55,591 bases of DNA from positions 1 to 55,591 of IMG/VR virus record IMGVR_UViG_3300025168_000106; one strand, given 5' to 3'. Below the pieces are notes generated by a model, which was not told the DNA's origin, ran no database searches, and saw nothing but the letters and a program-made list of their open reading frames with translations. Positions 1 through 55,591 of this stretch are shown one piece after another (the first letter of the stretch is position 1; each line of letters begins with the position of its first letter). This stretch comes from a virus. Both the position numbers and the translations under genes were made by a program.

Positions 1-2
1 AG

Positions 3-95
3 GTAGTTCGCTCCGATGTGGACAATGTTGCCTTAACTTTCAGCTCTGTTCCTACTACTAATCAATTTAAAGTACTTATAAGTGCAATCTACTAA
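3..95 (+). CDS. 3' end of a phage structural protein (5' truncated by the window)
   Basis: An open frame enters from the window edge and ends in a TAA that shares one base with the ATG of the next gene (TAATG). The 30 visible residues are beta-rich (Ser, Thr, Val) with no motif. The position directly before a tail-fibre-like gene, and the coupled stop/start, suggest another tail or appendage protein. The identity is inferred from context only. Confidence 0.5.
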   Translation, partial: VVRSDVDNVALTFSSVPTTNQFKVLISAIY

Positions 96-1435
96 TGGCA
101 ATTGAATTTCTTGACGATGTAAACGTTGAAGCAGACCTTACCGTAAAACCTGAAAGCGGAAATGGGCTCTTAACTATAAATAGTAGCGATACATATGGTA
201 ACACGACGATTAAAATGGGCAACGATACAAGTCCTGAAGCCGTTCTTCTGTCTGCTTACTCTAATCCGGGTGCTGATTATTTTGAAATTAAGTATGATAG
301 TGGAGCAACAGGAAGTGGAGAATTTAAAGTTGGCCAAACCGAAATAGATTGTTGTTTAGACGGGTCATCTTCCCCAATAACTCGCGTTTCTTCAACGGGG
401 CTTCAAATTACGGGAGGTCTTCAATTATCAGGTACATTTGAAGATTCAAGCGGAGATGTGGGAACTGCAGGACAGGTGTTATCCTCTACAGGTACAGGAA
501 CCGATTGGATATCTGCGGGTGGAGCAGATACAAATATTGCCAATACTGACCTTACTTCTAATGCTAATAGGACTCTTACACTAGGGACTTATTCATTATC
601 TTTTTTAGATAGTAATGCAGCTACAATAGCAAAATTTAATTCATTGGGGAATGAGGTGTATGCTTCCACATTCTCTGTAAGGACAAATAGTGCTACTACT
701 GCCCCCACATTACGATTGTCAGCCGGAACAAGTAGTCGTTATGTAGGCATTAAAAGTCCTGATACACTTGCTCTTACCACTAACTATATACTTCCCACAG
801 GTTATGGAAATGCAGGCGATGTATTGTCTGTGGAGACAGCGGGGGCTTTAACTCAACAGATGAAATGGACAGGAGGAGGTGCAGATGTTATTCTTTCCGG
901 TGGTGGGAAAGTAGAAATGACAACGTCTTCAGATGCAAGTGCTAGAGCCTTACTTTTTGGAGGAGCTGATGGGTTTAATGATTCTAATTGGAATGTTATT
1001 GCAGGTCCTAATAGCCCCGGTAGTTCTTTAGGAACTCCGGGAACAACTACTTTTTCTTGCGACCCTGTTAGTGTAATGAATGCTTTATTTCGTTCTCCTA
1101 AATCAGGAGATATTAATATATCCGGAACTGTAAAGTTTTCGGCAGGTACTAATTCTAGCACTAATTCATTTGTAAGAGTATATAAAGTTCCGGCAGCTTT
1201 TGTTACAGATATGGAAAATGGTGATGACCCCGGAACATCTATTTCTTGTACATTGGTAGCAGCTATTCAAGTTGACACTCCTTCTCTTAATGTTGATACA
1301 AGACCTAGAAATTATATCTCTATCAATGGAGTGTCTATTTCTTCGGGAGATTATGTGTTTGCAACTTATAGTTATAGAGGCAGGCTTACTTCAACAAAAT
1401 ATTTTACACACAACTTTCAACTTCTTGTAGGATAA
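95..1435 (+). CDS. tail fibre / appendage-like structural protein
   Basis: A 446-residue protein rich in Gly, Ser, Thr and Asn with a repetitive beta-strand character and no catalytic motif. Around residues 120-140 it has the GTAGQVLSSTGTG-type segment often seen in fibre or appendage proteins of marine phages. The C-terminal ~150 residues look like a compact beta domain, perhaps a receptor-binding or trimerisation head. It is translationally coupled on both sides (TAATG overlaps) and lies directly upstream of the lysis genes, a common site for fibres. The role in host attachment is inferred from composition and context. It could instead be a decoration protein. Confidence 0.6.
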   Translation: MAIEFLDDVNVEADLTVKPESGNGLLTINSSDTYGNTTIKMGNDTSPEAVLLSAYSNPGADYFEIKYDSGATGSGEFKVGQTEIDCCLDGSSSPITRVSSTGLQITGGLQLSGTFEDSSGDVGTAGQVLSSTGTGTDWISAGGADTNIANTDLTSNANRTLTLGTYSLSFLDSNAATIAKFNSLGNEVYASTFSVRTNSATTAPTLRLSAGTSSRYVGIKSPDTLALTTNYILPTGYGNAGDVLSVETAGALTQQMKWTGGGADVILSGGGKVEMTTSSDASARALLFGGADGFNDSNWNVIAGPNSPGSSLGTPGTTTFSCDPVSVMNALFRSPKSGDINISGTVKFSAGTNSSTNSFVRVYKVPAAFVTDMENGDDPGTSISCTLVAAIQVDTPSLNVDTRPRNYISINGVSISSGDYVFATYSYRGRLTSTKYFTHNFQLLVG

Positions 1436-1647
1436 TGGAATATGAAATAATAGCCCTAGGGATAGGGATTGTATCCGGTATGTTAGGAACATGGATTAAA
1501 ATGACTAACGAAGTAACGAAAATAAAATCTCGTTTATTCTCTTTAGAGAAATCTGAAACTAAGGTGGAACAAACTTTAGATATTCTAGTAGAGGGGATGA
1601 ACGAGATAAAACTTTTGCTTGCGGAAAGAGGAATCAGAAAAAAGTGA
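1435..1647 (+). CDS. small membrane-anchored coiled-coil protein, possible lysis component
   Basis: A 70-residue protein with one hydrophobic N-terminal helix (about residues 4-22), then a charged helix with coiled-coil spacing (about 25-65) and a basic tail. This topology suits a membrane-anchored protein with its helix on one side, as in small holin or spanin-like lysis proteins. It overlaps the amidase start (GTGA), which supports a lysis role. No family is recognised, so the function is inferred from size, topology and neighbour. Confidence 0.5.
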   Translation: MEYEIIALGIGIVSGMLGTWIKMTNEVTKIKSRLFSLEKSETKVEQTLDILVEGMNEIKLLLAERGIRKK

Positions 1648-2069
1648 GAGACTTAAAAAGAATTATCCTACACTGCTCTGCTACCCCTGAAGGTAGAGAT
1701 GTTAGTGTAGAAACTATCCGAGGATGGCATTCAGACCCTCCTCCACAGGGAAGAGGGTGGTCAGATATCGGATATCACTACGTCATTCACCTTGATGGCA
1801 AGACAGAGATAGGAAGGCCCATAGAGGTGCAAGGTGCTCATGTATCCGGAGAGAATGAGGATTCCATCGGAATATGTTATATCGGTGGTGTAGACGCCTC
1901 TATTGAGCCTAAAGACACTATGACGGTTCTTCAAGAGATGGCTTTTGTAGAAATAGTTAAAAGTTTAAGGCTTATATTTGGAGAATTGTCCATCCATGGG
2001 CATAATGAATTTTCAACCAAAGCATGTCCTTCTTTCTCAGTCGAGGAGAAGTTCGGCTTCTTAAATTAA
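1644..2069 (+). CDS. endolysin: N-acetylmuramoyl-L-alanine amidase (Amidase_2, T7-lysozyme type)
   Basis: This 141-residue protein cuts the bond between MurNAc and L-Ala in peptidoglycan to release progeny. It covers a full Amidase_2 domain. The zinc ligands are H10 in the first strand (ILHCSAT), a His in the HGH segment (118-120) and C128. Y44 in GYHYVI matches the catalytic Tyr of T7 lysozyme, and K126 sits two residues before the zinc Cys (KAC), as in T7. The start is GTG, overlapping the stop of the preceding membrane protein. There is no signal peptide, so export would need a holin; small membrane proteins flank it on both sides. T7 lysozyme also inhibits T7 RNA polymerase, but no phage polymerase is visible here. 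Confidence 0.92.
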   Translation: MRDLKRIILHCSATPEGRDVSVETIRGWHSDPPPQGRGWSDIGYHYVIHLDGKTEIGRPIEVQGAHVSGENEDSIGICYIGGVDASIEPKDTMTVLQEMAFVEIVKSLRLIFGELSIHGHNEFSTKACPSFSVEEKFGFLN

Positions 2070-2074
2070 TTAAT

Positions 2075-2236
2075 ATGGAATTTATAACATTAAATTGGTC
2101 AGTAATTGCCTTGGCCGTTATTACTGCAGCGGGTACTTTAACAGCCTTGACTGAAACAAAGAAGGACGATAAGATTGTAAATGTCCTTTCTCGTATTCTT
2201 CAAGCTATCGTAATGGGTAAGAATCGTAAGAAATAA
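2075..2236 (+). CDS. small membrane protein, holin candidate
   Basis: A 53-residue protein with one clear hydrophobic segment (about residues 8-24) and a short charged C-terminus ending in basic residues. The frame is open further upstream inside the amidase gene, but the ATG after TTAATTAAT is preferred. It has the usual A/T-rich leader and lies just after the amidase stop. The holin role is inferred from size, the single membrane helix and its place after the endolysin. Confidence 0.5.
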   Translation: MEFITLNWSVIALAVITAAGTLTALTETKKDDKIVNVLSRILQAIVMGKNRKK

Positions 2237-2241
2237 AGTCG

Positions 2242-2249
2242 TATATTTG
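2242..2249 (+). promoter_or_regulatory. Bacteroidetes-type promoter -7 element TATATTTG
   Basis: TATATTTG matches the Bacteroidetes -7 consensus TAnnTTTG. It lies 26 bases before the ATG of the next gene, followed by an AATTAAATTAAAT leader typical of this phage. No clear -33 TTG was identified. Confidence 0.6.
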
Positions 2250-2275
2250 AGCTAAATTAAATTAAATCTATTATA

Positions 2276-2542
2276 ATGTCTGATACAATTAAAATGTCTC
2301 CTGAAAAGGAACTTACTGCTGAAGAACTTACATCTTTACAACAGCTTCTCTCTGCTTTTAACCAAGCTAAAATTCAACTCGCTGACGCGACTATGGCTCA
2401 ACAAGATGCTTTAGATGCGGTTATGGCTACTAAAACAGGATTTGCAGGTATGGAAGAGAAACTTGTAGAAAAATATGGCAAGGATGTTAGTGTTAATGTT
2501 CAAACAGGAGCAATAACACAAAAAGAAGATGTCGCGGATTAG
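2276..2542 (+). CDS. small helical protein of unknown function
   Basis: An 88-residue acidic protein, almost entirely helical, with a coiled-coil-like central part (residues 15-65) and no cysteines or catalytic motif. It follows its own TAnnTTTG promoter and overlaps the next gene by 14 bases. I do not recognise the family. Its place among virion genes suggests a small structural or assembly protein, which is inference. Confidence 0.6.
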   Translation: MSDTIKMSPEKELTAEELTSLQQLLSAFNQAKIQLADATMAQQDALDAVMATKTGFAGMEEKLVEKYGKDVSVNVQTGAITQKEDVAD

Positions 2543-3098
2543 CACATACCCAATTGATACAGTTGTAGATACAGCTGATTTACTTATTGGAACCGATAGT
2601 GAAGACCAAAATATAACCAAAAATTATACTATTGCTAGTATTATTAGTTTGGCTACATCGGGAGGGTATATAAATGCCGCTGTTGCTGTTGATTCTACTA
2701 CGGCAACTACTATATCCGCTTTAGATACTTTTTATTTTTTAGAAGGAACTTTAGTTCTTTCTGTATCTAAGCTATGGGCTGTTGGAACCGGAGCTGATGT
2801 AAATAAAATTATTTATAGCGGAACGGCAAGTCAGGTAACAAACATCATGTCTACTGTTAACATTACAGGGACAGCTTCTTCTGTAGTAAAGATTGCTTTA
2901 TTTAAAAACACAATAGAGATAGCAGGAACTCGTCAAACTATACAAATCAATGCCTCAGGCACTTTGTATGCTTCAGTGTGTTTACAAACTATTAATACTG
3001 TCGCAACAAATGATGTTATATCAGTAAAGATTATGAATACTTCGAATACCAATCCTATTACTGCTGCTCATTTTAATCTTTCTGCGACCTTGGTATGA
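2529..3098 (+). CDS. structural protein, fibre or decoration-like
   Basis: A 189-residue protein. The N-terminus (STYPIDTVVDTADLLIGTD then a TKNYTI segment) resembles the start of many phage fibre or head-decoration proteins. The rest is a Thr/Ser/Val-rich beta domain. It is coupled to both neighbours by short overlaps. A surface virion role is inferred from sequence character. Confidence 0.55.
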   Translation: MSRISTYPIDTVVDTADLLIGTDSEDQNITKNYTIASIISLATSGGYINAAVAVDSTTATTISALDTFYFLEGTLVLSVSKLWAVGTGADVNKIIYSGTASQVTNIMSTVNITGTASSVVKIALFKNTIEIAGTRQTIQINASGTLYASVCLQTINTVATNDVISVKIMNTSNTNPITAAHFNLSATLV

Positions 3099-3325
3099 AC
3101 CGAGATATTCGAAAAATATCTGTAGGACCTGACTATAAAGGTGGAGCTATGCACTATATTGTAGGGCAAGTTGTTTTAAGCGGAGCATATAAGATTCATC
3201 ACATAAGGCACGAAGAAGATACCCATTCAATTTTAATTTGGATAGAAAGAGAGAAGACTGTTGTCTTGTGGAAAGAGTTTCGTGAGACGATGCCTGTTTC
3301 TATTGAGTACAACATAAACTTTTAA
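3095..3325 (+). CDS. conserved-looking small phage protein, unknown function
   Basis: A 76-residue mixed alpha/beta protein with no cysteines. It overlaps the previous stop (ATGA) and ends in TAATG shared with the next start, so it belongs to the terminase-proximal transcript. No motif is recognised. Confidence 0.55.
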   Translation: MNRDIRKISVGPDYKGGAMHYIVGQVVLSGAYKIHHIRHEEDTHSILIWIEREKTVVLWKEFRETMPVSIEYNINF

Positions 3326-3894
3326 TGAAATCACCTTTTAATTTTATTGTCCAACCTTCTTTAGGTAGGCGTTACTCCAATACGAAAAAAATTGGAGGGA
3401 TAGACCTTATTATAAGTAGTTCAGAAGAAGATGCTTCCGCATCTAATCGTGAGGCTATAGTAAAAGAATTGCCTATAGGGTATAGTGGTCCTATTAAAAT
3501 AGGAGACACTTTGCTTGTACACCACAATGTCTTTAAGTTCTATAACGATATAAAAGGGAGAAGAAAAAGCGGGAAGAGTTTTTTCCGTGACGACCTATTC
3601 TTTGTAGATGCAGACCAATTTTTCTTATATAAGCAAGATGGCTCATGGCATTCGCATGACAGGTTTTGTTTCGTTAAACCTATTCCTATAGAGAAATCTT
3701 TATTGTCTAAACCCGGAACTGAAGAGCCTCTTATGGGTAAGATGGTATACACTAATAAATACCTCCTTAGTCAAGGAGTAAAAAAAGGAACTAAGATATC
3801 TTTCACCCCTGATTCGGAATATGTATTTAATATTGATGGAGAGAAGTTGTACAGAATATATGACCATCAGATAACTATGGCAAATGGAATCTAA
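3325..3894 (+). CDS. GroES-like (Cpn10-fold) co-chaperonin candidate, virion-block copy
   Basis: A 189-residue protein whose first ~125 residues follow the Cpn10 plan: an N-terminal strand (NFIVQP), a variable loop, a second strand ending in AIVKELPIGYSGPIKIGD, then LLVHHNVFKFYND. The segment from KIGD into LLVHH resembles the vkvGD.Vlf segment of GroES. Proteins of this type near terminase genes in other phages are annotated as co-chaperonins. A likely role is with a GroEL ring in capsid folding, using the phage GroEL encoded later in this window or the host one. The C-terminal ~60 residues are an extra beta part. The fold call is from pattern memory and less certain than for the short GroES at the other end. 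Confidence 0.5.
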   Translation: MKSPFNFIVQPSLGRRYSNTKKIGGIDLIISSSEEDASASNREAIVKELPIGYSGPIKIGDTLLVHHNVFKFYNDIKGRRKSGKSFFRDDLFFVDADQFFLYKQDGSWHSHDRFCFVKPIPIEKSLLSKPGTEEPLMGKMVYTNKYLLSQGVKKGTKISFTPDSEYVFNIDGEKLYRIYDHQITMANGI

Positions 3895-4168
3895 TGAGCT
3901 TAAGATAAAAATAATTGCAGCAGGGAAGCGTGCTGTAGAGCAATTAATAAAGGTGGCTTTAGAGGATATTATAAAACCCGACCCTGAGGATGAGTTAGCT
4001 GCGGATAGACTTAAAAATGCTGCTGCTACAAAAAAGCTATGCATATTTGATGCATTCGACATATTGGCTAAGATTGAAGTGGAGCAAGAAAACATTAACT
4101 TAGCGAGTAGTAGCGGAAGTCGCACCGATAGTAAACAGGGATTTGCAGAACAAAGAGCAAAAAAATAA
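3884..4168 (+). CDS. terminase small subunit candidate
   Basis: A 94-residue helical, charged protein overlapping the large terminase start by 26 bases. Phage small terminases are short, helical DNA-binding proteins placed directly before the large subunit, which fits. No HTH signature is clear. The C-terminal 25 residues look disordered, as expected for a tail contacting the large subunit. The call rests on position and size. Confidence 0.55.
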   Translation: MESNELKIKIIAAGKRAVEQLIKVALEDIIKPDPEDELAADRLKNAAATKKLCIFDAFDILAKIEVEQENINLASSSGSRTDSKQGFAEQRAKK

Positions 4169-6389
4169 GCTATATACGACGGTACATAAGTTAGTACCTA
4201 CTAATGTTATGTCCAATAAAAACCGTGCAAAAACATGGCAATATGGATATAATTCTAAATATGACATTATCATTATCTCTACTTCAGGAGAGTTAGGAGA
4301 GGTGATAAATGTATCAGGTATAAATATAGGACTTCCTCCTGTACCGAAAGATATATCTAAAGAAGAAAAAAAAGAGGCACAGTATTGGAAACGCACCCCT
4401 CTCCCAAAACCTTTATCTAGGATAGCTTCTATATTCCAATGGAATGAAATGCCTGCAGTATTTAAAGATAGGTGGATAGATTATATCGAAACGGAGTTTG
4501 ACCAAAGAGAGCATGGCTATTGGTTTATGAATAACGGTATACCTACTTATATCACGGGTGCTCACTATATGTATCTACAGTGGGCTACTATAGATGTAGG
4601 ATTTCCTGACTTTCGTGAGGCGAATAGGGTGTTCTTTATATATTGGGAAGCTTGTAAAGCTGACACCCGATGTTTTGGGATGTCGTACCTAAAAATTAGG
4701 CGTTCAGGATTTTCTTTTATGGGGTCTTCAGAGTGTGTAAATACCGGAACTTTAGCTAACGATGCTAGGGTAGGTATACTTTCTAAAACAGGTTCTGATG
4801 CCAAGAAGATGTTTACCGATAAGGTTGTTCCTATAGCCAATAGGTTACCCTTTTTCTTTAAGCCTATACAAGATGGTATGGACAAACCTAAAACTGAGCT
4901 AGCGTTTAGGATACCTGCCTCTAAGATTACAAAAAAGAATATGCATCTACTATCTATTGATGAGTTAGATGGATTAGATACCACTATTGATTGGAAGAAT
5001 ACAGATGATAACTCTTACGATGGAGAGAAATTATTACTTCTTGTACATGACGAGAGCGGTAAATGGATAAAGCCAAACAATATTTTAAACAATTGGCGTG
5101 TTACAAAAACATGTCTACGTTTAGGTAGCCGAATTATAGGTAAGTGTTTGATGGGTTCTACTTCTAATGCCTTAAGTAAAGGAGGGGATAACTTTAAGAA
5201 GTTATATGAAGACTCAAATGCAAAAAACCGTAATGGAAACGGTCAGACTAAAAGCGGGCTATACTCTTTATTTATTCCTATGGAATATAATATGGAGGGT
5301 TTTATTGACCGATTTGGAGAGCCTGTAGTAGATAAACCTACAAAACCTATTAAGGGTATAGACGATATGATGATTGAGTCGGGAGCGTTAACATATTGGG
5401 AGGCTGAGGTAGAGTCTTTAAAAAACGACCCTGACGCTTTAAATGAATTTTATAGACAGTTCCCTCGTACAGAGTCGCATGCTTTTAGGGATGAGAGTAA
5501 GTCTTCTTTATTTAACCTCACTAAAATCTATCAGCAGTTAGACTACGCTGAGTCTTTAATCCGAGAACAGTATGTTACTCAAGGGTCTTTTGGATGGAAA
5601 GATGGAAAGATAGATTCTAAAGTAGTTTTCTATCCTGACAATAGAGGTAGGTTTAAAGTAGGATGGACTCCTAACCCTACATTACAAAATAGAGTAGAGA
5701 CAAGGGGAGCGGTTAAATACCCCGGTAATGAACACCTTGGGTCTTTTGGGTGTGACTCTTACGATATATCAGGAGTAGTAGGAGGGGGAGGCTCTAATGG
5801 AGCTCTTCACGGAATGACAAAGTTTCATATGGACGAAGCTCCTACCAATGAGTTTTTTTTAGAGTATGTAGCGAGACCTCAGACGGCAGAGATATTTTTC
5901 GAAGAAGTCCTTATGGCTTGTGTCTTTTATGGGATGCCTATCCTTATAGAGAATAACAAACCTAGATTGCTTTATCACTTTAAGAATAGAGGGTACAGAG
6001 GGTTTTGTATGAACCGACCTGATAAGCATTTTAATAAACTCTCCAAAACTGAGCGAGAGTTAGGAGGGATGCCCAACTCTTCGGAGGATATAAAACAAGC
6101 TCATGCCTCAGCTATAGAGTCATATATAGAGAAGCATATAGGATTAGATTTAGAAGGTACGTTTAGAGATTCTGATGACATGGGTACTATGCCTTTTGTA
6201 AGAACACTTGAGGATTGGGCCAAGTTTGATATAAGTAACAGAACGGCATATGACGCTACTATTAGTTCAGGACTAGCTATTATGGCAAATCAAAAACATC
6301 TATACACTCCTGTACAAAAGACGAAAAAATTAAGCCTTACCTTCGCTCAGTATAAAAATCATGGAACAACAAGTGAGATAATTAGATGA
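4143..6389 (+). CDS. terL: terminase large subunit (DNA-packaging ATPase/nuclease)
   Basis: This 748-residue motor pumps DNA into the prohead and cuts concatemers. The ATPase half has a degenerate Walker A region in the KIRRSGFSFMGS segment (about residues 180-195). A Walker B follows in LLLLVHDESGKW, with D303 and E304 as acidic residues. A coupling motif follows in the KCLMGSTSN region. The nuclease half starts near GCDSYDISG, where D538 and D541 are candidate RNase H-fold metal ligands. Length and layout match large terminases of Bacteroidetes podoviruses. It overlaps the portal gene by four bases (ATGA). No intein or frameshift is seen. Confidence 0.9.
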   Translation: MQNKEQKNKLYTTVHKLVPTNVMSNKNRAKTWQYGYNSKYDIIIISTSGELGEVINVSGINIGLPPVPKDISKEEKKEAQYWKRTPLPKPLSRIASIFQWNEMPAVFKDRWIDYIETEFDQREHGYWFMNNGIPTYITGAHYMYLQWATIDVGFPDFREANRVFFIYWEACKADTRCFGMSYLKIRRSGFSFMGSSECVNTGTLANDARVGILSKTGSDAKKMFTDKVVPIANRLPFFFKPIQDGMDKPKTELAFRIPASKITKKNMHLLSIDELDGLDTTIDWKNTDDNSYDGEKLLLLVHDESGKWIKPNNILNNWRVTKTCLRLGSRIIGKCLMGSTSNALSKGGDNFKKLYEDSNAKNRNGNGQTKSGLYSLFIPMEYNMEGFIDRFGEPVVDKPTKPIKGIDDMMIESGALTYWEAEVESLKNDPDALNEFYRQFPRTESHAFRDESKSSLFNLTKIYQQLDYAESLIREQYVTQGSFGWKDGKIDSKVVFYPDNRGRFKVGWTPNPTLQNRVETRGAVKYPGNEHLGSFGCDSYDISGVVGGGGSNGALHGMTKFHMDEAPTNEFFLEYVARPQTAEIFFEEVLMACVFYGMPILIENNKPRLLYHFKNRGYRGFCMNRPDKHFNKLSKTERELGGMPNSSEDIKQAHASAIESYIEKHIGLDLEGTFRDSDDMGTMPFVRTLEDWAKFDISNRTAYDATISSGLAIMANQKHLYTPVQKTKKLSLTFAQYKNHGTTSEIIR

Positions 6390-8821
6390 AAAATGTCAAA
6401 GTAAACATATCATCTGCAGGTTTTCCTAGCCAATTTGTGTCTGACGCAGAGAAAGCAACAGTGGAATTTGGACTACAGATTGGTCAAGCTATTCAATATG
6501 AGTGGTTTAAAAAAACGAGTAATCAATGTAGATTTTATACCCAAGCACGTGATTTCAATAGGTTGCGTCTGTATGCTCGTGGAGAACAGTCTATTGCAAA
6601 ATACAAAAACGAGCTTGCCGTTGATGGAGATTTATCTTATCTAAATTTAGATTGGACCCCTGTACCTATCCTTCCTAAGTTTGTGGATATCGTTGTTAAT
6701 GGTATGTCTGAACGCTTATTTAAAGTTAAAGCATATGCTCAAGATGCATTGTCTCAATCTAAAAGAAGTAAGTATCAGAATATGATTGAGGGTCAGATGG
6801 CCGCTAAACCTATACTTGAAACTATTCAACAAAAAACAGGGGTAGATACTTTTGTGATGCCTCCTGAAGAGTTGCCTACTTCCGATGAAGAACTACAGTT
6901 ATATATGCAGCTTAATTATAAACCTGCTATTGAAATTGCAGAGGAAGAAGCTATAAATACTATTTTTGATTCAAATCACTATGACGACATTAGGAGACGA
7001 TTAGACTATGATTTAACAGTTTTAGGCATATCGGTATCTAAACACGAATTTTTACCCGGCACAGGAGTTAAGTTAAGTTATGTAGACCCTGCGAATGTGG
7101 TCTATAGTTACACAGAAGACCCACAGTTTAAAGACTGTTTCTATTGGGGTGAGATTAAAACTCTTCCTATTACAGAGCTTTTAAAAATTGACCCTACCTT
7201 AACTAAAGAAGATTTAGAGGAGATTTCACAAAGTGGGCAAAGTTGGTATGACTACTATAATGTAGCTCAGTATTATGACAACGATATATTCTATCGTGAT
7301 ACTACAACTTTGATGTACTTTAACTACAAGACCACTAAAAAGATTGTCTATAAAAAGAAAAATTTAGAAGGAGGTGGCTCTAGGATGATTGAAAAAGACG
7401 ACCAATTCAATCCACCTGTAGAGATGATGGAAGACGGTAGTTTTGAAAAAATTGAAAAAACAATTGATGTATGGTATGATGGAGTAATGGTTATGGGAAC
7501 AAATATTGTTCTTAAGTGGGAAGCAGCAGAAAATATGGTTCGCCCTAAGTCAGCTTCGCAGTATGCTATACCTAACTATGTGGCTTCGGCTCCTCGTATG
7601 TATAAGGGAGTTATAGAGTCTTTAACTCGTAGGATGATACCTTTTGCTGATTTAATTCAGATAACTCACTTAAAGCTACAGCAAGTAATTTCTAGAGTAG
7701 TTCCTGACGGAGTATATATAGATGCTGACGGACTAAACGAAGTGGATTTAGGAACGGGTAATGCCTATAACCCTGAGGATGCTTTAAGGCTATACTTTCA
7801 AACAGGTTCGGTTATTGGAAGAAGCTATACTCAAGAAGGAGATTATAACCAAGCTAAGGTTCCTATTACACAGCTTACGGCTAGTTCAGGCGCAAGCAAA
7901 GCACAGATGCTTATCCAAAACATGAATCACTATCTTCAGATGATTCGTGATGTTACGGGACTTAATGAAGCTCGTGATGGCTCTACTCCTGACCCGTACT
8001 CTTTGGTTGGAGTGCAGAAACTAGCTGCTTTAAATTCTAATACTGCTACACGACATATCTTAGATGCAAGCCTATATATGTATAGAACTTTAGCTGAAAG
8101 CTTAACGTATAGGGTATCAGATATCTTACAGTATGCTGACTTTAAAGAAGAGTTTGCCAATCAGATTGGAAAATATAACGTTAGTATCCTTCAGGATATT
8201 AATAACTTGTATATATATGACTTTGGAATCTTTATTGAAATAGCTCCTGACGAAGAGCAGAAAGCGCAGCTTGAAGCCAATATCAATATGGCACTTTCTA
8301 AAGGAGATATCAACCTTGAAGACGCTATTGATATACGTGAGATACGTAACCTTAAGTTAGCTAATCAACTTCTTAAAATGAAGCGTATAGCTAAACAAGA
8401 CCGAGAGGAGCAGATGCAGATGCAACAGCAAGCTATGCAATCTCAACAAGCTCTTAAATCTCAAGAGATGGCACAGCAGTTAGCTATGCAGCAGAGTCAA
8501 ATGGAAATTCAAGGTAAGATGCAGCTCAAACAAGCTGAGGTAGCTTTTGATATTGAGAAGATGAATAACGAGGCTCAACTTAAGCAACAGCTTATGGATG
8601 TTGAGTTTCAGTATCAGATGCAAGTGAAAGGTATGGTTGAAAATAATATCCAAACTAGAGACACTCAAAAAGAAGCAGCAAAGTCTGATAGGATTAGTCA
8701 ACAGAATACTCAACAGTCTAAGCTTATCAATCAAAGGAAGAATAATTTACCTGCACAGAGTTTTGAATCTAATGAAGATAGCTTAGATGGTTTTGACCTT
8801 GCTCAGTTTAATCCAAGGTAA
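6386..8821 (+). CDS. portal protein
   Basis: An 811-residue protein directly after the terminase. It should form the dodecameric portal vertex through which DNA enters and leaves. The core has the conserved-looking LDWTPVPILPKFVDIVVNG segment near residue 80, long alpha/beta stretches, and an extended Gln/Met-rich helical C-terminus (about residues 670-780). That C-terminus may form the barrel or crown inside the capsid, as in P22. Size and position match portals of crAss-like and related Bacteroidetes phages. Confidence 0.85.
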   Translation: MKNVKVNISSAGFPSQFVSDAEKATVEFGLQIGQAIQYEWFKKTSNQCRFYTQARDFNRLRLYARGEQSIAKYKNELAVDGDLSYLNLDWTPVPILPKFVDIVVNGMSERLFKVKAYAQDALSQSKRSKYQNMIEGQMAAKPILETIQQKTGVDTFVMPPEELPTSDEELQLYMQLNYKPAIEIAEEEAINTIFDSNHYDDIRRRLDYDLTVLGISVSKHEFLPGTGVKLSYVDPANVVYSYTEDPQFKDCFYWGEIKTLPITELLKIDPTLTKEDLEEISQSGQSWYDYYNVAQYYDNDIFYRDTTTLMYFNYKTTKKIVYKKKNLEGGGSRMIEKDDQFNPPVEMMEDGSFEKIEKTIDVWYDGVMVMGTNIVLKWEAAENMVRPKSASQYAIPNYVASAPRMYKGVIESLTRRMIPFADLIQITHLKLQQVISRVVPDGVYIDADGLNEVDLGTGNAYNPEDALRLYFQTGSVIGRSYTQEGDYNQAKVPITQLTASSGASKAQMLIQNMNHYLQMIRDVTGLNEARDGSTPDPYSLVGVQKLAALNSNTATRHILDASLYMYRTLAESLTYRVSDILQYADFKEEFANQIGKYNVSILQDINNLYIYDFGIFIEIAPDEEQKAQLEANINMALSKGDINLEDAIDIREIRNLKLANQLLKMKRIAKQDREEQMQMQQQAMQSQQALKSQEMAQQLAMQQSQMEIQGKMQLKQAEVAFDIEKMNNEAQLKQQLMDVEFQYQMQVKGMVENNIQTRDTQKEAAKSDRISQQNTQQSKLINQRKNNLPAQSFESNEDSLDGFDLAQFNPR

Positions 8822-8846
8822 GTATAAATCTAGAATATTTTTAGTG

Positions 8847-8854
8847 TAACTTTG
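8847..8854 (+). promoter_or_regulatory. Bacteroidetes-type promoter -7 element TAACTTTG
   Basis: TAACTTTG fits TAnnTTTG and lies 16 bases upstream of the scaffold-candidate start. It may give the scaffold and capsid genes their own transcript. Confidence 0.6.
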
Positions 8855-8870
8855 AAAAAAATCTAATCAT

Positions 8871-9956
8871 ATGGAAATGAAAGTACGTCTTGTAGAAGAA
8901 GGTGAGCAAAAGTCTGCTGCCGAAATTGAGTCTTCATTGCTTGAAAAGCATGAGGAAAGTTTAAATAGTACTCCTGAAGAGGTAGTTTCTGAAGAGGTTG
9001 TAGAACCTGTAATAGAGAAACCACAGATGGAAGAAAGCGAACTTCTATCTATTATTAGTGATAGACTAGGAAGAAATATAAACTCTCTAGACGATTTAAA
9101 AGAGGCGAGAGAAGAGTCCGGAGAAATGGACGAAGAGGTGTCAGCGTTCTTTAAGTATAAAAAAGAAACGGGCCGTGGTGTAAAAGACTTTGTTCAATTA
9201 AACAAAGACTATGACACTATGAATCCCGAAAATCTTATCAAGGAATATCTAACGGCAACGGAAGAAGGACTTGATGAGGAAGATATAAATGCTATGATGG
9301 AGGATTATAGTTTTGATGAAGACCTCGATGATGAGGGTGACATTAGAAAAATCCGACTAGCAAAAAAGAAAACTATTGCAAAAGCGAAGAGATACTTCGA
9401 AGATGCTAAAGAAAAATACAGCGTTCCCCTTGAGTCTATTGGGTCGCCTTCTTTAGAAAATTCCGAAGAGTATGCTGAGTATAAGCAATATACCGCTAAC
9501 GCGAAGACTGCTCAGGAAGAGCAAATGCGTAGAAAGACTTGGTTTGACGAAAAAACAAACGAAGTATTTGGAAGTGAGTTCAAAGGTTTTGAGTTCAATG
9601 TAAACGACCAACCCTACACATTTTCTCCCGGAGATAGGACTGAATTGAAGAAGCAACAGGAAACACCTATGAATTGGATAAACCGATACGTAGATGAGCA
9701 AGGCTTAGTCAAGGATGCCGTGGGTTACCACAGGTCACTAGCGATAGCAATGAACCCCGATAAATTTGCCAAGTTCTTTTATGAACAAGGTCAAGCGGAG
9801 GCAGTTGATGGAGTTATGCGTAAGACAAAAAATATCAATATGTCTGAACGTGGTGCTCCACAAAATTCAGCTTCTAAGGGGGGCATGCAAGTTCGTTCTG
9901 TAACCCCTGCATCAGGACGAGGCCTAAAAATAAGCAGTGCACGACGTACTACTTAA
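8871..9956 (+). CDS. scaffolding protein candidate / capsid assembly protein
   Basis: A 361-residue, very acidic, helical and largely low-complexity protein between portal and major capsid. The N-terminal ~150 residues are Glu/Asp-rich. The C-terminal ~60 residues become basic and Gly/Ser-rich, as in scaffolds that bind the coat through a basic tail. No protease motif is visible. The role (transient internal core directing capsid assembly) comes from position and composition. An ATG six bases downstream is an alternative start. Confidence 0.65.
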   Translation: MEMKVRLVEEGEQKSAAEIESSLLEKHEESLNSTPEEVVSEEVVEPVIEKPQMEESELLSIISDRLGRNINSLDDLKEAREESGEMDEEVSAFFKYKKETGRGVKDFVQLNKDYDTMNPENLIKEYLTATEEGLDEEDINAMMEDYSFDEDLDDEGDIRKIRLAKKKTIAKAKRYFEDAKEKYSVPLESIGSPSLENSEEYAEYKQYTANAKTAQEEQMRRKTWFDEKTNEVFGSEFKGFEFNVNDQPYTFSPGDRTELKKQQETPMNWINRYVDEQGLVKDAVGYHRSLAIAMNPDKFAKFFYEQGQAEAVDGVMRKTKNINMSERGAPQNSASKGGMQVRSVTPASGRGLKISSARRTT

Positions 9957-9979
9957 TTAATTATTAATTTAAAACTATT

Positions 9980-11419
9980 ATGAGCGTAAAAGCCGACCCA
10001 ACATATGCGTTGCAACCGAGTGCCCAACAGGTGCCGACCTCAACGAATTATATTACCAACTTCGATTTCTTGAATCAGTATCTTCCTGATACATACGAGA
10101 AAGAATTTGAACGTTACGGTAACCGAACACTCGCTTCTTTCCTACGTATGGTAGGAGCTGAGATGCCTTCTAACTCTGACCGCATCGAGTGGGCAGAACA
10201 AGGACGTTTACATATCAAGTATACTAACTGTACTACTACAGTTCTTACTAATTCAGACGTAGCTACGTTTACTATCCCGAATACCAACTTTGACCCTACC
10301 CTTTCAGGTGGAGCTACTCAAGCTATCCGTAAAGGTCAGACTGTATTTATTCAGTCTCAGGATGGAGCAAATACTCCTCAGTCTTTAAAGGCGATTGTAA
10401 CAGATACAACAGCAAACACAATTGTTGTGGCTTTTTATCGTGCAAACGGTATTACTACAACAACGGTTGCAACTCAGTACACTATCTTCATCTACGGTTC
10501 TGAGTTCAGAAAAGGTTCTGTAGCTATGGAAGGTTCTTTAGAAGCTGACGATGTATTCTTCAATAACTCACCTATTATCATTAAAGATAAGTATGCAGTA
10601 TCAGGTTCTGATATGGCACAGATTGGATGGGTAGAAGTAACTACAGAGAATGGAGCTAACGGATACCTATGGTACCTAAAGTCTGAGCATGAGACTCGTC
10701 TTCGTTTCGACGATTACTTGGAGACTGCAATGATTGAAGCCGTTCCTGCTGAAGTAGGTTCAGGAGTAGCTGCTCTTACTGCGACTACATCTGTTGGAAA
10801 CAAAGGTTCTGAAGGTGTATTCTACGTAGTTAATGAGCGTGGAAACGTTTGGACAGGAGGCCCTCCGGTAGATTTAGCGGGATGGGATTCTATCATAAGC
10901 AGACTTGACAAGCAAGGAGCTATTGAAGAGAACGTTGTCTTTGTTAACCGTAACTTCGGATTCCAAATTGACGATATGTTAGCTGCACAAAACTCTTACG
11001 GAGCGGGTGGTACTTCATATGGTCTATTCGATAACGATAAGGAGATGGCATTAAACCTCGGATTCACAGGATTCCGTCGTGGATATGACTTCTACAAGTC
11101 TGATTGGAAATACCTCAATGACCCAACTATGCGTGGTGGATTGAATGGAGCAGCAGGAAGCGGGACTATTGATGGTCTTTTAGTACCTGCAGGTTCAACT
11201 TCTGTGTATGACCAAATCTTAGGAAAGAACGCGAAGCGTCCATTCTTACACGTGCGTTACCGTGCGTCTGAGACGGAAGACCGTCGTTACAAGACTTGGA
11301 TTACAGGTTCTGCAGGAGGAGCGTCTAACAGCGGGCTTGATGCTATGGAAGTTCATTTCCTTTCTGAGCGTGCAGTATGCACTTTAGGAGCGAATAACTT
11401 CTTTATCTTCGAGCAATAA
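9980..11419 (+). CDS. major capsid protein (HK97-fold expected)
   Basis: A 479-residue protein after the scaffold candidate and before a strong terminator hairpin. It is the usual length for major capsid proteins of Bacteroidetes podoviruses. It opens with a flexible N-arm, then helical segments (about residues 30-60) and extended beta regions. There is a glycine-rich stretch around residues 385-400 and a beta-rich C-terminus ending in NNFFIFEQ. The leader is A/T-rich (TTAATTTAAAACTATT). HK97 fold is inferred from family knowledge, not from a visible motif. Confidence 0.85.
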   Translation: MSVKADPTYALQPSAQQVPTSTNYITNFDFLNQYLPDTYEKEFERYGNRTLASFLRMVGAEMPSNSDRIEWAEQGRLHIKYTNCTTTVLTNSDVATFTIPNTNFDPTLSGGATQAIRKGQTVFIQSQDGANTPQSLKAIVTDTTANTIVVAFYRANGITTTTVATQYTIFIYGSEFRKGSVAMEGSLEADDVFFNNSPIIIKDKYAVSGSDMAQIGWVEVTTENGANGYLWYLKSEHETRLRFDDYLETAMIEAVPAEVGSGVAALTATTSVGNKGSEGVFYVVNERGNVWTGGPPVDLAGWDSIISRLDKQGAIEENVVFVNRNFGFQIDDMLAAQNSYGAGGTSYGLFDNDKEMALNLGFTGFRRGYDFYKSDWKYLNDPTMRGGLNGAAGSGTIDGLLVPAGSTSVYDQILGKNAKRPFLHVRYRASETEDRRYKTWITGSAGGASNSGLDAMEVHFLSERAVCTLGANNFFIFEQ

Positions 11420-11435
11420 TATATATATGGTAATT

Positions 11436-11459
11436 GGACGAGGGTTCAAACCCTCGTCC
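11436..11459 (+). terminator. terminator after the capsid gene, built on the GAGGGTT palindrome family
   Basis: GGACGAGGG and CCCTCGTCC form a 9-bp stem around TTCAAA. A run of T residues (TTTTATTTTTTTT) follows, so this is a good intrinsic terminator on the + strand. It is one of twelve copies of the dispersed palindrome and the only one with a clear + strand T-tract. Confidence 0.85.
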
Positions 11460-11490
11460 TTTTATTTTTTTTAATTTTAATCTAATCTTT

Positions 11491-12234
11491 ATGAAAAACA
11501 AATCAGTTTCAAAAACTAGGGCTTATAAATTAACAAATAATGCAGCCCCTCTCTCCACCTACATTAGTCCCGGAGGAAACAAACGACAACCTATGCTTAA
11601 GTTTGACGATGTCAAAAAAGTTAATAGAGAGATTCGTTATGCAGCCAACCAACAATCTATCTATGTAGATGAACAAGACGGACACGTAGTAGTGGAACCT
11701 ATTGTTTTTATTGATGGCATGCTAACCGTACCTGAAAACAACCCTGCTTTACAAAAGTTCCTACATCTTCATCCTTTAAATGGAGGTAGATTCGTGGAGA
11801 TTAATCTTGAGCGCGATGCTGCTAAAGAGATGGAAACTTTAAACTATGAAGTAGACGCTTTAATTGAGTGCCGTTCATTAAGTATTGAGCAATCAGAAAA
11901 TGTCGCCCGTGTAATGTATGGTATAGACCCATCTACATTAACTACATCTGAGTTACGTAGAGACCTTTTAATTCAGGCTCGCCATGACCCACAGAGGTTT
12001 TTAGAAATTGTTAATGACCCGCATCTAAAGTTGCAGTCGAATATCCAAAATTTCTTTAGCAAATCTCTTTTAACTTATAGACGTAATAAGTCTGAGGTGT
12101 GGTTTAATACCGCAGCAAGCAAAAAGAAAATGCTTACCATTCCTTTCGGAGAAGAGTCTTTGACGGCATGTGAGTCATACTTTATTACCGATGAAGGTGT
12201 AGAAGCTTTAAAGATGTTGGAAACACACCTATAA
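11491..12234 (+). CDS. capsid-adjacent virion protein of Bacteroidetes-type phages
   Basis: A 247-residue protein. The frame stays open upstream through the terminator hairpin from a TTG, but the ATG after the TAATCTTT leader is the sensible start. The N-terminal part (KLTNNAAPLS, then DEQDGHVVVEPIVFIDG and LTVPENNPALQKFL) is a pattern I associate with proteins encoded after the capsid gene in marine and Bacteroidetes phages. The second half is helical. A head-associated role is inferred. There is no catalytic motif. Confidence 0.6.
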   Translation: MKNKSVSKTRAYKLTNNAAPLSTYISPGGNKRQPMLKFDDVKKVNREIRYAANQQSIYVDEQDGHVVVEPIVFIDGMLTVPENNPALQKFLHLHPLNGGRFVEINLERDAAKEMETLNYEVDALIECRSLSIEQSENVARVMYGIDPSTLTTSELRRDLLIQARHDPQRFLEIVNDPHLKLQSNIQNFFSKSLLTYRRNKSEVWFNTAASKKKMLTIPFGEESLTACESYFITDEGVEALKMLETHL

Positions 12235-12298
12235 AGTCTTATCTTTACAGTAGCTTAATACTTAAAGGACAATATATTTCGGTCAATACTGTTTAAAG

Positions 12299-12317
12299 GG
12301 GACGCAATTTGCGTCCC
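12299..12317 (+). terminator. intrinsic terminator
   Basis: GGGACGCA and TGCGTCCC form an 8-bp stem with a 3-base loop, followed by seven T residues. It ends the transcript of the capsid-adjacent gene. The 65 bases before it hold no gene. Confidence 0.9.
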
Positions 12318-12329
12318 TTTTTTTATGCG

Positions 12330-12337
12330 TATATTTG
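12330..12337 (+). promoter_or_regulatory. Bacteroidetes-type promoter -7 element TATATTTG
   Basis: It lies directly after a terminator and 29 bases before the first of two paralogous small genes. The terminator-promoter order resets transcription at this point. Confidence 0.65.
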
Positions 12338-12366
12338 GTTTTTATTAATCATCTAATTTTTTAAAG

Positions 12367-12663
12367 ATGCAAAAGTACCTTAAATTTAACACTACCGCAG
12401 GTGTTCATAACGTTCCCGTAGGGAGTGGCTTATTTGCGGATAAGGTAGATGCAACAGAAACAAGGCTTTATAACCAAAATGCTTTTCTGTATCACTACAA
12501 ATTGGTAACAACAGGAAGTAATACAGATACAGCAGTATTGCTTGTAAACATTAACACAGCTTTAGAAAGAGCTTCTGCAACTACTTGGCAAAACTCTGAA
12601 GTTGAAGTTCAAATACCTTCAGGAGTAGCCGTAACTTCAATCGCATTAACTGCATTCTCATGA
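12367..12663 (+). CDS. small virion-type protein, paralogue A
   Basis: A 98-residue protein that is a clear paralogue of the next gene. Both share the plan: KYL/KYI start, PVG.GLFA near residues 17-24, a YHY motif near residue 43, a helix with T.W near residue 75, V.VP.G..V, and TAF at the end. Its stop overlaps the next start (ATGA). Separate promoter and terminator upstream suggest high expression, as for a decoration or other abundant structural protein. Function is not known. Confidence 0.65.
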   Translation: MQKYLKFNTTAGVHNVPVGSGLFADKVDATETRLYNQNAFLYHYKLVTTGSNTDTAVLLVNINTALERASATTWQNSEVEVQIPSGVAVTSIALTAFS

Positions 12664-12953
12664 TAAAATATATTCGTATACAAACAGGCGCTTCTAAGCA
12701 ATCGCTAATACCTGTAGGACAAGGATTATTCGCTGAACTTGCAACCGCAAGTGAGGTTAAAATCTATAGCTCTGATGACGCTGCCTATCACTACTCTGTT
12801 ACTAACAGCGCTAATTTTACTTTTGCCATGGTTTCAGCTATTCAAGAGGCATGTGTACAAGCTGCTCAAACAAGTTGGACAAGACCTGTATGGGATGTAG
12901 CTGTCCCTGTAGGAGAAGAGGTTGATGATGTTGCAGTTACTGCATTTGCATAG
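12660..12953 (+). CDS. small virion-type protein, paralogue B
   Basis: A 97-residue tandem paralogue of the previous gene, diverged but collinear (IPVGQGLFAELATASE; AYHYSV; TSWTRPVWDVAVPVG; TAFA end). It is followed within 30 bases by a terminator. The duplication suggests subunits of a mixed assembly or subfunctionalised decoration proteins. Both readings are inference. Confidence 0.65.
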   Translation: MIKYIRIQTGASKQSLIPVGQGLFAELATASEVKIYSSDDAAYHYSVTNSANFTFAMVSAIQEACVQAAQTSWTRPVWDVAVPVGEEVDDVAVTAFA

Positions 12954-12980
12954 TACTTATTGACAATACATATTAGAAAG

Positions 12981-12999
12981 GAGCTGCTATTAGTGGCTC
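12981..12999 (+). terminator. intrinsic terminator
   Basis: GAGCTGCT pairs with AGTGGCTC (including G-T wobbles), with a short loop, followed by nine T residues. It ends the transcript of the paralogous pair. The next promoter element starts 13 bases after the stem. Confidence 0.8.
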
Positions 13000-13011
13000 T
13001 TTTTTTTTGTC

Positions 13012-13019
13012 TATCTTTG
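13012..13019 (+). promoter_or_regulatory. Bacteroidetes-type promoter -7 element TATCTTTG
   Basis: It fits TAnnTTTG and lies between a terminator and the ATG 15 bases downstream. It fixes the start of the next gene after the promoter, so the longer upstream reading frame is not used. Confidence 0.7.
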
Positions 13020-13034
13020 AGGAAAGGTTTACTC

Positions 13035-13781
13035 ATGATAAATTCCGTTAGAAACACAGTGTTGTCCGTACTCAATAAGAATAATTATGGGTATATATCT
13101 CCGGCAGACTTTAACTTGTTTGCTAAACAAGCACAGCTTACAATTTTTGAGAACTATTTCTCAGATTATAATAACGCTTTAAACAAAGAGAATGCACGTA
13201 GGTCAGGCACTGAGTATGCCGATGCTTCTAAGAGTATTTCAGAGTCTATAGATATCTTCTCTGTTACAAATGACTTGTCTATTGTTACTGCGGGAACTAA
13301 TGTATATAACCTTCCTTCTATAGCAACTACTTCAGATGACTTCTATCTTTTAAACAAAGTCTTATGTTTTACAAATGCAACTCCTGCGGTGTTTACAGGA
13401 GAAGCCGAGGCTGTTACACATAGCAAAATCACTATGCTAAATAACTCTATGTTACTAGCACCTACTACAGTTTTCCCTGCTTATACTATTGAAGGTAATC
13501 TTTTAACTGTTTTCCCTGCTACTATTAATCAAGCTGCTCAAGTACAAGCGCAATATATCCGCTATCCTTTTGACCCCAATTGGACATACGCTTTAATTAC
13601 AGGAGGAGAACCTGTGTTTGACGATAGTCAAGCTGACTTCCAAGACTTTGAAGTTCCTATTGATGATGAACCACAGTTAGTAAATTTAATTCTACAGATG
13701 TGCGGTATATCTATTCGAGAGATGGATGTGTATACATACGCACAAGCTGAAGAAACTAAAAACCTTCAACAACAAGCATAA
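13035..13781 (+). CDS. head-tail connector / ring protein candidate
   Basis: A 248-residue protein. The start is the ATG downstream of the promoter; a longer frame runs back through promoter and terminator and is rejected. The N-terminus (INSVRNTVLSVLNKNNYGYISPADFNLF, shown here in parts) is a pattern I know from the connector region of Bacteroidetes podoviruses. The remainder is beta-rich with a Gln-rich end. It is coupled by TAATG to the next gene. A neck or ring role between portal and tail is inferred from order. Confidence 0.55.
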   Translation: MINSVRNTVLSVLNKNNYGYISPADFNLFAKQAQLTIFENYFSDYNNALNKENARRSGTEYADASKSISESIDIFSVTNDLSIVTAGTNVYNLPSIATTSDDFYLLNKVLCFTNATPAVFTGEAEAVTHSKITMLNNSMLLAPTTVFPAYTIEGNLLTVFPATINQAAQVQAQYIRYPFDPNWTYALITGGEPVFDDSQADFQDFEVPIDDEPQLVNLILQMCGISIREMDVYTYAQAEETKNLQQQA

Positions 13782-14704
13782 TGCCGTATATCACAGATTA
13801 TAATTATTACGAGAATGAAGGTGCTATGCCTACTAATGAAAATTGGGGGTCGTATCAATTTGTCTCTCTCTCGGATATTGTAAACAACTTTATGTTGATT
13901 TACAGTGGAAACCACTCTCTTGTAAATAACGAAGACAGATTTAAAGTTCTCTTCCATGCTAAGAGAGCTATCATGGAGCTCAATTACGATGCCTTTAAAG
14001 AGGTTAAAATCCTTGAGCTATCCGTAGGTGAGGCTTTGAGGTATATCCTCCCTCAGGACTACGTTAATTGGGTTCGTATTTCAGAGTATAAAAACGGCTT
14101 GTTATTTCCTTTAACGGAAAATATTCAAACCAATTGGAGCAATGCTTATATACAAGACAATGCTTCAAAGATTTTATTTGACCAAGATGGAAACGTCTTA
14201 AAGCCTGAGTTCTCTGATATGTCTTATCAGCGTATTACAGGAGGTAAGAGAAGTATATACCTTAATTCTAATAGTCCTTACAACGGAACGGAAGGATGGG
14301 AATTTGAAGGTAATTGGTATTTCTCTTATGGAATAGGTGCAAGATTTGGATTAAATACTGAAACGGCAAATGTTAACCCTACTTTTTCTATAGACAAAAA
14401 AGGTGGTGTAATTAATTTTAGTTCAGGTATGAACAATAAATTGGTAACGCTTGAGTACGTGTCTGATGGTATGGAGAACGGAAATGACGCTAGTGTAACT
14501 ATTAACAAACTGTTTGAGGAATTTGTATATGCTTATATTCGCTACTCTATACTTAACTCTAAGTTAGGTGTTCAAGAGTATATTGTATCGAGAGCACGCA
14601 AAGAGAAAGCTGCGTTACTTCGCAATGCTAAAATTCGTCTAAGTAATATTCATCCGGGCCGTTTGTTAATGAACATGCGTGGCAAAGACAAATGGTTAAA
14701 GTAA
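13781..14704 (+). CDS. tail tubular / ring protein candidate
   Basis: A 307-residue protein with a helical N-terminal part around FHAKRAIMELNYDAFKEVK, a beta-rich middle, and a basic helical C-terminus (IVSRARKEKAALLRNAKIR). The order connector - this gene - 1563-residue muzzle matches podoviral neck modules such as T7 gp11 followed by gp12. A tail tubular A-like role is inferred. No enzymatic motif is present. Confidence 0.55.
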   Translation: MPYITDYNYYENEGAMPTNENWGSYQFVSLSDIVNNFMLIYSGNHSLVNNEDRFKVLFHAKRAIMELNYDAFKEVKILELSVGEALRYILPQDYVNWVRISEYKNGLLFPLTENIQTNWSNAYIQDNASKILFDQDGNVLKPEFSDMSYQRITGGKRSIYLNSNSPYNGTEGWEFEGNWYFSYGIGARFGLNTETANVNPTFSIDKKGGVINFSSGMNNKLVTLEYVSDGMENGNDASVTINKLFEEFVYAYIRYSILNSKLGVQEYIVSRARKEKAALLRNAKIRLSNIHPGRLLMNMRGKDKWLK

Positions 14705-14705
14705 T

Positions 14706-17700
14706 ATGGCAAATACTATAAGGAATTTCATTGCGGGTCGCATGAACAAAGTCGTGGATGAGAGACTTATCCCGGACGGAGAATATATTGATGCTTTAAA
14801 TATCCGACTTGGTTCTACTGAGTCTTCGGAAGTCGGGTCTGTAGAGAACTCTAAGGGTAATGACAGGCTTACTACTCTTGAGTATATAGACGGAACAGTT
14901 TTAAGCGTTGATGCCACATGTATAGGAGCTTATGCTGACGGAGAGCAAGAGACTATGTATTGGTTTATCCACGATGATAATTTTTCATCTGTAGGAGCGA
15001 CAGGAAAGTTAGACCTTATTGTTTCTTATAACACCGAGACTTTAATTCTTACCTATCACCTTGTTAGTATTGACGATGGAGGAGGTGTTAACACTACTCT
15101 TAATTTCTCTAAGACATATCTTATTACAGGGATTAATTTAATAGATAACCTGTTATTTTTCACTGACGATTTAAACCAACCACGCAGGATAAACGTTAAT
15201 AAAAACTATGCTGACCCTGTATCGAATATAGATGGTTTTTCTGCTGAGGATATCCTTGTTATAAAAGCACCTCCTATTGCTGCACCTACTATTGTTCCTT
15301 TTAATATTCAAGGAGAAGAAAACTACTTAGAAGACCGACTTATCTCTTTTGCATATAGGTATAAATATAAGGACAATGAATACTCTGCTATATCACAGTT
15401 TTCTGCTCCTTCTTTTGTTCCTGAGCAGTATCAGTTAAGCAATGAGTCTTACTTGAATGAAGGGATGGTAAACTCGACCAATGCTTGTCAAGTAACCTAC
15501 AATTCCGGAGGTCCTTTAGTAGTTGGTATAGACCTTCTATTTAAAGAGATGACTAGCGATATTATCAAAGTTATTGAGAAGATAAATAAAGTTAATGACG
15601 GTATTGCTAATAATGTTTTTGAGACATTCTCATTTTCTAACAGTAAAATTTTTACTGTACTTCCTTCTTCTGAAATACTTAGACTGTATGATAACGTTCC
15701 TCTTTTAGCTAAAGCTCAAACTGTTATGGGGAATAGGCTTATGTACGGGAACTATGTAGATGGGTTTGATTTAAAGAGACGGAATGCCCCAACTCAGTTC
15801 ACCTATCGCACAGACCTTGTTAGCGAGCCGATTGGACTTAAAGACCTTGCTTATAACCGAGAAAGCTCTTTATATACTTGGATAGCAAATGTAAACCCTA
15901 ATAACTCACAACTAAACCTTGACCTTACCAACGCAGTGGGTAATTTAAAAACGGGAGCGACTATAGACCTTACGCTTTCTTTTACTCACTATAATTTTGC
16001 AAATGGAAACCCTACTAGCCCTCCTGTTGAAGAGTCTACAGACAGGCAATTAAATTTTTTATATACCCTCACTCAGAATTACAACTCGGTAAGTGAGCTG
16101 TATGCAAGTGTTGATTTTCAAGAAAAGATAGGTACAGTTTCAAATATACTTCCTGTATATAGCGCTACCGTCCCTACTTCTTGTAGTGGGTTGACTTTAA
16201 CAGACCTTTTTAACTGTACTATAACTGACAGCTTGCAGGGAGGGAACCCAACTCCGATGTATAAGTATGCAAGTGGTATAACCGGGCCCGGAGAACCTGT
16301 ACTAACCACTCATGACAACGGAACTGACATTATTAGCTTTCAGTTTCCTGCTATGCAGTTTGTTTCCGATGTTTTAAATCCCGGTATTTTTATATTTGAG
16401 TACTATTCTGTTAGTGCTATTAGCACAAGTTTCTCTAATCTTGGAAGCCCTAAGAGCCTCCATAGTAACCGAGGATATGAAATAGGCATCGTATACATGG
16501 ATGAGTTCAATCGTGCCACTACAGCCTTAGTAAGCCCCGATAACACCATTCATGTTGGGTGCAGCAAGTCTGCTGCTAAAAACTCCATTAAAGTTACTAT
16601 ACCCACAACGCAAGAAGCTCCTGATTTTGCCAAGCGATATAAGTTTGTTATTAAACCTGATGAAGCTTCATACAACACTGTGTATACAAGTATATTTTTC
16701 TATGACCCTGTAACTGCAACTGACTATTTCTTACTTCAAGGAGAGAATGCTGCTAAAGTAGAAGAAGGAGACAGGCTTATTGTTAAAAGAGATGTTGATG
16801 GACCTTTAAATAGTTGTAAATATGTAACTGTCCTTGAGAAAAAAGCTCAAGAAGAAGACTTTATTCTTCCTACAGATTCTACAGGTACAGTTATTTCTGT
16901 TCCTCAAGGGGTATATATGCAGACTAGAAGCTCTGAATTTAATAGTTCTTTAACAGACGCTGCATCTTTAAATCCCGGTACGTTAAATTATTGTGCAGGA
17001 AAAGACAGTTTTGATAATTTAGAGTTTGTTCAAAGAGCTTATAATTTTTCTGCTTTATTAGACCCTGCGATTTCTGCTCCTGATGGAGATGTATATCCTA
17101 TTTATGATATACCTGTAGGTAGTAGTATTCGCCTTAGGTTCGAATTTTCTAGAAAAGGAACCGGAGATGGAAACAATGCTTGTGAAAGAAGGATATATAA
17201 ATTTGATGAAACATATATTTCTAGTGAAACATATGGTAATATAATTGATTGGTGGAATGGGGATAATGTAGGGGAAACTATTGATGACGGAGAACAAGAG
17301 GTGGGAGGAGATGGAGACCCTATTCAAAATGAATACATAACTCCGACTACAGCTTCTGTAGTAAATTTCTATGGTATTACACCCTCATTAAATACTAACA
17401 AATATAGATGGTACATGAATCCTGTTAGTAATGAAATAAGATTAGCATTAACAGGAACTAGAGCGTGTGGAAGTGTAAGTAATGACAATAAAAAGTCTTG
17501 TATCAAAGCCACAATAGATGTAGTAAGAGCAGAGAACACTATCGTTTTTGAAACAGAGCCTGTAGACGCTTTACCTGATGTGTGGTATGAGTCATCTGAA
17601 TCGTATTCTATTGACGCTCTTGGAAACCATAGCGGGAATGTTACTAATCAGAATATTGCAGGTAATGTTAGCGGAGTGGTTGACACCGCTTTCTTTAATT

Positions 17701-19397
17701 GTTTTGCTTTCGGAAACGGAGTAGAGAGTTATAAGATTCGTGACTCCATGTCAGGGCGAGCTCTTGCTCTTGGGAATAGAGTTACTACAGTAGCTGCTCA
17801 AGATTTTAAGAGAGCAGACCGATTTGCAGATATGACCTATAGCGGGGTCTTTAATAATGAGTTTAACTTAAATAAGTTAAATGAGTTTAACCTTGGTCTA
17901 GCAAACTATAAAACTTTAGAAGAGTCTTTCGGTCCTATCGAAAAAATGTTTGCTCAAGACACCAATATCCTTGTCCTTCAAGAGGATAAGATATCGTATG
18001 TACTTGCAAGTAAGAATCTTATCTCAGACTCTACGGGAGGAGGGGTAGTAGCTTCTATACCTGAAATTTTAGGTACTCAGATAGCTAGAATAGAAGAGTT
18101 TGGTATCAGTAATAACCCTGAAAGTTTTGCTCAATGGGGACCGTCTAAATACTTTACGGATGCCAAAAGAGGAGCTGTTATACAACTCACAGGAAGTGGA
18201 CCTTCTGAATCTCTTGTAGTGGTATCCGAAGCAGGTATGAGAAGTTGGTTTAGGGATATGTTCATCTCAAACTTTACTTCTCAAAAACTTGGCGGGTATG
18301 ACCCATATATGAACGAGTATGTTCTTGGAAATAACCTTACTTCTCTACCTAAAGAAATTTCATGTATACAGTGTGGAATAACTAAAACATATAATATAAA
18401 AGGTAAAAACATAAGTGCTTGCTACAACCTTGGAGGGACGGTAGGCGATGTAGTAATCTCTTGGCCTACTCCCTTTGTAAGCGACACTTTTTCTTTTACC
18501 ACTACTTATAACGGTGTTACGACTACTCATGCGGCTTTTAACTCTGCAGGTACTGTAACGATTGTAAAAAACTCTGTTGCAGCCGAACAGTTGGATATTG
18601 TATTCTCCGTTCCTTCATCATCCGATACTGCTTTGGTTAATTTTTCAGTAGCGTGTCCTGTAGCAGATACCATTAATATTATTTTAGTTACTCTAACTAA
18701 TAATTCCGATGCAGGCAAAACAATTCATAATCAATATCGTTGGACAGATGGAGTATTTTCTTCTCCTACTCATTCGAATCAGATTTCATTTTTAACCTCT
18801 ACATCCTCTCGTGTAGTATCTCAGTATTCTCAGATAACAGGACCTCAAGGAGCGGGGATTATACCTGCTCAGGGAGCTACGGTGTATTTAATTTCGGATA
18901 AGCAATCGACAGATGATTACAATTTAAACGTAGCTACAGATAAGTTTTTATGGCTAAGGAGCTCTACTTTATATCCAAATACTGAAGCAGGTATAGGAAA
19001 TTTACTTACTGCTGCAGCGACTCTTACCCCTACGGGAACTACGCCTACTTTCTCGGCAAACTTCCCTATGCCCGCAGCAAATGATAATGACTACCTCTAT
19101 CTTGTTTGGAACTACTCAACAGCTACGGAAGTAAGTTTATGTTACAGTACTACAAGCCCATTCGATGCTTGTTGTGATTGTACATGCGCTACCGGAGAGT
19201 GCACGCAGTGGTTAGTAAGTAACACCACCTCTTCTCAAGTAGTTTTACGATACACAAATTGTGATGGAGTAAAAGGAACAACTATTACTTTGGGAGCTAA
19301 TAACAGTACTACCTTGTGTGCCGATGGAGTTATAAGTATTATTTCAGGACCAACCACAGGAGTTAATTTTACAATAACAAAGTGCGATTGCACATAA
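14706..19397 (+). CDS. large tail tube-nozzle ('muzzle' / stabilisation) protein
   Basis: A 1563-residue protein beginning NFIAGRMNKVVDERLIPDG, a start I associate with the stabilisation or muzzle protein of crAss-like and other Bacteroidetes podoviruses. It is beta-rich throughout, consistent with the propeller architecture of T7 gp12/P22 gp10-type nozzles. The C-terminal ~60 residues contain a Cys cluster (CCDCTC...C) and end in KCDCT, suggesting metal binding or disulfides. The upstream spacer is one base. The role is closing and extending the tail until DNA release. Confidence 0.75.
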   Translation: MANTIRNFIAGRMNKVVDERLIPDGEYIDALNIRLGSTESSEVGSVENSKGNDRLTTLEYIDGTVLSVDATCIGAYADGEQETMYWFIHDDNFSSVGATGKLDLIVSYNTETLILTYHLVSIDDGGGVNTTLNFSKTYLITGINLIDNLLFFTDDLNQPRRINVNKNYADPVSNIDGFSAEDILVIKAPPIAAPTIVPFNIQGEENYLEDRLISFAYRYKYKDNEYSAISQFSAPSFVPEQYQLSNESYLNEGMVNSTNACQVTYNSGGPLVVGIDLLFKEMTSDIIKVIEKINKVNDGIANNVFETFSFSNSKIFTVLPSSEILRLYDNVPLLAKAQTVMGNRLMYGNYVDGFDLKRRNAPTQFTYRTDLVSEPIGLKDLAYNRESSLYTWIANVNPNNSQLNLDLTNAVGNLKTGATIDLTLSFTHYNFANGNPTSPPVEESTDRQLNFLYTLTQNYNSVSELYASVDFQEKIGTVSNILPVYSATVPTSCSGLTLTDLFNCTITDSLQGGNPTPMYKYASGITGPGEPVLTTHDNGTDIISFQFPAMQFVSDVLNPGIFIFEYYSVSAISTSFSNLGSPKSLHSNRGYEIGIVYMDEFNRATTALVSPDNTIHVGCSKSAAKNSIKVTIPTTQEAPDFAKRYKFVIKPDEASYNTVYTSIFFYDPVTATDYFLLQGENAAKVEEGDRLIVKRDVDGPLNSCKYVTVLEKKAQEEDFILPTDSTGTVISVPQGVYMQTRSSEFNSSLTDAASLNPGTLNYCAGKDSFDNLEFVQRAYNFSALLDPAISAPDGDVYPIYDIPVGSSIRLRFEFSRKGTGDGNNACERRIYKFDETYISSETYGNIIDWWNGDNVGETIDDGEQEVGGDGDPIQNEYITPTTASVVNFYGITPSLNTNKYRWYMNPVSNEIRLALTGTRACGSVSNDNKKSCIKATIDVVRAENTIVFETEPVDALPDVWYESSESYSIDALGNHSGNVTNQNIAGNVSGVVDTAFFNCFAFGNGVESYKIRDSMSGRALALGNRVTTVAAQDFKRADRFADMTYSGVFNNEFNLNKLNEFNLGLANYKTLEESFGPIEKMFAQDTNILVLQEDKISYVLASKNLISDSTGGGVVASIPEILGTQIARIEEFGISNNPESFAQWGPSKYFTDAKRGAVIQLTGSGPSESLVVVSEAGMRSWFRDMFISNFTSQKLGGYDPYMNEYVLGNNLTSLPKEISCIQCGITKTYNIKGKNISACYNLGGTVGDVVISWPTPFVSDTFSFTTTYNGVTTTHAAFNSAGTVTIVKNSVAAEQLDIVFSVPSSSDTALVNFSVACPVADTINIILVTLTNNSDAGKTIHNQYRWTDGVFSSPTHSNQISFLTSTSSRVVSQYSQITGPQGAGIIPAQGATVYLISDKQSTDDYNLNVATDKFLWLRSSTLYPNTEAGIGNLLTAAATLTPTGTTPTFSANFPMPAANDNDYLYLVWNYSTATEVSLCYSTTSPFDACCDCTCATGECTQWLVSNTTSSQVVLRYTNCDGVKGTTITLGANNSTTLCADGVISIISGPTTGVNFTITKCDCT

Positions 19398-19406
19398 TCA
19401 TATCTA

Positions 19407-20351
19407 ATGGCAACTATCGGAACTTATTATTTAAACGGGCCTAACCTATTAACGTCAACGGGAATCTTTACTACCCCTGCGTTTACTACTTCTGCCCCTA
19501 ATGGATGGTATAGCCAAGAGGGAATTGTACGTCAGTTACAAAACGGCATTCTTCTTCCTAGAGCTCAATGTCCATCTTGTGATAGTCCCTGTGGCTCAAA
19601 CGTAGTTGACGGTCTTGCAGGCTATGGTTTGTATTTAGTGCCTGTAGATTTAGGTGCGGCTCAGGGAGCGGTTAAAGTTACTTTTGACCCTAAAGTTTAT
19701 CCTCAGGGGATACGAGCGATTTATAATAACACTGTCTTTAATAAATTTAGTTCGGAGCAAGATGGATATCATGGGACTACCGTAACAGATGGGTTAACAT
19801 ATATGGGAAATTCTGCTACTGCACCTGCTCTTCCTCTTCAAATATTACTGACAAATGAATGGGAGTATTTTAATGGAGCTTTTGCTCAAAATGGAACTAA
19901 CGTTGATATATTTGTTACACAGATTTCTTCCACAACAGGTAAAAGTCCCGACGAGTGTATTGCTTATATCCCAAAACCTTTAAGTAGTCCTTCAACGGTT
20001 CAGTTGCAAGTAGCACAGGTTATTAATAATCAAACCACTCCTAGTTGGAATTTAACTGTAGAATGCCCTACTAAACTTACACCTATCCCTAGTACTAGAG
20101 GGCTTACAACAAACCAAACTTGCAGTACGCTAGAGGGGTTAGACTTCACGATATATTTAGGTAAAGTTAGCGGAGCTGCTGACGAGCCCGTAGTTCACGA
20201 TTGGGTTTTTCAAGATGAAGATGCAGTACTCCCTAGAACTCCACCTGTTGGAACGACGGTCGGATACTATAAAATAGGAACAGCAGCGCAATATTGGCTA
20301 ATAGAGACAGACGTAAATGGAGTCATTACAGTTGTTACACCATGCCCATAA
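19407..20351 (+). CDS. tail protein with Cys-rich segment
   Basis: A 314-residue beta-rich protein. It opens with GTYYLNGPNLLTST and has a compact CPSCDSPCG segment near residue 57, followed by a pattern typical of tail-tip proteins in Bacteroidetes phages. A similar Cys bias occurs at the end of the upstream muzzle protein, so the two may share a metal-binding tail motif. It is nine bases after the muzzle stop. Assignment as a tail component rests on context. Confidence 0.55.
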   Translation: MATIGTYYLNGPNLLTSTGIFTTPAFTTSAPNGWYSQEGIVRQLQNGILLPRAQCPSCDSPCGSNVVDGLAGYGLYLVPVDLGAAQGAVKVTFDPKVYPQGIRAIYNNTVFNKFSSEQDGYHGTTVTDGLTYMGNSATAPALPLQILLTNEWEYFNGAFAQNGTNVDIFVTQISSTTGKSPDECIAYIPKPLSSPSTVQLQVAQVINNQTTPSWNLTVECPTKLTPIPSTRGLTTNQTCSTLEGLDFTIYLGKVSGAADEPVVHDWVFQDEDAVLPRTPPVGTTVGYYKIGTAAQYWLIETDVNGVITVVTPCP

Positions 20352-20360
20352 TAAAAAGAT

Positions 20361-21185
20361 ATGTCAGTAACTAAAACCAACTATACTCTAACTTTTAGTC
20401 CTCCCGCACAAGGGTGGCCTTCTTTCTATTCCTTTGTCCCTGAGTGGATGCAGGGCATGAATCAATACTTCTATTCTTTTTCAGGAGGCAATCTATGGAG
20501 ACATAACACTAACGAGACAAGGAATAATTACTATGGGGCTCAATACAATGCTACCCTACAAAGTGTTTTCAACCAAGAGCCTGTAGTAAATAAACTCTTT
20601 AAGACCTTATCTTTAGAAGGAGACCACGCTTGGGCCGCTACTTTTGTTAGCGAGCTGCAGACTACAGGATTTATTGATTCAGATTACTTTGTAGAAAAAG
20701 AATCTGATTGGTTTGCTTTTCTGAGAAACCAAGGTACTACACCTGCTTCTCCTGCACAAGAGTTTCCCCTTCGCTCGGCTAATGGTATCGGGAATAGCGT
20801 AACTGCTGTACAATCACCTGCAACGGTTGTCACCTTTTCTTTCCCTTTAACTCGACCTATTGGAAGTATCCCTAGTATAGGAGATAGCATCTACTATGGT
20901 GTCCCTGTTGCATTCCCGGCTGTCCTTGCTCCTGTATACTTAGGGCAAATTACATCTATCAATGTTGATATTCCAAATTCAATAAACACTATAGTAGTAC
21001 AGCAAGAGGTTGGTGTGGGAGTTATCCCTACCGCACAAGTAAACTACGTCATGTCTCTTAAGAACCTTGTAGCGGAGTCTCATGGTATCCTTGGGCACTA
21101 TGGTGTGTTCACTCTTACTAACATAGATACAGAGGCTGTAGAGTTATTTGCAGTTAAGTCTGAGGTCATGAAATCTTATCCTTAA
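20361..21185 (+). CDS. tail / muzzle-associated structural protein
   Basis: A 274-residue protein rich in aromatic residues. The segment WPSFYSFVPEWMQGMNQYF, followed by SGGNLWRHN, resembles sequences found in muzzle proteins of related phages. It may therefore be a separated domain of that family. The C-terminus ends in a beta stretch (LFAVKSEVMKSYP). It lies between tail and ejection genes. A structural role is inferred. Confidence 0.55.
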   Translation: MSVTKTNYTLTFSPPAQGWPSFYSFVPEWMQGMNQYFYSFSGGNLWRHNTNETRNNYYGAQYNATLQSVFNQEPVVNKLFKTLSLEGDHAWAATFVSELQTTGFIDSDYFVEKESDWFAFLRNQGTTPASPAQEFPLRSANGIGNSVTAVQSPATVVTFSFPLTRPIGSIPSIGDSIYYGVPVAFPAVLAPVYLGQITSINVDIPNSINTIVVQQEVGVGVIPTAQVNYVMSLKNLVAESHGILGHYGVFTLTNIDTEAVELFAVKSEVMKSYP

Positions 21186-21192
21186 AACACCG

Positions 21193-21200
21193 TATCTTTG
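21193..21200 (+). promoter_or_regulatory. Bacteroidetes-type promoter -7 element TATCTTTG, very close to the start codon
   Basis: It fits TAnnTTTG and ends only five bases before the ATG of the next gene. The transcript would be leaderless or nearly so if the usual -7 spacing holds. Confidence 0.65.
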
Positions 21201-21205
21201 AATTT

Positions 21206-21745
21206 ATGAGTACCGTCCTCTCTCCTGCTATTGACTTTAAGCATCTCCTCAGCACTTCTCCTGTGGACTTACTTTCTCATGTGCACCAAAATAGGGGTTT
21301 GATATGGGAAGAGATAGATACGTTTTCTCAACAAATATCTTCTATGGAGGGAGCCGCTATTCATCACACTCAAGAGATGGAGGAATCTTTTCCTTTAACT
21401 CATCATTTAGATAATGGGCTTTATACTCGTGAAGTATTTATGCCTAAAGGTTCTTTGGTTGTAAGTTTTATACACAAACAAAACCATCCATCTTTTTTTA
21501 TGTCAGGAGAGATGTCTATCCTCTTAGATACAGGAGAGGTAAAAAGAATTAAAGCTCCAATGAAAGTCATGACAGAGATAGGTACTCAGAGAGTGGCTTA
21601 TATGCATGAAGACTGCACTTGGACATGTGTATACCGAACTGATGCCACGACTATTGAGGAGGCAGAGGAAGAGGTATATACAGTAGATTTCCGGGAGTTA
21701 CCGGAACATATAATATTAAATAAACTTTTACTATGTCAGGACTAA
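21206..21745 (+). CDS. cupin-like beta protein of unknown role
   Basis: A 179-residue protein. Its central region reads as a jelly-roll: TREVFMPKGSLVVSFIHKQNHPSFFMSG, then LLDTGEVKRIKAP, MKVMTEIGTQRVAYMHED and CTWTCVYRTD. This is the strand order of a small cupin, with His residues that could bind a metal, but the full metal set is not certain. It overlaps the next gene by 13 bases. Similar cupin-like proteins occur in phage virion clusters. An enzymatic role is not supported. Confidence 0.5.
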   Translation: MSTVLSPAIDFKHLLSTSPVDLLSHVHQNRGLIWEEIDTFSQQISSMEGAAIHHTQEMEESFPLTHHLDNGLYTREVFMPKGSLVVSFIHKQNHPSFFMSGEMSILLDTGEVKRIKAPMKVMTEIGTQRVAYMHEDCTWTCVYRTDATTIEEAEEEVYTVDFRELPEHIILNKLLLCQD

Positions 21746-22575
21746 TAACAGGCATTGTCTCTTTAGGGATTACAGCTACTACTACAGGTATTTCTATGAG
21801 TCAGCAGAATAAAGCTAAAAAAGCACAGGGAAAAGCTGAAACAGCCGCAAGAGAGGCTATGGCAACGGCTCGTAAGCGTCTTGATGTAAACTATCAAGAG
21901 GCATCGTCTATAAATAAAGACCCATACACTATGGCTATAGAGGCTTCTTTACAGCAAGGGGCTAACGCTACTCAAGCGGCAAAAGAAACTCAAAGGGGAG
22001 CCGCTCAAGTAGGTAGGATTCAAGGTGCACAAAACCAAATGCTAGAGGGGCAGCGTGTGGCTTACGGTCAAGAGTTACAAGCGAGAGAGCAGCGTATACT
22101 TGATGAGGACAGTCGCTTAAGAGACATCAATACTCAGTTAGATATGGGAGAGATAGAAGGGGCACAGATGGCCGCAGCTGCTGAGGCAGATAATGCAGCT
22201 ATGGCAGGGCAAGATGTCGTAGCAGGATTGGGGAGTATGGCTCAACAGGCTGCAGGGATGGCTCCTTTGTATGCAAAGACAGGGTATAAATCTAAACAAG
22301 CCGCTTTTAATCAGACTGACGTAGCTAAAAAATCTGCTATGTTAGACGATGTTAATAAAGGACCTACAGTAGATTATTTAGGAAACCCTATAGACCAAAT
22401 TGCTAATCCATTTGCAGGAGTAGGAGCGATGGACAGGGGAGATTTTAGAAGATTTCAAAAAAACAATCCTTTGTTATGGGGTGGAGTAGCTTCTAGTAAA
22501 CAATATCAAAACGCTCTCTTTCCTCAAAACGCACTGCTAGAATCCCAAAGGTTGTTAGACCAAAACAAGAATTAA
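21733..22575 (+). CDS. ejection / internal virion protein candidate (T7 gp14-like position)
   Basis: A 280-residue protein. A short hydrophobic N-terminal stretch (LITGIVSLGITATTTG) is followed by a long Ala/Gln-rich helical region (residues 25-195) and a Gly/Pro-containing tail. Ala/Gln-rich helical proteins with one membrane-compatible segment, encoded before very large internal proteins, are typical of podovirus ejection proteins. The role (injected with the DNA, forming part of a trans-envelope channel) is inferred. Confidence 0.6.
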   Translation: MSGLITGIVSLGITATTTGISMSQQNKAKKAQGKAETAAREAMATARKRLDVNYQEASSINKDPYTMAIEASLQQGANATQAAKETQRGAAQVGRIQGAQNQMLEGQRVAYGQELQAREQRILDEDSRLRDINTQLDMGEIEGAQMAAAAEADNAAMAGQDVVAGLGSMAQQAAGMAPLYAKTGYKSKQAAFNQTDVAKKSAMLDDVNKGPTVDYLGNPIDQIANPFAGVGAMDRGDFRRFQKNNPLLWGGVASSKQYQNALFPQNALLESQRLLDQNKN

Positions 22576-22578
22576 ACG

Positions 22579-24657
22579 ATGGCTAATACTTATTTTAAAT
22601 ACGCAGAACGTAACGCTGAGAACAGGATAAATTGGGCTGACGTAGGGAAGGATATGACAGATATGCTTGCCGATGAAGCGCGAGTACGTGGAGAGAAAAA
22701 GGCTGCTATAGAAACAGATTTTAGAGAGTTTGGGAAAACATTAGCCGAGTCTCCTATGGGAAAAAGTGAAGGCTTTAATGAGTTCACCACTGACTTTTCT
22801 GATAGTGCTCAAGAGTATTCTTTGATGGTAAATAATATGCTTAAATCAGGAGATTTAAAACTGAGAGACTATAATAATATTCAAGCCAACTTAAAGCAAG
22901 GAACGTCTGAGGCATTTTCTATTGCCGAAGATTACAACAAAGCATACGAGGGTATGTTAGAGCGTGGAGAGATTGACCCTGCAACAGGTCTCCCTGCCGC
23001 TCAACTTTTAGAGCAGTATGTATTGGGTACAGTACAGGGTTTTGGAAACTACTCTAACCATCGCTTATGGATTAACCCTACTTCAGGACGGGTAAGTCTT
23101 GGGACTACACGCACTGATGAGGAAACGGGTGAGGTAACTATGGATAGGGATACCGGAAGTTTTATTGCTGTAAACGCTTTACGTAACCGTACACGAGCGC
23201 AGTACGATACATACGATTTGAATAAAATTAACGCTGCAAGGGTAGATACATTAGGAACGACTATTAATGCGGTTATGAGTGGTGGTGTAAAGACTAGAGA
23301 AAAAGCTTTAGAAAATGCTTCTGTGCGTCAAGTATTAGATGATTTTGCTGATGCTACTGTAGCTATACCTACTAACGTTAGCTCTATCCTTACTAACAGT
23401 TTAGGTACAAACCCTGCTAATGGACGTCTTTATGCTTTTACGGACAGCCCTGCAGACGCAGCAGCAGATGAGAACCTAATCCTCGTTATGGATAACCCTC
23501 TCCAAAAATCTGCGGGTTTACCTATGCCTGCATACTTGGATAGCCCTGAGGAACTTACAAAATATCTTAAGGAAAATTATACAGACCTTACTGCGGAACA
23601 GATAACACAGATTGTTGAGAACAATAAAAAGCAAGTAGACGTAGCTAGAGCTACAACAAAAACTTCTCTCGTAAGTATGCTAGACGATAAAGAGACTACT
23701 ATGCAAGAGTTTAACAATCAGGAGTATTATGGTGGTAAAGGTGAAAAGAGGAAGTCTGCAGCTGCGTCAGTAAAACGTATTGCCGATATCCATAACGGAA
23801 CTGAAAGTGAGTTTGATGCAGCTCTTCCATTTGTTCAAGGTCTTGACCCTAAAGTTAACAGAATATACATTAACCCTGACAACACTAATGAAGTTCTTAT
23901 AGATAGAATAGATAATGATGGTAATATAATTACCCTTGAGCCTTTCCTTAAGGGAGACAATACTGTAGATTTTGTAACAAGTATCTATACCACTCTTGGT
24001 CTTGATGAGAATCTTTTAGACCAAGCCCTTCTTGATTCAAAAATTTCTGAAAGGACCAATGCTGCGAGTACATTTGTAGGAGCAGCAGGAGACAGCCGGA
24101 CACGTAGTGTTATACAGATACCTAATTTTGACGACCCACTTCCCAATGATGAGAGTGACTATCCAAGGTTAGTATCTGACGTTCACAATGAAGCATTCGG
24201 AACGGACAAGAACGCTAAGGCGTACTCCAATGCGGAGCTTGAGTTCTTTTCTACAGTTGGTATTGAGAATGCCGAGATAAAGACACTAGAAGAAGATGAT
24301 ATTCAACAATATATTTCAGGTTCGAGAGCAATAGATTTTAATAACAACTCAGCCACTCAGCTCTTCATACCCGGTGTTATGACTATGCCTATCGTAATCC
24401 CTGATAACAACACCAAGGTAGAATTTGAAGCTATTAACCGCTTAATTCTTACTGCTAAAAGAAACGGAACTTTACTTACTCCGAATGATTTTGAAAATGT
24501 TTTTTCAGACTTTGAATACTACAATAACAAAGATATGGCAGACAAGGTACTAGGAATAGAGTGGAATAATGGAGATGGCCCTCAGCCCTTAACTGACGGA
24601 CAAGTAGATGCGGCTGTAACTGCACCTGTAACAACAGACACTTCATCATACAATTAA
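22579..24657 (+). CDS. ejection / cargo protein candidate (T7 gp15-like position)
   Basis: A 692-residue, mostly helical, acidic protein without cysteines of note, membrane segments or catalytic motifs. It starts three bases after the preceding candidate and ends five bases before the 3293-residue giant, matching the podoviral order of three internal virion proteins of rising size. The role as capsid cargo ejected at infection is inferred. Confidence 0.6.
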   Translation: MANTYFKYAERNAENRINWADVGKDMTDMLADEARVRGEKKAAIETDFREFGKTLAESPMGKSEGFNEFTTDFSDSAQEYSLMVNNMLKSGDLKLRDYNNIQANLKQGTSEAFSIAEDYNKAYEGMLERGEIDPATGLPAAQLLEQYVLGTVQGFGNYSNHRLWINPTSGRVSLGTTRTDEETGEVTMDRDTGSFIAVNALRNRTRAQYDTYDLNKINAARVDTLGTTINAVMSGGVKTREKALENASVRQVLDDFADATVAIPTNVSSILTNSLGTNPANGRLYAFTDSPADAAADENLILVMDNPLQKSAGLPMPAYLDSPEELTKYLKENYTDLTAEQITQIVENNKKQVDVARATTKTSLVSMLDDKETTMQEFNNQEYYGGKGEKRKSAAASVKRIADIHNGTESEFDAALPFVQGLDPKVNRIYINPDNTNEVLIDRIDNDGNIITLEPFLKGDNTVDFVTSIYTTLGLDENLLDQALLDSKISERTNAASTFVGAAGDSRTRSVIQIPNFDDPLPNDESDYPRLVSDVHNEAFGTDKNAKAYSNAELEFFSTVGIENAEIKTLEEDDIQQYISGSRAIDFNNNSATQLFIPGVMTMPIVIPDNNTKVEFEAINRLILTAKRNGTLLTPNDFENVFSDFEYYNNKDMADKVLGIEWNNGDGPQPLTDGQVDAAVTAPVTTDTSSYN

Positions 24658-24662
24658 ATTAA

Positions 24663-27600
24663 ATGAACGAGCAAGCAATCAGAGATTCGTATGAGCTATT
24701 TAAGACAGGAGGATACTCTAAGTCTTATGAGGAGTTTGTAACTCTCATTAACTCTAACCCTCAAGCTCTTGAGGATTCGTATACTCTATTTCAAACAGGT
24801 GGATATACTAAGGGAATGGAGGAGTATGAGTTATTGATGGGAGTAAAAAAAAAAGACGAGCCTATGGAATCTACTTCGGAAGATGGTTCTTTGGACTTGT
24901 CCGAAGAAGCTCCTGAAGCTTTATTTCCAAGCCCGGAACAGCAGGCTGTTAAAGACGAAGAGGTTTTACAATCTATACAACAAGGTCTTGTAGATGACGA
25001 TGCAGGCCCTTTTGAAAGAGAGGCTGCTCAAGCTCCTATTACAGATGCAAGAGGTCAGCAATGGGATGGGGTACCATTCAATGAACAAGAGGCGAGGATA
25101 AAAAAGGAGAAGAGAAAAGTGGAGGATGCCTCTATGGTAGAGCGCGACTTGATGGAAAAAGAAGCTGAAGCCTTAGAGTTAGATAAGGAACGTGCAGTGG
25201 CTTTATCTACTCCTGAAGTAGACCGTCAATTAGCTGAGGTAAACTCACAACTTGTGGGGTTAGAGGAAGACGAAGTAGTGGAGAAATTGCAGAATTTATT
25301 CAAAGGAAGGGGTTTTACATTTGAGAAGATAGGTTTAGGGTTGGACAGAATGCGTGTAAGAACCACTGATGGATTACACTCTATAGATATAGAACTAGAT
25401 AACTTCTTAACTTCTACTGATGTAGCGGAATCTGCAGAGCTTCAGACTTTTTTACGTACACATTTTAACCCTACTCGCTTTAGCGAGAATCAGGATAGTA
25501 TAACCAAAGCTTTTCGAGCGCAAGAGATGCGCGATAGCGAAAGATGGAATGAAGATGGTACACGCTCCACAGTAAAGTTCATGTCCTATGAAGAGGATGG
25601 AGTTCATAAGGTAGCTCCCACCCTGTTCCCTAAGAGCACCGTACAGCGCTCTTCTCCTCGTGCAGAGGATTGGTTAGAGCTAGATATGGATGCGGCTATT
25701 GCTGAAGCTGAGAGACGCAATGAGGTATTTACATTCGACTCTCAAGAAGAGGCTGAGGCTTTTGCGGAAGGCTCTTGGAAGGGTGTAAACTCGGTAGACT
25801 TAGAAGGACAGAAATATTACAATCAATATGGGAGAGATTACATCTCTGACAGTCAGGCTTTCGATAACTATTCAAAGGCAAAAGAGACCCGACTGTTTCT
25901 TGAGGAGGAATTAGCAATTCAACAGAGCTCTTTCTTTGGTGACGAAGGACAGTACGGTGACCTTACCGCTAGTGAGCAGGAAGCTTACGGAGAGTATTTC
26001 AGAAAAGACGGAAGCCTGCGTGGTGATGCACAGGATATTATTAATTCTCTTGATGAAGAAGAAGCTAATCTTTGGAATATAATAGATAGCGAGAACTACA
26101 TGGAGGTGCAAGATAACTTTGACACCTACCTTGAAAAGCGACATCAAGCCTCGGCTCAACAGGCGGCTAATATAAACTATGAGGCTAAGGCTATTGAGGA
26201 TGGATTAAATAATGTATCCTTAAATGAGTTTGGTATTACCCTAGACCAACTTAGCACATACCAACCTAAAGATGAAGCTGAGAGAGTAAGGCTTAATGAA
26301 GTAATAGAGATTCAAAACGCCCTTGAAACAAAAAAAGAACTTGCCGCCCTTCAATATGAGACGGCTCTAACTTACTTTGACGCCAAGGCAAACAAGGAAA
26401 TTGGAGTAGAGTTTGTAGATAATCTTGAAGGATGGTGGGTAGCCGTTTCTGATGGTTTTGCAAACGGACAAGCAGGGGATGTTATCTTGAATGCAGCTAT
26501 GGGTATCTATGGGGATGAAGCAGAAGATATGAATAGGGCTGCACAAAAAATGACAGACTATATGAATAGCGTTGACGGAAGACAGTCGAGAGCTATGTCT
26601 AGATTTAACTCTGCAGAGGACGGGTTTGGTCGTGAAGTAAGAAGTGCTTTAAGGCGTGACCCTGCAGAGGTGATAGCTACGTGGGCCGGAGCTTCTTTGG
26701 CGCAGATACTCCCTTATGGATGGAAAATTATACCAAGCTTTATCGCCACAGGTGCAGCCACAGGTGCAACTATTGGTGCAACAGGTCTTGTTACAGGTCC
26801 CGGAGGTGTTTTAACTATGGGAGCAGGTGCTCTTAGTGGAGGAATGTATGGATTTCGTGCGGGATATGCAATGACTAACTTGGTGTTAGAGTATACCAAT
26901 GGTGTTCTCGATGCGGGAAGAGAGCTTAAGTATAATATGAATGACCCTGAAGAGGCAGGGTTAGCTCTTCAAGACCCTGATGTGTGGGAACGTGGTAGAG
27001 AGCGTGGATTAAAACGTGGTATCCCAATCGCTCTAATGGATTTCCTAATGACAGGTCTTGCCGGTAAGGTCTTCAAACCTATCGCTGTAGCAAGTAAAGG
27101 AAGAAAAATTGCAAACTATACAGCGGAAGCTTTAACACTTGCCCCGGCATTTGAGGGTGCGGGAGAGTTTCTTGCTCAATTAAATGTAGGGGACGAGGTT
27201 TCTATGAAAGAAATTATAGCGGAAGCAGGAGGGTCAATAGGTATGAGTACCCCTTTCTCTGCTGTTAATATATATAAATCTACTCGTGGAAATTATAATC
27301 AAAAGATAGCAGAGAATCTGATGAACATGAAGCTGATGGCTAGTGAGCGAGCTTCGGATAAACAGATTCAATCGTGGAGCAATAGGATGCTTAAGTTAGG
27401 GAAAATTACCACGGAACAAAACCAAAGGATATTAGAGAATATAGGTCTCAGAAAAGAGGCTCAGGAGATACTTGATATTACAGGGCCTTCTCGTTTAGGT
27501 ATAAATAAAAAAGTGCAGACTAGACTGATGGAGCTTTTAGATATCCGTGCAGGACTTGACGCTACCACTAACTCTAGGAGTATATTTAGCGAAGAGCTTG

Positions 27601-30600
27601 CTGCTGTTAATAAAGAGATTGCAGAGATAGGAAGAACTAATGAGTTATCGGAGTCCCCTGCAGAGAATATTAATTTTGATTTCGGTAAGATAGGTAAACG
27701 TACTACTGTGCCTAGCTACCGTATTGGGAATACTATGTATTCTAAGACACAGTTCCTAAGCTATATAGAAAAACTTTCTTTACGGAAAGCTCATAAACTT
27801 ATGAAGGATAGTGAGGTCGTTAATGACGAAGAAACCTCTATACTCCTTGACGAGAAATTACAACCCTTTGCCCCTGAGGAGGCAACACAAACTACAGAAG
27901 ATGCCATTCAAGAGTCAAGCCCAACGGAGGTGGATGTACAAGAACAATCCACAGATGGCGCAGCAGTGGGAGAAGGAGACGTCATCACAGAAACTACCGA
28001 AGAGATTACTCCCGAAGACGAAGTTACAGAAACGGAGGAGGTTGAAGAAGAAGCCATAGAGATAGTAGATAAAGGCACTAAAGAAGATGTTAAAGCCTTC
28101 CGAGAAGGAACGCTTGATGCTAAACGTAAAAAAGCTTTACTCGCAGGTATTGCTCAACGTATAAATGACAAAAAGAAGCTTACTAAATTTCAAGAGGAGG
28201 TAGGTAAAGATAATGATTTTGAGATTGCAGAACTGCAGGGGCAAATCATAGAGCAAGAGAAACTTATGTTAGAAGCTCGTGACTTAGAAGAGTCATTGGG
28301 ACCTGATACCTCTGTTAAAAAATCAAAGCCTGCCAAGATAGAAGGGAATATTAGTATAAACAAGGAAGGGAAGTATACCTTCACTCCCAAAGGTAAAGCA
28401 CAGCGAAATAAGGTCGTAGTAGCTGCTAGAAAAGCGGCTAAGGCTATAAAAAAGATTCTCCCTAAGACACGTATCTTACTCCACGAGAGTAACGAAGAGT
28501 TTTTAAAAGCTGTAGGCCGTGCGGGAAGAGCTGAATATCTACCTGCCGAAAACGTTATCCACGTAAATTTATCTTCAGCTACGGAAACCACCATGGCTCA
28601 TGAGGTTTTCCATGCTGTTTTTCTTAACTCAGTAAAGACAGATGCTCGTGCAGCTAAAGCCGCAGAGGTAATGATGCTATCGGTACGTAAAAGTCTTAAG
28701 GACGGTAGTGCGTTAGCAAAAAAGATTGATGCATTTGCTGCTAAGTATACAGGGAAACAAGCACAGTTCCAAAACGAAGAAAGGCTTGCTGAGTTGATTG
28801 GTATATTGGCGTCATCAAAAGACTACAAGCAACTATCTAAACCTGCTAAGAATGTAATTATAGAGTTCTTTAAAGACTTAGCTCTTAGATTTGGTATTGA
28901 GTTAGGGACGGACTTTGGTAAGACAGACGAGAGTGTAATAGACCTTATGAATACTATCGCGAGGAAGACTCGTGAGGGGAGGGAAATAGAAGAGTCTGAT
29001 GTGGAAGCTCTTAATGAGATACTACCTAAGGATTTAACTCCTGAGGAGTATATCAAGAAGCAGACAGAGGGAAGACAACAGAAGGTAATATCCGATGTCT
29101 TAGATGTAAATGAGCTAGAGGTGGTATCTAAAGGTGGCTCATCGAGAATCGTATATATGCACCCTGACGGGAAAAATGTTATTAAGGTTGCAAAAACTCC
29201 TAAGGGATTGGAGCAGAATATCGCTTTAGGATTTGGAGATGTAAACTATCTAGGTACTTTTGTACCTGAACTCGAAGAGCAGGGGTTAGATTATATTATT
29301 ATAGAGAACGTACCCCGTAATGATACGGAGGTTAATAAGTTCTTAAAGCCACTGAAAAAATTTACTGCTCAAGATTTCAAAAATAGAACGGCAGAACTTC
29401 AGGATGCCATGAGAGAGCTTGAGCTAGAAGGGTTTATGGATTATAATATCTTATGGAATGACTTTACCGCTACTAGGAATTGGGGTATGCGAGAGAATGG
29501 AGAGTTTGTATTGGTAGATGAGGGTGCTTTAGATGACAGCATCCACTTTACATCTGAGGTACAGGCGTGGTCTAAAGAGGAATGGGCCGAGGTGCTAAGT
29601 CGTAGACGAGAGAATAAGAAGAAGCCTGCTCCTCGTCAACAGATTATCGGAGAGAACGCTGAACTTTCCGCACAGGTAAGAGAGGATTTACAGTACGCTA
29701 AAATTGAGCATGAAGCTTACATGATGCAGAAGGAGGGTGTCCTTGACGCTCCTACAGAGAATATGATGAACCCCGCCGCTATTAAAGAGATAACAGGATG
29801 GGAGTTAGGGGCAGACGGGAAGTGGAAATATGAGATACAAGACGGAAGGTTGAAGGAGGTGAAGAACGGAACCTATAAACTTGGGGATATATACAATGCT
29901 CCTGAGTTCTACGAAGCATATCCCGAAGCAAAAGATATATCAGTAGCTATAGAGGTGAGGCCTCAGGGGAAAGAAAACTCTTGGTTTATGCCTGAAGATA
30001 ATAGTATTGAAATAAATGTAAAAGACCAACGTAGAGTTCTCCAAGATTTAGTCCACGAACTACAACATTTTGTTCAGTTCAAAGAAGGGTTTGCTATAGG
30101 GGGGAATGCGAATACCTTCTACCAAAACCCTGAGATAATAGAAAAATTAGAAAAGGAAGCGGGGAAAGAGGGATTAATTATAAAGAACGAAATGTTACGA
30201 GCTCTTTCTTTCACTATCGAAGAAGCTATGGATGAGCATGAGGGTGTGGCTTTAGATAAAATTATGACTAAAGAGTTTTTAGAGAAGAATATGGGCTTCT
30301 ATCTTGACACCTTTGATAATCTTGTTGAGCGAGAATTGATAGATAAGAATGCAGATTTCGCTCAGGCTTTAGAAGACTTCTATTTTGAGCTCCCTGAAAT
30401 GGACAGAAGAAAGCTTAAGATTGCACAGAGAGAAGGGGGGTTGGATGAGGCGTTAGATGCTTCGTCAGAGATATCTGTCCCTGTGAAAGAAGCTCTTTAT
30501 AAATTAAGTAATCACGCAATGTATGAGAGGCTTATGGGGGAGGTAGAAGCTCGTAACGTCACGAATAGATTATTTTCTTCTGCCGAAAGGAGAGCCCGAC

Positions 30601-33600
30601 AGACACTTGAGAGTACTGAGGACGTTAGCAGAGAAGACCAAATTGCATATTTTGATACGAGTGAAAGCAAGGAGGATGTAACTACCGAAGAGTCAAAGCC
30701 TGCCCCTCGTCAGCAGATGGATGAAAGAAGTGCTGCGGTGGTTAGGAAAGGAAGGTTATACGGGATGAATATGGATAGTGGATACTTTCCAAGACAAGCT
30801 TCTGTAGAGCAGATAAGAAAAGTATTTGGACCTATGGGCTTTGGAGTTAGGAGAGCTAAAGACGGTGGATTTGGAAGAGGAGGAGGAGTATATCTAACCC
30901 TAAATGGAAGAAAGTTTACCCCACCGAGTTATAGAGGGAGAAGACAACAGCAAGAAGAAGTTATGCCACCTAGTCCGGAGGACTCTATGGTTGAGGTGAT
31001 AACAAGGGGAAGAGCTGAGGGGTACTCTGAGGCTTCTATAAGAGAAGTTCTCAAGTCAAGGGGTCATAGCGTGAAAGATATTAAAAGAGTGATGGCAGCT
31101 ACCGTAGACTCGTTTAGCGATGTGCGGGTCCCATTTGAGTTTGGAAATATAGTAGGAGGGATGCCTGCAGGTATACGACTGTTCCAACAAATACAGTCTG
31201 AGATAGATACTTTTAAGGCACCTACCGTAAAACGTACAGGAGTACGTATGACACCTTTTGTGAGAGCGCAAAGACTTTCGGATTTAAGAGAGGCTAATCC
31301 TACCCTATCAGAGATATCTGATACAGCTTTATTAAGAAGGTTTCCTCGTAGAGGAGTACAAGCGGAGACAGTAGTAACCGAGAAGACCCCGGCAGAGGTA
31401 AGGGAGAAAGCATTAGAGATACTGCGTGATAACTCCGTTTTCCAAGAGCAAAGTGAGCAGGTTCAAATGGAGCTTGTTATAGCTATGGATAGAGCGCTTG
31501 GTATTACAGCGAATCGTTCTGTCTCTAAAGAGATAGCTGCGGTGAGAAGTTCTATTGTTCAGCGTAACAGGAAGGGAAGAGAGCTTCAAGCTATAAAAAG
31601 ACAGTTAAGGAATCTTATTCGTACACATATACCTACGTCAAAAGACTACAGTCAAGCGGCTATAAACAGATTGGTAAGAGCGACAGCGGCTGTAACAGAA
31701 GATAACTATAGGGTTCAGGTAGAGAAGGTGTTGCAAGTAATTGAAAAGCAGCGGGAGAATATGAGGGAGAAAGTTCTTAAGAAACTACTTACTGATGTAA
31801 CTCGTGGGGCGAGAAAAACTATTACTGATACCAAGAAAAACAGAGTAGGGTCTTTAGATATACAAGGACAATCTTTTGCAGAGATATTTAAGAAAGCTCT
31901 AACCTTAGCTATGGCGTCTGAGACGAAGCAAGAGAAAGCTATGGAAGAGTTTAGGTTACTTGCAGAGGAGTTAGAGACAGACGAAGGTATAGTAGCTTTA
32001 GCAAAAAGTGCGTCAGGAGAAACGCTTACCTCAAAAGAAGAGCGCCTAGTTAATATAGCTGTGGCTTTGGATTTAGTAAAGAACCTCCCGTCTATGTCGT
32101 TAGAAGAGGTAGAGAATTTAGCCAATGACTATGCTGTGGCTGCGTCTATGTCTAGACAAGAGCTCTCCGCAACAAGGAAAAGAAGAGCTTTAGAGACGGA
32201 TACTTTAAGACAGAAAGTTACCGATTCTTTACGTATGTCTAACCCTGAGATGTTTCATGAAGATGGAAGTTTCATAAAAGATGCAAACGAGAGAAGAGCT
32301 TTACTAGACGATGTTCGTAAGTATTGGGTAGAAGGGAAAGGCAAAGGGCTATCGGCTAGATTGAAAGGTCAGGTTAAAGCGGCAAAGGCATATGTAGAAA
32401 TATACAAGTGGATGAGTGGCCCCCAAATGGTAAAGTCTATGTTCGATAGCCTTAAGCACTTAGGGACATTTATGAACTCAGTGAATGATACTCTTTATGA
32501 AGAGGTGTTTAACCGTCTTAATAGAATGGATAACAACTCCTTAAAAGGTTACTTTAAGCAGCAGGACTTTTTAAGAAGCTTAGGGTATGACGCTGTATTA
32601 GAACAGTTGTTTGATACAGAGATGTATCAAGTAAAAGGAGTAAGGTCTACTGTGAGTGGGAAAAAAAGAAATGAATCGTTCAGTAAAGACCAACTCTTAA
32701 GACTCTATGCTCTTTCTCTAAACCCTATTCAAAATCGTAAGCTAGAAGCTATGGGTTTTACAAGGGTAAAGATGATTGAAATTGAAGAGTACTTAGGTAA
32801 AGACGTAACAGGGTTTGCGGATAAAGTAGTAGCGTATTTAAGCAACGAATATTATGAGGGAGTAAACGATGTGTATCGTGATGTAAACGACGTCAACTTG
32901 AACTACGTAGAGAACTACTTTCCTACTATGACTACGCAGTCAGATGTCAATCCAAAACAATTGTTTGAGGGAGACTTTAATGGAATCTTTAATGCGGAAA
33001 GTGCTCCTGCATTAAGGAACCGTAATGATATGACTAGCGATATAAACTTAAAGGGAGCGTCCTTCACCTCAGCCCTTGAGTCTCATGTAAAAACTATGGA
33101 GCATTATAAAGCTTATGCTTCTGATACAAAGAAGCTGAACGCGATATTTAATACCAATAGCGTTGATGGAACCTTAGCTATGTTAGGGGTGAAGACTATG
33201 GTAAAGCAATCGGTTAATAATGCCATCAACCCTGACTCCGGTAAAAATGCTCTAAACTCTTCAGGAAAGATATTTAATATTTTACAAACTAAGTTTACAT
33301 CGTATGCTTTAGCCTTTCGATTAGTTCAAATTGCAAAGCAGATGACATCGTTCATCAACGCTTTTGAGAACTATGCTTTCCGAAAGAGTGGTAAGCAAAA
33401 TGTATTGGTGGATATCATGCCTTTCCTTATGGACTATGCTGCTGTTATGGCGCAACCAAGGAAGTATATAAAGATGGCTACGGAAATGTCTCCTACGTTT
33501 AGGTATCGTTTAGCTCAAGGGGTAAAGGGAGACCTTGCGGGACTTGAATCAGGTTCACCAACCTTAACAGCGTTAGAGAATAGACAAACTCGTTGGGCGA

Positions 33601-34544
33601 AATTTGCAAGAGGGTTTAAAAAAGGAGGAGCAGCTCCTACTATAGTGGGTGATATCATGGGAGTCATGGGATACATGGCTAACTATAGACGTAATATAAA
33701 GAACGGGATGAGTGAAGAGAAAGCTGTCGAAGCTTTCAATGAGTACAACCAAACTCAACAAACGAGAAGACCTTCAGAAAGAGCTATCCTTCAGCAGAAC
33801 AGTAACTTTATCATTAGAGGATTCACTATGTTTGGCTCGACCCCCATTCTGTATATCAACAATGTGATGCAGGCTTCAACAAATATCTTGAGGAGTTGGA
33901 ACAAAGGGGGCATAAAGAGCATAAATCAAAAAGACGTAAGAAGGCTCGCCCTAAACTTAGGAGCAGCCAACGCAGCGTTTGTTGCGATGTCTAACCTTGG
34001 TCTCTTACTACGTGGAGATGATGAGGAACGTAAAGAGGCTATGAGGCAGATTAGAAATGCTATGTTGGGACTCAACCTTGTGTATATGACTCCTTTCGTA
34101 GGTTCAGCGGTTAAGGGTGTAGAGAATTATATGACAGGAAATAGAAGACCTGCAGACATGGGTGTGAATCCATTGACCTCTTTATTTAACAAGTTTAAAA
34201 AAGCCGCTGAAGATGATAAGGAAATGGAAGCTATGTTGCAGGTTGTAATAGAGATAGGTATCGGAGCACAGCTTGCTCCACTCCAAGCTCTTATTGAAAC
34301 AGCGGGTAACCTCGATGAGGCAGGTATAGAAGAGATATATGATATAATTGGATACTCAGAGTCGTATCGAGAGAAAGCAGCTAAAGAAGGTTACGAGAAA
34401 CCGACACGGGCATACCAAAGAGAATTGGACGCTAAAGCTAAAAAGAAGGCTAGTCAAGAAGCGAACGCTGCTTATGTTAGGAATAAGGAAAAAGCAGCCG
34501 AACAAAGAGAAAAGGAAAGAAACAAATACAGATACAACAAGTAG
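24663..34544 (+). CDS. giant polyvalent internal virion protein (two zincin motifs and a kinase-like domain)
   Basis: A 3293-residue protein, the last gene of the virion block. The N-terminus has two copies of a short motif (DSYELFKTGGY... and DSYTLFQTGGY...). A Gly/Ala-rich hydrophobic region lies at about 690-740. A first HExxH (H1313-H1317, AHEVFHAV) and a second (H1798-H1802, VHELQHFV) mark two metallopeptidase-like domains. Between them (about 1485-1640) is a kinase-like region: Gly-rich loop SKGGSSRIVY, Lys in VIKVAK, hinge IIIENV, a catalytic-loop-like DYNILWND, and VDEG in the DFG position. The C-terminal ~900 residues are helical. Phage polyvalent proteins of this kind are thought to be injected and to act on host factors. 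Which domains are active is unknown. Confidence 0.8.
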   Translation: MNEQAIRDSYELFKTGGYSKSYEEFVTLINSNPQALEDSYTLFQTGGYTKGMEEYELLMGVKKKDEPMESTSEDGSLDLSEEAPEALFPSPEQQAVKDEEVLQSIQQGLVDDDAGPFEREAAQAPITDARGQQWDGVPFNEQEARIKKEKRKVEDASMVERDLMEKEAEALELDKERAVALSTPEVDRQLAEVNSQLVGLEEDEVVEKLQNLFKGRGFTFEKIGLGLDRMRVRTTDGLHSIDIELDNFLTSTDVAESAELQTFLRTHFNPTRFSENQDSITKAFRAQEMRDSERWNEDGTRSTVKFMSYEEDGVHKVAPTLFPKSTVQRSSPRAEDWLELDMDAAIAEAERRNEVFTFDSQEEAEAFAEGSWKGVNSVDLEGQKYYNQYGRDYISDSQAFDNYSKAKETRLFLEEELAIQQSSFFGDEGQYGDLTASEQEAYGEYFRKDGSLRGDAQDIINSLDEEEANLWNIIDSENYMEVQDNFDTYLEKRHQASAQQAANINYEAKAIEDGLNNVSLNEFGITLDQLSTYQPKDEAERVRLNEVIEIQNALETKKELAALQYETALTYFDAKANKEIGVEFVDNLEGWWVAVSDGFANGQAGDVILNAAMGIYGDEAEDMNRAAQKMTDYMNSVDGRQSRAMSRFNSAEDGFGREVRSALRRDPAEVIATWAGASLAQILPYGWKIIPSFIATGAATGATIGATGLVTGPGGVLTMGAGALSGGMYGFRAGYAMTNLVLEYTNGVLDAGRELKYNMNDPEEAGLALQDPDVWERGRERGLKRGIPIALMDFLMTGLAGKVFKPIAVASKGRKIANYTAEALTLAPAFEGAGEFLAQLNVGDEVSMKEIIAEAGGSIGMSTPFSAVNIYKSTRGNYNQKIAENLMNMKLMASERASDKQIQSWSNRMLKLGKITTEQNQRILENIGLRKEAQEILDITGPSRLGINKKVQTRLMELLDIRAGLDATTNSRSIFSEELAAVNKEIAEIGRTNELSESPAENINFDFGKIGKRTTVPSYRIGNTMYSKTQFLSYIEKLSLRKAHKLMKDSEVVNDEETSILLDEKLQPFAPEEATQTTEDAIQESSPTEVDVQEQSTDGAAVGEGDVITETTEEITPEDEVTETEEVEEEAIEIVDKGTKEDVKAFREGTLDAKRKKALLAGIAQRINDKKKLTKFQEEVGKDNDFEIAELQGQIIEQEKLMLEARDLEESLGPDTSVKKSKPAKIEGNISINKEGKYTFTPKGKAQRNKVVVAARKAAKAIKKILPKTRILLHESNEEFLKAVGRAGRAEYLPAENVIHVNLSSATETTMAHEVFHAVFLNSVKTDARAAKAAEVMMLSVRKSLKDGSALAKKIDAFAAKYTGKQAQFQNEERLAELIGILASSKDYKQLSKPAKNVIIEFFKDLALRFGIELGTDFGKTDESVIDLMNTIARKTREGREIEESDVEALNEILPKDLTPEEYIKKQTEGRQQKVISDVLDVNELEVVSKGGSSRIVYMHPDGKNVIKVAKTPKGLEQNIALGFGDVNYLGTFVPELEEQGLDYIIIENVPRNDTEVNKFLKPLKKFTAQDFKNRTAELQDAMRELELEGFMDYNILWNDFTATRNWGMRENGEFVLVDEGALDDSIHFTSEVQAWSKEEWAEVLSRRRENKKKPAPRQQIIGENAELSAQVREDLQYAKIEHEAYMMQKEGVLDAPTENMMNPAAIKEITGWELGADGKWKYEIQDGRLKEVKNGTYKLGDIYNAPEFYEAYPEAKDISVAIEVRPQGKENSWFMPEDNSIEINVKDQRRVLQDLVHELQHFVQFKEGFAIGGNANTFYQNPEIIEKLEKEAGKEGLIIKNEMLRALSFTIEEAMDEHEGVALDKIMTKEFLEKNMGFYLDTFDNLVERELIDKNADFAQALEDFYFELPEMDRRKLKIAQREGGLDEALDASSEISVPVKEALYKLSNHAMYERLMGEVEARNVTNRLFSSAERRARQTLESTEDVSREDQIAYFDTSESKEDVTTEESKPAPRQQMDERSAAVVRKGRLYGMNMDSGYFPRQASVEQIRKVFGPMGFGVRRAKDGGFGRGGGVYLTLNGRKFTPPSYRGRRQQQEEVMPPSPEDSMVEVITRGRAEGYSEASIREVLKSRGHSVKDIKRVMAATVDSFSDVRVPFEFGNIVGGMPAGIRLFQQIQSEIDTFKAPTVKRTGVRMTPFVRAQRLSDLREANPTLSEISDTALLRRFPRRGVQAETVVTEKTPAEVREKALEILRDNSVFQEQSEQVQMELVIAMDRALGITANRSVSKEIAAVRSSIVQRNRKGRELQAIKRQLRNLIRTHIPTSKDYSQAAINRLVRATAAVTEDNYRVQVEKVLQVIEKQRENMREKVLKKLLTDVTRGARKTITDTKKNRVGSLDIQGQSFAEIFKKALTLAMASETKQEKAMEEFRLLAEELETDEGIVALAKSASGETLTSKEERLVNIAVALDLVKNLPSMSLEEVENLANDYAVAASMSRQELSATRKRRALETDTLRQKVTDSLRMSNPEMFHEDGSFIKDANERRALLDDVRKYWVEGKGKGLSARLKGQVKAAKAYVEIYKWMSGPQMVKSMFDSLKHLGTFMNSVNDTLYEEVFNRLNRMDNNSLKGYFKQQDFLRSLGYDAVLEQLFDTEMYQVKGVRSTVSGKKRNESFSKDQLLRLYALSLNPIQNRKLEAMGFTRVKMIEIEEYLGKDVTGFADKVVAYLSNEYYEGVNDVYRDVNDVNLNYVENYFPTMTTQSDVNPKQLFEGDFNGIFNAESAPALRNRNDMTSDINLKGASFTSALESHVKTMEHYKAYASDTKKLNAIFNTNSVDGTLAMLGVKTMVKQSVNNAINPDSGKNALNSSGKIFNILQTKFTSYALAFRLVQIAKQMTSFINAFENYAFRKSGKQNVLVDIMPFLMDYAAVMAQPRKYIKMATEMSPTFRYRLAQGVKGDLAGLESGSPTLTALENRQTRWAKFARGFKKGGAAPTIVGDIMGVMGYMANYRRNIKNGMSEEKAVEAFNEYNQTQQTRRPSERAILQQNSNFIIRGFTMFGSTPILYINNVMQASTNILRSWNKGGIKSINQKDVRRLALNLGAANAAFVAMSNLGLLLRGDDEERKEAMRQIRNAMLGLNLVYMTPFVGSAVKGVENYMTGNRRPADMGVNPLTSLFNKFKKAAEDDKEMEAMLQVVIEIGIGAQLAPLQALIETAGNLDEAGIEEIYDIIGYSESYREKAAKEGYEKPTRAYQRELDAKAKKKASQEANAAYVRNKEKAAEQREKERNKYRYNK

Positions 34545-34571
34545 CTAGCGAGGGTTTGAACCCTCGTCTAG
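34545..34571. terminator. palindrome at the convergent junction, likely bidirectional terminator
   Basis: A copy of the dispersed palindrome (CGAGGGTTTGAACCCTCG) is extended by CTAG repeats on both sides. It sits exactly where the + strand virion block and the - strand early block end against each other. The last codons of the - strand gene (SNPR) are encoded by the palindrome. There is no strong T-tract, so termination is inferred from position. Confidence 0.6.
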
Positions 34572-34748
34572 TGAGCCTTCTACATCTTCTAAAATAGCTT
34601 TCAGTTCTTTTAAGTCTTGTCGGACAGAGTGGAAGTCTGTATCCATTAAATTCTCATACAGTGAATTTGCATGGTTATGAATACGATTCATCAAACTATT
34701 GATGTAAGCTATTCTATGCATCTCAAACACTGATATCTTTTGTTTCAT
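34545..34748 (-). CDS. small helical protein, unknown function
   Basis: A 67-residue helical protein with coiled-coil-like spacing. Its last six residues and stop are formed by a copy of the dispersed palindrome, which may have been inserted at the gene end. It is the distal gene of the early block. No family is recognised. Confidence 0.5.
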   Translation of the reverse strand: MKQKISVFEMHRIAYINSLMNRIHNHANSLYENLMDTDFHSVRQDLKELKAILEDVEGSLDEGSNPR

Positions 34749-34749
34749 T

Positions 34750-35076
34750 TTAATAAGAAAAGTCTGTTATTATTTTTTCTTCTAATAGAAGGTCTAGGTA
34801 GTCATCACAATAAATTTCTTCAATCTCTACAAATAAAGGGGTGTCCTCTGTCTGATGAAGGAACCTTACAATAAAAAAGAAAGGGTCGCTCCCCTTTAAT
34901 ACGCAACCTACCTCTTGAATCCATCCATCTTCTCGCGGTAAAAATTCCGCATTATCCTCCAATACAGTTACAATTCTAACGGAGGTTTGTTTATCAAAAG
35001 CCCTAAGGCTTTCTAAAAAGTCTACGTCAAAATCGTATGGTCTAATCTCCTCTGTATACCTCTGTCTTGATTCCAT
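34750..35076 (-). CDS. small acidic protein, unknown function
   Basis: A 108-residue acidic alpha/beta protein. It overlaps the upstream VRR-NUC gene by 35 bases and leaves one base before the next start. No motif is recognised. The overlap is longer than usual in this window, but no later ATG exists in the N-terminal part. Confidence 0.5.
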   Translation of the reverse strand: MESRQRYTEEIRPYDFDVDFLESLRAFDKQTSVRIVTVLEDNAEFLPREDGWIQEVGCVLKGSDPFFFIVRFLHQTEDTPLFVEIEEIYCDDYLDLLLEEKIITDFSY

Positions 35077-35290
35077 GTTTACTAAGTTCTTTAATTCTAT
35101 ATTCTTGCAGCTTTGACAACCTCCCTTTCGGTCTTTTCACCTCGCTAAACAACACTCCGCAGTCCGGAGGGATAGCAACCAAGTCCGGTATTCCGTTCTT
35201 GTTTGTTTGAATAAGCTTGATAACATAGTATCCCTCGGCTTCAAGTTGCTTGATTCTATTGCTTTGTATTTGCTGCTCCGTCATTTTCAA
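35042..35290 (-). CDS. VRR-NUC domain nuclease
   Basis: An 82-residue protein that is a minimal VRR-NUC domain of the PD-(D/E)xK superfamily. It has an N-terminal helix, NGIPDLVAI with D36 as the metal ligand, then FSEVKRPKGRLSKLQ with E50 and K52 completing the active site. Stand-alone phage VRR-NUC proteins act on branched DNA such as Holliday junctions. Here it could resolve recombination intermediates before packaging. It sits with two other nuclease genes. Confidence 0.85.
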   Translation of the reverse strand: MKMTEQQIQSNRIKQLEAEGYYVIKLIQTNKNGIPDLVAIPPDCGVLFSEVKRPKGRLSKLQEYRIKELSKHGIKTEVYRGD

Positions 35291-35299
35291 ATATAACCA

Positions 35300-35737
35300 T
35301 TAATACATTATCTTTTTAAAAGATGATTGTATAACGTACTCTACCATCACTTCAATATCATTAGAAGAGCCCTTTCTTTTGCTTCTCCCCCCTATATTAA
35401 CCTTACCTATAAGGTCTTCTATATTCCCTATAATGATACCATCGTCACATGCCCATATAATAAACGCTAAGTCTGTGTCAGGGTCATTTTTAAAAAGGTC
35501 ATGTATCTTCACTAGCTTCCTTGCCGCAACAGGTAAAGGAAATGCGTGTTCTATATCCGTGTGCCTTCCCTTAACCTCTACATAGGCATAGGTATCAGTA
35601 GTAGGAGAGTAAACACGAAAGTCTATATCAAAGCCCCCTAGCTTCTTATAACTCCCTTGAGGCAGATTCCTAGTCCATAGCTTAATGGCCCTCTCTTCTC
35701 TCTCTAGATTTTTTTCATTCTCAAATAACTTGCTCAT
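35300..35737 (-). CDS. PD-(D/E)xK nuclease-like protein
   Basis: A 145-residue protein. After a helical start it has FDIDFRV (D37/D39) and AYVEVKGR (E54, K56), the D...ExK pattern of restriction-endonuclease-fold enzymes. The middle strand LAFIIWACDDG also suits that fold. Its start overlaps the HNH gene end by 17 bases. A Holliday-junction or repair nuclease role is possible. The specific substrate cannot be read from sequence. Confidence 0.65.
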   Translation of the reverse strand: MSKLFENEKNLEREERAIKLWTRNLPQGSYKKLGGFDIDFRVYSPTTDTYAYVEVKGRHTDIEHAFPLPVAARKLVKIHDLFKNDPDTDLAFIIWACDDGIIIGNIEDLIGKVNIGGRSKRKGSSNDIEVMVEYVIQSSFKKIMY

Positions 35738-36482
35738 GTTTTATTATTTTATAAACCATAGTAAGGGTTAGTTCCTTGTTATTATCAATCATATCTACTA
35801 ACAGAGGTTCTTTCCTGTGTACGAATATTAGTCTTGCCATCATACCATTGGAAACTTTATACTTATTAATAAAGTAATGTCTCTTCCTCACATATCCGTT
35901 AGGTGGTCTCTCCATCTCATTATATTCCTTTACTAAATTACCAAGAGTAAAGTCTTTTATTCTCTTATCAAATACTTCGTCCTTATCTAAAAATTTTGTA
36001 AGAGAATATCTTATGTTTTTTCCTCGAAAATTATGCGTTTGTGCATGGCAATTGGGACATACAACCTGAAGATTCTCATCAGTATTATTACTTAGGTCTC
36101 CATTCATATGATGAAGCTCAAGTGGTATTTTCTGACCATTCCATTTAGAAGTATCACAAACTTCACAAGTATGGTTCTGTATTATAAAATGGTATTTTCT
36201 AAGAGTATCCCAAGAATGAAGTTTCCCATTATCTCTTTCTTGTAGATACTTGTTAATCCATGTTAATTTACTTTTCTCTATCTTGTGTTTAGAGTTATTA
36301 ACCTCACTGAAATTAATCTTATCCATCTTCCCGTCCTCCCAAGCTTTTCGAGATTTGATTGATTTTTTTAGTTTTGCTTCCACACTAAACTCTCTTGAGT
36401 TTCTACACGATAAAGAACAAAAATTTAGAAGGCCCTTTTGAGGTGTAAACTCTTTATCGCATTTCTTACATGATTTAAGCAT
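35721..36482 (-). CDS. HNH endonuclease, homing-type
   Basis: A 253-residue protein. An N-terminal zinc finger (C5, C8, C22, C26) is followed by an HNH nuclease core: C106/C109, LELHHMNGD (H124, H125, D129), ENLQVVCPNCH (N137, C142, C145) and H150. The C-terminal ~70 residues look like a DNA-binding helical region. This architecture is typical of free-standing homing endonucleases of phages. It is wedged between the SNF2 helicase and nuclease genes with overlaps on both sides. Transfer as a selfish gene is likely but not shown by flanking repeats. Confidence 0.85.
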   Translation of the reverse strand: MLKSCKKCDKEFTPQKGLLNFCSLSCRNSREFSVEAKLKKSIKSRKAWEDGKMDKINFSEVNNSKHKIEKSKLTWINKYLQERDNGKLHSWDTLRKYHFIIQNHTCEVCDTSKWNGQKIPLELHHMNGDLSNNTDENLQVVCPNCHAQTHNFRGKNIRYSLTKFLDKDEVFDKRIKDFTLGNLVKEYNEMERPPNGYVRKRHYFINKYKVSNGMMARLIFVHRKEPLLVDMIDNNKELTLTMVYKIIKHEQVI

Positions 36483-37914
36483 CTTTTTTAAAGTGGGTTA
36501 GGGTATATGATTTCTTTTTAGTTACAGCTTTGTATATCTTATCTTCGATACCTCCTTTAGAGAATACCCAATACACATCGCTCTTGAGTCTATCTTTAGT
36601 AGTCATCCTATCTCTTGATTGCCAATAGCTCGTAGCAGAGAAGTCAATGTTGTAGTACACAAGGGCAGAGGCTTGTCTCAGAGAGATACCTTCCCTTCCC
36701 GATACAATCTGTAGGGCTATGCTTTTATCTGTGGTCTCGAACTCTTCAAGCTCTGTCGTCAGGGCGTCTCCGTAAACTTCTTTTAAGGCATTGAGCTCCT
36801 CCTTAAACTTATAGAAGATTCCAACCTTTTGTCCCTCGAAACTATCTCGTATGAAGTGAGCTTTGGTATAGTCAAACACCATAGAGTTCCCGCTTTCGAA
36901 TTTCACCGTACCTGAGTACATCTGATGTAGCTTCTGCATAAGTTTAACCGGAGTATCCGCAAGGATATCCTCAGACTTGCCTTCTAACACTAAATCTTTT
37001 GTGAGCTTATTGCACATAGCATAGGTAGACTCTTTCATATCTACATACAGCACATGCTCTTGAGTATCTACCTTAAACCCCGCTTGTTCTTGGGTGTAAG
37101 CTATCGTGTAAGGCTTCATGAGATTCATGACAGACTCAGGAGCATCGTCATAGTTCTTATGGAACATTCCGTTAATCTTTATCTCTTTAATCCTAACATG
37201 CGCTCGTGCAAATCCATAGAAGTTTTTGAATGAACGGAAAGGATTGTTAGGGATACCATACACCTGATGGTATATCATACTGTAAGACTCAGGAGTGGGT
37301 GTTCCTGATAGCAGGATGACATGGCTACCACATTTCTTAACCAACTCTTTCACCGCCTTAGCTCGATTGCTTGGCTTCGGGTATGACCCCATTCCGTGAG
37401 CCTCGTCACATATTATCAAATCCCACTTTACGTCAGGAGCTTTGTGTAGGCTCTCGTAGTTTATAATAAACAAGACGTAGCTTGGGCAGAGAAGGTCTGT
37501 GTCAGCTGTGATACTACTTATAGCTTTCTTCTTGGTTATGAAAAGAACATTCTTATACCCAAGTTCCTCAGCTATCCCTAAACTCGTCAGGGTTTTCCCT
37601 GTCCTAACCTCCATAGAGAGATACAAAAACTTCTTAGATGTAAGTATCTGTTTCCCTTTGGCTATTATCTCTGTTTGATAGTCTCTAAATTTTAAGGTGC
37701 TGCTCATGTTTTTCTTGTAATATTCAACGCTGTTATTAATCTTATCCAAAACGTCTTTAGAGATATTATTCTTAAGTATAGTCCTACTCTCTTTACTCTT
37801 CCCTCTTCCGGATGTTATGACTTTGGTTTGAGAAACAACCTTTTGAAGTATCAAACAACGTTTGTACATCATCTCATCGCTATAGCAGGGTCTTCTTTCT
37901 AAGATGTCCCTCAT
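36475..37914 (-). CDS. SNF2-type superfamily 2 DNA helicase/translocase
   Basis: A 479-residue protein with a full SF2 core: RDYQ (77-80), Walker A in MEVRTGKT (101-108), DEAH (170-173), SGTPTP (203-208), and a C-terminal motif VI-like QSRDRMTTKDR. Phage SNF2-like enzymes remodel or unwind DNA during replication and recombination. It overlaps the primase-helicase gene by four bases and the HNH gene by eight, so it belongs to the replication operon. Confidence 0.88.
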   Translation of the reverse strand: MRDILERRPCYSDEMMYKRCLILQKVVSQTKVITSGRGKSKESRTILKNNISKDVLDKINNSVEYYKKNMSSTLKFRDYQTEIIAKGKQILTSKKFLYLSMEVRTGKTLTSLGIAEELGYKNVLFITKKKAISSITADTDLLCPSYVLFIINYESLHKAPDVKWDLIICDEAHGMGSYPKPSNRAKAVKELVKKCGSHVILLSGTPTPESYSMIYHQVYGIPNNPFRSFKNFYGFARAHVRIKEIKINGMFHKNYDDAPESVMNLMKPYTIAYTQEQAGFKVDTQEHVLYVDMKESTYAMCNKLTKDLVLEGKSEDILADTPVKLMQKLHQMYSGTVKFESGNSMVFDYTKAHFIRDSFEGQKVGIFYKFKEELNALKEVYGDALTTELEEFETTDKSIALQIVSGREGISLRQASALVYYNIDFSATSYWQSRDRMTTKDRLKSDVYWVFSKGGIEDKIYKAVTKKKSYTLTHFKKDA

Positions 37915-40337
37915 ATTTCCAATGATGACTGAACCTCTGCACTATGCTTAGTTACAATTTTAATCCATCTTCCCGTTGAATCTCTCCCTTCCTTAGGTTC
38001 AATTTGATGTTTGAATACACAGAACCGAATTAACCACTTATAGAACAAAGTTCTAGAGATAGTTAGTTTGGCTTTCGGTCCGTAGTCAGGGTACTCCGTT
38101 ATGAAGTCTAAGTAGATGTCTTGCTTATAAGTCTTGCAATCCATTTCGAGGTAGCTATTAGCAACCGTTCCCTTTAGCAATCCACACCACTCTATAAAAT
38201 CATGGCTCGTAGCGGCAGACAACTGTCTAACTCCAAGATTAACAAACGTGCTCTCTATCAATCCTGTATTAAGATATCCTTGAAGGCAGTATACCATAAA
38301 GTTATCGAACTTACACCAATCGGTATCGTCCCAATCTGCAAAGAAGTGTTTCTTAAACTCCATAAGAGGAGTGTTGTATTTATTGTAATGTTGGTGTAAC
38401 TCTAACTCCCACTTCCTTCGTGCAAAAGAGTTCCCGGCACCCTTGATAGCATAGTTAGTAGTGATGGCAATCTTTGGTGACTTACTGAATGGAATTTTAA
38501 TAGCATCCTTATTCTTTTTTTCAAGGGTCAATCCCTCAGTAACTACGCTGAACAGTCTTTCGAAATCAAAGTTCTTCTTAACGTCATCGAAACATAGTAT
38601 CTGAGTATCAGCACTGACTAATTGATATGGAAAAGAACGCTCGAAAGCAAATGCCTTTCCATCTATCACGACCAACTTCTTCATATGTCCTAGAGCGTTC
38701 ATAAACAATCCCTTTCCTGTACCTCCCTCAGGGTTGTCGCTAATGACTTCGTCATTAAGAATCACCGCAGGACAGTAGCTTAGGTTCTTATACCCATGCA
38801 TCATATATCCTATAGTAGACTCCATTGTGTTTACTCTTCCCTTTTCATTGTTACACACATTACCTATGAATGTAGCGTAATGACAATCTCCTATATCACA
38901 TATATTAAAGTTCCTATCTATAACGTGGTCTTTCCAAACGTAACCTCCTAAGTCAAGGTAGTCTATGATGGTAACACCTGTCTTGCTTATGCGTATAGAA
39001 CAGTTTAGATAGTAGAGGTATGAAGTGTCTTTGGTATCCTCCACAAAAAATATATCAATCGTGGCAAGTAGAGTAAGGAACTCCTCACGGAAATATCTTG
39101 TGCACTCCGCGAAGAAATTATATATACTTGAATCACCAAGTTCAAGGAGGTAGTCTAAGATAAAGTCTTTAATCTCTTTCTCTGAGGTATGGTCGATAAG
39201 GTTATTTGTTACCTTAACAAACACATAGTTCTTACTCCCTTCGGGACAAAACTTATAGAATCCATTGTCCTCTAAGAACCTCTTGAACTCTATATGCTCA
39301 ATCTTTATTACTCCCTTTTCACTCTTTGTCCAAAAGATTTGCTTCTCATTTTCTGCCTCTACTCTATTAAGAACCGCATCAATAACATCGCTCTCCAAGT
39401 TGGACTCCTTGAGTTGGGAGCGGATTTCTTTTTTTGATGCACCTCTCTTAAGTTGATTGCGAATAGAACTTATTCTTTCCTCATCTTCGTAGTACTTAGT
39501 TCCAAAGTTATCGGTACGACTATACGCAGAGTTTATAGTTCTGTCTATCTCGTTCTCATTAAAATCATCACTAGCATAATGGCGCAGGATATTTGTAGCT
39601 AGGTTTTTATATACCCCAAAGTCATTGAAGGCCATCGCTAGGACATAAGCGTGTTGGTTCCTTTGACCTTCGCTCATCGGGTATTTCTTTACCCACCACT
39701 TAACGAGTATGTCTACAATCTTATTCTCGTCTGTTATAGGTATAGTTGGAGGGTCTCTCTGTGTCACCTCCTCATAATGCTGTTCATCTATTTTCTCCCA
39801 TATAGAAGAGTTTTTGTTTAAGAATAACAAGGGGTCGTATGACTCATAGCATACACGACTGATATTCTTAGACGTCTTATCGAAGTGTGGGTTATCAAAG
39901 TACTTCTCAAGAGAGTTGAAGTAGTTGGTGTGATTTTCCGGAATTTCCGGAATCTTTATCAAAGCCTTTAGTCCGGCTCCTGATGGAGATATGAATACTG
40001 AATATACATATCTGTCTTTAGATAGTTTCTCTTTATCTGATACCAAATCTTTTTGTTTGGTGTATCCATCAAAGTCCAAACATATAAACCCACTATGTTG
40101 TTGTAAAGAGTTATCTGTTCTCTTAACAAACTTCCCGCTGAAACAAATAGCAGGTAAATCTTTCTTTAATTCATTACGTGTAGACTTCTCTTTCTCTTTT
40201 CTGATTTTCTTAACCAATGTCTTACTCGCTCCATTACGGATGCGGTCTAAAACAAATCCTACATGTCTATGGAAAGGTGTTGAAGTCTCTCTTATATTTT
40301 TGAAAATAGTTATTTCCGATGATTGTGTCGTGTCCAT
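37911..40337 (-). CDS. primase-helicase (VirE/BT4734-like primase + P-loop helicase)
   Basis: An 808-residue replication protein. The N-terminal domain has CFSGKF, LDFDGY with D88 and D90 as metal ligands, and SPSGAGLK (117-124), the signature of the VirE_N/BT4734-like primase family common in Bacteroidetes mobile DNA. The middle region is helical (PriCT-like). The C-terminal domain has a Walker A of the form PEGGTGKG near residue 540, LCFDDV as Walker B, and ITTNYAIKG as a sensor, as in SF3-like helicases. Its leader region contains an AT-rich element that recurs upstream of groEL. Confidence 0.88.
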   Translation of the reverse strand: MDTTQSSEITIFKNIRETSTPFHRHVGFVLDRIRNGASKTLVKKIRKEKEKSTRNELKKDLPAICFSGKFVKRTDNSLQQHSGFICLDFDGYTKQKDLVSDKEKLSKDRYVYSVFISPSGAGLKALIKIPEIPENHTNYFNSLEKYFDNPHFDKTSKNISRVCYESYDPLLFLNKNSSIWEKIDEQHYEEVTQRDPPTIPITDENKIVDILVKWWVKKYPMSEGQRNQHAYVLAMAFNDFGVYKNLATNILRHYASDDFNENEIDRTINSAYSRTDNFGTKYYEDEERISSIRNQLKRGASKKEIRSQLKESNLESDVIDAVLNRVEAENEKQIFWTKSEKGVIKIEHIEFKRFLEDNGFYKFCPEGSKNYVFVKVTNNLIDHTSEKEIKDFILDYLLELGDSSIYNFFAECTRYFREEFLTLLATIDIFFVEDTKDTSYLYYLNCSIRISKTGVTIIDYLDLGGYVWKDHVIDRNFNICDIGDCHYATFIGNVCNNEKGRVNTMESTIGYMMHGYKNLSYCPAVILNDEVISDNPEGGTGKGLFMNALGHMKKLVVIDGKAFAFERSFPYQLVSADTQILCFDDVKKNFDFERLFSVVTEGLTLEKKNKDAIKIPFSKSPKIAITTNYAIKGAGNSFARRKWELELHQHYNKYNTPLMEFKKHFFADWDDTDWCKFDNFMVYCLQGYLNTGLIESTFVNLGVRQLSAATSHDFIEWCGLLKGTVANSYLEMDCKTYKQDIYLDFITEYPDYGPKAKLTISRTLFYKWLIRFCVFKHQIEPKEGRDSTGRWIKIVTKHSAEVQSSLEI

Positions 40338-40344
40338 GACAAAT

Positions 40345-40440
40345 AAATGCTTATTTAATGTTTTGTAACTAATTGATTATTAAACCACTGCTTAAAATGC
40401 TTATTTTTTACTCTCATATACAAGGAAAAAAAAATATAGT
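40345..40440. repeat. AT-rich element, copy 1 (shared with the groEL upstream region)
   Basis: On the + strand this begins with AAATGCTTATTT, then TTTTGTAACTAATTGATTAT and a second AAATGCTTATTT about 50 bases from the first. A/T runs (GGAAAAAAAAATATAG) follow. Most of it recurs near 51268-51340. It lies directly upstream of the primase-helicase start on the - strand. Candidate roles are a replication origin, a regulatory site or both. Confidence 0.6.
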
Positions 40441-40506
40441 AAATATATACAGTGTGGTAAAGTACTAACTTTTTTTCGACTTTCGACATAAGTGTAAAAA
40501 AAAGAA

Positions 40507-40546
40507 GGGTACGGTACTGTATCTTTTTGGATACGATACCATACCC
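40507..40546 (-). terminator. intrinsic terminator after the SSB gene
   Basis: A long imperfect hairpin (GGGTA..GGTA..GTATC against GATAC..TACC..TACCC) with a T-rich loop. Read on the - strand it is followed by TTCTTTTTTTT. It lies 20 bases past the SSB stop and separates that transcript from the primase-helicase gene. The ~150 bases beyond it hold no gene. Confidence 0.8.
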
Positions 40547-40566
40547 CCTCTTCATTCACATTATAC

Positions 40567-40860
40567 CTAGAATGGTATTTCGTCTGTATCTACCTCAGCT
40601 ACTTTAGCTTTTGGCTTAGTAGCCTCAGCTACCTTTTCACCTTGTGGCTTAGGTTCCCAAGTATCTAATTGGAAGTAGTGCTTACCTCCCTTAGATTCTT
40701 TTAGGTCTAAATTCACCCATCCCTTTTTGACATTGTCTTTTAGGAATACGATGAACTCATCCACCTTGATTGATACTGCGCCCATCACGAATGATGGAGC
40801 GTTGTCTTTTTGCTTGAAGAAGATGCCTTCTCCAAAAATCTTGTCGTCATTTTGTGACAT
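40567..40860 (-). CDS. single-stranded DNA-binding protein
   Basis: A 97-residue protein. The body (residues 10-70) reads as a small OB-like beta protein (VSIKVDEFIVFL, GWVNLDLKES, KHYFQLDTW). The tail is linker-like and ends in the acidic tip DTDEIPF, like the C-terminal tips by which bacterial SSBs recruit partners. It would coat ssDNA in replication and strand annealing. Adjacent RecE-like and Sak-type genes support this. Confidence 0.8.
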   Translation of the reverse strand: MSQNDDKIFGEGIFFKQKDNAPSFVMGAVSIKVDEFIVFLKDNVKKGWVNLDLKESKGGKHYFQLDTWEPKPQGEKVAEATKPKAKVAEVDTDEIPF

Positions 40861-40862
40861 GA

Positions 40863-41027
40863 TTACTTATATTTAATTGTTTGCTCCAAATAAATTACCA
40901 TCGCGTCAATTACTTGTTGTTTCATTTGCGGTGATTCGCAGACAGTTGGAACTTCTATCTGCATTACGTCTAGCCTACGGACTTTCCGTATCCATACTTC
41001 TAAGTCATTATATATTCTAGATAACAT
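40863..41027 (-). CDS. small protein (54 aa) between exonuclease and SSB genes
   Basis: A short frame filling the gap between two replication genes. It starts at an ATG within the last codons of the exonuclease gene (11-base overlap) and ends two bases before the SSB start. The product is helical, mildly basic at first (RKVRRLD), with one Cys. The tight packing supports a real gene. No function is recognised. Confidence 0.6.
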   Translation of the reverse strand: MLSRIYNDLEVWIRKVRRLDVMQIEVPTVCESPQMKQQVIDAMVIYLEQTIKYK

Positions 41028-41766
41028 CGTTCATATAATAATCACCAATCTTCTGTGGTGCTTTATCATCAAAGAACTTATTATAAACCTCTATTGCTCT
41101 CTCAACTTTATCCTCTCCCCTTGCTATAAAATCGTCAGAAGGAGCGAACATGCCAAGCATATTTGAACCCTTGTCTATTGCATAGAATATGAGTGGTTTA
41201 CCAAATAGTTTTTGGTATATGTAACATTGACTATCATAGTTGTACTTACGAGCAGACCACTTGAAGTCAGCTATGTTACTCGTTGTCTTGAGGTCTATGA
41301 TACAATCGTTAGTAATGATGTCAGCTTTCCCTTTCCACATTACTCCTTTGATTTGTCCAATCGCAGGTTGCTCATACACATTTCCCTCTGCACGGATACC
41401 TTCATAGAAGTCAAAGTTCCCTAACATAGTCTGTACGTTTGATTCTATTCCCTCCTTTTCTTTGGTCAGCATACAGAACGAAAGTTTATTCTCCTCTAAG
41501 AAGTTTTTATATAGCTTAGTAGAGCGAGTAGACGCATCCACGTGAACCACGTTTTTAGCCTTCTCAGGCTCTAGTATCATCTGATGGAAGTATCTACCCT
41601 TAGCGAAGTTGATATTGTCCTCCTGAGGCACCCTAAATTCCTTCGGGTTCCCTAGCAGTTTACCTATGTCTGAATTTGAGAGGTAATTTTTACCTACACC
41701 TGAGTAATATTCATTATCATCCCTAAGCGTTTCAATTATATTGTGATGGTCTTGTACTTCTTTCAT
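41017..41766 (-). CDS. RecE-like / PDDEXK exonuclease
   Basis: A 249-residue protein. It has GRYFHQMILEP with H61, then GKADIITNDCIIDLKTTS with D149, D158 and K160 as metal and catalytic residues, then YNYDSQCYIYQ with Q180. This is the RecB/RecE exonuclease-type PD-(D/E)xK motif series (H, D, DxK, QxxxY). It likely degrades one strand at dsDNA ends for the annealing protein encoded just upstream in the operon (four-base overlap). Confidence 0.85.
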   Translation of the reverse strand: MKEVQDHHNIIETLRDDNEYYSGVGKNYLSNSDIGKLLGNPKEFRVPQEDNINFAKGRYFHQMILEPEKAKNVVHVDASTRSTKLYKNFLEENKLSFCMLTKEKEGIESNVQTMLGNFDFYEGIRAEGNVYEQPAIGQIKGVMWKGKADIITNDCIIDLKTTSNIADFKWSARKYNYDSQCYIYQKLFGKPLIFYAIDKGSNMLGMFAPSDDFIARGEDKVERAIEVYNKFFDDKAPQKIGDYYMNDVI

Positions 41767-42368
41767 ACGTTCTTCTCTTCATTTGCCTCGTCATAAACTG
41801 CCTTAAGTTTATCTAGTGAAACAGTTGTAAACGTGTACTTAGCAGAGATTCGCTCAACAAGAGTGGCAAAGTCCTCATGTCTTGATGATATGATGTATTT
41901 CTCTACGGCTCCCCATGACTTAGACTTAGGAGACATTGGCTTTAGTTTAATTGGCTCAGGTGTTGGCTCAGGGATATCTTCTCCGGTATATAAACTCACC
42001 CCTAAACCATGCATCGCTATACTTTTAACAGTACTACGTTGGATAGCTTTGTTCACATCCATAGATGTTAGCTTATCTACTGATATAGATTTATTCCTAA
42101 AATCCATGACGGGGAGCATGTCTATTATCTCTTGCGTGTCGATAGTTATTCCCACCTTTACATAGCAAGTGTTCCCATCTGAGAAATAGTTTAGTCCGGT
42201 ATGCTCTGACTCATATATCTTCCTACTTGCGTTAGGATACTCTTTCTTTAGAAGCATCCATGCGTTTGCCCATGATACATATGATAACCCACCTCTCTTT
42301 TCGAGGTAGTCGTAGACGTTGATTGCAGATAACGTCTCAAAAACTGATTTCCTTTTGACTTGTGTCAT
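41763..42368 (-). CDS. Sak-type single-strand annealing protein (DUF1071-like)
   Basis: A 201-residue protein with the family pattern SVFETLSAINV, GGLSYVSWANAW, LPVMDFRNKSI, MDVNKAIQR, and MHGLGVSLYTGEDIPEP. This is the ERF/Sak-like annealing family often annotated as DUF1071. It would anneal complementary ssDNA coated by the phage SSB, after resection by the adjoining exonuclease. It is coupled to both neighbours by four-base overlaps. Confidence 0.85.
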   Translation of the reverse strand: MTQVKRKSVFETLSAINVYDYLEKRGGLSYVSWANAWMLLKKEYPNASRKIYESEHTGLNYFSDGNTCYVKVGITIDTQEIIDMLPVMDFRNKSISVDKLTSMDVNKAIQRSTVKSIAMHGLGVSLYTGEDIPEPTPEPIKLKPMSPKSKSWGAVEKYIISSRHEDFATLVERISAKYTFTTVSLDKLKAVYDEANEEKNV

Positions 42369-42796
42369 AATTGATTGTTTTTTAATTGATTGATTTTATT
42401 TGTTATACGAAGATGTAGAGCTTTGGTTTTGGTTATTTGATTTTCAACACCTTCAATATATCTAGGTCTTCGCGGTTCTTTTATCTCTTCAATCTCTAAC
42501 GTCTCTTTTAGTTTGTCCATCTTTAAGATACAGTTAGACAGAGATAAAATATACACACCATGTATCCATCCAAAAACTTTGAACGAATCGTATTCACTTG
42601 GACTGACCTCTTCGTAAAAGGCTCCTCCCTTCTGAGTATTTAAAATAGTTACTTCATTGATTTTTTCCTTTATTCGATAGCAACTCACAATCTTAATTCC
42701 GTATAATAACCTACCCTCAAAAGGATGAGCATTTACATTGACTGAAAATCTATCTAATTTTGACTGTTCAAAAATTTCATTAAGACTGAATGACAT
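42365..42796 (-). CDS. unknown protein in the recombination operon
   Basis: A 143-residue protein with a beta-rich first two thirds and a helical, basic C-terminus (KTKALHLRITNKINQLKNNQL in part). No motif is recognised. It overlaps both neighbours, including the DnaA-like gene by 17 bases, so it is co-translated with replication genes. Confidence 0.6.
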   Translation of the reverse strand: MSFSLNEIFEQSKLDRFSVNVNAHPFEGRLLYGIKIVSCYRIKEKINEVTILNTQKGGAFYEEVSPSEYDSFKVFGWIHGVYILSLSNCILKMDKLKETLEIEEIKEPRRPRYIEGVENQITKTKALHLRITNKINQLKNNQL

Positions 42797-43085
42797 AATC
42801 GTTTAGTTCTTGTATTAACATCTTATAATCGTTGTCATCTTTTTTTAAAGCCGTAACCCTCTTGATACCATAGAGTATCGTAGTGTGGTCAATAGTATAA
42901 CCTCTCTCTCCCATATACTGTTGGATATCTCTTGGGCGCATAGGTCTTTGGTTGCACATATAGTACAGAAGGTATCTTGCATCAACCACAGGTCTTACTT
43001 TGGTCTTTACAAAAAGGTCTTTATATGAAAGGTTGAATCGTTGGCATATTGCATGACAATAAGACTTAAATATTTCCTCTTTCAT
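42780..43085 (-). CDS. stand-alone DnaA domain IV-like DNA-binding protein
   Basis: A 101-residue protein consisting of a DnaA C-terminal HTH domain. VVDARYLLYYMC forms the first helix pair, then IQQYMGERGYTIDHTTILYGIKRV with the DnaA signature (D66 HTTILYG 67-73) that contacts DnaA boxes. The AAA+ ATPase domain is absent. It could bind an origin to recruit or block host DnaA, or bring the primase-helicase to a phage origin. The domain call is firm; the role is inferred. Confidence 0.82.
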   Translation of the reverse strand: MKEEIFKSYCHAICQRFNLSYKDLFVKTKVRPVVDARYLLYYMCNQRPMRPRDIQQYMGERGYTIDHTTILYGIKRVTALKKDDNDYKMLIQELNDYVIQS

Positions 43086-43266
43086 TATTTTCTTTTTTAC
43101 TCCTAAGTGGAGGAGATTTGATGGTTAATAAATACTCGAAAAAATCTGCTAAGACTATGTCGTAGGGTGAGGGTTTGAACCCTCGCTTAGATGTTGCTTG
43201 GTACTCATCGTCCAAGAACTTGTCGTCGTTCTGAGTTCCCTCAAGAAGTGTTTTGATTTTTGACAT
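43066..43266 (-). CDS. small protein with the dispersed palindrome inside its coding sequence
   Basis: A 66-residue protein. The ATG after the AATTAAATTAAATGTA leader is preferred to one 33 bases upstream that lies between promoter and leader. A palindrome copy in the middle of the gene encodes the SKRGFKPS stretch without breaking the frame. No domain is seen. It lies behind a - strand early promoter. Confidence 0.6.
   Translation of the reverse strand: MSKIKTLLEGTQNDDKFLDDEYQATSKRGFKPSPYDIVLADFFEYLLTIKSPPLRSKKENNERGNI
43167..43186. repeat. dispersed palindrome copy (intragenic)
   Basis: GTGAGGGTTTGAACCCTCGC: the 16-base core GAGGGTTTGAACCCTC plus one weaker pair on each side. It lies inside a small - strand coding sequence and is read through in frame. 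Confidence 0.85.
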
Positions 43267-43288
43267 TACATTTAATTTAATTGGTTTG

Positions 43289-43320
43289 TAAATATACAAT
43301 ATGTTTATTTATTGTGCAAA
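43289..43320 (-). promoter_or_regulatory. - strand early promoter, variant spacing
   Basis: Read on the - strand: TTGCAC, 17 bases, TATATTTA. The other three early promoters have an 11-base spacer, so this is a looser match. It precedes the small gene starting at 43266. Confidence 0.5.
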
Positions 43321-43674
43321 TTATGTAGAACTTTTTATTTGATTATAAACATAACTCTCTACCGCTTCTAATTTTCTATCCTCATAGGATATCTTACTGA
43401 AGATACTTTTGTATAACCACATATCGTTTTTTAGTAACTGTATGTAATACATCTGAGGATACATCATAACGTGTAAAGCCTCATCATCTATATTGTAGAT
43501 AGACGTATCGTGGGTTGCAGTGAAATCTTCGCGAGTCATTAGTTGTCCGAACTGAGTAAAGTCTTTGACACTCCACTCAGTTTTATCTGCCATTTGCTGT
43601 AAAGTTTGTATCCGGTCTCGGCTATCTTCAATGCGTTTTGCATGGTTAGACGCCTTTAAAAAAAAAGTTTTCAT
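43321..43674 (-). CDS. helical protein, unknown function
   Basis: A 117-residue mostly helical protein with Met/Tyr-rich central part (HVMMYPQMYYIQLL). There is no recognised motif, and 54 bases separate it from the next gene start, where an early promoter lies. It follows the DUF3846-like gene by 11 bases. Confidence 0.55.
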   Translation of the reverse strand: MKTFFLKASNHAKRIEDSRDRIQTLQQMADKTEWSVKDFTQFGQLMTREDFTATHDTSIYNIDDEALHVMMYPQMYYIQLLKNDMWLYKSIFSKISYEDRKLEAVESYVYNQIKSST

Positions 43675-43685
43675 GGTGTTTGGGG

Positions 43686-43925
43686 TTAATCTATTTCGCT
43701 AGAGTCAGTAACTATTACATCACCAACCAATATGGTTCCGTACATCTCTGTTGCGGTTTCATTTATAGGTAGAGAACGTAGCAGTCCTTCCTCGTTTACT
43801 ATAAAAACTTTATCGTCCTTATATACATACTCTATGTATCCATCAACAAGGTCTTGTTGTTTTGCTAAAGAGTCTATTGCAATATCTTCTACGATAGTGC
43901 CATCTGTTTTAATTAAAATAGCCAT
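43686..43925 (-). CDS. DUF3846-like small protein
   Basis: A 79-residue protein. The reading frame is open further upstream, but that part overlaps the preceding gene out of frame, so the ATG at MAILIKTDG is used. The pattern LVDGYIEYVY, then FIVNEEGLLRSLPINETATEMYG and ILVGDVIVTD matches the DUF3846 family seen in phages and plasmids. Its function is not established. Confidence 0.65.
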   Translation of the reverse strand: MAILIKTDGTIVEDIAIDSLAKQQDLVDGYIEYVYKDDKVFIVNEEGLLRSLPINETATEMYGTILVGDVIVTDSSEID

Positions 43926-43929
43926 TGTT

Positions 43930-44178
43930 TTAATATTGAAGGTCAGTGTACTTACCGTACCAATAACCTTTGTGAATAATCTTCTCAACTCCACCCCACT
44001 TAAGGGTGTGTACAGCTTTGGTACACTCCTTGACTTGTATCGTCTCGTCAAGGGTAGCACCAACCTTCTTTGCCTCTGCCTCAATAGAGTCAAGACAAGC
44101 AAGATACATGTCATCCTCTTTAAAGGATGCAACATGCACTCGCGTCTTGTCCGGCATAACGAAGTCTATCTTAATCAC
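43930..44178 (-). CDS. small unknown protein
   Basis: An 82-residue alpha/beta protein starting within the last codons of the preceding gene (ATGA-type overlap). No motif beyond a Lys/Glu-rich helix and a Trp/Tyr-rich C-terminus (WYGKYTDLQY). Confidence 0.55.
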   Translation of the reverse strand: MIKIDFVMPDKTRVHVASFKEDDMYLACLDSIEAEAKKVGATLDETIQVKECTKAVHTLKWGGVEKIIHKGYWYGKYTDLQY

Positions 44179-44432
44179 AGCACCCTCCGTTTAATTCTAT
44201 TCCATAGAGAAGGCTTAGGGTGACATACACATAGCTTAGGAAAGGAGTCCTTGCCTTCTAGCTTAGTAACTAACTTCTTATACTTCTTTACCTTAGCATC
44301 GTAGCGTAACCCGATAAAATCTTTACGTTTAAATCGCTTGTCTTTCCCTAGAAAGTTTCCCGCATAAATTGATGTAAACTCTTGAACACGCTCAGGTGTC
44401 CATTCAAAATGGTTGTGTCTTGTATATGACAT
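44175..44432 (-). CDS. small basic protein, unknown function
   Basis: An 85-residue strongly basic protein with two Cys near the C-terminus (LCVCHP). It starts five bases after the amidotransferase fusion and overlaps the next gene by four bases. Nucleic-acid binding is plausible from charge, but no fold is recognised. Confidence 0.55.
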   Translation of the reverse strand: MSYTRHNHFEWTPERVQEFTSIYAGNFLGKDKRFKRKDFIGLRYDAKVKKYKKLVTKLEGKDSFPKLCVCHPKPSLWNRIKRRVL

Positions 44433-44437
44433 AGTTA

Positions 44438-45514
44438 TTATATATTAAAATGATTACTTGAAACTTCTTCTGCTGTGTACTCGCTTCCACATCCTATGCA
44501 CTGAAATGTATCCCCTAGAAACTCCTCCTTGATTAAGTCGTTGTAACACTCAATGCAATAAGGCTTTTCATCCACATCATGTCCCTCATCAGCGTATAGG
44601 TCATCCCATAAGGGCGTTTGGTTGCACTCTGCCTCGTAAGGTACAAAGGAGAGTTTCTTCGCAATGGGTTTAGGAGCATACGTCTTGTGGTATTCCTGAC
44701 TGTCTAATGGTTGTGAGTCGTTGAAGTATATCCAACACGTTAGCACTCTCCCATCGTCCATCTTAATAGGCACCTCTCTTCGTTGATACCATTGAGGGTG
44801 ACCCTCCAACCTGTCAAGGTCGTCAAAGGTCGCGTCATTGACCTTAAATACATCAACCTCTACATTGTGTCCTACTCCCTCAGAAGATAGAAGGAAAGGT
44901 AACCCGCTTATAATTAAAGGGTATTTAGTCTGTGTCTCTCCACTGCCTAAAAATCGCGCTGACCTTAAGTAGTTATTGTAGTTGTTATAACCCTTCTTTA
45001 ACGTGCCGTAAACAGCGACTACATTCTCTTGTAAAACGTTTGACTTAGAATACCATATACCGTCTCTCTTGGTATAGGCATCTCGGTTATAAATCTGAAA
45101 CGACTTGTCTTTCGTATTGATAGAGACGAATCTTGAATCGTGCTTCTCTAACTCTGCCTTCCATTGGGCGCGAGGTATATCCCCTAGACTTTCCGCTAAG
45201 ACTTTGCTGTCGCACTTCTCCTTCGTTCCCAATCCCTTAATCGTTCCGTTCTGCATAAGTAACTCATGCTCTAACTCACCGCATACAAAAGGGTGTGTGT
45301 TGGATAACCCAACCTTCCCAACCGTAGCATATCTAAAGTGAGCAATAAATGGTCGCTCGGTTAATAACGACTCGTACTCTGATGACTTGTGATAGGTGGT
45401 CTCGAATGTATCGAGGAAAGTAATCCCAAGTCCATGAGGATTAATTCGTGCCGAATTTTCTAACGTCTCTTTCGAAATTATGTTAGACTTTTGTTTGATA
45501 ATAATTACACACAT
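44438..45514 (-). CDS. class II glutamine amidotransferase fused to gamma-glutamylcyclotransferase (GGCT/AIG2-like), with C-terminal zinc ribbon
   Basis: A 358-residue fusion. Residues 2-155 are an Ntn-type class II glutamine amidotransferase: C2 as nucleophile after Met removal, INPHG, HFRYAT (59-64), NTHPF (72-76) and QNGT (88-91). Residues about 165-275 are a GGCT/AIG2-like domain: VYGTLKKG (168-175) and LDRLEGHPQWYQR with E237 as the expected catalytic Glu. A zinc ribbon ends the protein (C320, C323, C339, C342). Amidotransferase and GGCT genes are known neighbours of amidoligases, and an amidoligase is encoded ~3 kb upstream in this block. Making or removing amide-linked groups is inferred; the substrate is unknown. 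Confidence 0.82.
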   Translation of the reverse strand: MCVIIIKQKSNIISKETLENSARINPHGLGITFLDTFETTYHKSSEYESLLTERPFIAHFRYATVGKVGLSNTHPFVCGELEHELLMQNGTIKGLGTKEKCDSKVLAESLGDIPRAQWKAELEKHDSRFVSINTKDKSFQIYNRDAYTKRDGIWYSKSNVLQENVVAVYGTLKKGYNNYNNYLRSARFLGSGETQTKYPLIISGLPFLLSSEGVGHNVEVDVFKVNDATFDDLDRLEGHPQWYQRREVPIKMDDGRVLTCWIYFNDSQPLDSQEYHKTYAPKPIAKKLSFVPYEAECNQTPLWDDLYADEGHDVDEKPYCIECYNDLIKEEFLGDTFQCIGCGSEYTAEEVSSNHFNI

Positions 45515-45530
45515 TGTGTTTTTGTTTAGC

Positions 45531-45546
45531 GAGGGTTTGAACCCTC
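45531..45546. repeat. dispersed palindrome copy (5' leader of the amidotransferase fusion)
   Basis: GAGGGTTTGAACCCTC between an early promoter and the fusion gene, so it falls in the 5' untranslated region of that transcript. No ribozyme core is attached. Confidence 0.85.
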
Positions 45547-45564
45547 ATTGATTGTTTACTTATT

Positions 45565-45600
45565 GTACAAATATAGTGTATATATTGTGCAATTCCTAAT
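45565..45600 (-). promoter_or_regulatory. - strand early promoter
   Basis: On the - strand: ATTAGGAATTGCAC, 11 bases, TATATTTG. The -7 element fits the Bacteroidetes consensus, and the TTRCAC block with the same spacing recurs at two other early promoters. It drives the amidotransferase fusion gene and those following. Confidence 0.7.
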
Positions 45601-45611
45601 TTATTGATTGA

Positions 45612-45731
45612 TTATTTTTCAGTTAACCAATCCGCGATGTACTCATCACGACATTCTTTAGAGCAAGGCTGACCTTCAACCTCGACTTCTCTCTCTCCAC
45701 AGTTTGCGCACATAGGCGTTTCATCTTCCAT
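45612..45731 (-). CDS. 39-residue zinc-finger protein
   Basis: A very short protein with MCANCG (C8, C11) and PCSKEC (C23, C27), which could bind one zinc. The rest is acidic. It starts a few bases after the preceding gene and ends just before an early promoter. Short treble-clef-like phage proteins of this form exist, but this one has no assigned role. Confidence 0.65.
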   Translation of the reverse strand: MEDETPMCANCGEREVEVEGQPCSKECRDEYIADWLTEK

Positions 45732-45738
45732 GTCTTTT

Positions 45739-45939
45739 TTATAAGTGAGTTAAGGGTGCTGTATGATGAATAAAGGAGTGAGTGAATTTAATGGGCACCA
45801 CTGACCATAACTCTAATTTTGTGGCGGCTTTGTCGTCTGCTTGTTCTTTAGTTTTGAACTTAGCAGTCCTGCCCCCAAACCCCTTCATCGTATTTAAAGT
45901 CCTCTCGTCTATAACGATAAATATATCTGTGTTTTTCAT
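45739..45939 (-). CDS. small unknown protein
   Basis: A 66-residue protein with a basic middle and a His-rich C-terminal end (THSFIHHTAPL). It lies two bases after the preceding stop. No motif is recognised. Confidence 0.5.
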   Translation of the reverse strand: MKNTDIFIVIDERTLNTMKGFGGRTAKFKTKEQADDKAATKLELWSVVPIKFTHSFIHHTAPLTHL

Positions 45940-45941
45940 GA

Positions 45942-46331
45942 TTAATAACTTAATCGAGATACAATTATCTCATATTCATAATTACCCTTACTCACTATAG
46001 ATATTTCATAATCGGAAGTATAGGTTTGATTACCAAGAATAAACTGACTCCCATTGTTACTTATTGATGCACCATCTTCAAGCGCACCACTAAGCCTTTT
46101 TAGATACATTCTATCTCCGAAAGTTTTAAAGTCTATCTTAATGGCAAAGTACCTATCGTATAACTCTTTTGAGCATCTCTCTGCTTCGCTCTTGAACCCC
46201 AATGCTAATGTGTCTTCTCTATAGTACTCTTCGTTTTCTGAGAAGTCGCAGTCTATCTCAAAGAATGGTATAAACATTCTTTCGTGGCATCCTTTGATGC
46301 TGATACGGTGTACGTGCAAGTTATTGCTCAT
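45942..46331 (-). CDS. unknown alpha/beta protein
   Basis: A 129-residue protein with alternating strands and helices, two cysteines and no recognised catalytic pattern. Its start overlaps the upstream gene by 11 bases. Confidence 0.55.
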   Translation of the reverse strand: MSNNLHVHRISIKGCHERMFIPFFEIDCDFSENEEYYREDTLALGFKSEAERCSKELYDRYFAIKIDFKTFGDRMYLKRLSGALEDGASISNNGSQFILGNQTYTSDYEISIVSKGNYEYEIIVSRLSY

Positions 46332-46752
46332 CGAGATATATATTTGCTATTGTGTCTGAAATTTCATTGTTGATATACTCCATCATAGAGTCGTTATCTT
46401 TGAACGTAGCTAGGAGGATGCTCAAGGCTTGTTCCTCAGTTAGCTTGATTTCTAAGTGTTCTGCGTTACGCATTACATCCTCAGTACTCCATTTTAGTTC
46501 GCTTCCGGTGTAATAGGTAAGAGGGTTAAAACGAGGGTTCAATTGAACCCTCGTTAAACGAGGGTTCAAACCCTCGTTTTCTATCTTCCACTCCTCATGC
46601 TTTGCAGTGAAGTAAAGTATAGATTCTTTACATCTCTGTTCGCTGTATTTTGGTCGTTCAATAGAGTCTATGTCAAATTGTGATTTGCGTAGTTGCTCGT
46701 TCCAAAAAATTAACTTGTCGGCATAGCCGTTTTTGTAGGATTGTGTGCCCAT
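46321..46752 (-). CDS. unknown protein with two palindromes embedded in its coding sequence
   Basis: A 143-residue protein. The N-terminal ~55 residues and C-terminal ~70 residues are helical and ordinary. Between them a palindromic insertion of about 50 bases encodes GLNPRLTRVQLNPRFNP, where LNPR is repeated because the DNA is repeated. The frame is kept, so the inserted DNA is tolerated as an extra loop. The function is unknown. It overlaps the short membrane gene upstream (TAATG). Confidence 0.6.
   Translation of the reverse strand: MGTQSYKNGYADKLIFWNEQLRKSQFDIDSIERPKYSEQRCKESILYFTAKHEEWKIENEGLNPRLTRVQLNPRFNPLTYYTGSELKWSTEDVMRNAEHLEIKLTEEQALSILLATFKDNDSMMEYINNEISDTIANIYLDEQ
46530..46555. 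repeat. dispersed palindrome, perfect 26-base variant (intragenic)
   Basis: AACGAGGGTTCAA followed by its exact reverse complement: a perfect 26-base palindrome with AATT at the centre, four bases longer at the centre than the other copies. It is fully inside a coding sequence. Confidence 0.9.
46556..46579. repeat. dispersed palindrome copy (intragenic, tandem with the previous one)
   Basis: AAACGAGGG and CCCTCGTTT flank TTCAAA, directly abutting the preceding perfect palindrome. Tandem placement suggests duplication or serial insertion. Confidence 0.9.
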
Positions 46753-46859
46753 TATATGTTGACGTTATCGTGTATGTAACACGTGGTTATGATTAGTAAA
46801 ATGAATAGAGTAACTAACCCTATTCCGAAAATTAAATCTGTTAATTCTTCCTTATTCAT
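46752..46859 (-). CDS. 35-residue single-span membrane protein
   Basis: A very short frame with a charged N-terminus (MNKEELTD) and one hydrophobic helix (about residues 9-27). It overlaps the upstream stop (ATGA) and the downstream start (TAATG), which strongly supports translation. Small early phage membrane proteins can act in superinfection exclusion or takeover, but nothing specific can be said here. Confidence 0.65.
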   Translation of the reverse strand: MNKEELTDLIFGIGLVTLFILLIITTCYIHDNVNI

Positions 46860-47107
46860 GCTTTCTTAGGAGTTAAGTATAAATTTTTCAGAGTACGTAT
46901 GTCGTCTGTAAACTCTTTGTAGAGTACATCCTCACCTCTCCCCTCCTCACCTTCGCCCCTTAGAACGCTAATCACTTGGTCTAACCAATATGATTCAAGG
47001 TGATTTTTTTTGCATTGATACCTAGCTTTTAGCACTTCTTCGGCTAACTTCTCACGTGTCCAATCGGACTTCGCAAGGTCTGTAATCATGTTTTTTCTTA
47101 TATTCAT
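46856..47107 (-). CDS. small helical early protein
   Basis: An 83-residue charged helical protein with a Glu/Gly-rich loop (GEGEEGRGED). It is the first gene after an early promoter. A second ATG six codons in is an alternative start. No family is recognised. Confidence 0.55.
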   Translation of the reverse strand: MNIRKNMITDLAKSDWTREKLAEEVLKARYQCKKNHLESYWLDQVISVLRGEGEEGRGEDVLYKEFTDDIRTLKNLYLTPKKA

Positions 47108-47130
47108 TCTTTCTAGATTGTAGATTAATA

Positions 47131-47166
47131 GTGTAAATATAGGGTAATTATTGTGTAATTCCTAAT
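47131..47166 (-). promoter_or_regulatory. - strand early promoter
   Basis: On the - strand: ATTAGGAATTACAC, 11 bases, TATATTTA. It is nearly the same as the promoter near 45565 over its upstream half. It starts the transcript beginning with the gene at 47107. Confidence 0.7.
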
Positions 47167-47181
47167 GTATTGCAATAAAAC

Positions 47182-47212
47182 TTATAACTCGCTGTCAGTG
47201 AGTGAGTTATAA
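47182..47212 (-). terminator. hairpin downstream of the ribozyme operon, likely terminator
   Basis: TTATAACTC and GAGTTATAA form a 9-bp stem with a 13-base loop. Read on the - strand it is followed by GTTTTATT. Together with the palindrome just before it, it forms a double hairpin between the ribozyme-punctuated operon and the next early promoter. Confidence 0.6.
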
Positions 47213-47213
47213 A

Positions 47214-47239
47214 GGAGTGAGGGTTTGAACCCTCACTCC
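47214..47239. repeat. dispersed palindrome, extended copy at an operon end
   Basis: GGAGTGAGGGTT and AACCCTCACTCC pair over 12 bp around TG. It lies 12 bases past the stop of the last gene of the ribozyme operon. No hammerhead core follows it, unlike the four copies upstream in that operon. Confidence 0.9.
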
Positions 47240-47251
47240 CCACTTTTTCTC

Positions 47252-47656
47252 TTAGTTGTTTAATTCGTTAAGAGCTTTATGTAGTCGCAGTCTATCCGCT
47301 TCGTCTTGGTCAGAATCAAAAAACTCACCATTTAAGTCTATCCAATTCCCATCCCACGCCACACCATTCAAGTACCATTGAAAGTTTCGCTGCACAATGT
47401 TCACGCCCTCAATTCCGTTTAATCTTTCTTTGGTGGTGGTGGTTTGCCATCCGCAAGTTGTGATAGATATAGTTCTGTTTAACCCATGAGAGCGCGATGC
47501 GATTACGTTATCATGTAATAGCAATTCTGTTGATACTGAGCGTCTAGGTTCTCCGCTGTTGCTTCTGTGTATTAATATTCTTACTCGCATGTTTTGTCTC
47601 TTGAAAGGTCTGTCGTTCATAAAGGCATTGATTGAATCTCTTGTTATCTTTCTCAT
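47252..47656 (-). CDS. conserved phage protein of unknown function
   Basis: A 134-residue protein beginning with KITRDSINAFMN. Its middle part (NRTISITTCGW, then TTKERLNGI) resembles a family found in many unrelated phages that has no established role. It is the last gene of the ribozyme-punctuated operon and follows the preceding gene without a ribozyme between them. Confidence 0.6.
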   Translation of the reverse strand: MRKITRDSINAFMNDRPFKRQNMRVRILIHRSNSGEPRRSVSTELLLHDNVIASRSHGLNRTISITTCGWQTTTTKERLNGIEGVNIVQRNFQWYLNGVAWDGNWIDLNGEFFDSDQDEADRLRLHKALNELNN

Positions 47657-47657
47657 T

Positions 47658-47885
47658 TTAGTTTCGGATTATATTATAGTTATACTGTGAAGCGTTGAAA
47701 AAACTGTCATCTTTTAACAGTCCTTCGCGTCTCTCAAATTCCTTGTAGTCATCGACATACAAACTTTCGCTTAATTCATGTCGTGTACTCTCAGGCGTTT
47801 CGAATCTGTATTCCGACAGCGTAGAAGAAAATAATATCTTTCTTTCTTTCTGTTCTTTTAACAGGGGTAAATAAATCTTTGTCAT
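47658..47885 (-). CDS. small unknown protein downstream of ribozyme 1
   Basis: A 75-residue charged protein. A longer frame starts at a GTG in the structured leader. Alignment of that leader with the one before the gene at 49626 shows both are untranslated and places this start at the ATG of MTKIYLP. No motif is recognised. Confidence 0.6.
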   Translation of the reverse strand: MTKIYLPLLKEQKERKILFSSTLSEYRFETPESTRHELSESLYVDDYKEFERREGLLKDDSFFNASQYNYNIIRN

Positions 47886-47892
47886 AACATTT

Positions 47893-47908
47893 TGATGGTG
47901 GGTCATCA
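47893..47908 (-). promoter_or_regulatory. leader hairpin between ribozyme 1 and its gene
   Basis: TGATG and CATCA pair 5 bp. The same place in the leader after ribozyme 4 has TAATGG/CCATTA. The base change is matched on both arms, and the sequence before it (CCAATCAATTAACGGGT on the - strand) is identical. It lies 8 bases before the start codon. Confidence 0.6.
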
Positions 47909-47923
47909 CCCGTTAATTGATTG

Positions 47924-47977
47924 GCTGTTTCGACTGTTTTCAGTCATCGTCAGGGGTGATACACATCACCCGACAGC
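47924..47977 (-). ncRNA. hammerhead ribozyme (type III), copy 1, slightly irregular
   Basis: On the - strand: GCTGTC (stem III strand and cleavage triplet GUC), GGGTGAT-GTGT-ATCACCC (stem I, 7 bp), core CTGACGA, stem II GACTG-AAAA-CAGTC, then GAA and ACAGC closing stem III. Cleavage is expected 3' of the C at 47972. Position 7 is C, which hammerheads tolerate. One extra U at 47946 sits between A9 and stem II, so activity may be reduced. It is flanked upstream by a palindrome and downstream by a conserved leader. Confidence 0.8.
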
Positions 47978-47999
47978 AGTGAGGGTTCAAACCCTCACT
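47978..47999. repeat. dispersed palindrome attached to ribozyme 1
   Basis: AGTGAGGGTT and AACCCTCACT pair around CA. It directly abuts the ribozyme on its 5' side and lies 8 bases past the stop of the upstream gene. Confidence 0.9.
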
Positions 48000-48007
48000 T
48001 CTAGCTG

Positions 48008-48214
48008 TTATCCTTCCCATCCGTTTATTTTGCCCTCTTCATTGTCTAGGGTATTCCATCCGGTAGGGCTCTTCCCGAAAAACCGAACAGAGTCAGCCTC
48101 GTAATCATCTCGCACTTTTTCTAACTCCTTCCGGACAGAGGTTAACTCCGTGCGTAACTCCTCAATTTTTTTGAGCATCAGTAACTCATCTTTACTCCAA
48201 TCTTTAATAATCAT
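48008..48214 (-). CDS. small coiled-coil protein between ribozymes 2 and 1
   Basis: A 68-residue protein with a heptad-like charged helix (about residues 8-45). A TTG nine bases upstream would extend it by three residues, but the ATG is preferred. Predicted ribozyme cuts on either side would leave it on a ~308-nt RNA of its own. The function is unknown. Confidence 0.6.
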   Translation of the reverse strand: MIIKDWSKDELLMLKKIEELRTELTSVRKELEKVRDDYEADSVRFFGKSPTGWNTLDNEEGKINGWEG

Positions 48215-48235
48215 AACACACAATTTTGTTGGTTT

Positions 48236-48285
48236 CTGTTTCGTCCTTTAGGACTCATCAGGAGCAGTACACACCGCCCGACAGC
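48236..48285 (-). ncRNA. hammerhead ribozyme (type III), copy 2
   Basis: On the - strand: GCTGTC, then stem I GGGCGG-TGTGTA-CTGCTC (6 bp with two G-U), core CTGATGA, stem II GTCC-TAAA-GGAC, GAA, and ACAG pairing with CTGT to give a 4-bp stem III. All invariant core positions are present. Cleavage is expected 3' of the C at 48280. It lies between the amidoligase gene and a small coiled-coil gene. Confidence 0.92.
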
Positions 48286-48288
48286 GGA

Positions 48289-48308
48289 GTGAGGGTTTGA
48301 ACCCTCAC
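48289..48308. repeat. dispersed palindrome attached to ribozyme 2
   Basis: GTGAGGG and CCCTCAC pair around TTTGAA, three bases from the ribozyme and 12 bases past the amidoligase stop. Confidence 0.9.
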
Positions 48309-48320
48309 CCCATCACCCCC

Positions 48321-49256
48321 TCACCATTGTGAGGATAACTGTAGCTCTCTCGCACATCTCGTGTAAAGGTCTGTATTACGTCCATGCCTATCAACGAAGG
48401 GTAACACCTCCGCGTTAATTTTGCCGGTCTTAATGAACTTGCAAAACGCCTTCGCTAACTGCATAACCTTGTTAGCCTTATCAACATCGCCATCGTACAT
48501 GGCTAACACAATCGGGGCATATCTCCTTTGCGCTTGTGAAAGCGTGTGACCTTTCATTGCGCTGTCTACTAGGATGTACATGAGCTCGTAACGTCGCTTC
48601 AACGTGTTCACGTTTTGGATGCGTGAAGGGATACGAAACTCAACCGTGTCACCTTTGACATTAGCTACACTGCTACGGCCTGAGCCGTTGTACACGTTCT
48701 CGTGGCCACGTGGTAACATGGTCATATTTTCATTGCAATAGTGATGGTTTAGACGTTTACGATATAACGCAAGTATAATGCCCGATATCGGTCGCATTTT
48801 TTCAAGTAACTCAGCACCGCTGACACCCTCAGCCGCAACGGTCATATGACCTCCGCAACGGTAATCCGTTGGACTCCATTGGTCATCTATAACTCTCTCA
48901 GCCTCATGAAACATGTTGTACACCTTAGTTCGCCACACACACGCCCCGATAAGCGGTAAGATATTCGTGACGGCCTCATAACCGCAGCTGCTATCAGTTT
49001 CGAACCCACAGAACAAAGGATACGGACGAACTGAACCGCGACCGAGTCGGGTTTTTTCAATCTCAAAACCGATTGTAAATTTTGCCCTCACTTCTAAGGC
49101 TGAACTCATGCGCATCGCATCCCGGTCCATTGGTTTCACGTTGGCTATGTCACCGAGTGACGCCCCTCCGTTGTAGTTTCTAAAGCTAGGCTTTCTGTGA
49201 TAGCTAGACATTTGACCGCGATTTCGGTTGCTGTCATTTTCAAATTTTACACCCAT
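48321..49256 (-). CDS. amidoligase (COOH-NH2 ligase superfamily)
   Basis: A 311-residue protein. After a basic, low-complexity N-terminus (1-55) it has the amidoligase series: TIGFEIEK with E65/E67, FETDSSCGYEAVT (85-97), CGGHMTV (134-140) and VEFRIP (205-210). These correspond to the metal/ATP-binding residues of the glutamine-synthetase-like fold. Such enzymes form amide or peptide-like bonds using ATP. They often pair with class II amidotransferases and GGCT proteins, and a fusion of exactly those two is encoded at 44438-45514. It sits alone between two predicted ribozyme cuts. The substrate is unknown. Confidence 0.82.
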   Translation of the reverse strand: MGVKFENDSNRNRGQMSSYHRKPSFRNYNGGASLGDIANVKPMDRDAMRMSSALEVRAKFTIGFEIEKTRLGRGSVRPYPLFCGFETDSSCGYEAVTNILPLIGACVWRTKVYNMFHEAERVIDDQWSPTDYRCGGHMTVAAEGVSGAELLEKMRPISGIILALYRKRLNHHYCNENMTMLPRGHENVYNGSGRSSVANVKGDTVEFRIPSRIQNVNTLKRRYELMYILVDSAMKGHTLSQAQRRYAPIVLAMYDGDVDKANKVMQLAKAFCKFIKTGKINAEVLPFVDRHGRNTDLYTRCARELQLSSQW

Positions 49257-49280
49257 AATAAAAGTAAATTAAATTAAATT

Positions 49281-49331
49281 GCTGTTTCGTTCTTTTGAAC
49301 TCATCAGGAGTGACAAACATCACCCGACAGC
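49281..49331 (-). ncRNA. hammerhead ribozyme (type III), copy 3
   Basis: On the - strand: GCTGTC, stem I GGGTGA-TGTTTG-TCACTC (6 bp), core CTGATGA, stem II GTTC-AAAA-GAAC, GAA, ACAGC. Stem III is 5 bp and extends by one T-A pair. Stem II differs from copies 2 and 4 by paired changes (GTCC/GGAC to GTTC/GAAC). Cleavage is expected 3' of the C at 49326. A plain A/T leader leads to the amidoligase start. Confidence 0.93.
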
Positions 49332-49332
49332 A

Positions 49333-49352
49333 GTGAGGGTTTGAACCCTCAC
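49333..49352. repeat. dispersed palindrome attached to ribozyme 3
   Basis: GTGAGGG and CCCTCAC pair around TTTGAA, directly 5' of the ribozyme on the - strand and four bases from the stop of the upstream gene. Confidence 0.9.
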
Positions 49353-49356
49353 CCCG

Positions 49357-49626
49357 TTAAAGGTTAATCGTTCTAACTGTCTTAATTGTTTGTACTGTCT
49401 TATAGTCTAAAATAGTATCACAATATTCAGTCACCATTATCACCGCTAAATCTTCGAATTTGATTAATAACGTGTCATATGAGTCTATAATGACATGCTT
49501 TAAACCTATTTCCTTAACTGTATGCAGGTCGCATAATTCGGCATCTTCTGAAATTACAATCTCTTGCCCTTCGCATAGGTTTTGATTAAGACTAACTAAA
49601 ATAGCTCTTGTGTTAGAGTAATTCAT
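49357..49626 (-). CDS. small protein between ribozymes 4 and 3
   Basis: An 89-residue protein rich in Ile, Val, Leu and Thr, with a repeated TVQTIKTVRTI-like end and a small-beta-barrel character. Predicted cuts would release it on a ~384-nt RNA. Its leader shares a hairpin with the gene after ribozyme 1. The function is unknown. Confidence 0.6.
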   Translation of the reverse strand: MNYSNTRAILVSLNQNLCEGQEIVISEDAELCDLHTVKEIGLKHVIIDSYDTLLIKFEDLAVIMVTEYCDTILDYKTVQTIKTVRTINL

Positions 49627-49633
49627 GATATTT

Positions 49634-49649
49634 TAATGGTAGGCCATTA
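49634..49649 (-). promoter_or_regulatory. leader hairpin between ribozyme 4 and its gene
   Basis: TAATGG and CCATTA pair 6 bp with a 4-base loop, 8 bases before the start codon. It is the partner of the hairpin at 47893-47908, with matched substitutions in both arms. Confidence 0.6.
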
Positions 49650-49664
49650 CCCGTTAATTGATTG

Positions 49665-49715
49665 GCTGTTTCGTCCTCATGGACTCATCAGGAACGGAAA
49701 ACACCGTCCGACAGC
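49665..49715 (-). ncRNA. hammerhead ribozyme (type III), copy 4
   Basis: On the - strand: GCTGTC, stem I GGACGG-TGTTTT-CCGTTC (6 bp, one G-U), core CTGATGA, stem II GTCC-ATGA-GGAC, GAA, ACAGC (5-bp stem III). Every conserved hammerhead position is present. Cleavage is expected 3' of the C at 49710. It is the first ribozyme to be transcribed in the operon. Confidence 0.94.
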
Positions 49716-49737
49716 AGTGAGGGTTTGAACCCTCACT
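49716..49737. repeat. dispersed palindrome attached to ribozyme 4
   Basis: AGTGAGGGTT and AACCCTCACT pair around TG. It abuts the ribozyme and lies 9 bases past the stop of the operon's first gene. Confidence 0.9.
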
Positions 49738-49746
49738 TTATAGCTG

Positions 49747-50415
49747 TTATGCTGCGACCTCCATAGGAGTACTAAGCATTTGCATAAAGGCCGCAAGGGA
49801 CTCCGATATGGCTTCGTCGCTGTTAGTAGTCGTGACGGCTCCATGTTCGTCTATGTTCACCACGACATTGCCGTGAATAGGATGTTTAAAACGAAACTGT
49901 GCCATGTTCGTGCTATTCGTTGGCTCCGCTGTGGCTTCAACCTCAGCACCCTCCACAACGTCCTCAATAGTTTCGCCCGTTTCGGTGGCTTGGTCTAATA
50001 AAGCGCGACTCCATTTGTCAAAGTGCTGAACGCTTCGCGGGGCTTTCTGTCCTGCTGTTGCTAGTCGTGTCTGTTCGCGCTTGTATTTGGTTATGAGTTC
50101 GGGGTGCGCATCGTTTCGGTCAGCTATTCTTACAAGCAAATTAGCTTGTGAACGGTCTGAAAATCTTAACGCTTTTTCCACAAATTCGCTTTTGTTCCAT
50201 GATAGACCGGACTCCGCTAGCTGCCTCTGTCCATCCTTAGATGTAAAATGAATTAGGGCGGCTCTCACTTGTGGGGCTTGGGCTAATGATTTTTCGAACT
50301 GCTTCTTTTTCAAATTTCCTTCAGCATCTTGTAACGTGTGTAACTGTTGTAAACTCCCTCCTTCATAGGTAAAGCCGTTAACAAACTGTGTTTCGATTGG
50401 TAATAAATTAGGCAT
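49747..50415 (-). CDS. first gene of the ribozyme-punctuated operon, unknown function
   Basis: A 222-residue protein with a helical N-terminal two thirds and an acidic, Ala/Thr/Glu-rich linker (about 145-165). A small C-terminal beta part (QFRFKHPIHGNVVVNIDEHG) and a helix follow. Codons are more GC-rich than in most of the window, suggesting a different origin or strong selection. As the gene nearest the early promoter it may be expressed first and most. No family is recognised. Confidence 0.6.
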   Translation of the reverse strand: MPNLLPIETQFVNGFTYEGGSLQQLHTLQDAEGNLKKKQFEKSLAQAPQVRAALIHFTSKDGQRQLAESGLSWNKSEFVEKALRFSDRSQANLLVRIADRNDAHPELITKYKREQTRLATAGQKAPRSVQHFDKWSRALLDQATETGETIEDVVEGAEVEATAEPTNSTNMAQFRFKHPIHGNVVVNIDEHGAVTTTNSDEAISESLAAFMQMLSTPMEVAA

Positions 50416-50471
50416 AACTTGTTGATTTTTAGCGTTTTACGCTGTTTTACGGAGCATTATTGCTGCCGCGT

Positions 50472-50505
50472 GTGTAAATATAGTACAATTTTAGTGTAAT
50501 TCAAC
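50472..50505 (-). promoter_or_regulatory. - strand early promoter of the ribozyme operon
   Basis: On the - strand: GAATTACAC, 11 bases, TATATTTA. It has the same TTRCAC-N11-TATATTTR layout as the promoters near 45565 and 47131. The -7 element lies about 60 bases upstream of the first gene of the operon. Confidence 0.65.
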
Positions 50506-50648
50506 AACGTTGTGCAATTAATTTACATTCTTAGTATATTAATAGTGTAATACTAATTTGAACGTATCAAAGCAATGAAATAATGACGGCTAATTGTTAA
50601 GGGTGTAAAGGAGGGCTGAGGGGTAAAGGGAAGGTTCTAAACACTTGC

Positions 50649-50664
50649 GAGGGTTCGAACCCTC
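50649..50664. repeat. dispersed palindrome copy, perfect centre
   Basis: GAGGGTTCGAACCCTC is a perfect 16-base palindrome with CG at the centre. It sits in the divergent control region, away from any gene end. Confidence 0.9.
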
Positions 50665-50718
50665 ATTGCTTTCTTGCTTGGTCGTGACAAAGCATAGGAG
50701 CGGAGCGCGAAGGATGGA

Positions 50719-50767
50719 CGGACAGACAGCCGGACAGACAGACGTACAACGGACAGACAGACGTACA
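50719..50767 (+). repeat. direct repeats CGGACAGACAG(ACGTACA)
   Basis: CGGACAGACAGACGTACA occurs at 50731-50748 and 50750-50767 (period 19). A shortened copy CGGACAGACAG lies at 50719-50729. GC-rich iterons of this size in a divergent region suggest protein-binding sites, for example at an origin or an early/late switch. No protein partner is evident. Confidence 0.8.
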
Positions 50768-50971
50768 TCGATACGGCTCTATTGGGTGCGGTGCAGGTCT
50801 AGAAAAAACGCCAAAAATTAGGAACGTGCGCAAAGGTTTTTGACTCAGAGCGCAAAAAAGAAATCGGTTTGGGAATCGCACCTCGTCGCGCGGAACGGGG
50901 GGGAACCCAAATACTCTAAACATCTAATAAAATTTTTTAGCGTACCTTAGCGGGGTACTAAAATTACTATT

Positions 50972-51154
50972 ATGAAAGGAGAAGGACTTACAATAAAGGA
51001 TGGTCGTTTAATTAACAACCGTCCTGTTGGGGAATCGGGAATAGCTGAGGCATCTCGTTTACGCCAACAAATGAAGCATCGTTATAAGGCTGAATGTATT
51101 GCTGACGGAATCGGCATTGCTGAAAGGCGCAAAGAAATGTTTAGATTGATGTAG
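50972..51154 (+). CDS. small basic protein, unknown function
   Basis: A 60-residue protein rich in Arg, Lys and Glu with a helical second half. It is the first rightward gene after the divergent region and is followed by a terminator, so it is likely monocistronic. Size and charge would suit a small DNA-binding or takeover protein, but no motif is recognised. Confidence 0.6.
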   Translation: MKGEGLTIKDGRLINNRPVGESGIAEASRLRQQMKHRYKAECIADGIGIAERRKEMFRLM

Positions 51155-51176
51155 TCCATGCATTAATTGATTGGTA

Positions 51177-51209
51177 GAAAGGGGCATTCTATTTATAGGT
51201 TCCCCTTTC
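51177..51209 (+). terminator. intrinsic terminator
   Basis: GAAAGGGG and CCCCTTTC form an 8-bp stem with a 17-base loop, followed by TTATTT. It ends the transcript of the small basic gene. Confidence 0.75.
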
Positions 51210-51267
51210 TTATTTCACTTAATGTCGATTATCTGTCATTCTTATGTCGATTATACGACGATAATTT

Positions 51268-51340
51268 TTTTGTAACTTATTGATTATCAATCTCAATGTT
51301 TTAAATGCTTATTTTTACTCCTCTCCTATAGGGGGAAAAA
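51268..51340. repeat. AT-rich element, copy 2 (shared with the primase leader region)
   Basis: TTTTGTAACTTATTGATTAT, then TTTTAAATGCTTATTTTTACTC and a GGGGGAAAAATATATA run, collinear with the element at 40361-40440. It lies between the terminator and the groEL promoter. Both copies have the same orientation on the + strand, although the flanking genes run in opposite directions. Confidence 0.65.
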
Positions 51341-51400
51341 TATATACATATAGTTTTCTCTCTCTCTCTATATAGAGAAGAAAGTTTGACACTTCTGTCA

Positions 51401-51408
51401 TACCTTTG
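51401..51408 (+). promoter_or_regulatory. Bacteroidetes-type promoter -7 element TACCTTTG
   Basis: It fits TAnnTTTG and lies 21 bases before the groEL ATG, followed by an AATTAAATTAAAT leader. Confidence 0.7.
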
Positions 51409-51429
51409 AATTAAATTAAATCCAATCTT

Positions 51430-53064
51430 ATGTTTAAAGACAATTCGGGATACTCTCCCAAAGACTTACAGTTTGACGACGAGGGTCGTTTACGATTAAT
51501 ATCGGGCGTCACTAAGATGTCTAAAGCTGTAAAGAGCACGTTAGGTCCAAGCGGTCAAACGGTACTCATTGAATCTCCCAACCACACGCACGGCATTACG
51601 GTCACCAAGGATGGTGTTACTGTAGCTAAGGCTGTTGACCTAATTGACCCGGTAGAGAACCTAGCTGTTAGGATGATGAAAGAGGCATCGGACAGGACTG
51701 CGTCTGAGGCGGGCGATGGGACGACTACTGCTATTGTCCTTACGGAGGCTTTGGTGTGTTCTTTTTACGACAATATAGATAGACATGGTTCAGCAAACAC
51801 AACTGAGGCTTTGCGTCATCTTAGCAAATACACTCAAGATATCATCAAGCATCTAGAGGGTATTAGTGAGCCTTTAACTGACAAGCGTCTTCTTGACGTA
51901 GCTACTATCTCAAGTAATAATGACGCAGCGGTGGGTGAGATAATTGCCAAAGTATATAAAGCTGTTGGTAAGGATGGGATTGTTACGGTTGAGAACAGTC
52001 AATCTAGCGAGACCACTTTCGAGACCACTCACGGTATCAAGATAGACAAGGGATATACAGCTCCTTTGTTCATTAACGACCACTCTCGTGACGAGTGTAT
52101 TTTAGACGACTGCAACATCATGGTCTCTGACGCTGAGGTGAGCAGTGTACTACAGATAGAGAAAATTTTAAACCACATTATCCCCACGGGGAAAAAGCTA
52201 CTTATCATAGCTCCTGTCTCTCAACAAGTTACGAATACTTTAGCTGCTAACGTTATGAAAAACGGGTTAAAGGTTTGCATTATCTCTCCTCCTAACTTCG
52301 GGTATAAGCAGCACGAGTTGATGCAAGACATTGCGGCAGCTGTAGGGGCGACGTATTTCAGTGAGAAGACGGGTGACGATTTAAGTCTTATGGAGCCTAC
52401 TGACTTGGGGATTGTTTCTAAGGCTGTTATTGGAAGAGAGTCTACTATCCTTCTTCAATCTTCTGACAATGCTAGTGAAGAGTTATCTAAGCGTATCTCT
52501 CAGCTTCGTGTAGCTGTTAAGAAAGAAAAGAAAAAAGTTGAGAAGGAATTTATCCGTTCTCGTATAGCTACCCTTACGGGTGGTATAGGTGTCATCCATG
52601 TAGGTGGACAAACTGACCTAGAGCAGAAAGAGTTATTTGACCGTGTTGACGATGCGGTGTGTGCTGTACGTTCTGCTTTAGAGGAGGGTATCCTTCCGGG
52701 AGCAGGTATGGCTTTATACAATTCTATACAAGCTTGCTTAAGTAAGGAGTCTGATATTGACCCTAAAGAGATGGCAAGACAAGTGCTTTCTCAATCTCTT
52801 GTAGCTCCTATTGAGCAGATTCTTATTAATGCAGGTACTTCTTTTGATGATGTGTACTATAGAGATTGGCACGCAGGTGATAAGGCGCATCCTAAAGAAG
52901 GTTATGACGTAAAGAATAGTAAGTATGGCCACCTGATAGATATGGGTGTTATAGACCCTCTAAAGGTTACCAAGGTAGCTTTGCAGAACGCTGTCTCGGT
53001 AGCTACAACTATCTTGAGTACTAATGCCATTATTACTATGGCTCGTTCTTTAGAGAAAGAATGA
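51430..53064 (+). CDS. groEL: phage-encoded chaperonin GroEL (Cpn60)
   Basis: A 544-residue Cpn60, close to the ~548 of the E. coli protein. Key ATPase segments are present: LGPSG (38-42), TKDGVTVAK (59-67), GDGTTTA (95-101, with D96 at the D87 position), and DRVDDA with D408 at the position of catalytic D398. The C-terminus lacks the GGM-rich tail of bacterial GroEL, and the apical domain is diverged. It would fold phage proteins in an ATP-driven ring. Some large phages carry GroEL homologues, so the function is plausible. It overlaps a zinc-ribbon gene by four bases and is followed by groES, forming a compact chaperonin operon. Confidence 0.95.
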   Translation: MFKDNSGYSPKDLQFDDEGRLRLISGVTKMSKAVKSTLGPSGQTVLIESPNHTHGITVTKDGVTVAKAVDLIDPVENLAVRMMKEASDRTASEAGDGTTTAIVLTEALVCSFYDNIDRHGSANTTEALRHLSKYTQDIIKHLEGISEPLTDKRLLDVATISSNNDAAVGEIIAKVYKAVGKDGIVTVENSQSSETTFETTHGIKIDKGYTAPLFINDHSRDECILDDCNIMVSDAEVSSVLQIEKILNHIIPTGKKLLIIAPVSQQVTNTLAANVMKNGLKVCIISPPNFGYKQHELMQDIAAAVGATYFSEKTGDDLSLMEPTDLGIVSKAVIGRESTILLQSSDNASEELSKRISQLRVAVKKEKKKVEKEFIRSRIATLTGGIGVIHVGGQTDLEQKELFDRVDDAVCAVRSALEEGILPGAGMALYNSIQACLSKESDIDPKEMARQVLSQSLVAPIEQILINAGTSFDDVYYRDWHAGDKAHPKEGYDVKNSKYGHLIDMGVIDPLKVTKVALQNAVSVATTILSTNAIITMARSLEKE

Positions 53065-53216
53065 CTTGCCCTTCTTGCGCCACCGAGATGATATGGGGTG
53101 GTGACCATTCGTATGAGGACTATGGCTTTGTAGATGAGGATGGTATCGTCTCTAACCTAGCGTGTCCTAACGAGGATTGTAAACTTGAAACAATAATAAT
53201 TTATACTAAGATATGA
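53061..53216 (+). CDS. 51-residue zinc-ribbon protein between groEL and groES
   Basis: It has CPSC (C3, C6) and CPNEDC (C35, C40), framing an acidic, aromatic middle, as in a zinc ribbon. The ATG overlaps the groEL stop, and its stop overlaps the groES start (ATGA on both sides), so all three are translated together. It may be a chaperonin accessory factor or an unrelated small protein kept by coupling. No family is recognised. Confidence 0.7.
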   Translation: MTCPSCATEMIWGGDHSYEDYGFVDEDGIVSNLACPNEDCKLETIIIYTKI

Positions 53217-53470
53217 AACCTATAGGAAAATATATAGCCATCAAACCTATTGAGGAGAAGGTAAAGACTTCGAGTGGGTTAGTTCTCTCGGCACAAGATG
53301 TTGGAGACTTCCGTTATAGGAAGGGAACGGTTGTAGCTCCGGGAACGGAGGTGACGCAGATTAAAGCGGGCGACGTTATCTTCTACGACAGGGGAGCGGG
53401 ACACAGTATGATGATTGATGAAAAAGTCATTACGATTATTCGGGAGCCTGATGTCGTCGTTGTCGTGTAG
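53213..53470 (+). CDS. groES: co-chaperonin GroES (Cpn10)
   Basis: An 85-residue Cpn10: PIGKYIAIKPIEEK, the mobile-loop region VKTSSGLVLS, then YRKGTVVAPG and IKAGDVIFYDRGAG, with a final IDEKVITIIREPDV strand. This is close to the usual ~95 residues. It would cap the phage (or host) GroEL ring. The last 35 bases overlap the convergent winged-helix gene. Confidence 0.9.
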   Translation: MKPIGKYIAIKPIEEKVKTSSGLVLSAQDVGDFRYRKGTVVAPGTEVTQIKAGDVIFYDRGAGHSMMIDEKVITIIREPDVVVVV

Positions 53471-53876
53471 CGGCATTCATCTCCTCTATCATCTGTCGGT
53501 ATATCCGGTCAGTATATGAGACATTTTTTGCAAACAAAGGATTAGAAGATTGGGTGGTAGGGATTTCCTCTCCACTCAATTTTTTGTATATAGAGTTTAC
53601 GACTCGTTTTCCTTTGTACGATATCTCGTACAAAGTTCTTCTCTTCCCACTTCCTTTTCTGAAAACGTCTATCCAACCATCTCTCAGGAGCCTATTAAAC
53701 CTATTCAGGTCCCAACTGACGAGTCTATCAAACTCTTTAAACTTTGCTTTATCGAAGTATGATTCTGTGTATAGGAATAGCAGAGCGTCTAGGTCTGACT
53801 GTGAGAGTCCGTACTTTGCTTTTATAAAGTACCGTATCACTCTCCAAAATTTGAGGTAATCGTGAGGTAAATTCAA
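53436..53876 (-). CDS. winged-helix DNA-binding protein, convergent to groES
   Basis: A 146-residue basic protein. The helical N-terminal part (LKFWRVIRYFIKAKYGLSQSDLDALLFLY), the following RLVSWDLNRFNRLLRDGWIDVF and the wing RTLYEISYKGKRVV resemble MarR-type winged helix-turn-helix proteins. The gene runs against its neighbours and overlaps the groES end, so transcripts would interfere. It could regulate the nearby rightward promoters. The specific target is unknown. Confidence 0.7.
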   Translation of the reverse strand: MNLPHDYLKFWRVIRYFIKAKYGLSQSDLDALLFLYTESYFDKAKFKEFDRLVSWDLNRFNRLLRDGWIDVFRKGSGKRRTLYEISYKGKRVVNSIYKKLSGEEIPTTQSSNPLFAKNVSYTDRIYRQMIEEMNAATRQRRHQAPE

Positions 53877-53893
53877 TTAGATTTTTTTTATTG

Positions 53894-53901
53894 TAACTTT
53901 G
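53894..53901 (+). promoter_or_regulatory. Bacteroidetes-type promoter -7 element TAACTTTG
   Basis: It fits TAnnTTTG and lies 20 bases before the first of a run of very small basic genes. Confidence 0.65.
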
Positions 53902-53921
53902 ACAAAGTTAAACACATTACT

Positions 53922-54131
53922 ATGGCTGACGAAGAAAAGAAAAAAAGTCCTTTATCAAAAGTTTTGTCTGACATAACTAACGCGAACAAAAAGCGTAACT
54001 CTGTCCGTAAAGCTGCTATCACAAAAATGCGTAGCGATAGAGCTATTGCTCGTCGTAAGAAGCGTCAGGCTTCTAGGGGTAGCGTTACGGGGTTACAAGG
54101 CTTGCAGGGCTTTGGCCGTAAAAAGAAATAA
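53922..54131 (+). CDS. small Lys/Arg-rich protein
   Basis: A 69-residue very basic protein with a helical core and a Gly/Leu-rich end finishing in RKKK. It starts a run of tiny basic genes with three-base spacers or overlaps. DNA condensation or virion packaging roles are plausible from charge, but unproven. Confidence 0.65.
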   Translation: MADEEKKKSPLSKVLSDITNANKKRNSVRKAAITKMRSDRAIARRKKRQASRGSVTGLQGLQGFGRKKK

Positions 54132-54134
54132 ACT

Positions 54135-54254
54135 ATGGCTATTAAGAAATTTAAAGCTCATAATATGTACAGTAAAACGGGCATCAAGAAAGTTGCCTCT
54201 ACTATGAAACAGCATTTATCTTTAAAGAAAAAAGGCTATACTCATAAAAAATAA
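54135..54254 (+). CDS. 39-residue basic protein
   Basis: A very short Lys-rich protein that starts three bases after the preceding stop and shares TAATG with the next start. The tight coupling on both sides supports translation. The function is unknown. Confidence 0.65.
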   Translation: MAIKKFKAHNMYSKTGIKKVASTMKQHLSLKKKGYTHKK

Positions 54255-54379
54255 TGGCTAAAAAAGTAACATGGACATACGGTGGTAAAAAGTATAGTGG
54301 AACTTTTATTAGGGAAACTAAGACGCATACTTATGCTAGAACTACTAACGGTAAGTTGAAGACTATCAAAAAAAAATAA
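54254..54379 (+). CDS. 41-residue basic protein
   Basis: A short protein with aromatic and Thr/Lys content (VTWTYGGKKYSG, then THTYARTTNGK) suggesting a small beta-hairpin unit, ending in KKK. It is coupled to the previous gene by TAATG and followed by the next after three bases. Confidence 0.65.
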   Translation: MAKKVTWTYGGKKYSGTFIRETKTHTYARTTNGKLKTIKKK

Positions 54380-54382
54380 ACT

Positions 54383-54652
54383 ATGACTAAAAGAAAAAAA
54401 CCAAAAAAGAAGTCTACTCCTCCAAATTTTAATCAGCCGGGTTTTAAAGCTTCCTCTATCAGTAGGGAGACGGCAAAAAAAATGGTTCGCCAAAAACTTT
54501 CTGTTCAGGGAATTACCGGGGCTGACTTAGGTAATGCTATGAACCGAGGCAAGTTAACTCAAAACTCTGCAGGGAAATATACTTTTAGCACTAATGCTCA
54601 GTCTCCTGCTTCCCCTTCCGGACGCGACGTTCCTCTTCCTCCTTCTAAATAG
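54383..54652 (+). CDS. small basic protein, paralogue of the next gene
   Basis: An 89-residue protein with a Lys-rich N-terminus, a central GITG motif and a G.YTFST.A segment that recurs in the next gene (GITG; GVHTFSTSA). The C-terminus is Pro/Ser-rich. The two genes appear to be diverged duplicates within the basic-protein run. Confidence 0.65.
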   Translation: MTKRKKPKKKSTPPNFNQPGFKASSISRETAKKMVRQKLSVQGITGADLGNAMNRGKLTQNSAGKYTFSTNAQSPASPSGRDVPLPPSK

Positions 54653-54660
54653 AATAAGCT

Positions 54661-54909
54661 ATGGCTAAGAAAACTAAAGCAAAAAAGAAAGTTCCGCAGA
54701 CATTCACCAAAGTCGCTGTTGTATTTACTTCTTCTGCGTCTTCTCTTAAAGAGGCTAAAATAGGTGTTGGAAAGAAATTATTTTCTCACGGAATTACAGG
54801 TAAGGAAAAATCTACCTGTATGGAAGCGGGCACAGAAAAATTTAAAGAATTTACCGGAGTACACACCTTTAGTACTAGCGCTACTATATCTGTCCCTGAC
54901 TCTAAATAG
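54661..54909 (+). CDS. small basic protein, paralogue of the previous gene
   Basis: An 82-residue protein with a Lys-rich first 10 residues, then VAVVFTSSASSLKEAK, GITGKEK, and TGVHTFSTSA, collinear with its neighbour. Two bases separate it from the next gene. The function is unknown. Confidence 0.65.
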   Translation: MAKKTKAKKKVPQTFTKVAVVFTSSASSLKEAKIGVGKKLFSHGITGKEKSTCMEAGTEKFKEFTGVHTFSTSATISVPDSK

Positions 54910-54911
54910 CT

Positions 54912-55184
54912 ATGGCTCTTAAAACAAGAATGTCTAGACCTAGGAAGGGTAAAGCTAAAGTAAAGGTTACTGCTAGCGGAAAGAAGGTTAGCTATGGACA
55001 GGCGGGCAAAGCTAAGGGTGGCGGTCCACGAGTCAGACCGGGCACTTCTAAGGGTGACAGTTACTGTGCTCGTAGCTTAGGCATCAAGAGAGGATTATCT
55101 AAGAAGAAACAAAGCAATCCTAACACTCCCAACAACTTATCTCGCAAGCGGTGGAAATGTGTGGGAGCTAAGTCTAAGAAATAA
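54912..55184 (+). CDS. conserved basic phage protein (PRVRPGTSKGDSYCARS type)
   Basis: A 90-residue basic protein with a Gly/Lys-rich first 40 residues, then the motif PRVRPGTSKGDSYCARS, followed by NPNTPNNLSRKRWKC. I recognise this motif from small proteins found in many phages that carry a domain of unknown function. C61 and C84 could pair or bind metal. A virion or DNA-associated role is inferred from charge. Confidence 0.7.
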   Translation: MALKTRMSRPRKGKAKVKVTASGKKVSYGQAGKAKGGGPRVRPGTSKGDSYCARSLGIKRGLSKKKQSNPNTPNNLSRKRWKCVGAKSKK

Positions 55185-55201
55185 ACCAAACTTTATATAC
55201 C

Positions 55202-55209
55202 TATATTTG
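55202..55209 (+). promoter_or_regulatory. Bacteroidetes-type promoter -7 element TATATTTG, very close to the start codon
   Basis: It fits TAnnTTTG and ends four bases before the ATG of the next gene. The mRNA would be leaderless or nearly leaderless if the usual spacing to the start site holds. Confidence 0.6.
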
Positions 55210-55213
55210 TAAC

Positions 55214-55411
55214 ATGAAAAACCAAGGATACAACTCAAGACTCGATGAGTCACTAGGCGCACGTAACGGAAAGAAGTCTCAATCTATGCATTCTCGCAGA
55301 GATGAGTCTAAAGCTATGTCTAAAAAAATGTACGGCCATTCTTATGGTGCAGACAAAGGCATGGAGTACCGTAGTGATAATTTAAAATGGCATAAGCACA
55401 ATCTAAAATGA
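55214..55411 (+). CDS. small basic protein, unknown function
   Basis: A 65-residue protein rich in Lys, Ser, His and Tyr, with an internal repeat of the type SRLDESLG / SRRDESKA (residues about 8-15 and 27-34). It overlaps the next gene by four bases (ATGA). It belongs to the run of tiny basic proteins. Confidence 0.65.
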   Translation: MKNQGYNSRLDESLGARNGKKSQSMHSRRDESKAMSKKMYGHSYGADKGMEYRSDNLKWHKHNLK

Positions 55412-55591
55412 GAGATTTATCTAAACCTTTAGCGGAAACATTCCCTACTAGAAAGAAGCGTACAGAAAGACGCACTACAGTTAAAACCCCTACCTATGAG
55501 CTAGGCTCAAATAAAAGGTTGGCGATGAATAAGAACACTGTTACTACAGATAAAAAAGGTAACGTTAAAAAATCTCGTGGAGTAAGTAAAT
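55408..55591 (+). CDS. basic protein, 3' truncated by the window
   Basis: Sixty-one codons are visible and the frame is still open at the window edge. The product is very basic (KKRTERR; KKGNVKKSRG). It is coupled to the preceding gene by ATGA, continuing the small-basic-protein operon. Confidence 0.6.
   Translation, partial: MRDLSKPLAETFPTRKKRTERRTTVKTPTYELGSNKRLAMNKNTVTTDKKGNVKKSRGVSK

Follow-up and report, generated by a model that had tools for sequence, protein, structure and literature searches.

Why would a phage operon carry a self-cleaving ribozyme motif at one gene junction after another? This question is raised by a 55.6 kb virus contig (IMG/VR record IMGVR_UViG_3300025168_000106), whose 55,591 nucleotides are referred to here as the window, and for which the initial annotation had proposed type III hammerhead ribozymes (HHRs) at the consecutive junctions of an early operon. 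The large terminase encoded by this contig is 73% identical to that of the uncultured podovirus MW202828, 45% identical to those of Flavobacterium elemo phages and 32-38% identical to those of Cellulophaga and Tenacibaculum phages. These identities suggest a flavobacterial-type phage with a likely host in Bacteroidota. Searching named phages by DNA returned one weak match.

The operon comprises six genes on the minus strand, encoding proteins of 222, 89, 311, 68, 75 and 134 amino acids: gene 1 (49747-50415, without family match), gene 2 (49357-49626), gene 3 (48321-49256), gene 4 (48008-48214, counted from its ATG), gene 5 (47658-47885) and gene 6 (47252-47656; PF23790 Kyano_Gp96, phrog_554). 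The 311-aa product of gene 3 is conserved in related phages at 42-90% identity, and neither single sequences nor an alignment matched any entry of Pfam, PHROG or PDB; it has what we take to be an amidoligase-like look. A promoter-like repeat (ACTATATTTACAC, direct repeat D6; 50472-50502, minus strand) with a -7-type TATATTTR element lies upstream of the operon, has similar copies at 47131 and 45565, and occupies the same position in the related contig L094. Its motif ACTATATTTRYAC was matched four times at one mismatch, against 0.59 expected. Recombination and replication proteins are encoded further downstream of the operon, which makes its assignment as an early operon plausible.

The four ribozymes were recovered on the minus strand exactly where they had been claimed: hammerhead 1 (49665-49715), hammerhead 2 (49280-49332), hammerhead 3 (48235-48285) and hammerhead 4 (47924-47977). 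They occupy the first four of the five operon junctions, and none was found between the 75-aa and 134-aa genes, so that the proposal of a ribozyme at each junction holds for four of them. The core pattern CTGANGA-N(6-30)-CGAAAC occurs four times in the window, against 0.15 expected, and no shuffle reached four; a strict structural scan recovered three HHRs, including hammerhead 2, against none in 30 shuffled windows. A GUC triplet, consistent with the NUH rule for cleavage, adjoins stem I in all four copies, and the cleavage sites that the initial annotation had predicted (49710/49709, 49326/49325, 48280/48279 and 47972/47971) hold as positions in the sequence. The type III core CUGANGA ... 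GAA with A15.1-U16.1 is present in each copy. The claim of a full consensus core was exact for copies 1-3, whereas copy 4 has every core residue plus an additional U that separates CUGACGA from stem II (GACUG/CAGUC). In copy 3, stem III is limited to 4 bp, the fifth pair being a G-A mismatch.

Covariance models gave a divided answer to the check that the initial annotation had proposed. Over 2.5 kb, the Rfam model of type III hammerheads (RF00008) retrieved copies 1-3 at 36-43 bits, with E-values of 2e-7 to 2e-5, and did not list copy 4. These scores are below the gathering score of 48.5, which is an annotation threshold and not a structural feature; at that score, Rfam returned no match in the whole window and two in ten related loci. 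As almost every intact HHR of related phages falls under this threshold too, we attribute the low scores to a limit of the model and do not read them as an exclusion. A covariance model trained on 31 phage HHRs, including copies 1-3 of the window and leaving out copy 4, matched all four copies at 72.8, 67.4, 66.4 and 51.7 bits, with E-values between 2e-17 and 1e-11. Across these 31 sequences, 98.7% of the cells were paired and 12 of the 15 pairs had changed on both sides, against 34-51% paired in slid controls, which bears out the claim of stem covariation and supports three conserved helices with stem III open. Two loop positions of the alignment did not vary, a U of loop I (column 13) and an A of loop II (column 39), and are candidates for a tertiary contact between these loops. 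The window HHRs share with RF00008 the core, the NUH site and the topology with stem III open, but differ in loops and stem lengths. The four elements are thus confirmed, at the level of sequence, as type III hammerhead ribozymes and candidate self-cleavers, and their placement at successive co-directional junctions is strongly supported.

The ribozymes might instead be decayed or inactive remnants, as the sub-threshold Rfam scores, the extra U of copy 4 and a competing fold predicted in copies 1 and 4 (see below) could indicate. We consider this extremely unlikely given the near-complete covariation, the fact that intact HHRs of related phages fall under the same threshold, and the small number of recurrent variant types, whose stems covary. 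A loose scan that placed no constraint on the first pair of stem II yielded 104 distinct HHRs, in which this pair was G-C in 69, U.U in 16 and A.A in three, and was a G-C preceded by an inserted U in another 16, a count inflated by a targeted scan for that variant. The U insertion was seen in 22 distinct sequences with a covarying stem II, usually of 5 bp rather than 4. The U10.1-U11.1 combination and the insertions A6a, U13a and 2a/2b have been described (Perreault et al. 2011, PMC3088659); a U inserted before stem II does not appear in the main text of that study. As far as searched, this insertion is a natural core variant for which we found no description in the literature.

What the initial annotation overlooked is a hairpin, GTGAGGGTTYRAACCCTCAC, that directly precedes each of the four HHRs and is formed by a 20-nt palindrome. 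A palindrome search placed hairpin 1 (AGTGAGGGTTCAAACCCTCACT) at 49716-49737, hairpin 2 at 49333-49352, hairpin 3 (GGGGTGAGGGTTCAAACCCTCACTCC) at 48286-48311 and hairpin 4 at 47978-47999, all on the minus strand; the loop of hairpin 4 is TTTGAA, which reverses the TTCAAA found as a rule. In total, the window contains 11 copies of the core palindrome, several of them at other intergenic places, and the nearest relative contains eight. At 11436-11472 on the plus strand, a longer version, GGACGAGGGTTCAAACCCTCGTCC, stands before the T-tract TTTTATTTTTTTT, giving a G+C-rich hairpin with U-tract as in an intrinsic terminator. At 47212-47241 on the minus strand, the same palindrome forms a terminator-like hairpin followed by TATAACT at the probable end of the operon. 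The HHR units and intrinsic terminators thus have in common a G+C-rich palindrome after stop codons; in the units, however, the U-tract is absent (4/4), and GCUGUC and the HHR stand in its place.

A palindrome of this kind could in principle be a DNA operator. Between co-directional genes, however, intergenic palindromes carried UUCAAA on the transcribed strand in a ratio of 47:2, whereas no such bias was found inside ORFs (17:11). This strand bias led us to reject the operator and argues that the hairpin probably acts at the RNA level and is not a symmetric DNA site. Among 54 long UUCAAA hairpins, 35 are followed by an HHR and five by a T-run; several of the other 14 are terminators or HHR units that our script misparsed. 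A tRNA-like reading, suggested by the resemblance of GGGTTCAAACCC to a T-arm, was also discarded: ARAGORN found no tRNA, the loop is either a tetraloop or 6 nt long, unlike the 7-nt T-loop, and stems and loops differ in other lineages.

We then asked how general the association is by scanning viral contigs for the HHR core, with no hairpin required. The 86 stretches obtained were reduced to 79 non-redundant viral HHRs by removing near-identical copies, the remaining homologues being counted as independent although they share phylogenetic history, and ORFs being called by simple rules. The search for the same cassette in related phages, which had been suggested from the window, found the hairpin-HHR unit again in dozens of further phages. 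In 60 of the 79 HHRs, a hairpin ended no more than 9 nt from the cleavage site, compared to 168 of 2472 nearby control positions (6.8%), and its end lay 5-7 nt before that site in 57 HHRs. The mean folding energy was -13.4 kcal/mol for the 40 nt upstream, about -5.9 for far controls and -2.8 for the downstream leader. Depending on the lineage, the hairpins carry a UUCAAA loop on varying stems, or UNCG or GNRA tetraloops. The usual layout is a stop codon, the hairpin, the HHR, a short unstructured leader and an ATG: for 59 of 78 HHRs, a stop is no more than 100 nt away and an ATG no more than 60 nt, with median distances of 41 nt from stop codon to cleavage site and 26 nt from HHR to ATG. Same-strand clusters of two to five HHRs were found in many other records. 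A scan of genome contigs gave 25 matches, five of which passed the structural filter and three of which had an adjacent hairpin.

The hairpin is tied to the upstream gene. A stop codon was present within 90 nt upstream for 75 of 80 HHRs with a hairpin and for 20 of 45 without (Fisher p = 1.2e-9, OR 18.8), and the association persisted at a stricter ORF cutoff (p = 7e-6). Hairpin presence thus usually tracks gene ends rather than the ribozyme. The gene-end rule is not a strict one, as the 20 hairpin-less HHRs just mentioned still closely follow a gene. These observations bear on the possibility that the hairpin mainly aids the ribozyme, by stacking on a short stem III and insulating it from upstream sequence, so that processing would occur and 3' protection would be incidental. 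Indeed, 45 of 64 hairpins have their end exactly where stem III begins, and stem III measures only 4-6 bp in most copies. If folding were its role, however, the hairpin would occur wherever HHRs lie; instead it tracks the upstream gene, HHRs in leader position are without it, among them those of the cultured phages PaP3 (a U.U form, which Perreault et al. 2011 used as a tested example) and elemoF, and the same hairpin family follows genes that have no HHR. The cultured relatives covered here, Flavobacterium elemo phages of host BAL314, carry an HHR of this leader type. We therefore regard a role limited to ribozyme folding as unlikely.

Our results rather suggest that the unit is an element of mRNA punctuation, in which a terminator-type hairpin has its U-tract replaced by a type III HHR. 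This reading, which we hold to be probable, rests on hairpins that follow gene ends, appear to act as RNA and resemble terminators. RNA polymerase would read past the hairpin and transcribe the entire operon, and each ribozyme, following known hammerhead chemistry, would cut after GUC. The upstream mRNA would then retain a strong hairpin with a tail of ~6 nt that terminates in a 2',3'-cyclic phosphate, and 3' exonucleases would presumably degrade it poorly. A 5'-OH would open the downstream mRNA, in which stems I and II come first and a short leader devoid of structure leads to the start codon. Two leader elements of the window precede start codons on the minus strand, ACGGGTAATGGCCTACC for gene 2 (49638-49654) and ACGGGTGATGACCCACC for gene 5 (47897-47913), and they differ by a compensatory change from A-U to G-C. 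The predicted output would be five RNAs, four single-gene and one two-gene, all with the same 3' hairpin, the one also present where the operon probably ends. The most likely consequence would thus be an operon mRNA cut into RNAs that mostly carry a single gene. Ribozyme structure, coupling to the hairpin, spacing, operon context and conservation can all be read from the DNA; mRNA stabilisation and independent gene expression are what we infer from them. RNase II stalls 5-7 nt before a duplex and RNase R requires an overhang of at least 5 nt (PMC10240344). A tail of ~6 nt falls within the stalling range of RNase II; because it sits at the published limit of RNase R, the protection may be partial.

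Consecutive HHRs could also serve a different end, namely to excise and circularise the intervening RNA: the 3' GCUGUC of a fragment would re-pair with its 5' ACAGC and be ligated into a circular mRNA or a mobile RNA circle of the viroid or retrozyme type. The four HHRs of the window share stem III, so their fragment ends could refold, and the same is true for 47 of 84 consecutive pairs. The other 37 cannot re-form 4 bp of stem III, even though the scan favoured one stem III, and circular or spliced products were sought and not found by Perreault et al. 2011 (PMC3088659). We consequently rejected circular RNA as a general role and consider this explanation very unlikely.

Pairing upstream of the ribozyme is a further consideration. 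In copies 1 and 4, the stop codon is overlapped by a UAACAGC that is able to pair with GCUGU from stem III, and this ACAGC pairing is favoured over stem III in the predicted minimum free energy (MFE) structure. One idea is that a terminating ribosome would cover the ACAGC and free the ribozyme in these two copies. An upstream complement of stem III was found for 3 of 79 viral HHRs, which is the same as in the control; the pairing thus appears particular to copies 1 and 4, and a general switch of this type was rejected. Plain MFE folding, which ignores tertiary contacts, recovered all three HHR helices in 30 of the 79 viral cassettes.

Comparison with relatives points to conservation at the junction that follows gene 3 and to turnover of HHR-bounded genes. 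In five related contigs (L094, L095, L096, L097 and L100), the stop codon of the 311-aa gene is followed at 27-41 nt by an HHR, although the encoded proteins are only 44-90% identical; in L101, a U.U variant follows the same gene. Contig L094 is devoid of gene 2, with one HHR in place of HHR1-gene2-HHR2, and of gene 4, with one HHR in place of HHR3-gene4-HHR4. Both replacement HHRs are chimeric, combining the upstream flank of one window copy with the downstream flank of the next. These replacements suggest that HHR-bounded genes behave as modules. It is conceivable that the units are mainly recombination modules for gene gain and loss between repeats, with cleavage secondary or regulatory: exactly genes 2 and 4 are missing from L094, and the palindromes are dispersed and lineage-specific. 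The ribozyme is nevertheless clearly under selection, with covarying stems and restricted core variants, and its position after the 311-aa gene is conserved at 44-47% identity. As the main role, recombination therefore seems quite unlikely to us, but it is compatible with mRNA processing and both may hold.

Ribozymes at successive junctions, whose novelty the initial annotation had implied, are not new per se. Perreault et al. 2011 (PMC3088659) reported prophages in which several HHRs flank a single gene or a short block of genes, and proposed processing into single-gene mRNAs. The same study showed in vitro cleavage of native fragments of about 2 kb, and an HHR triple of A. tumefaciens was cleaved in E. 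coli. With four same-strand HHRs flanking single phage genes within 1.8 kb, the window presents a cluster of this type. The upstream hairpin, its kinship with terminators and the turnover of HHR-bounded genes are described here and are not part of the main text of that earlier study. We found no description of the hairpin-HHR unit in the literature, in a search that covered subscription papers and bioRxiv preprints thinly. As far as searched, novelty extends to the hairpin-HHR composite, with its association with gene ends and its terminator kinship, to the U-insertion variant and to the module turnover.

Two other systems offer partial parallels. In phage T7, RNase III punctuates the early mRNA between genes and leaves structured 3' ends; there a host enzyme cuts, whereas in the HHR units the RNA itself would do so, with predicted 5'-OH and cyclic phosphate ends. 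RiboJ-type insulators of synthetic biology place an HHR in a bacterial 5' leader, where it cuts off upstream RNA; the units described here differ in being natural, located between genes and preceded by a hairpin.

The role of prokaryotic and phage hammerheads has been called an open question (PMC6155905). The succession of stop codon, hairpin, ribozyme, leader and start codon, the restriction to gene ends and the hairpin shared with terminators turn this question into a testable claim, namely that the ribozyme replaces termination at mRNA 3' ends. Because the Rfam threshold misses most phage ribozymes of the hairpin-HHR type, an annotation gap exists for these elements. We see an even chance that, in many phages, a terminator hairpin followed by an HHR gives each gene a terminator-like 3' end without stopping transcription, draws on a few core designs (a first stem II pair of G-C, U.U or A.A, or an inserted U with G-C) and bounds swapped gene modules. 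If the claim is true, hairpin-HHR parts would be usable in synthetic operons, and RNA catalysis would perform routine mRNA processing in many phages.

At Rfam gathering thresholds, only two matches were obtained among the many clear type III hammerhead ribozymes of ten related viral loci (including L010, L057, and L044). Inspection of the sequence downstream of the hairpins, the palindrome-based stem-loops that directly precede the ribozymes, revealed two recurrent core variants, in which the first stem II pair is either U.U (L010, L015, L056, L076, and L077) or A.A (L012, L096, and L100). The A.A form was not found in the text consulted from Perreault et al. 2011 (PMC3088659).

Some ribozyme copies present a second conserved element, ACGGGTRATGRCCYACCAT, between the ribozyme and the ATG (49638-49654 and 47897-47913, - strand). 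A compensatory change (GGTA/TACC to GGTG/CACC) was observed in this element, which may be a translational control hairpin. Other lineages possess AACCGGAGGTTTGAAACCCTCC-like leaders at the equivalent place; the leader observations as a whole come from the window, L020, L038/L094, and L065.

The GAGGGTTCAAACCCTC palindrome also occurs at 46560-46575, within a coding region (46321-46752). In this coding region the window carries extra coding sequence compared with L094 (8563-8585), a relative lacking operon genes 2 and 4, which is a hint that the palindrome can spread by itself.

Elsewhere, the window encodes a GroEL-type chaperonin (PF00118; 51430-53064, + strand) and, close to the gene of the conserved 311-aa protein, a single protein joining a GATase-like region to a gamma-glutamyl cyclotransferase domain (PF06094; 44438-45514, - strand).

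Finally, a promoter-like repeat (TACACTATATTTRYAC region) is present in three - strand copies (50472-50502, 47131-47161, and 45565-45595), two of which keep their position in L094. This suggests a division into three transcription units, with a -7 element of the Bacteroidota type.
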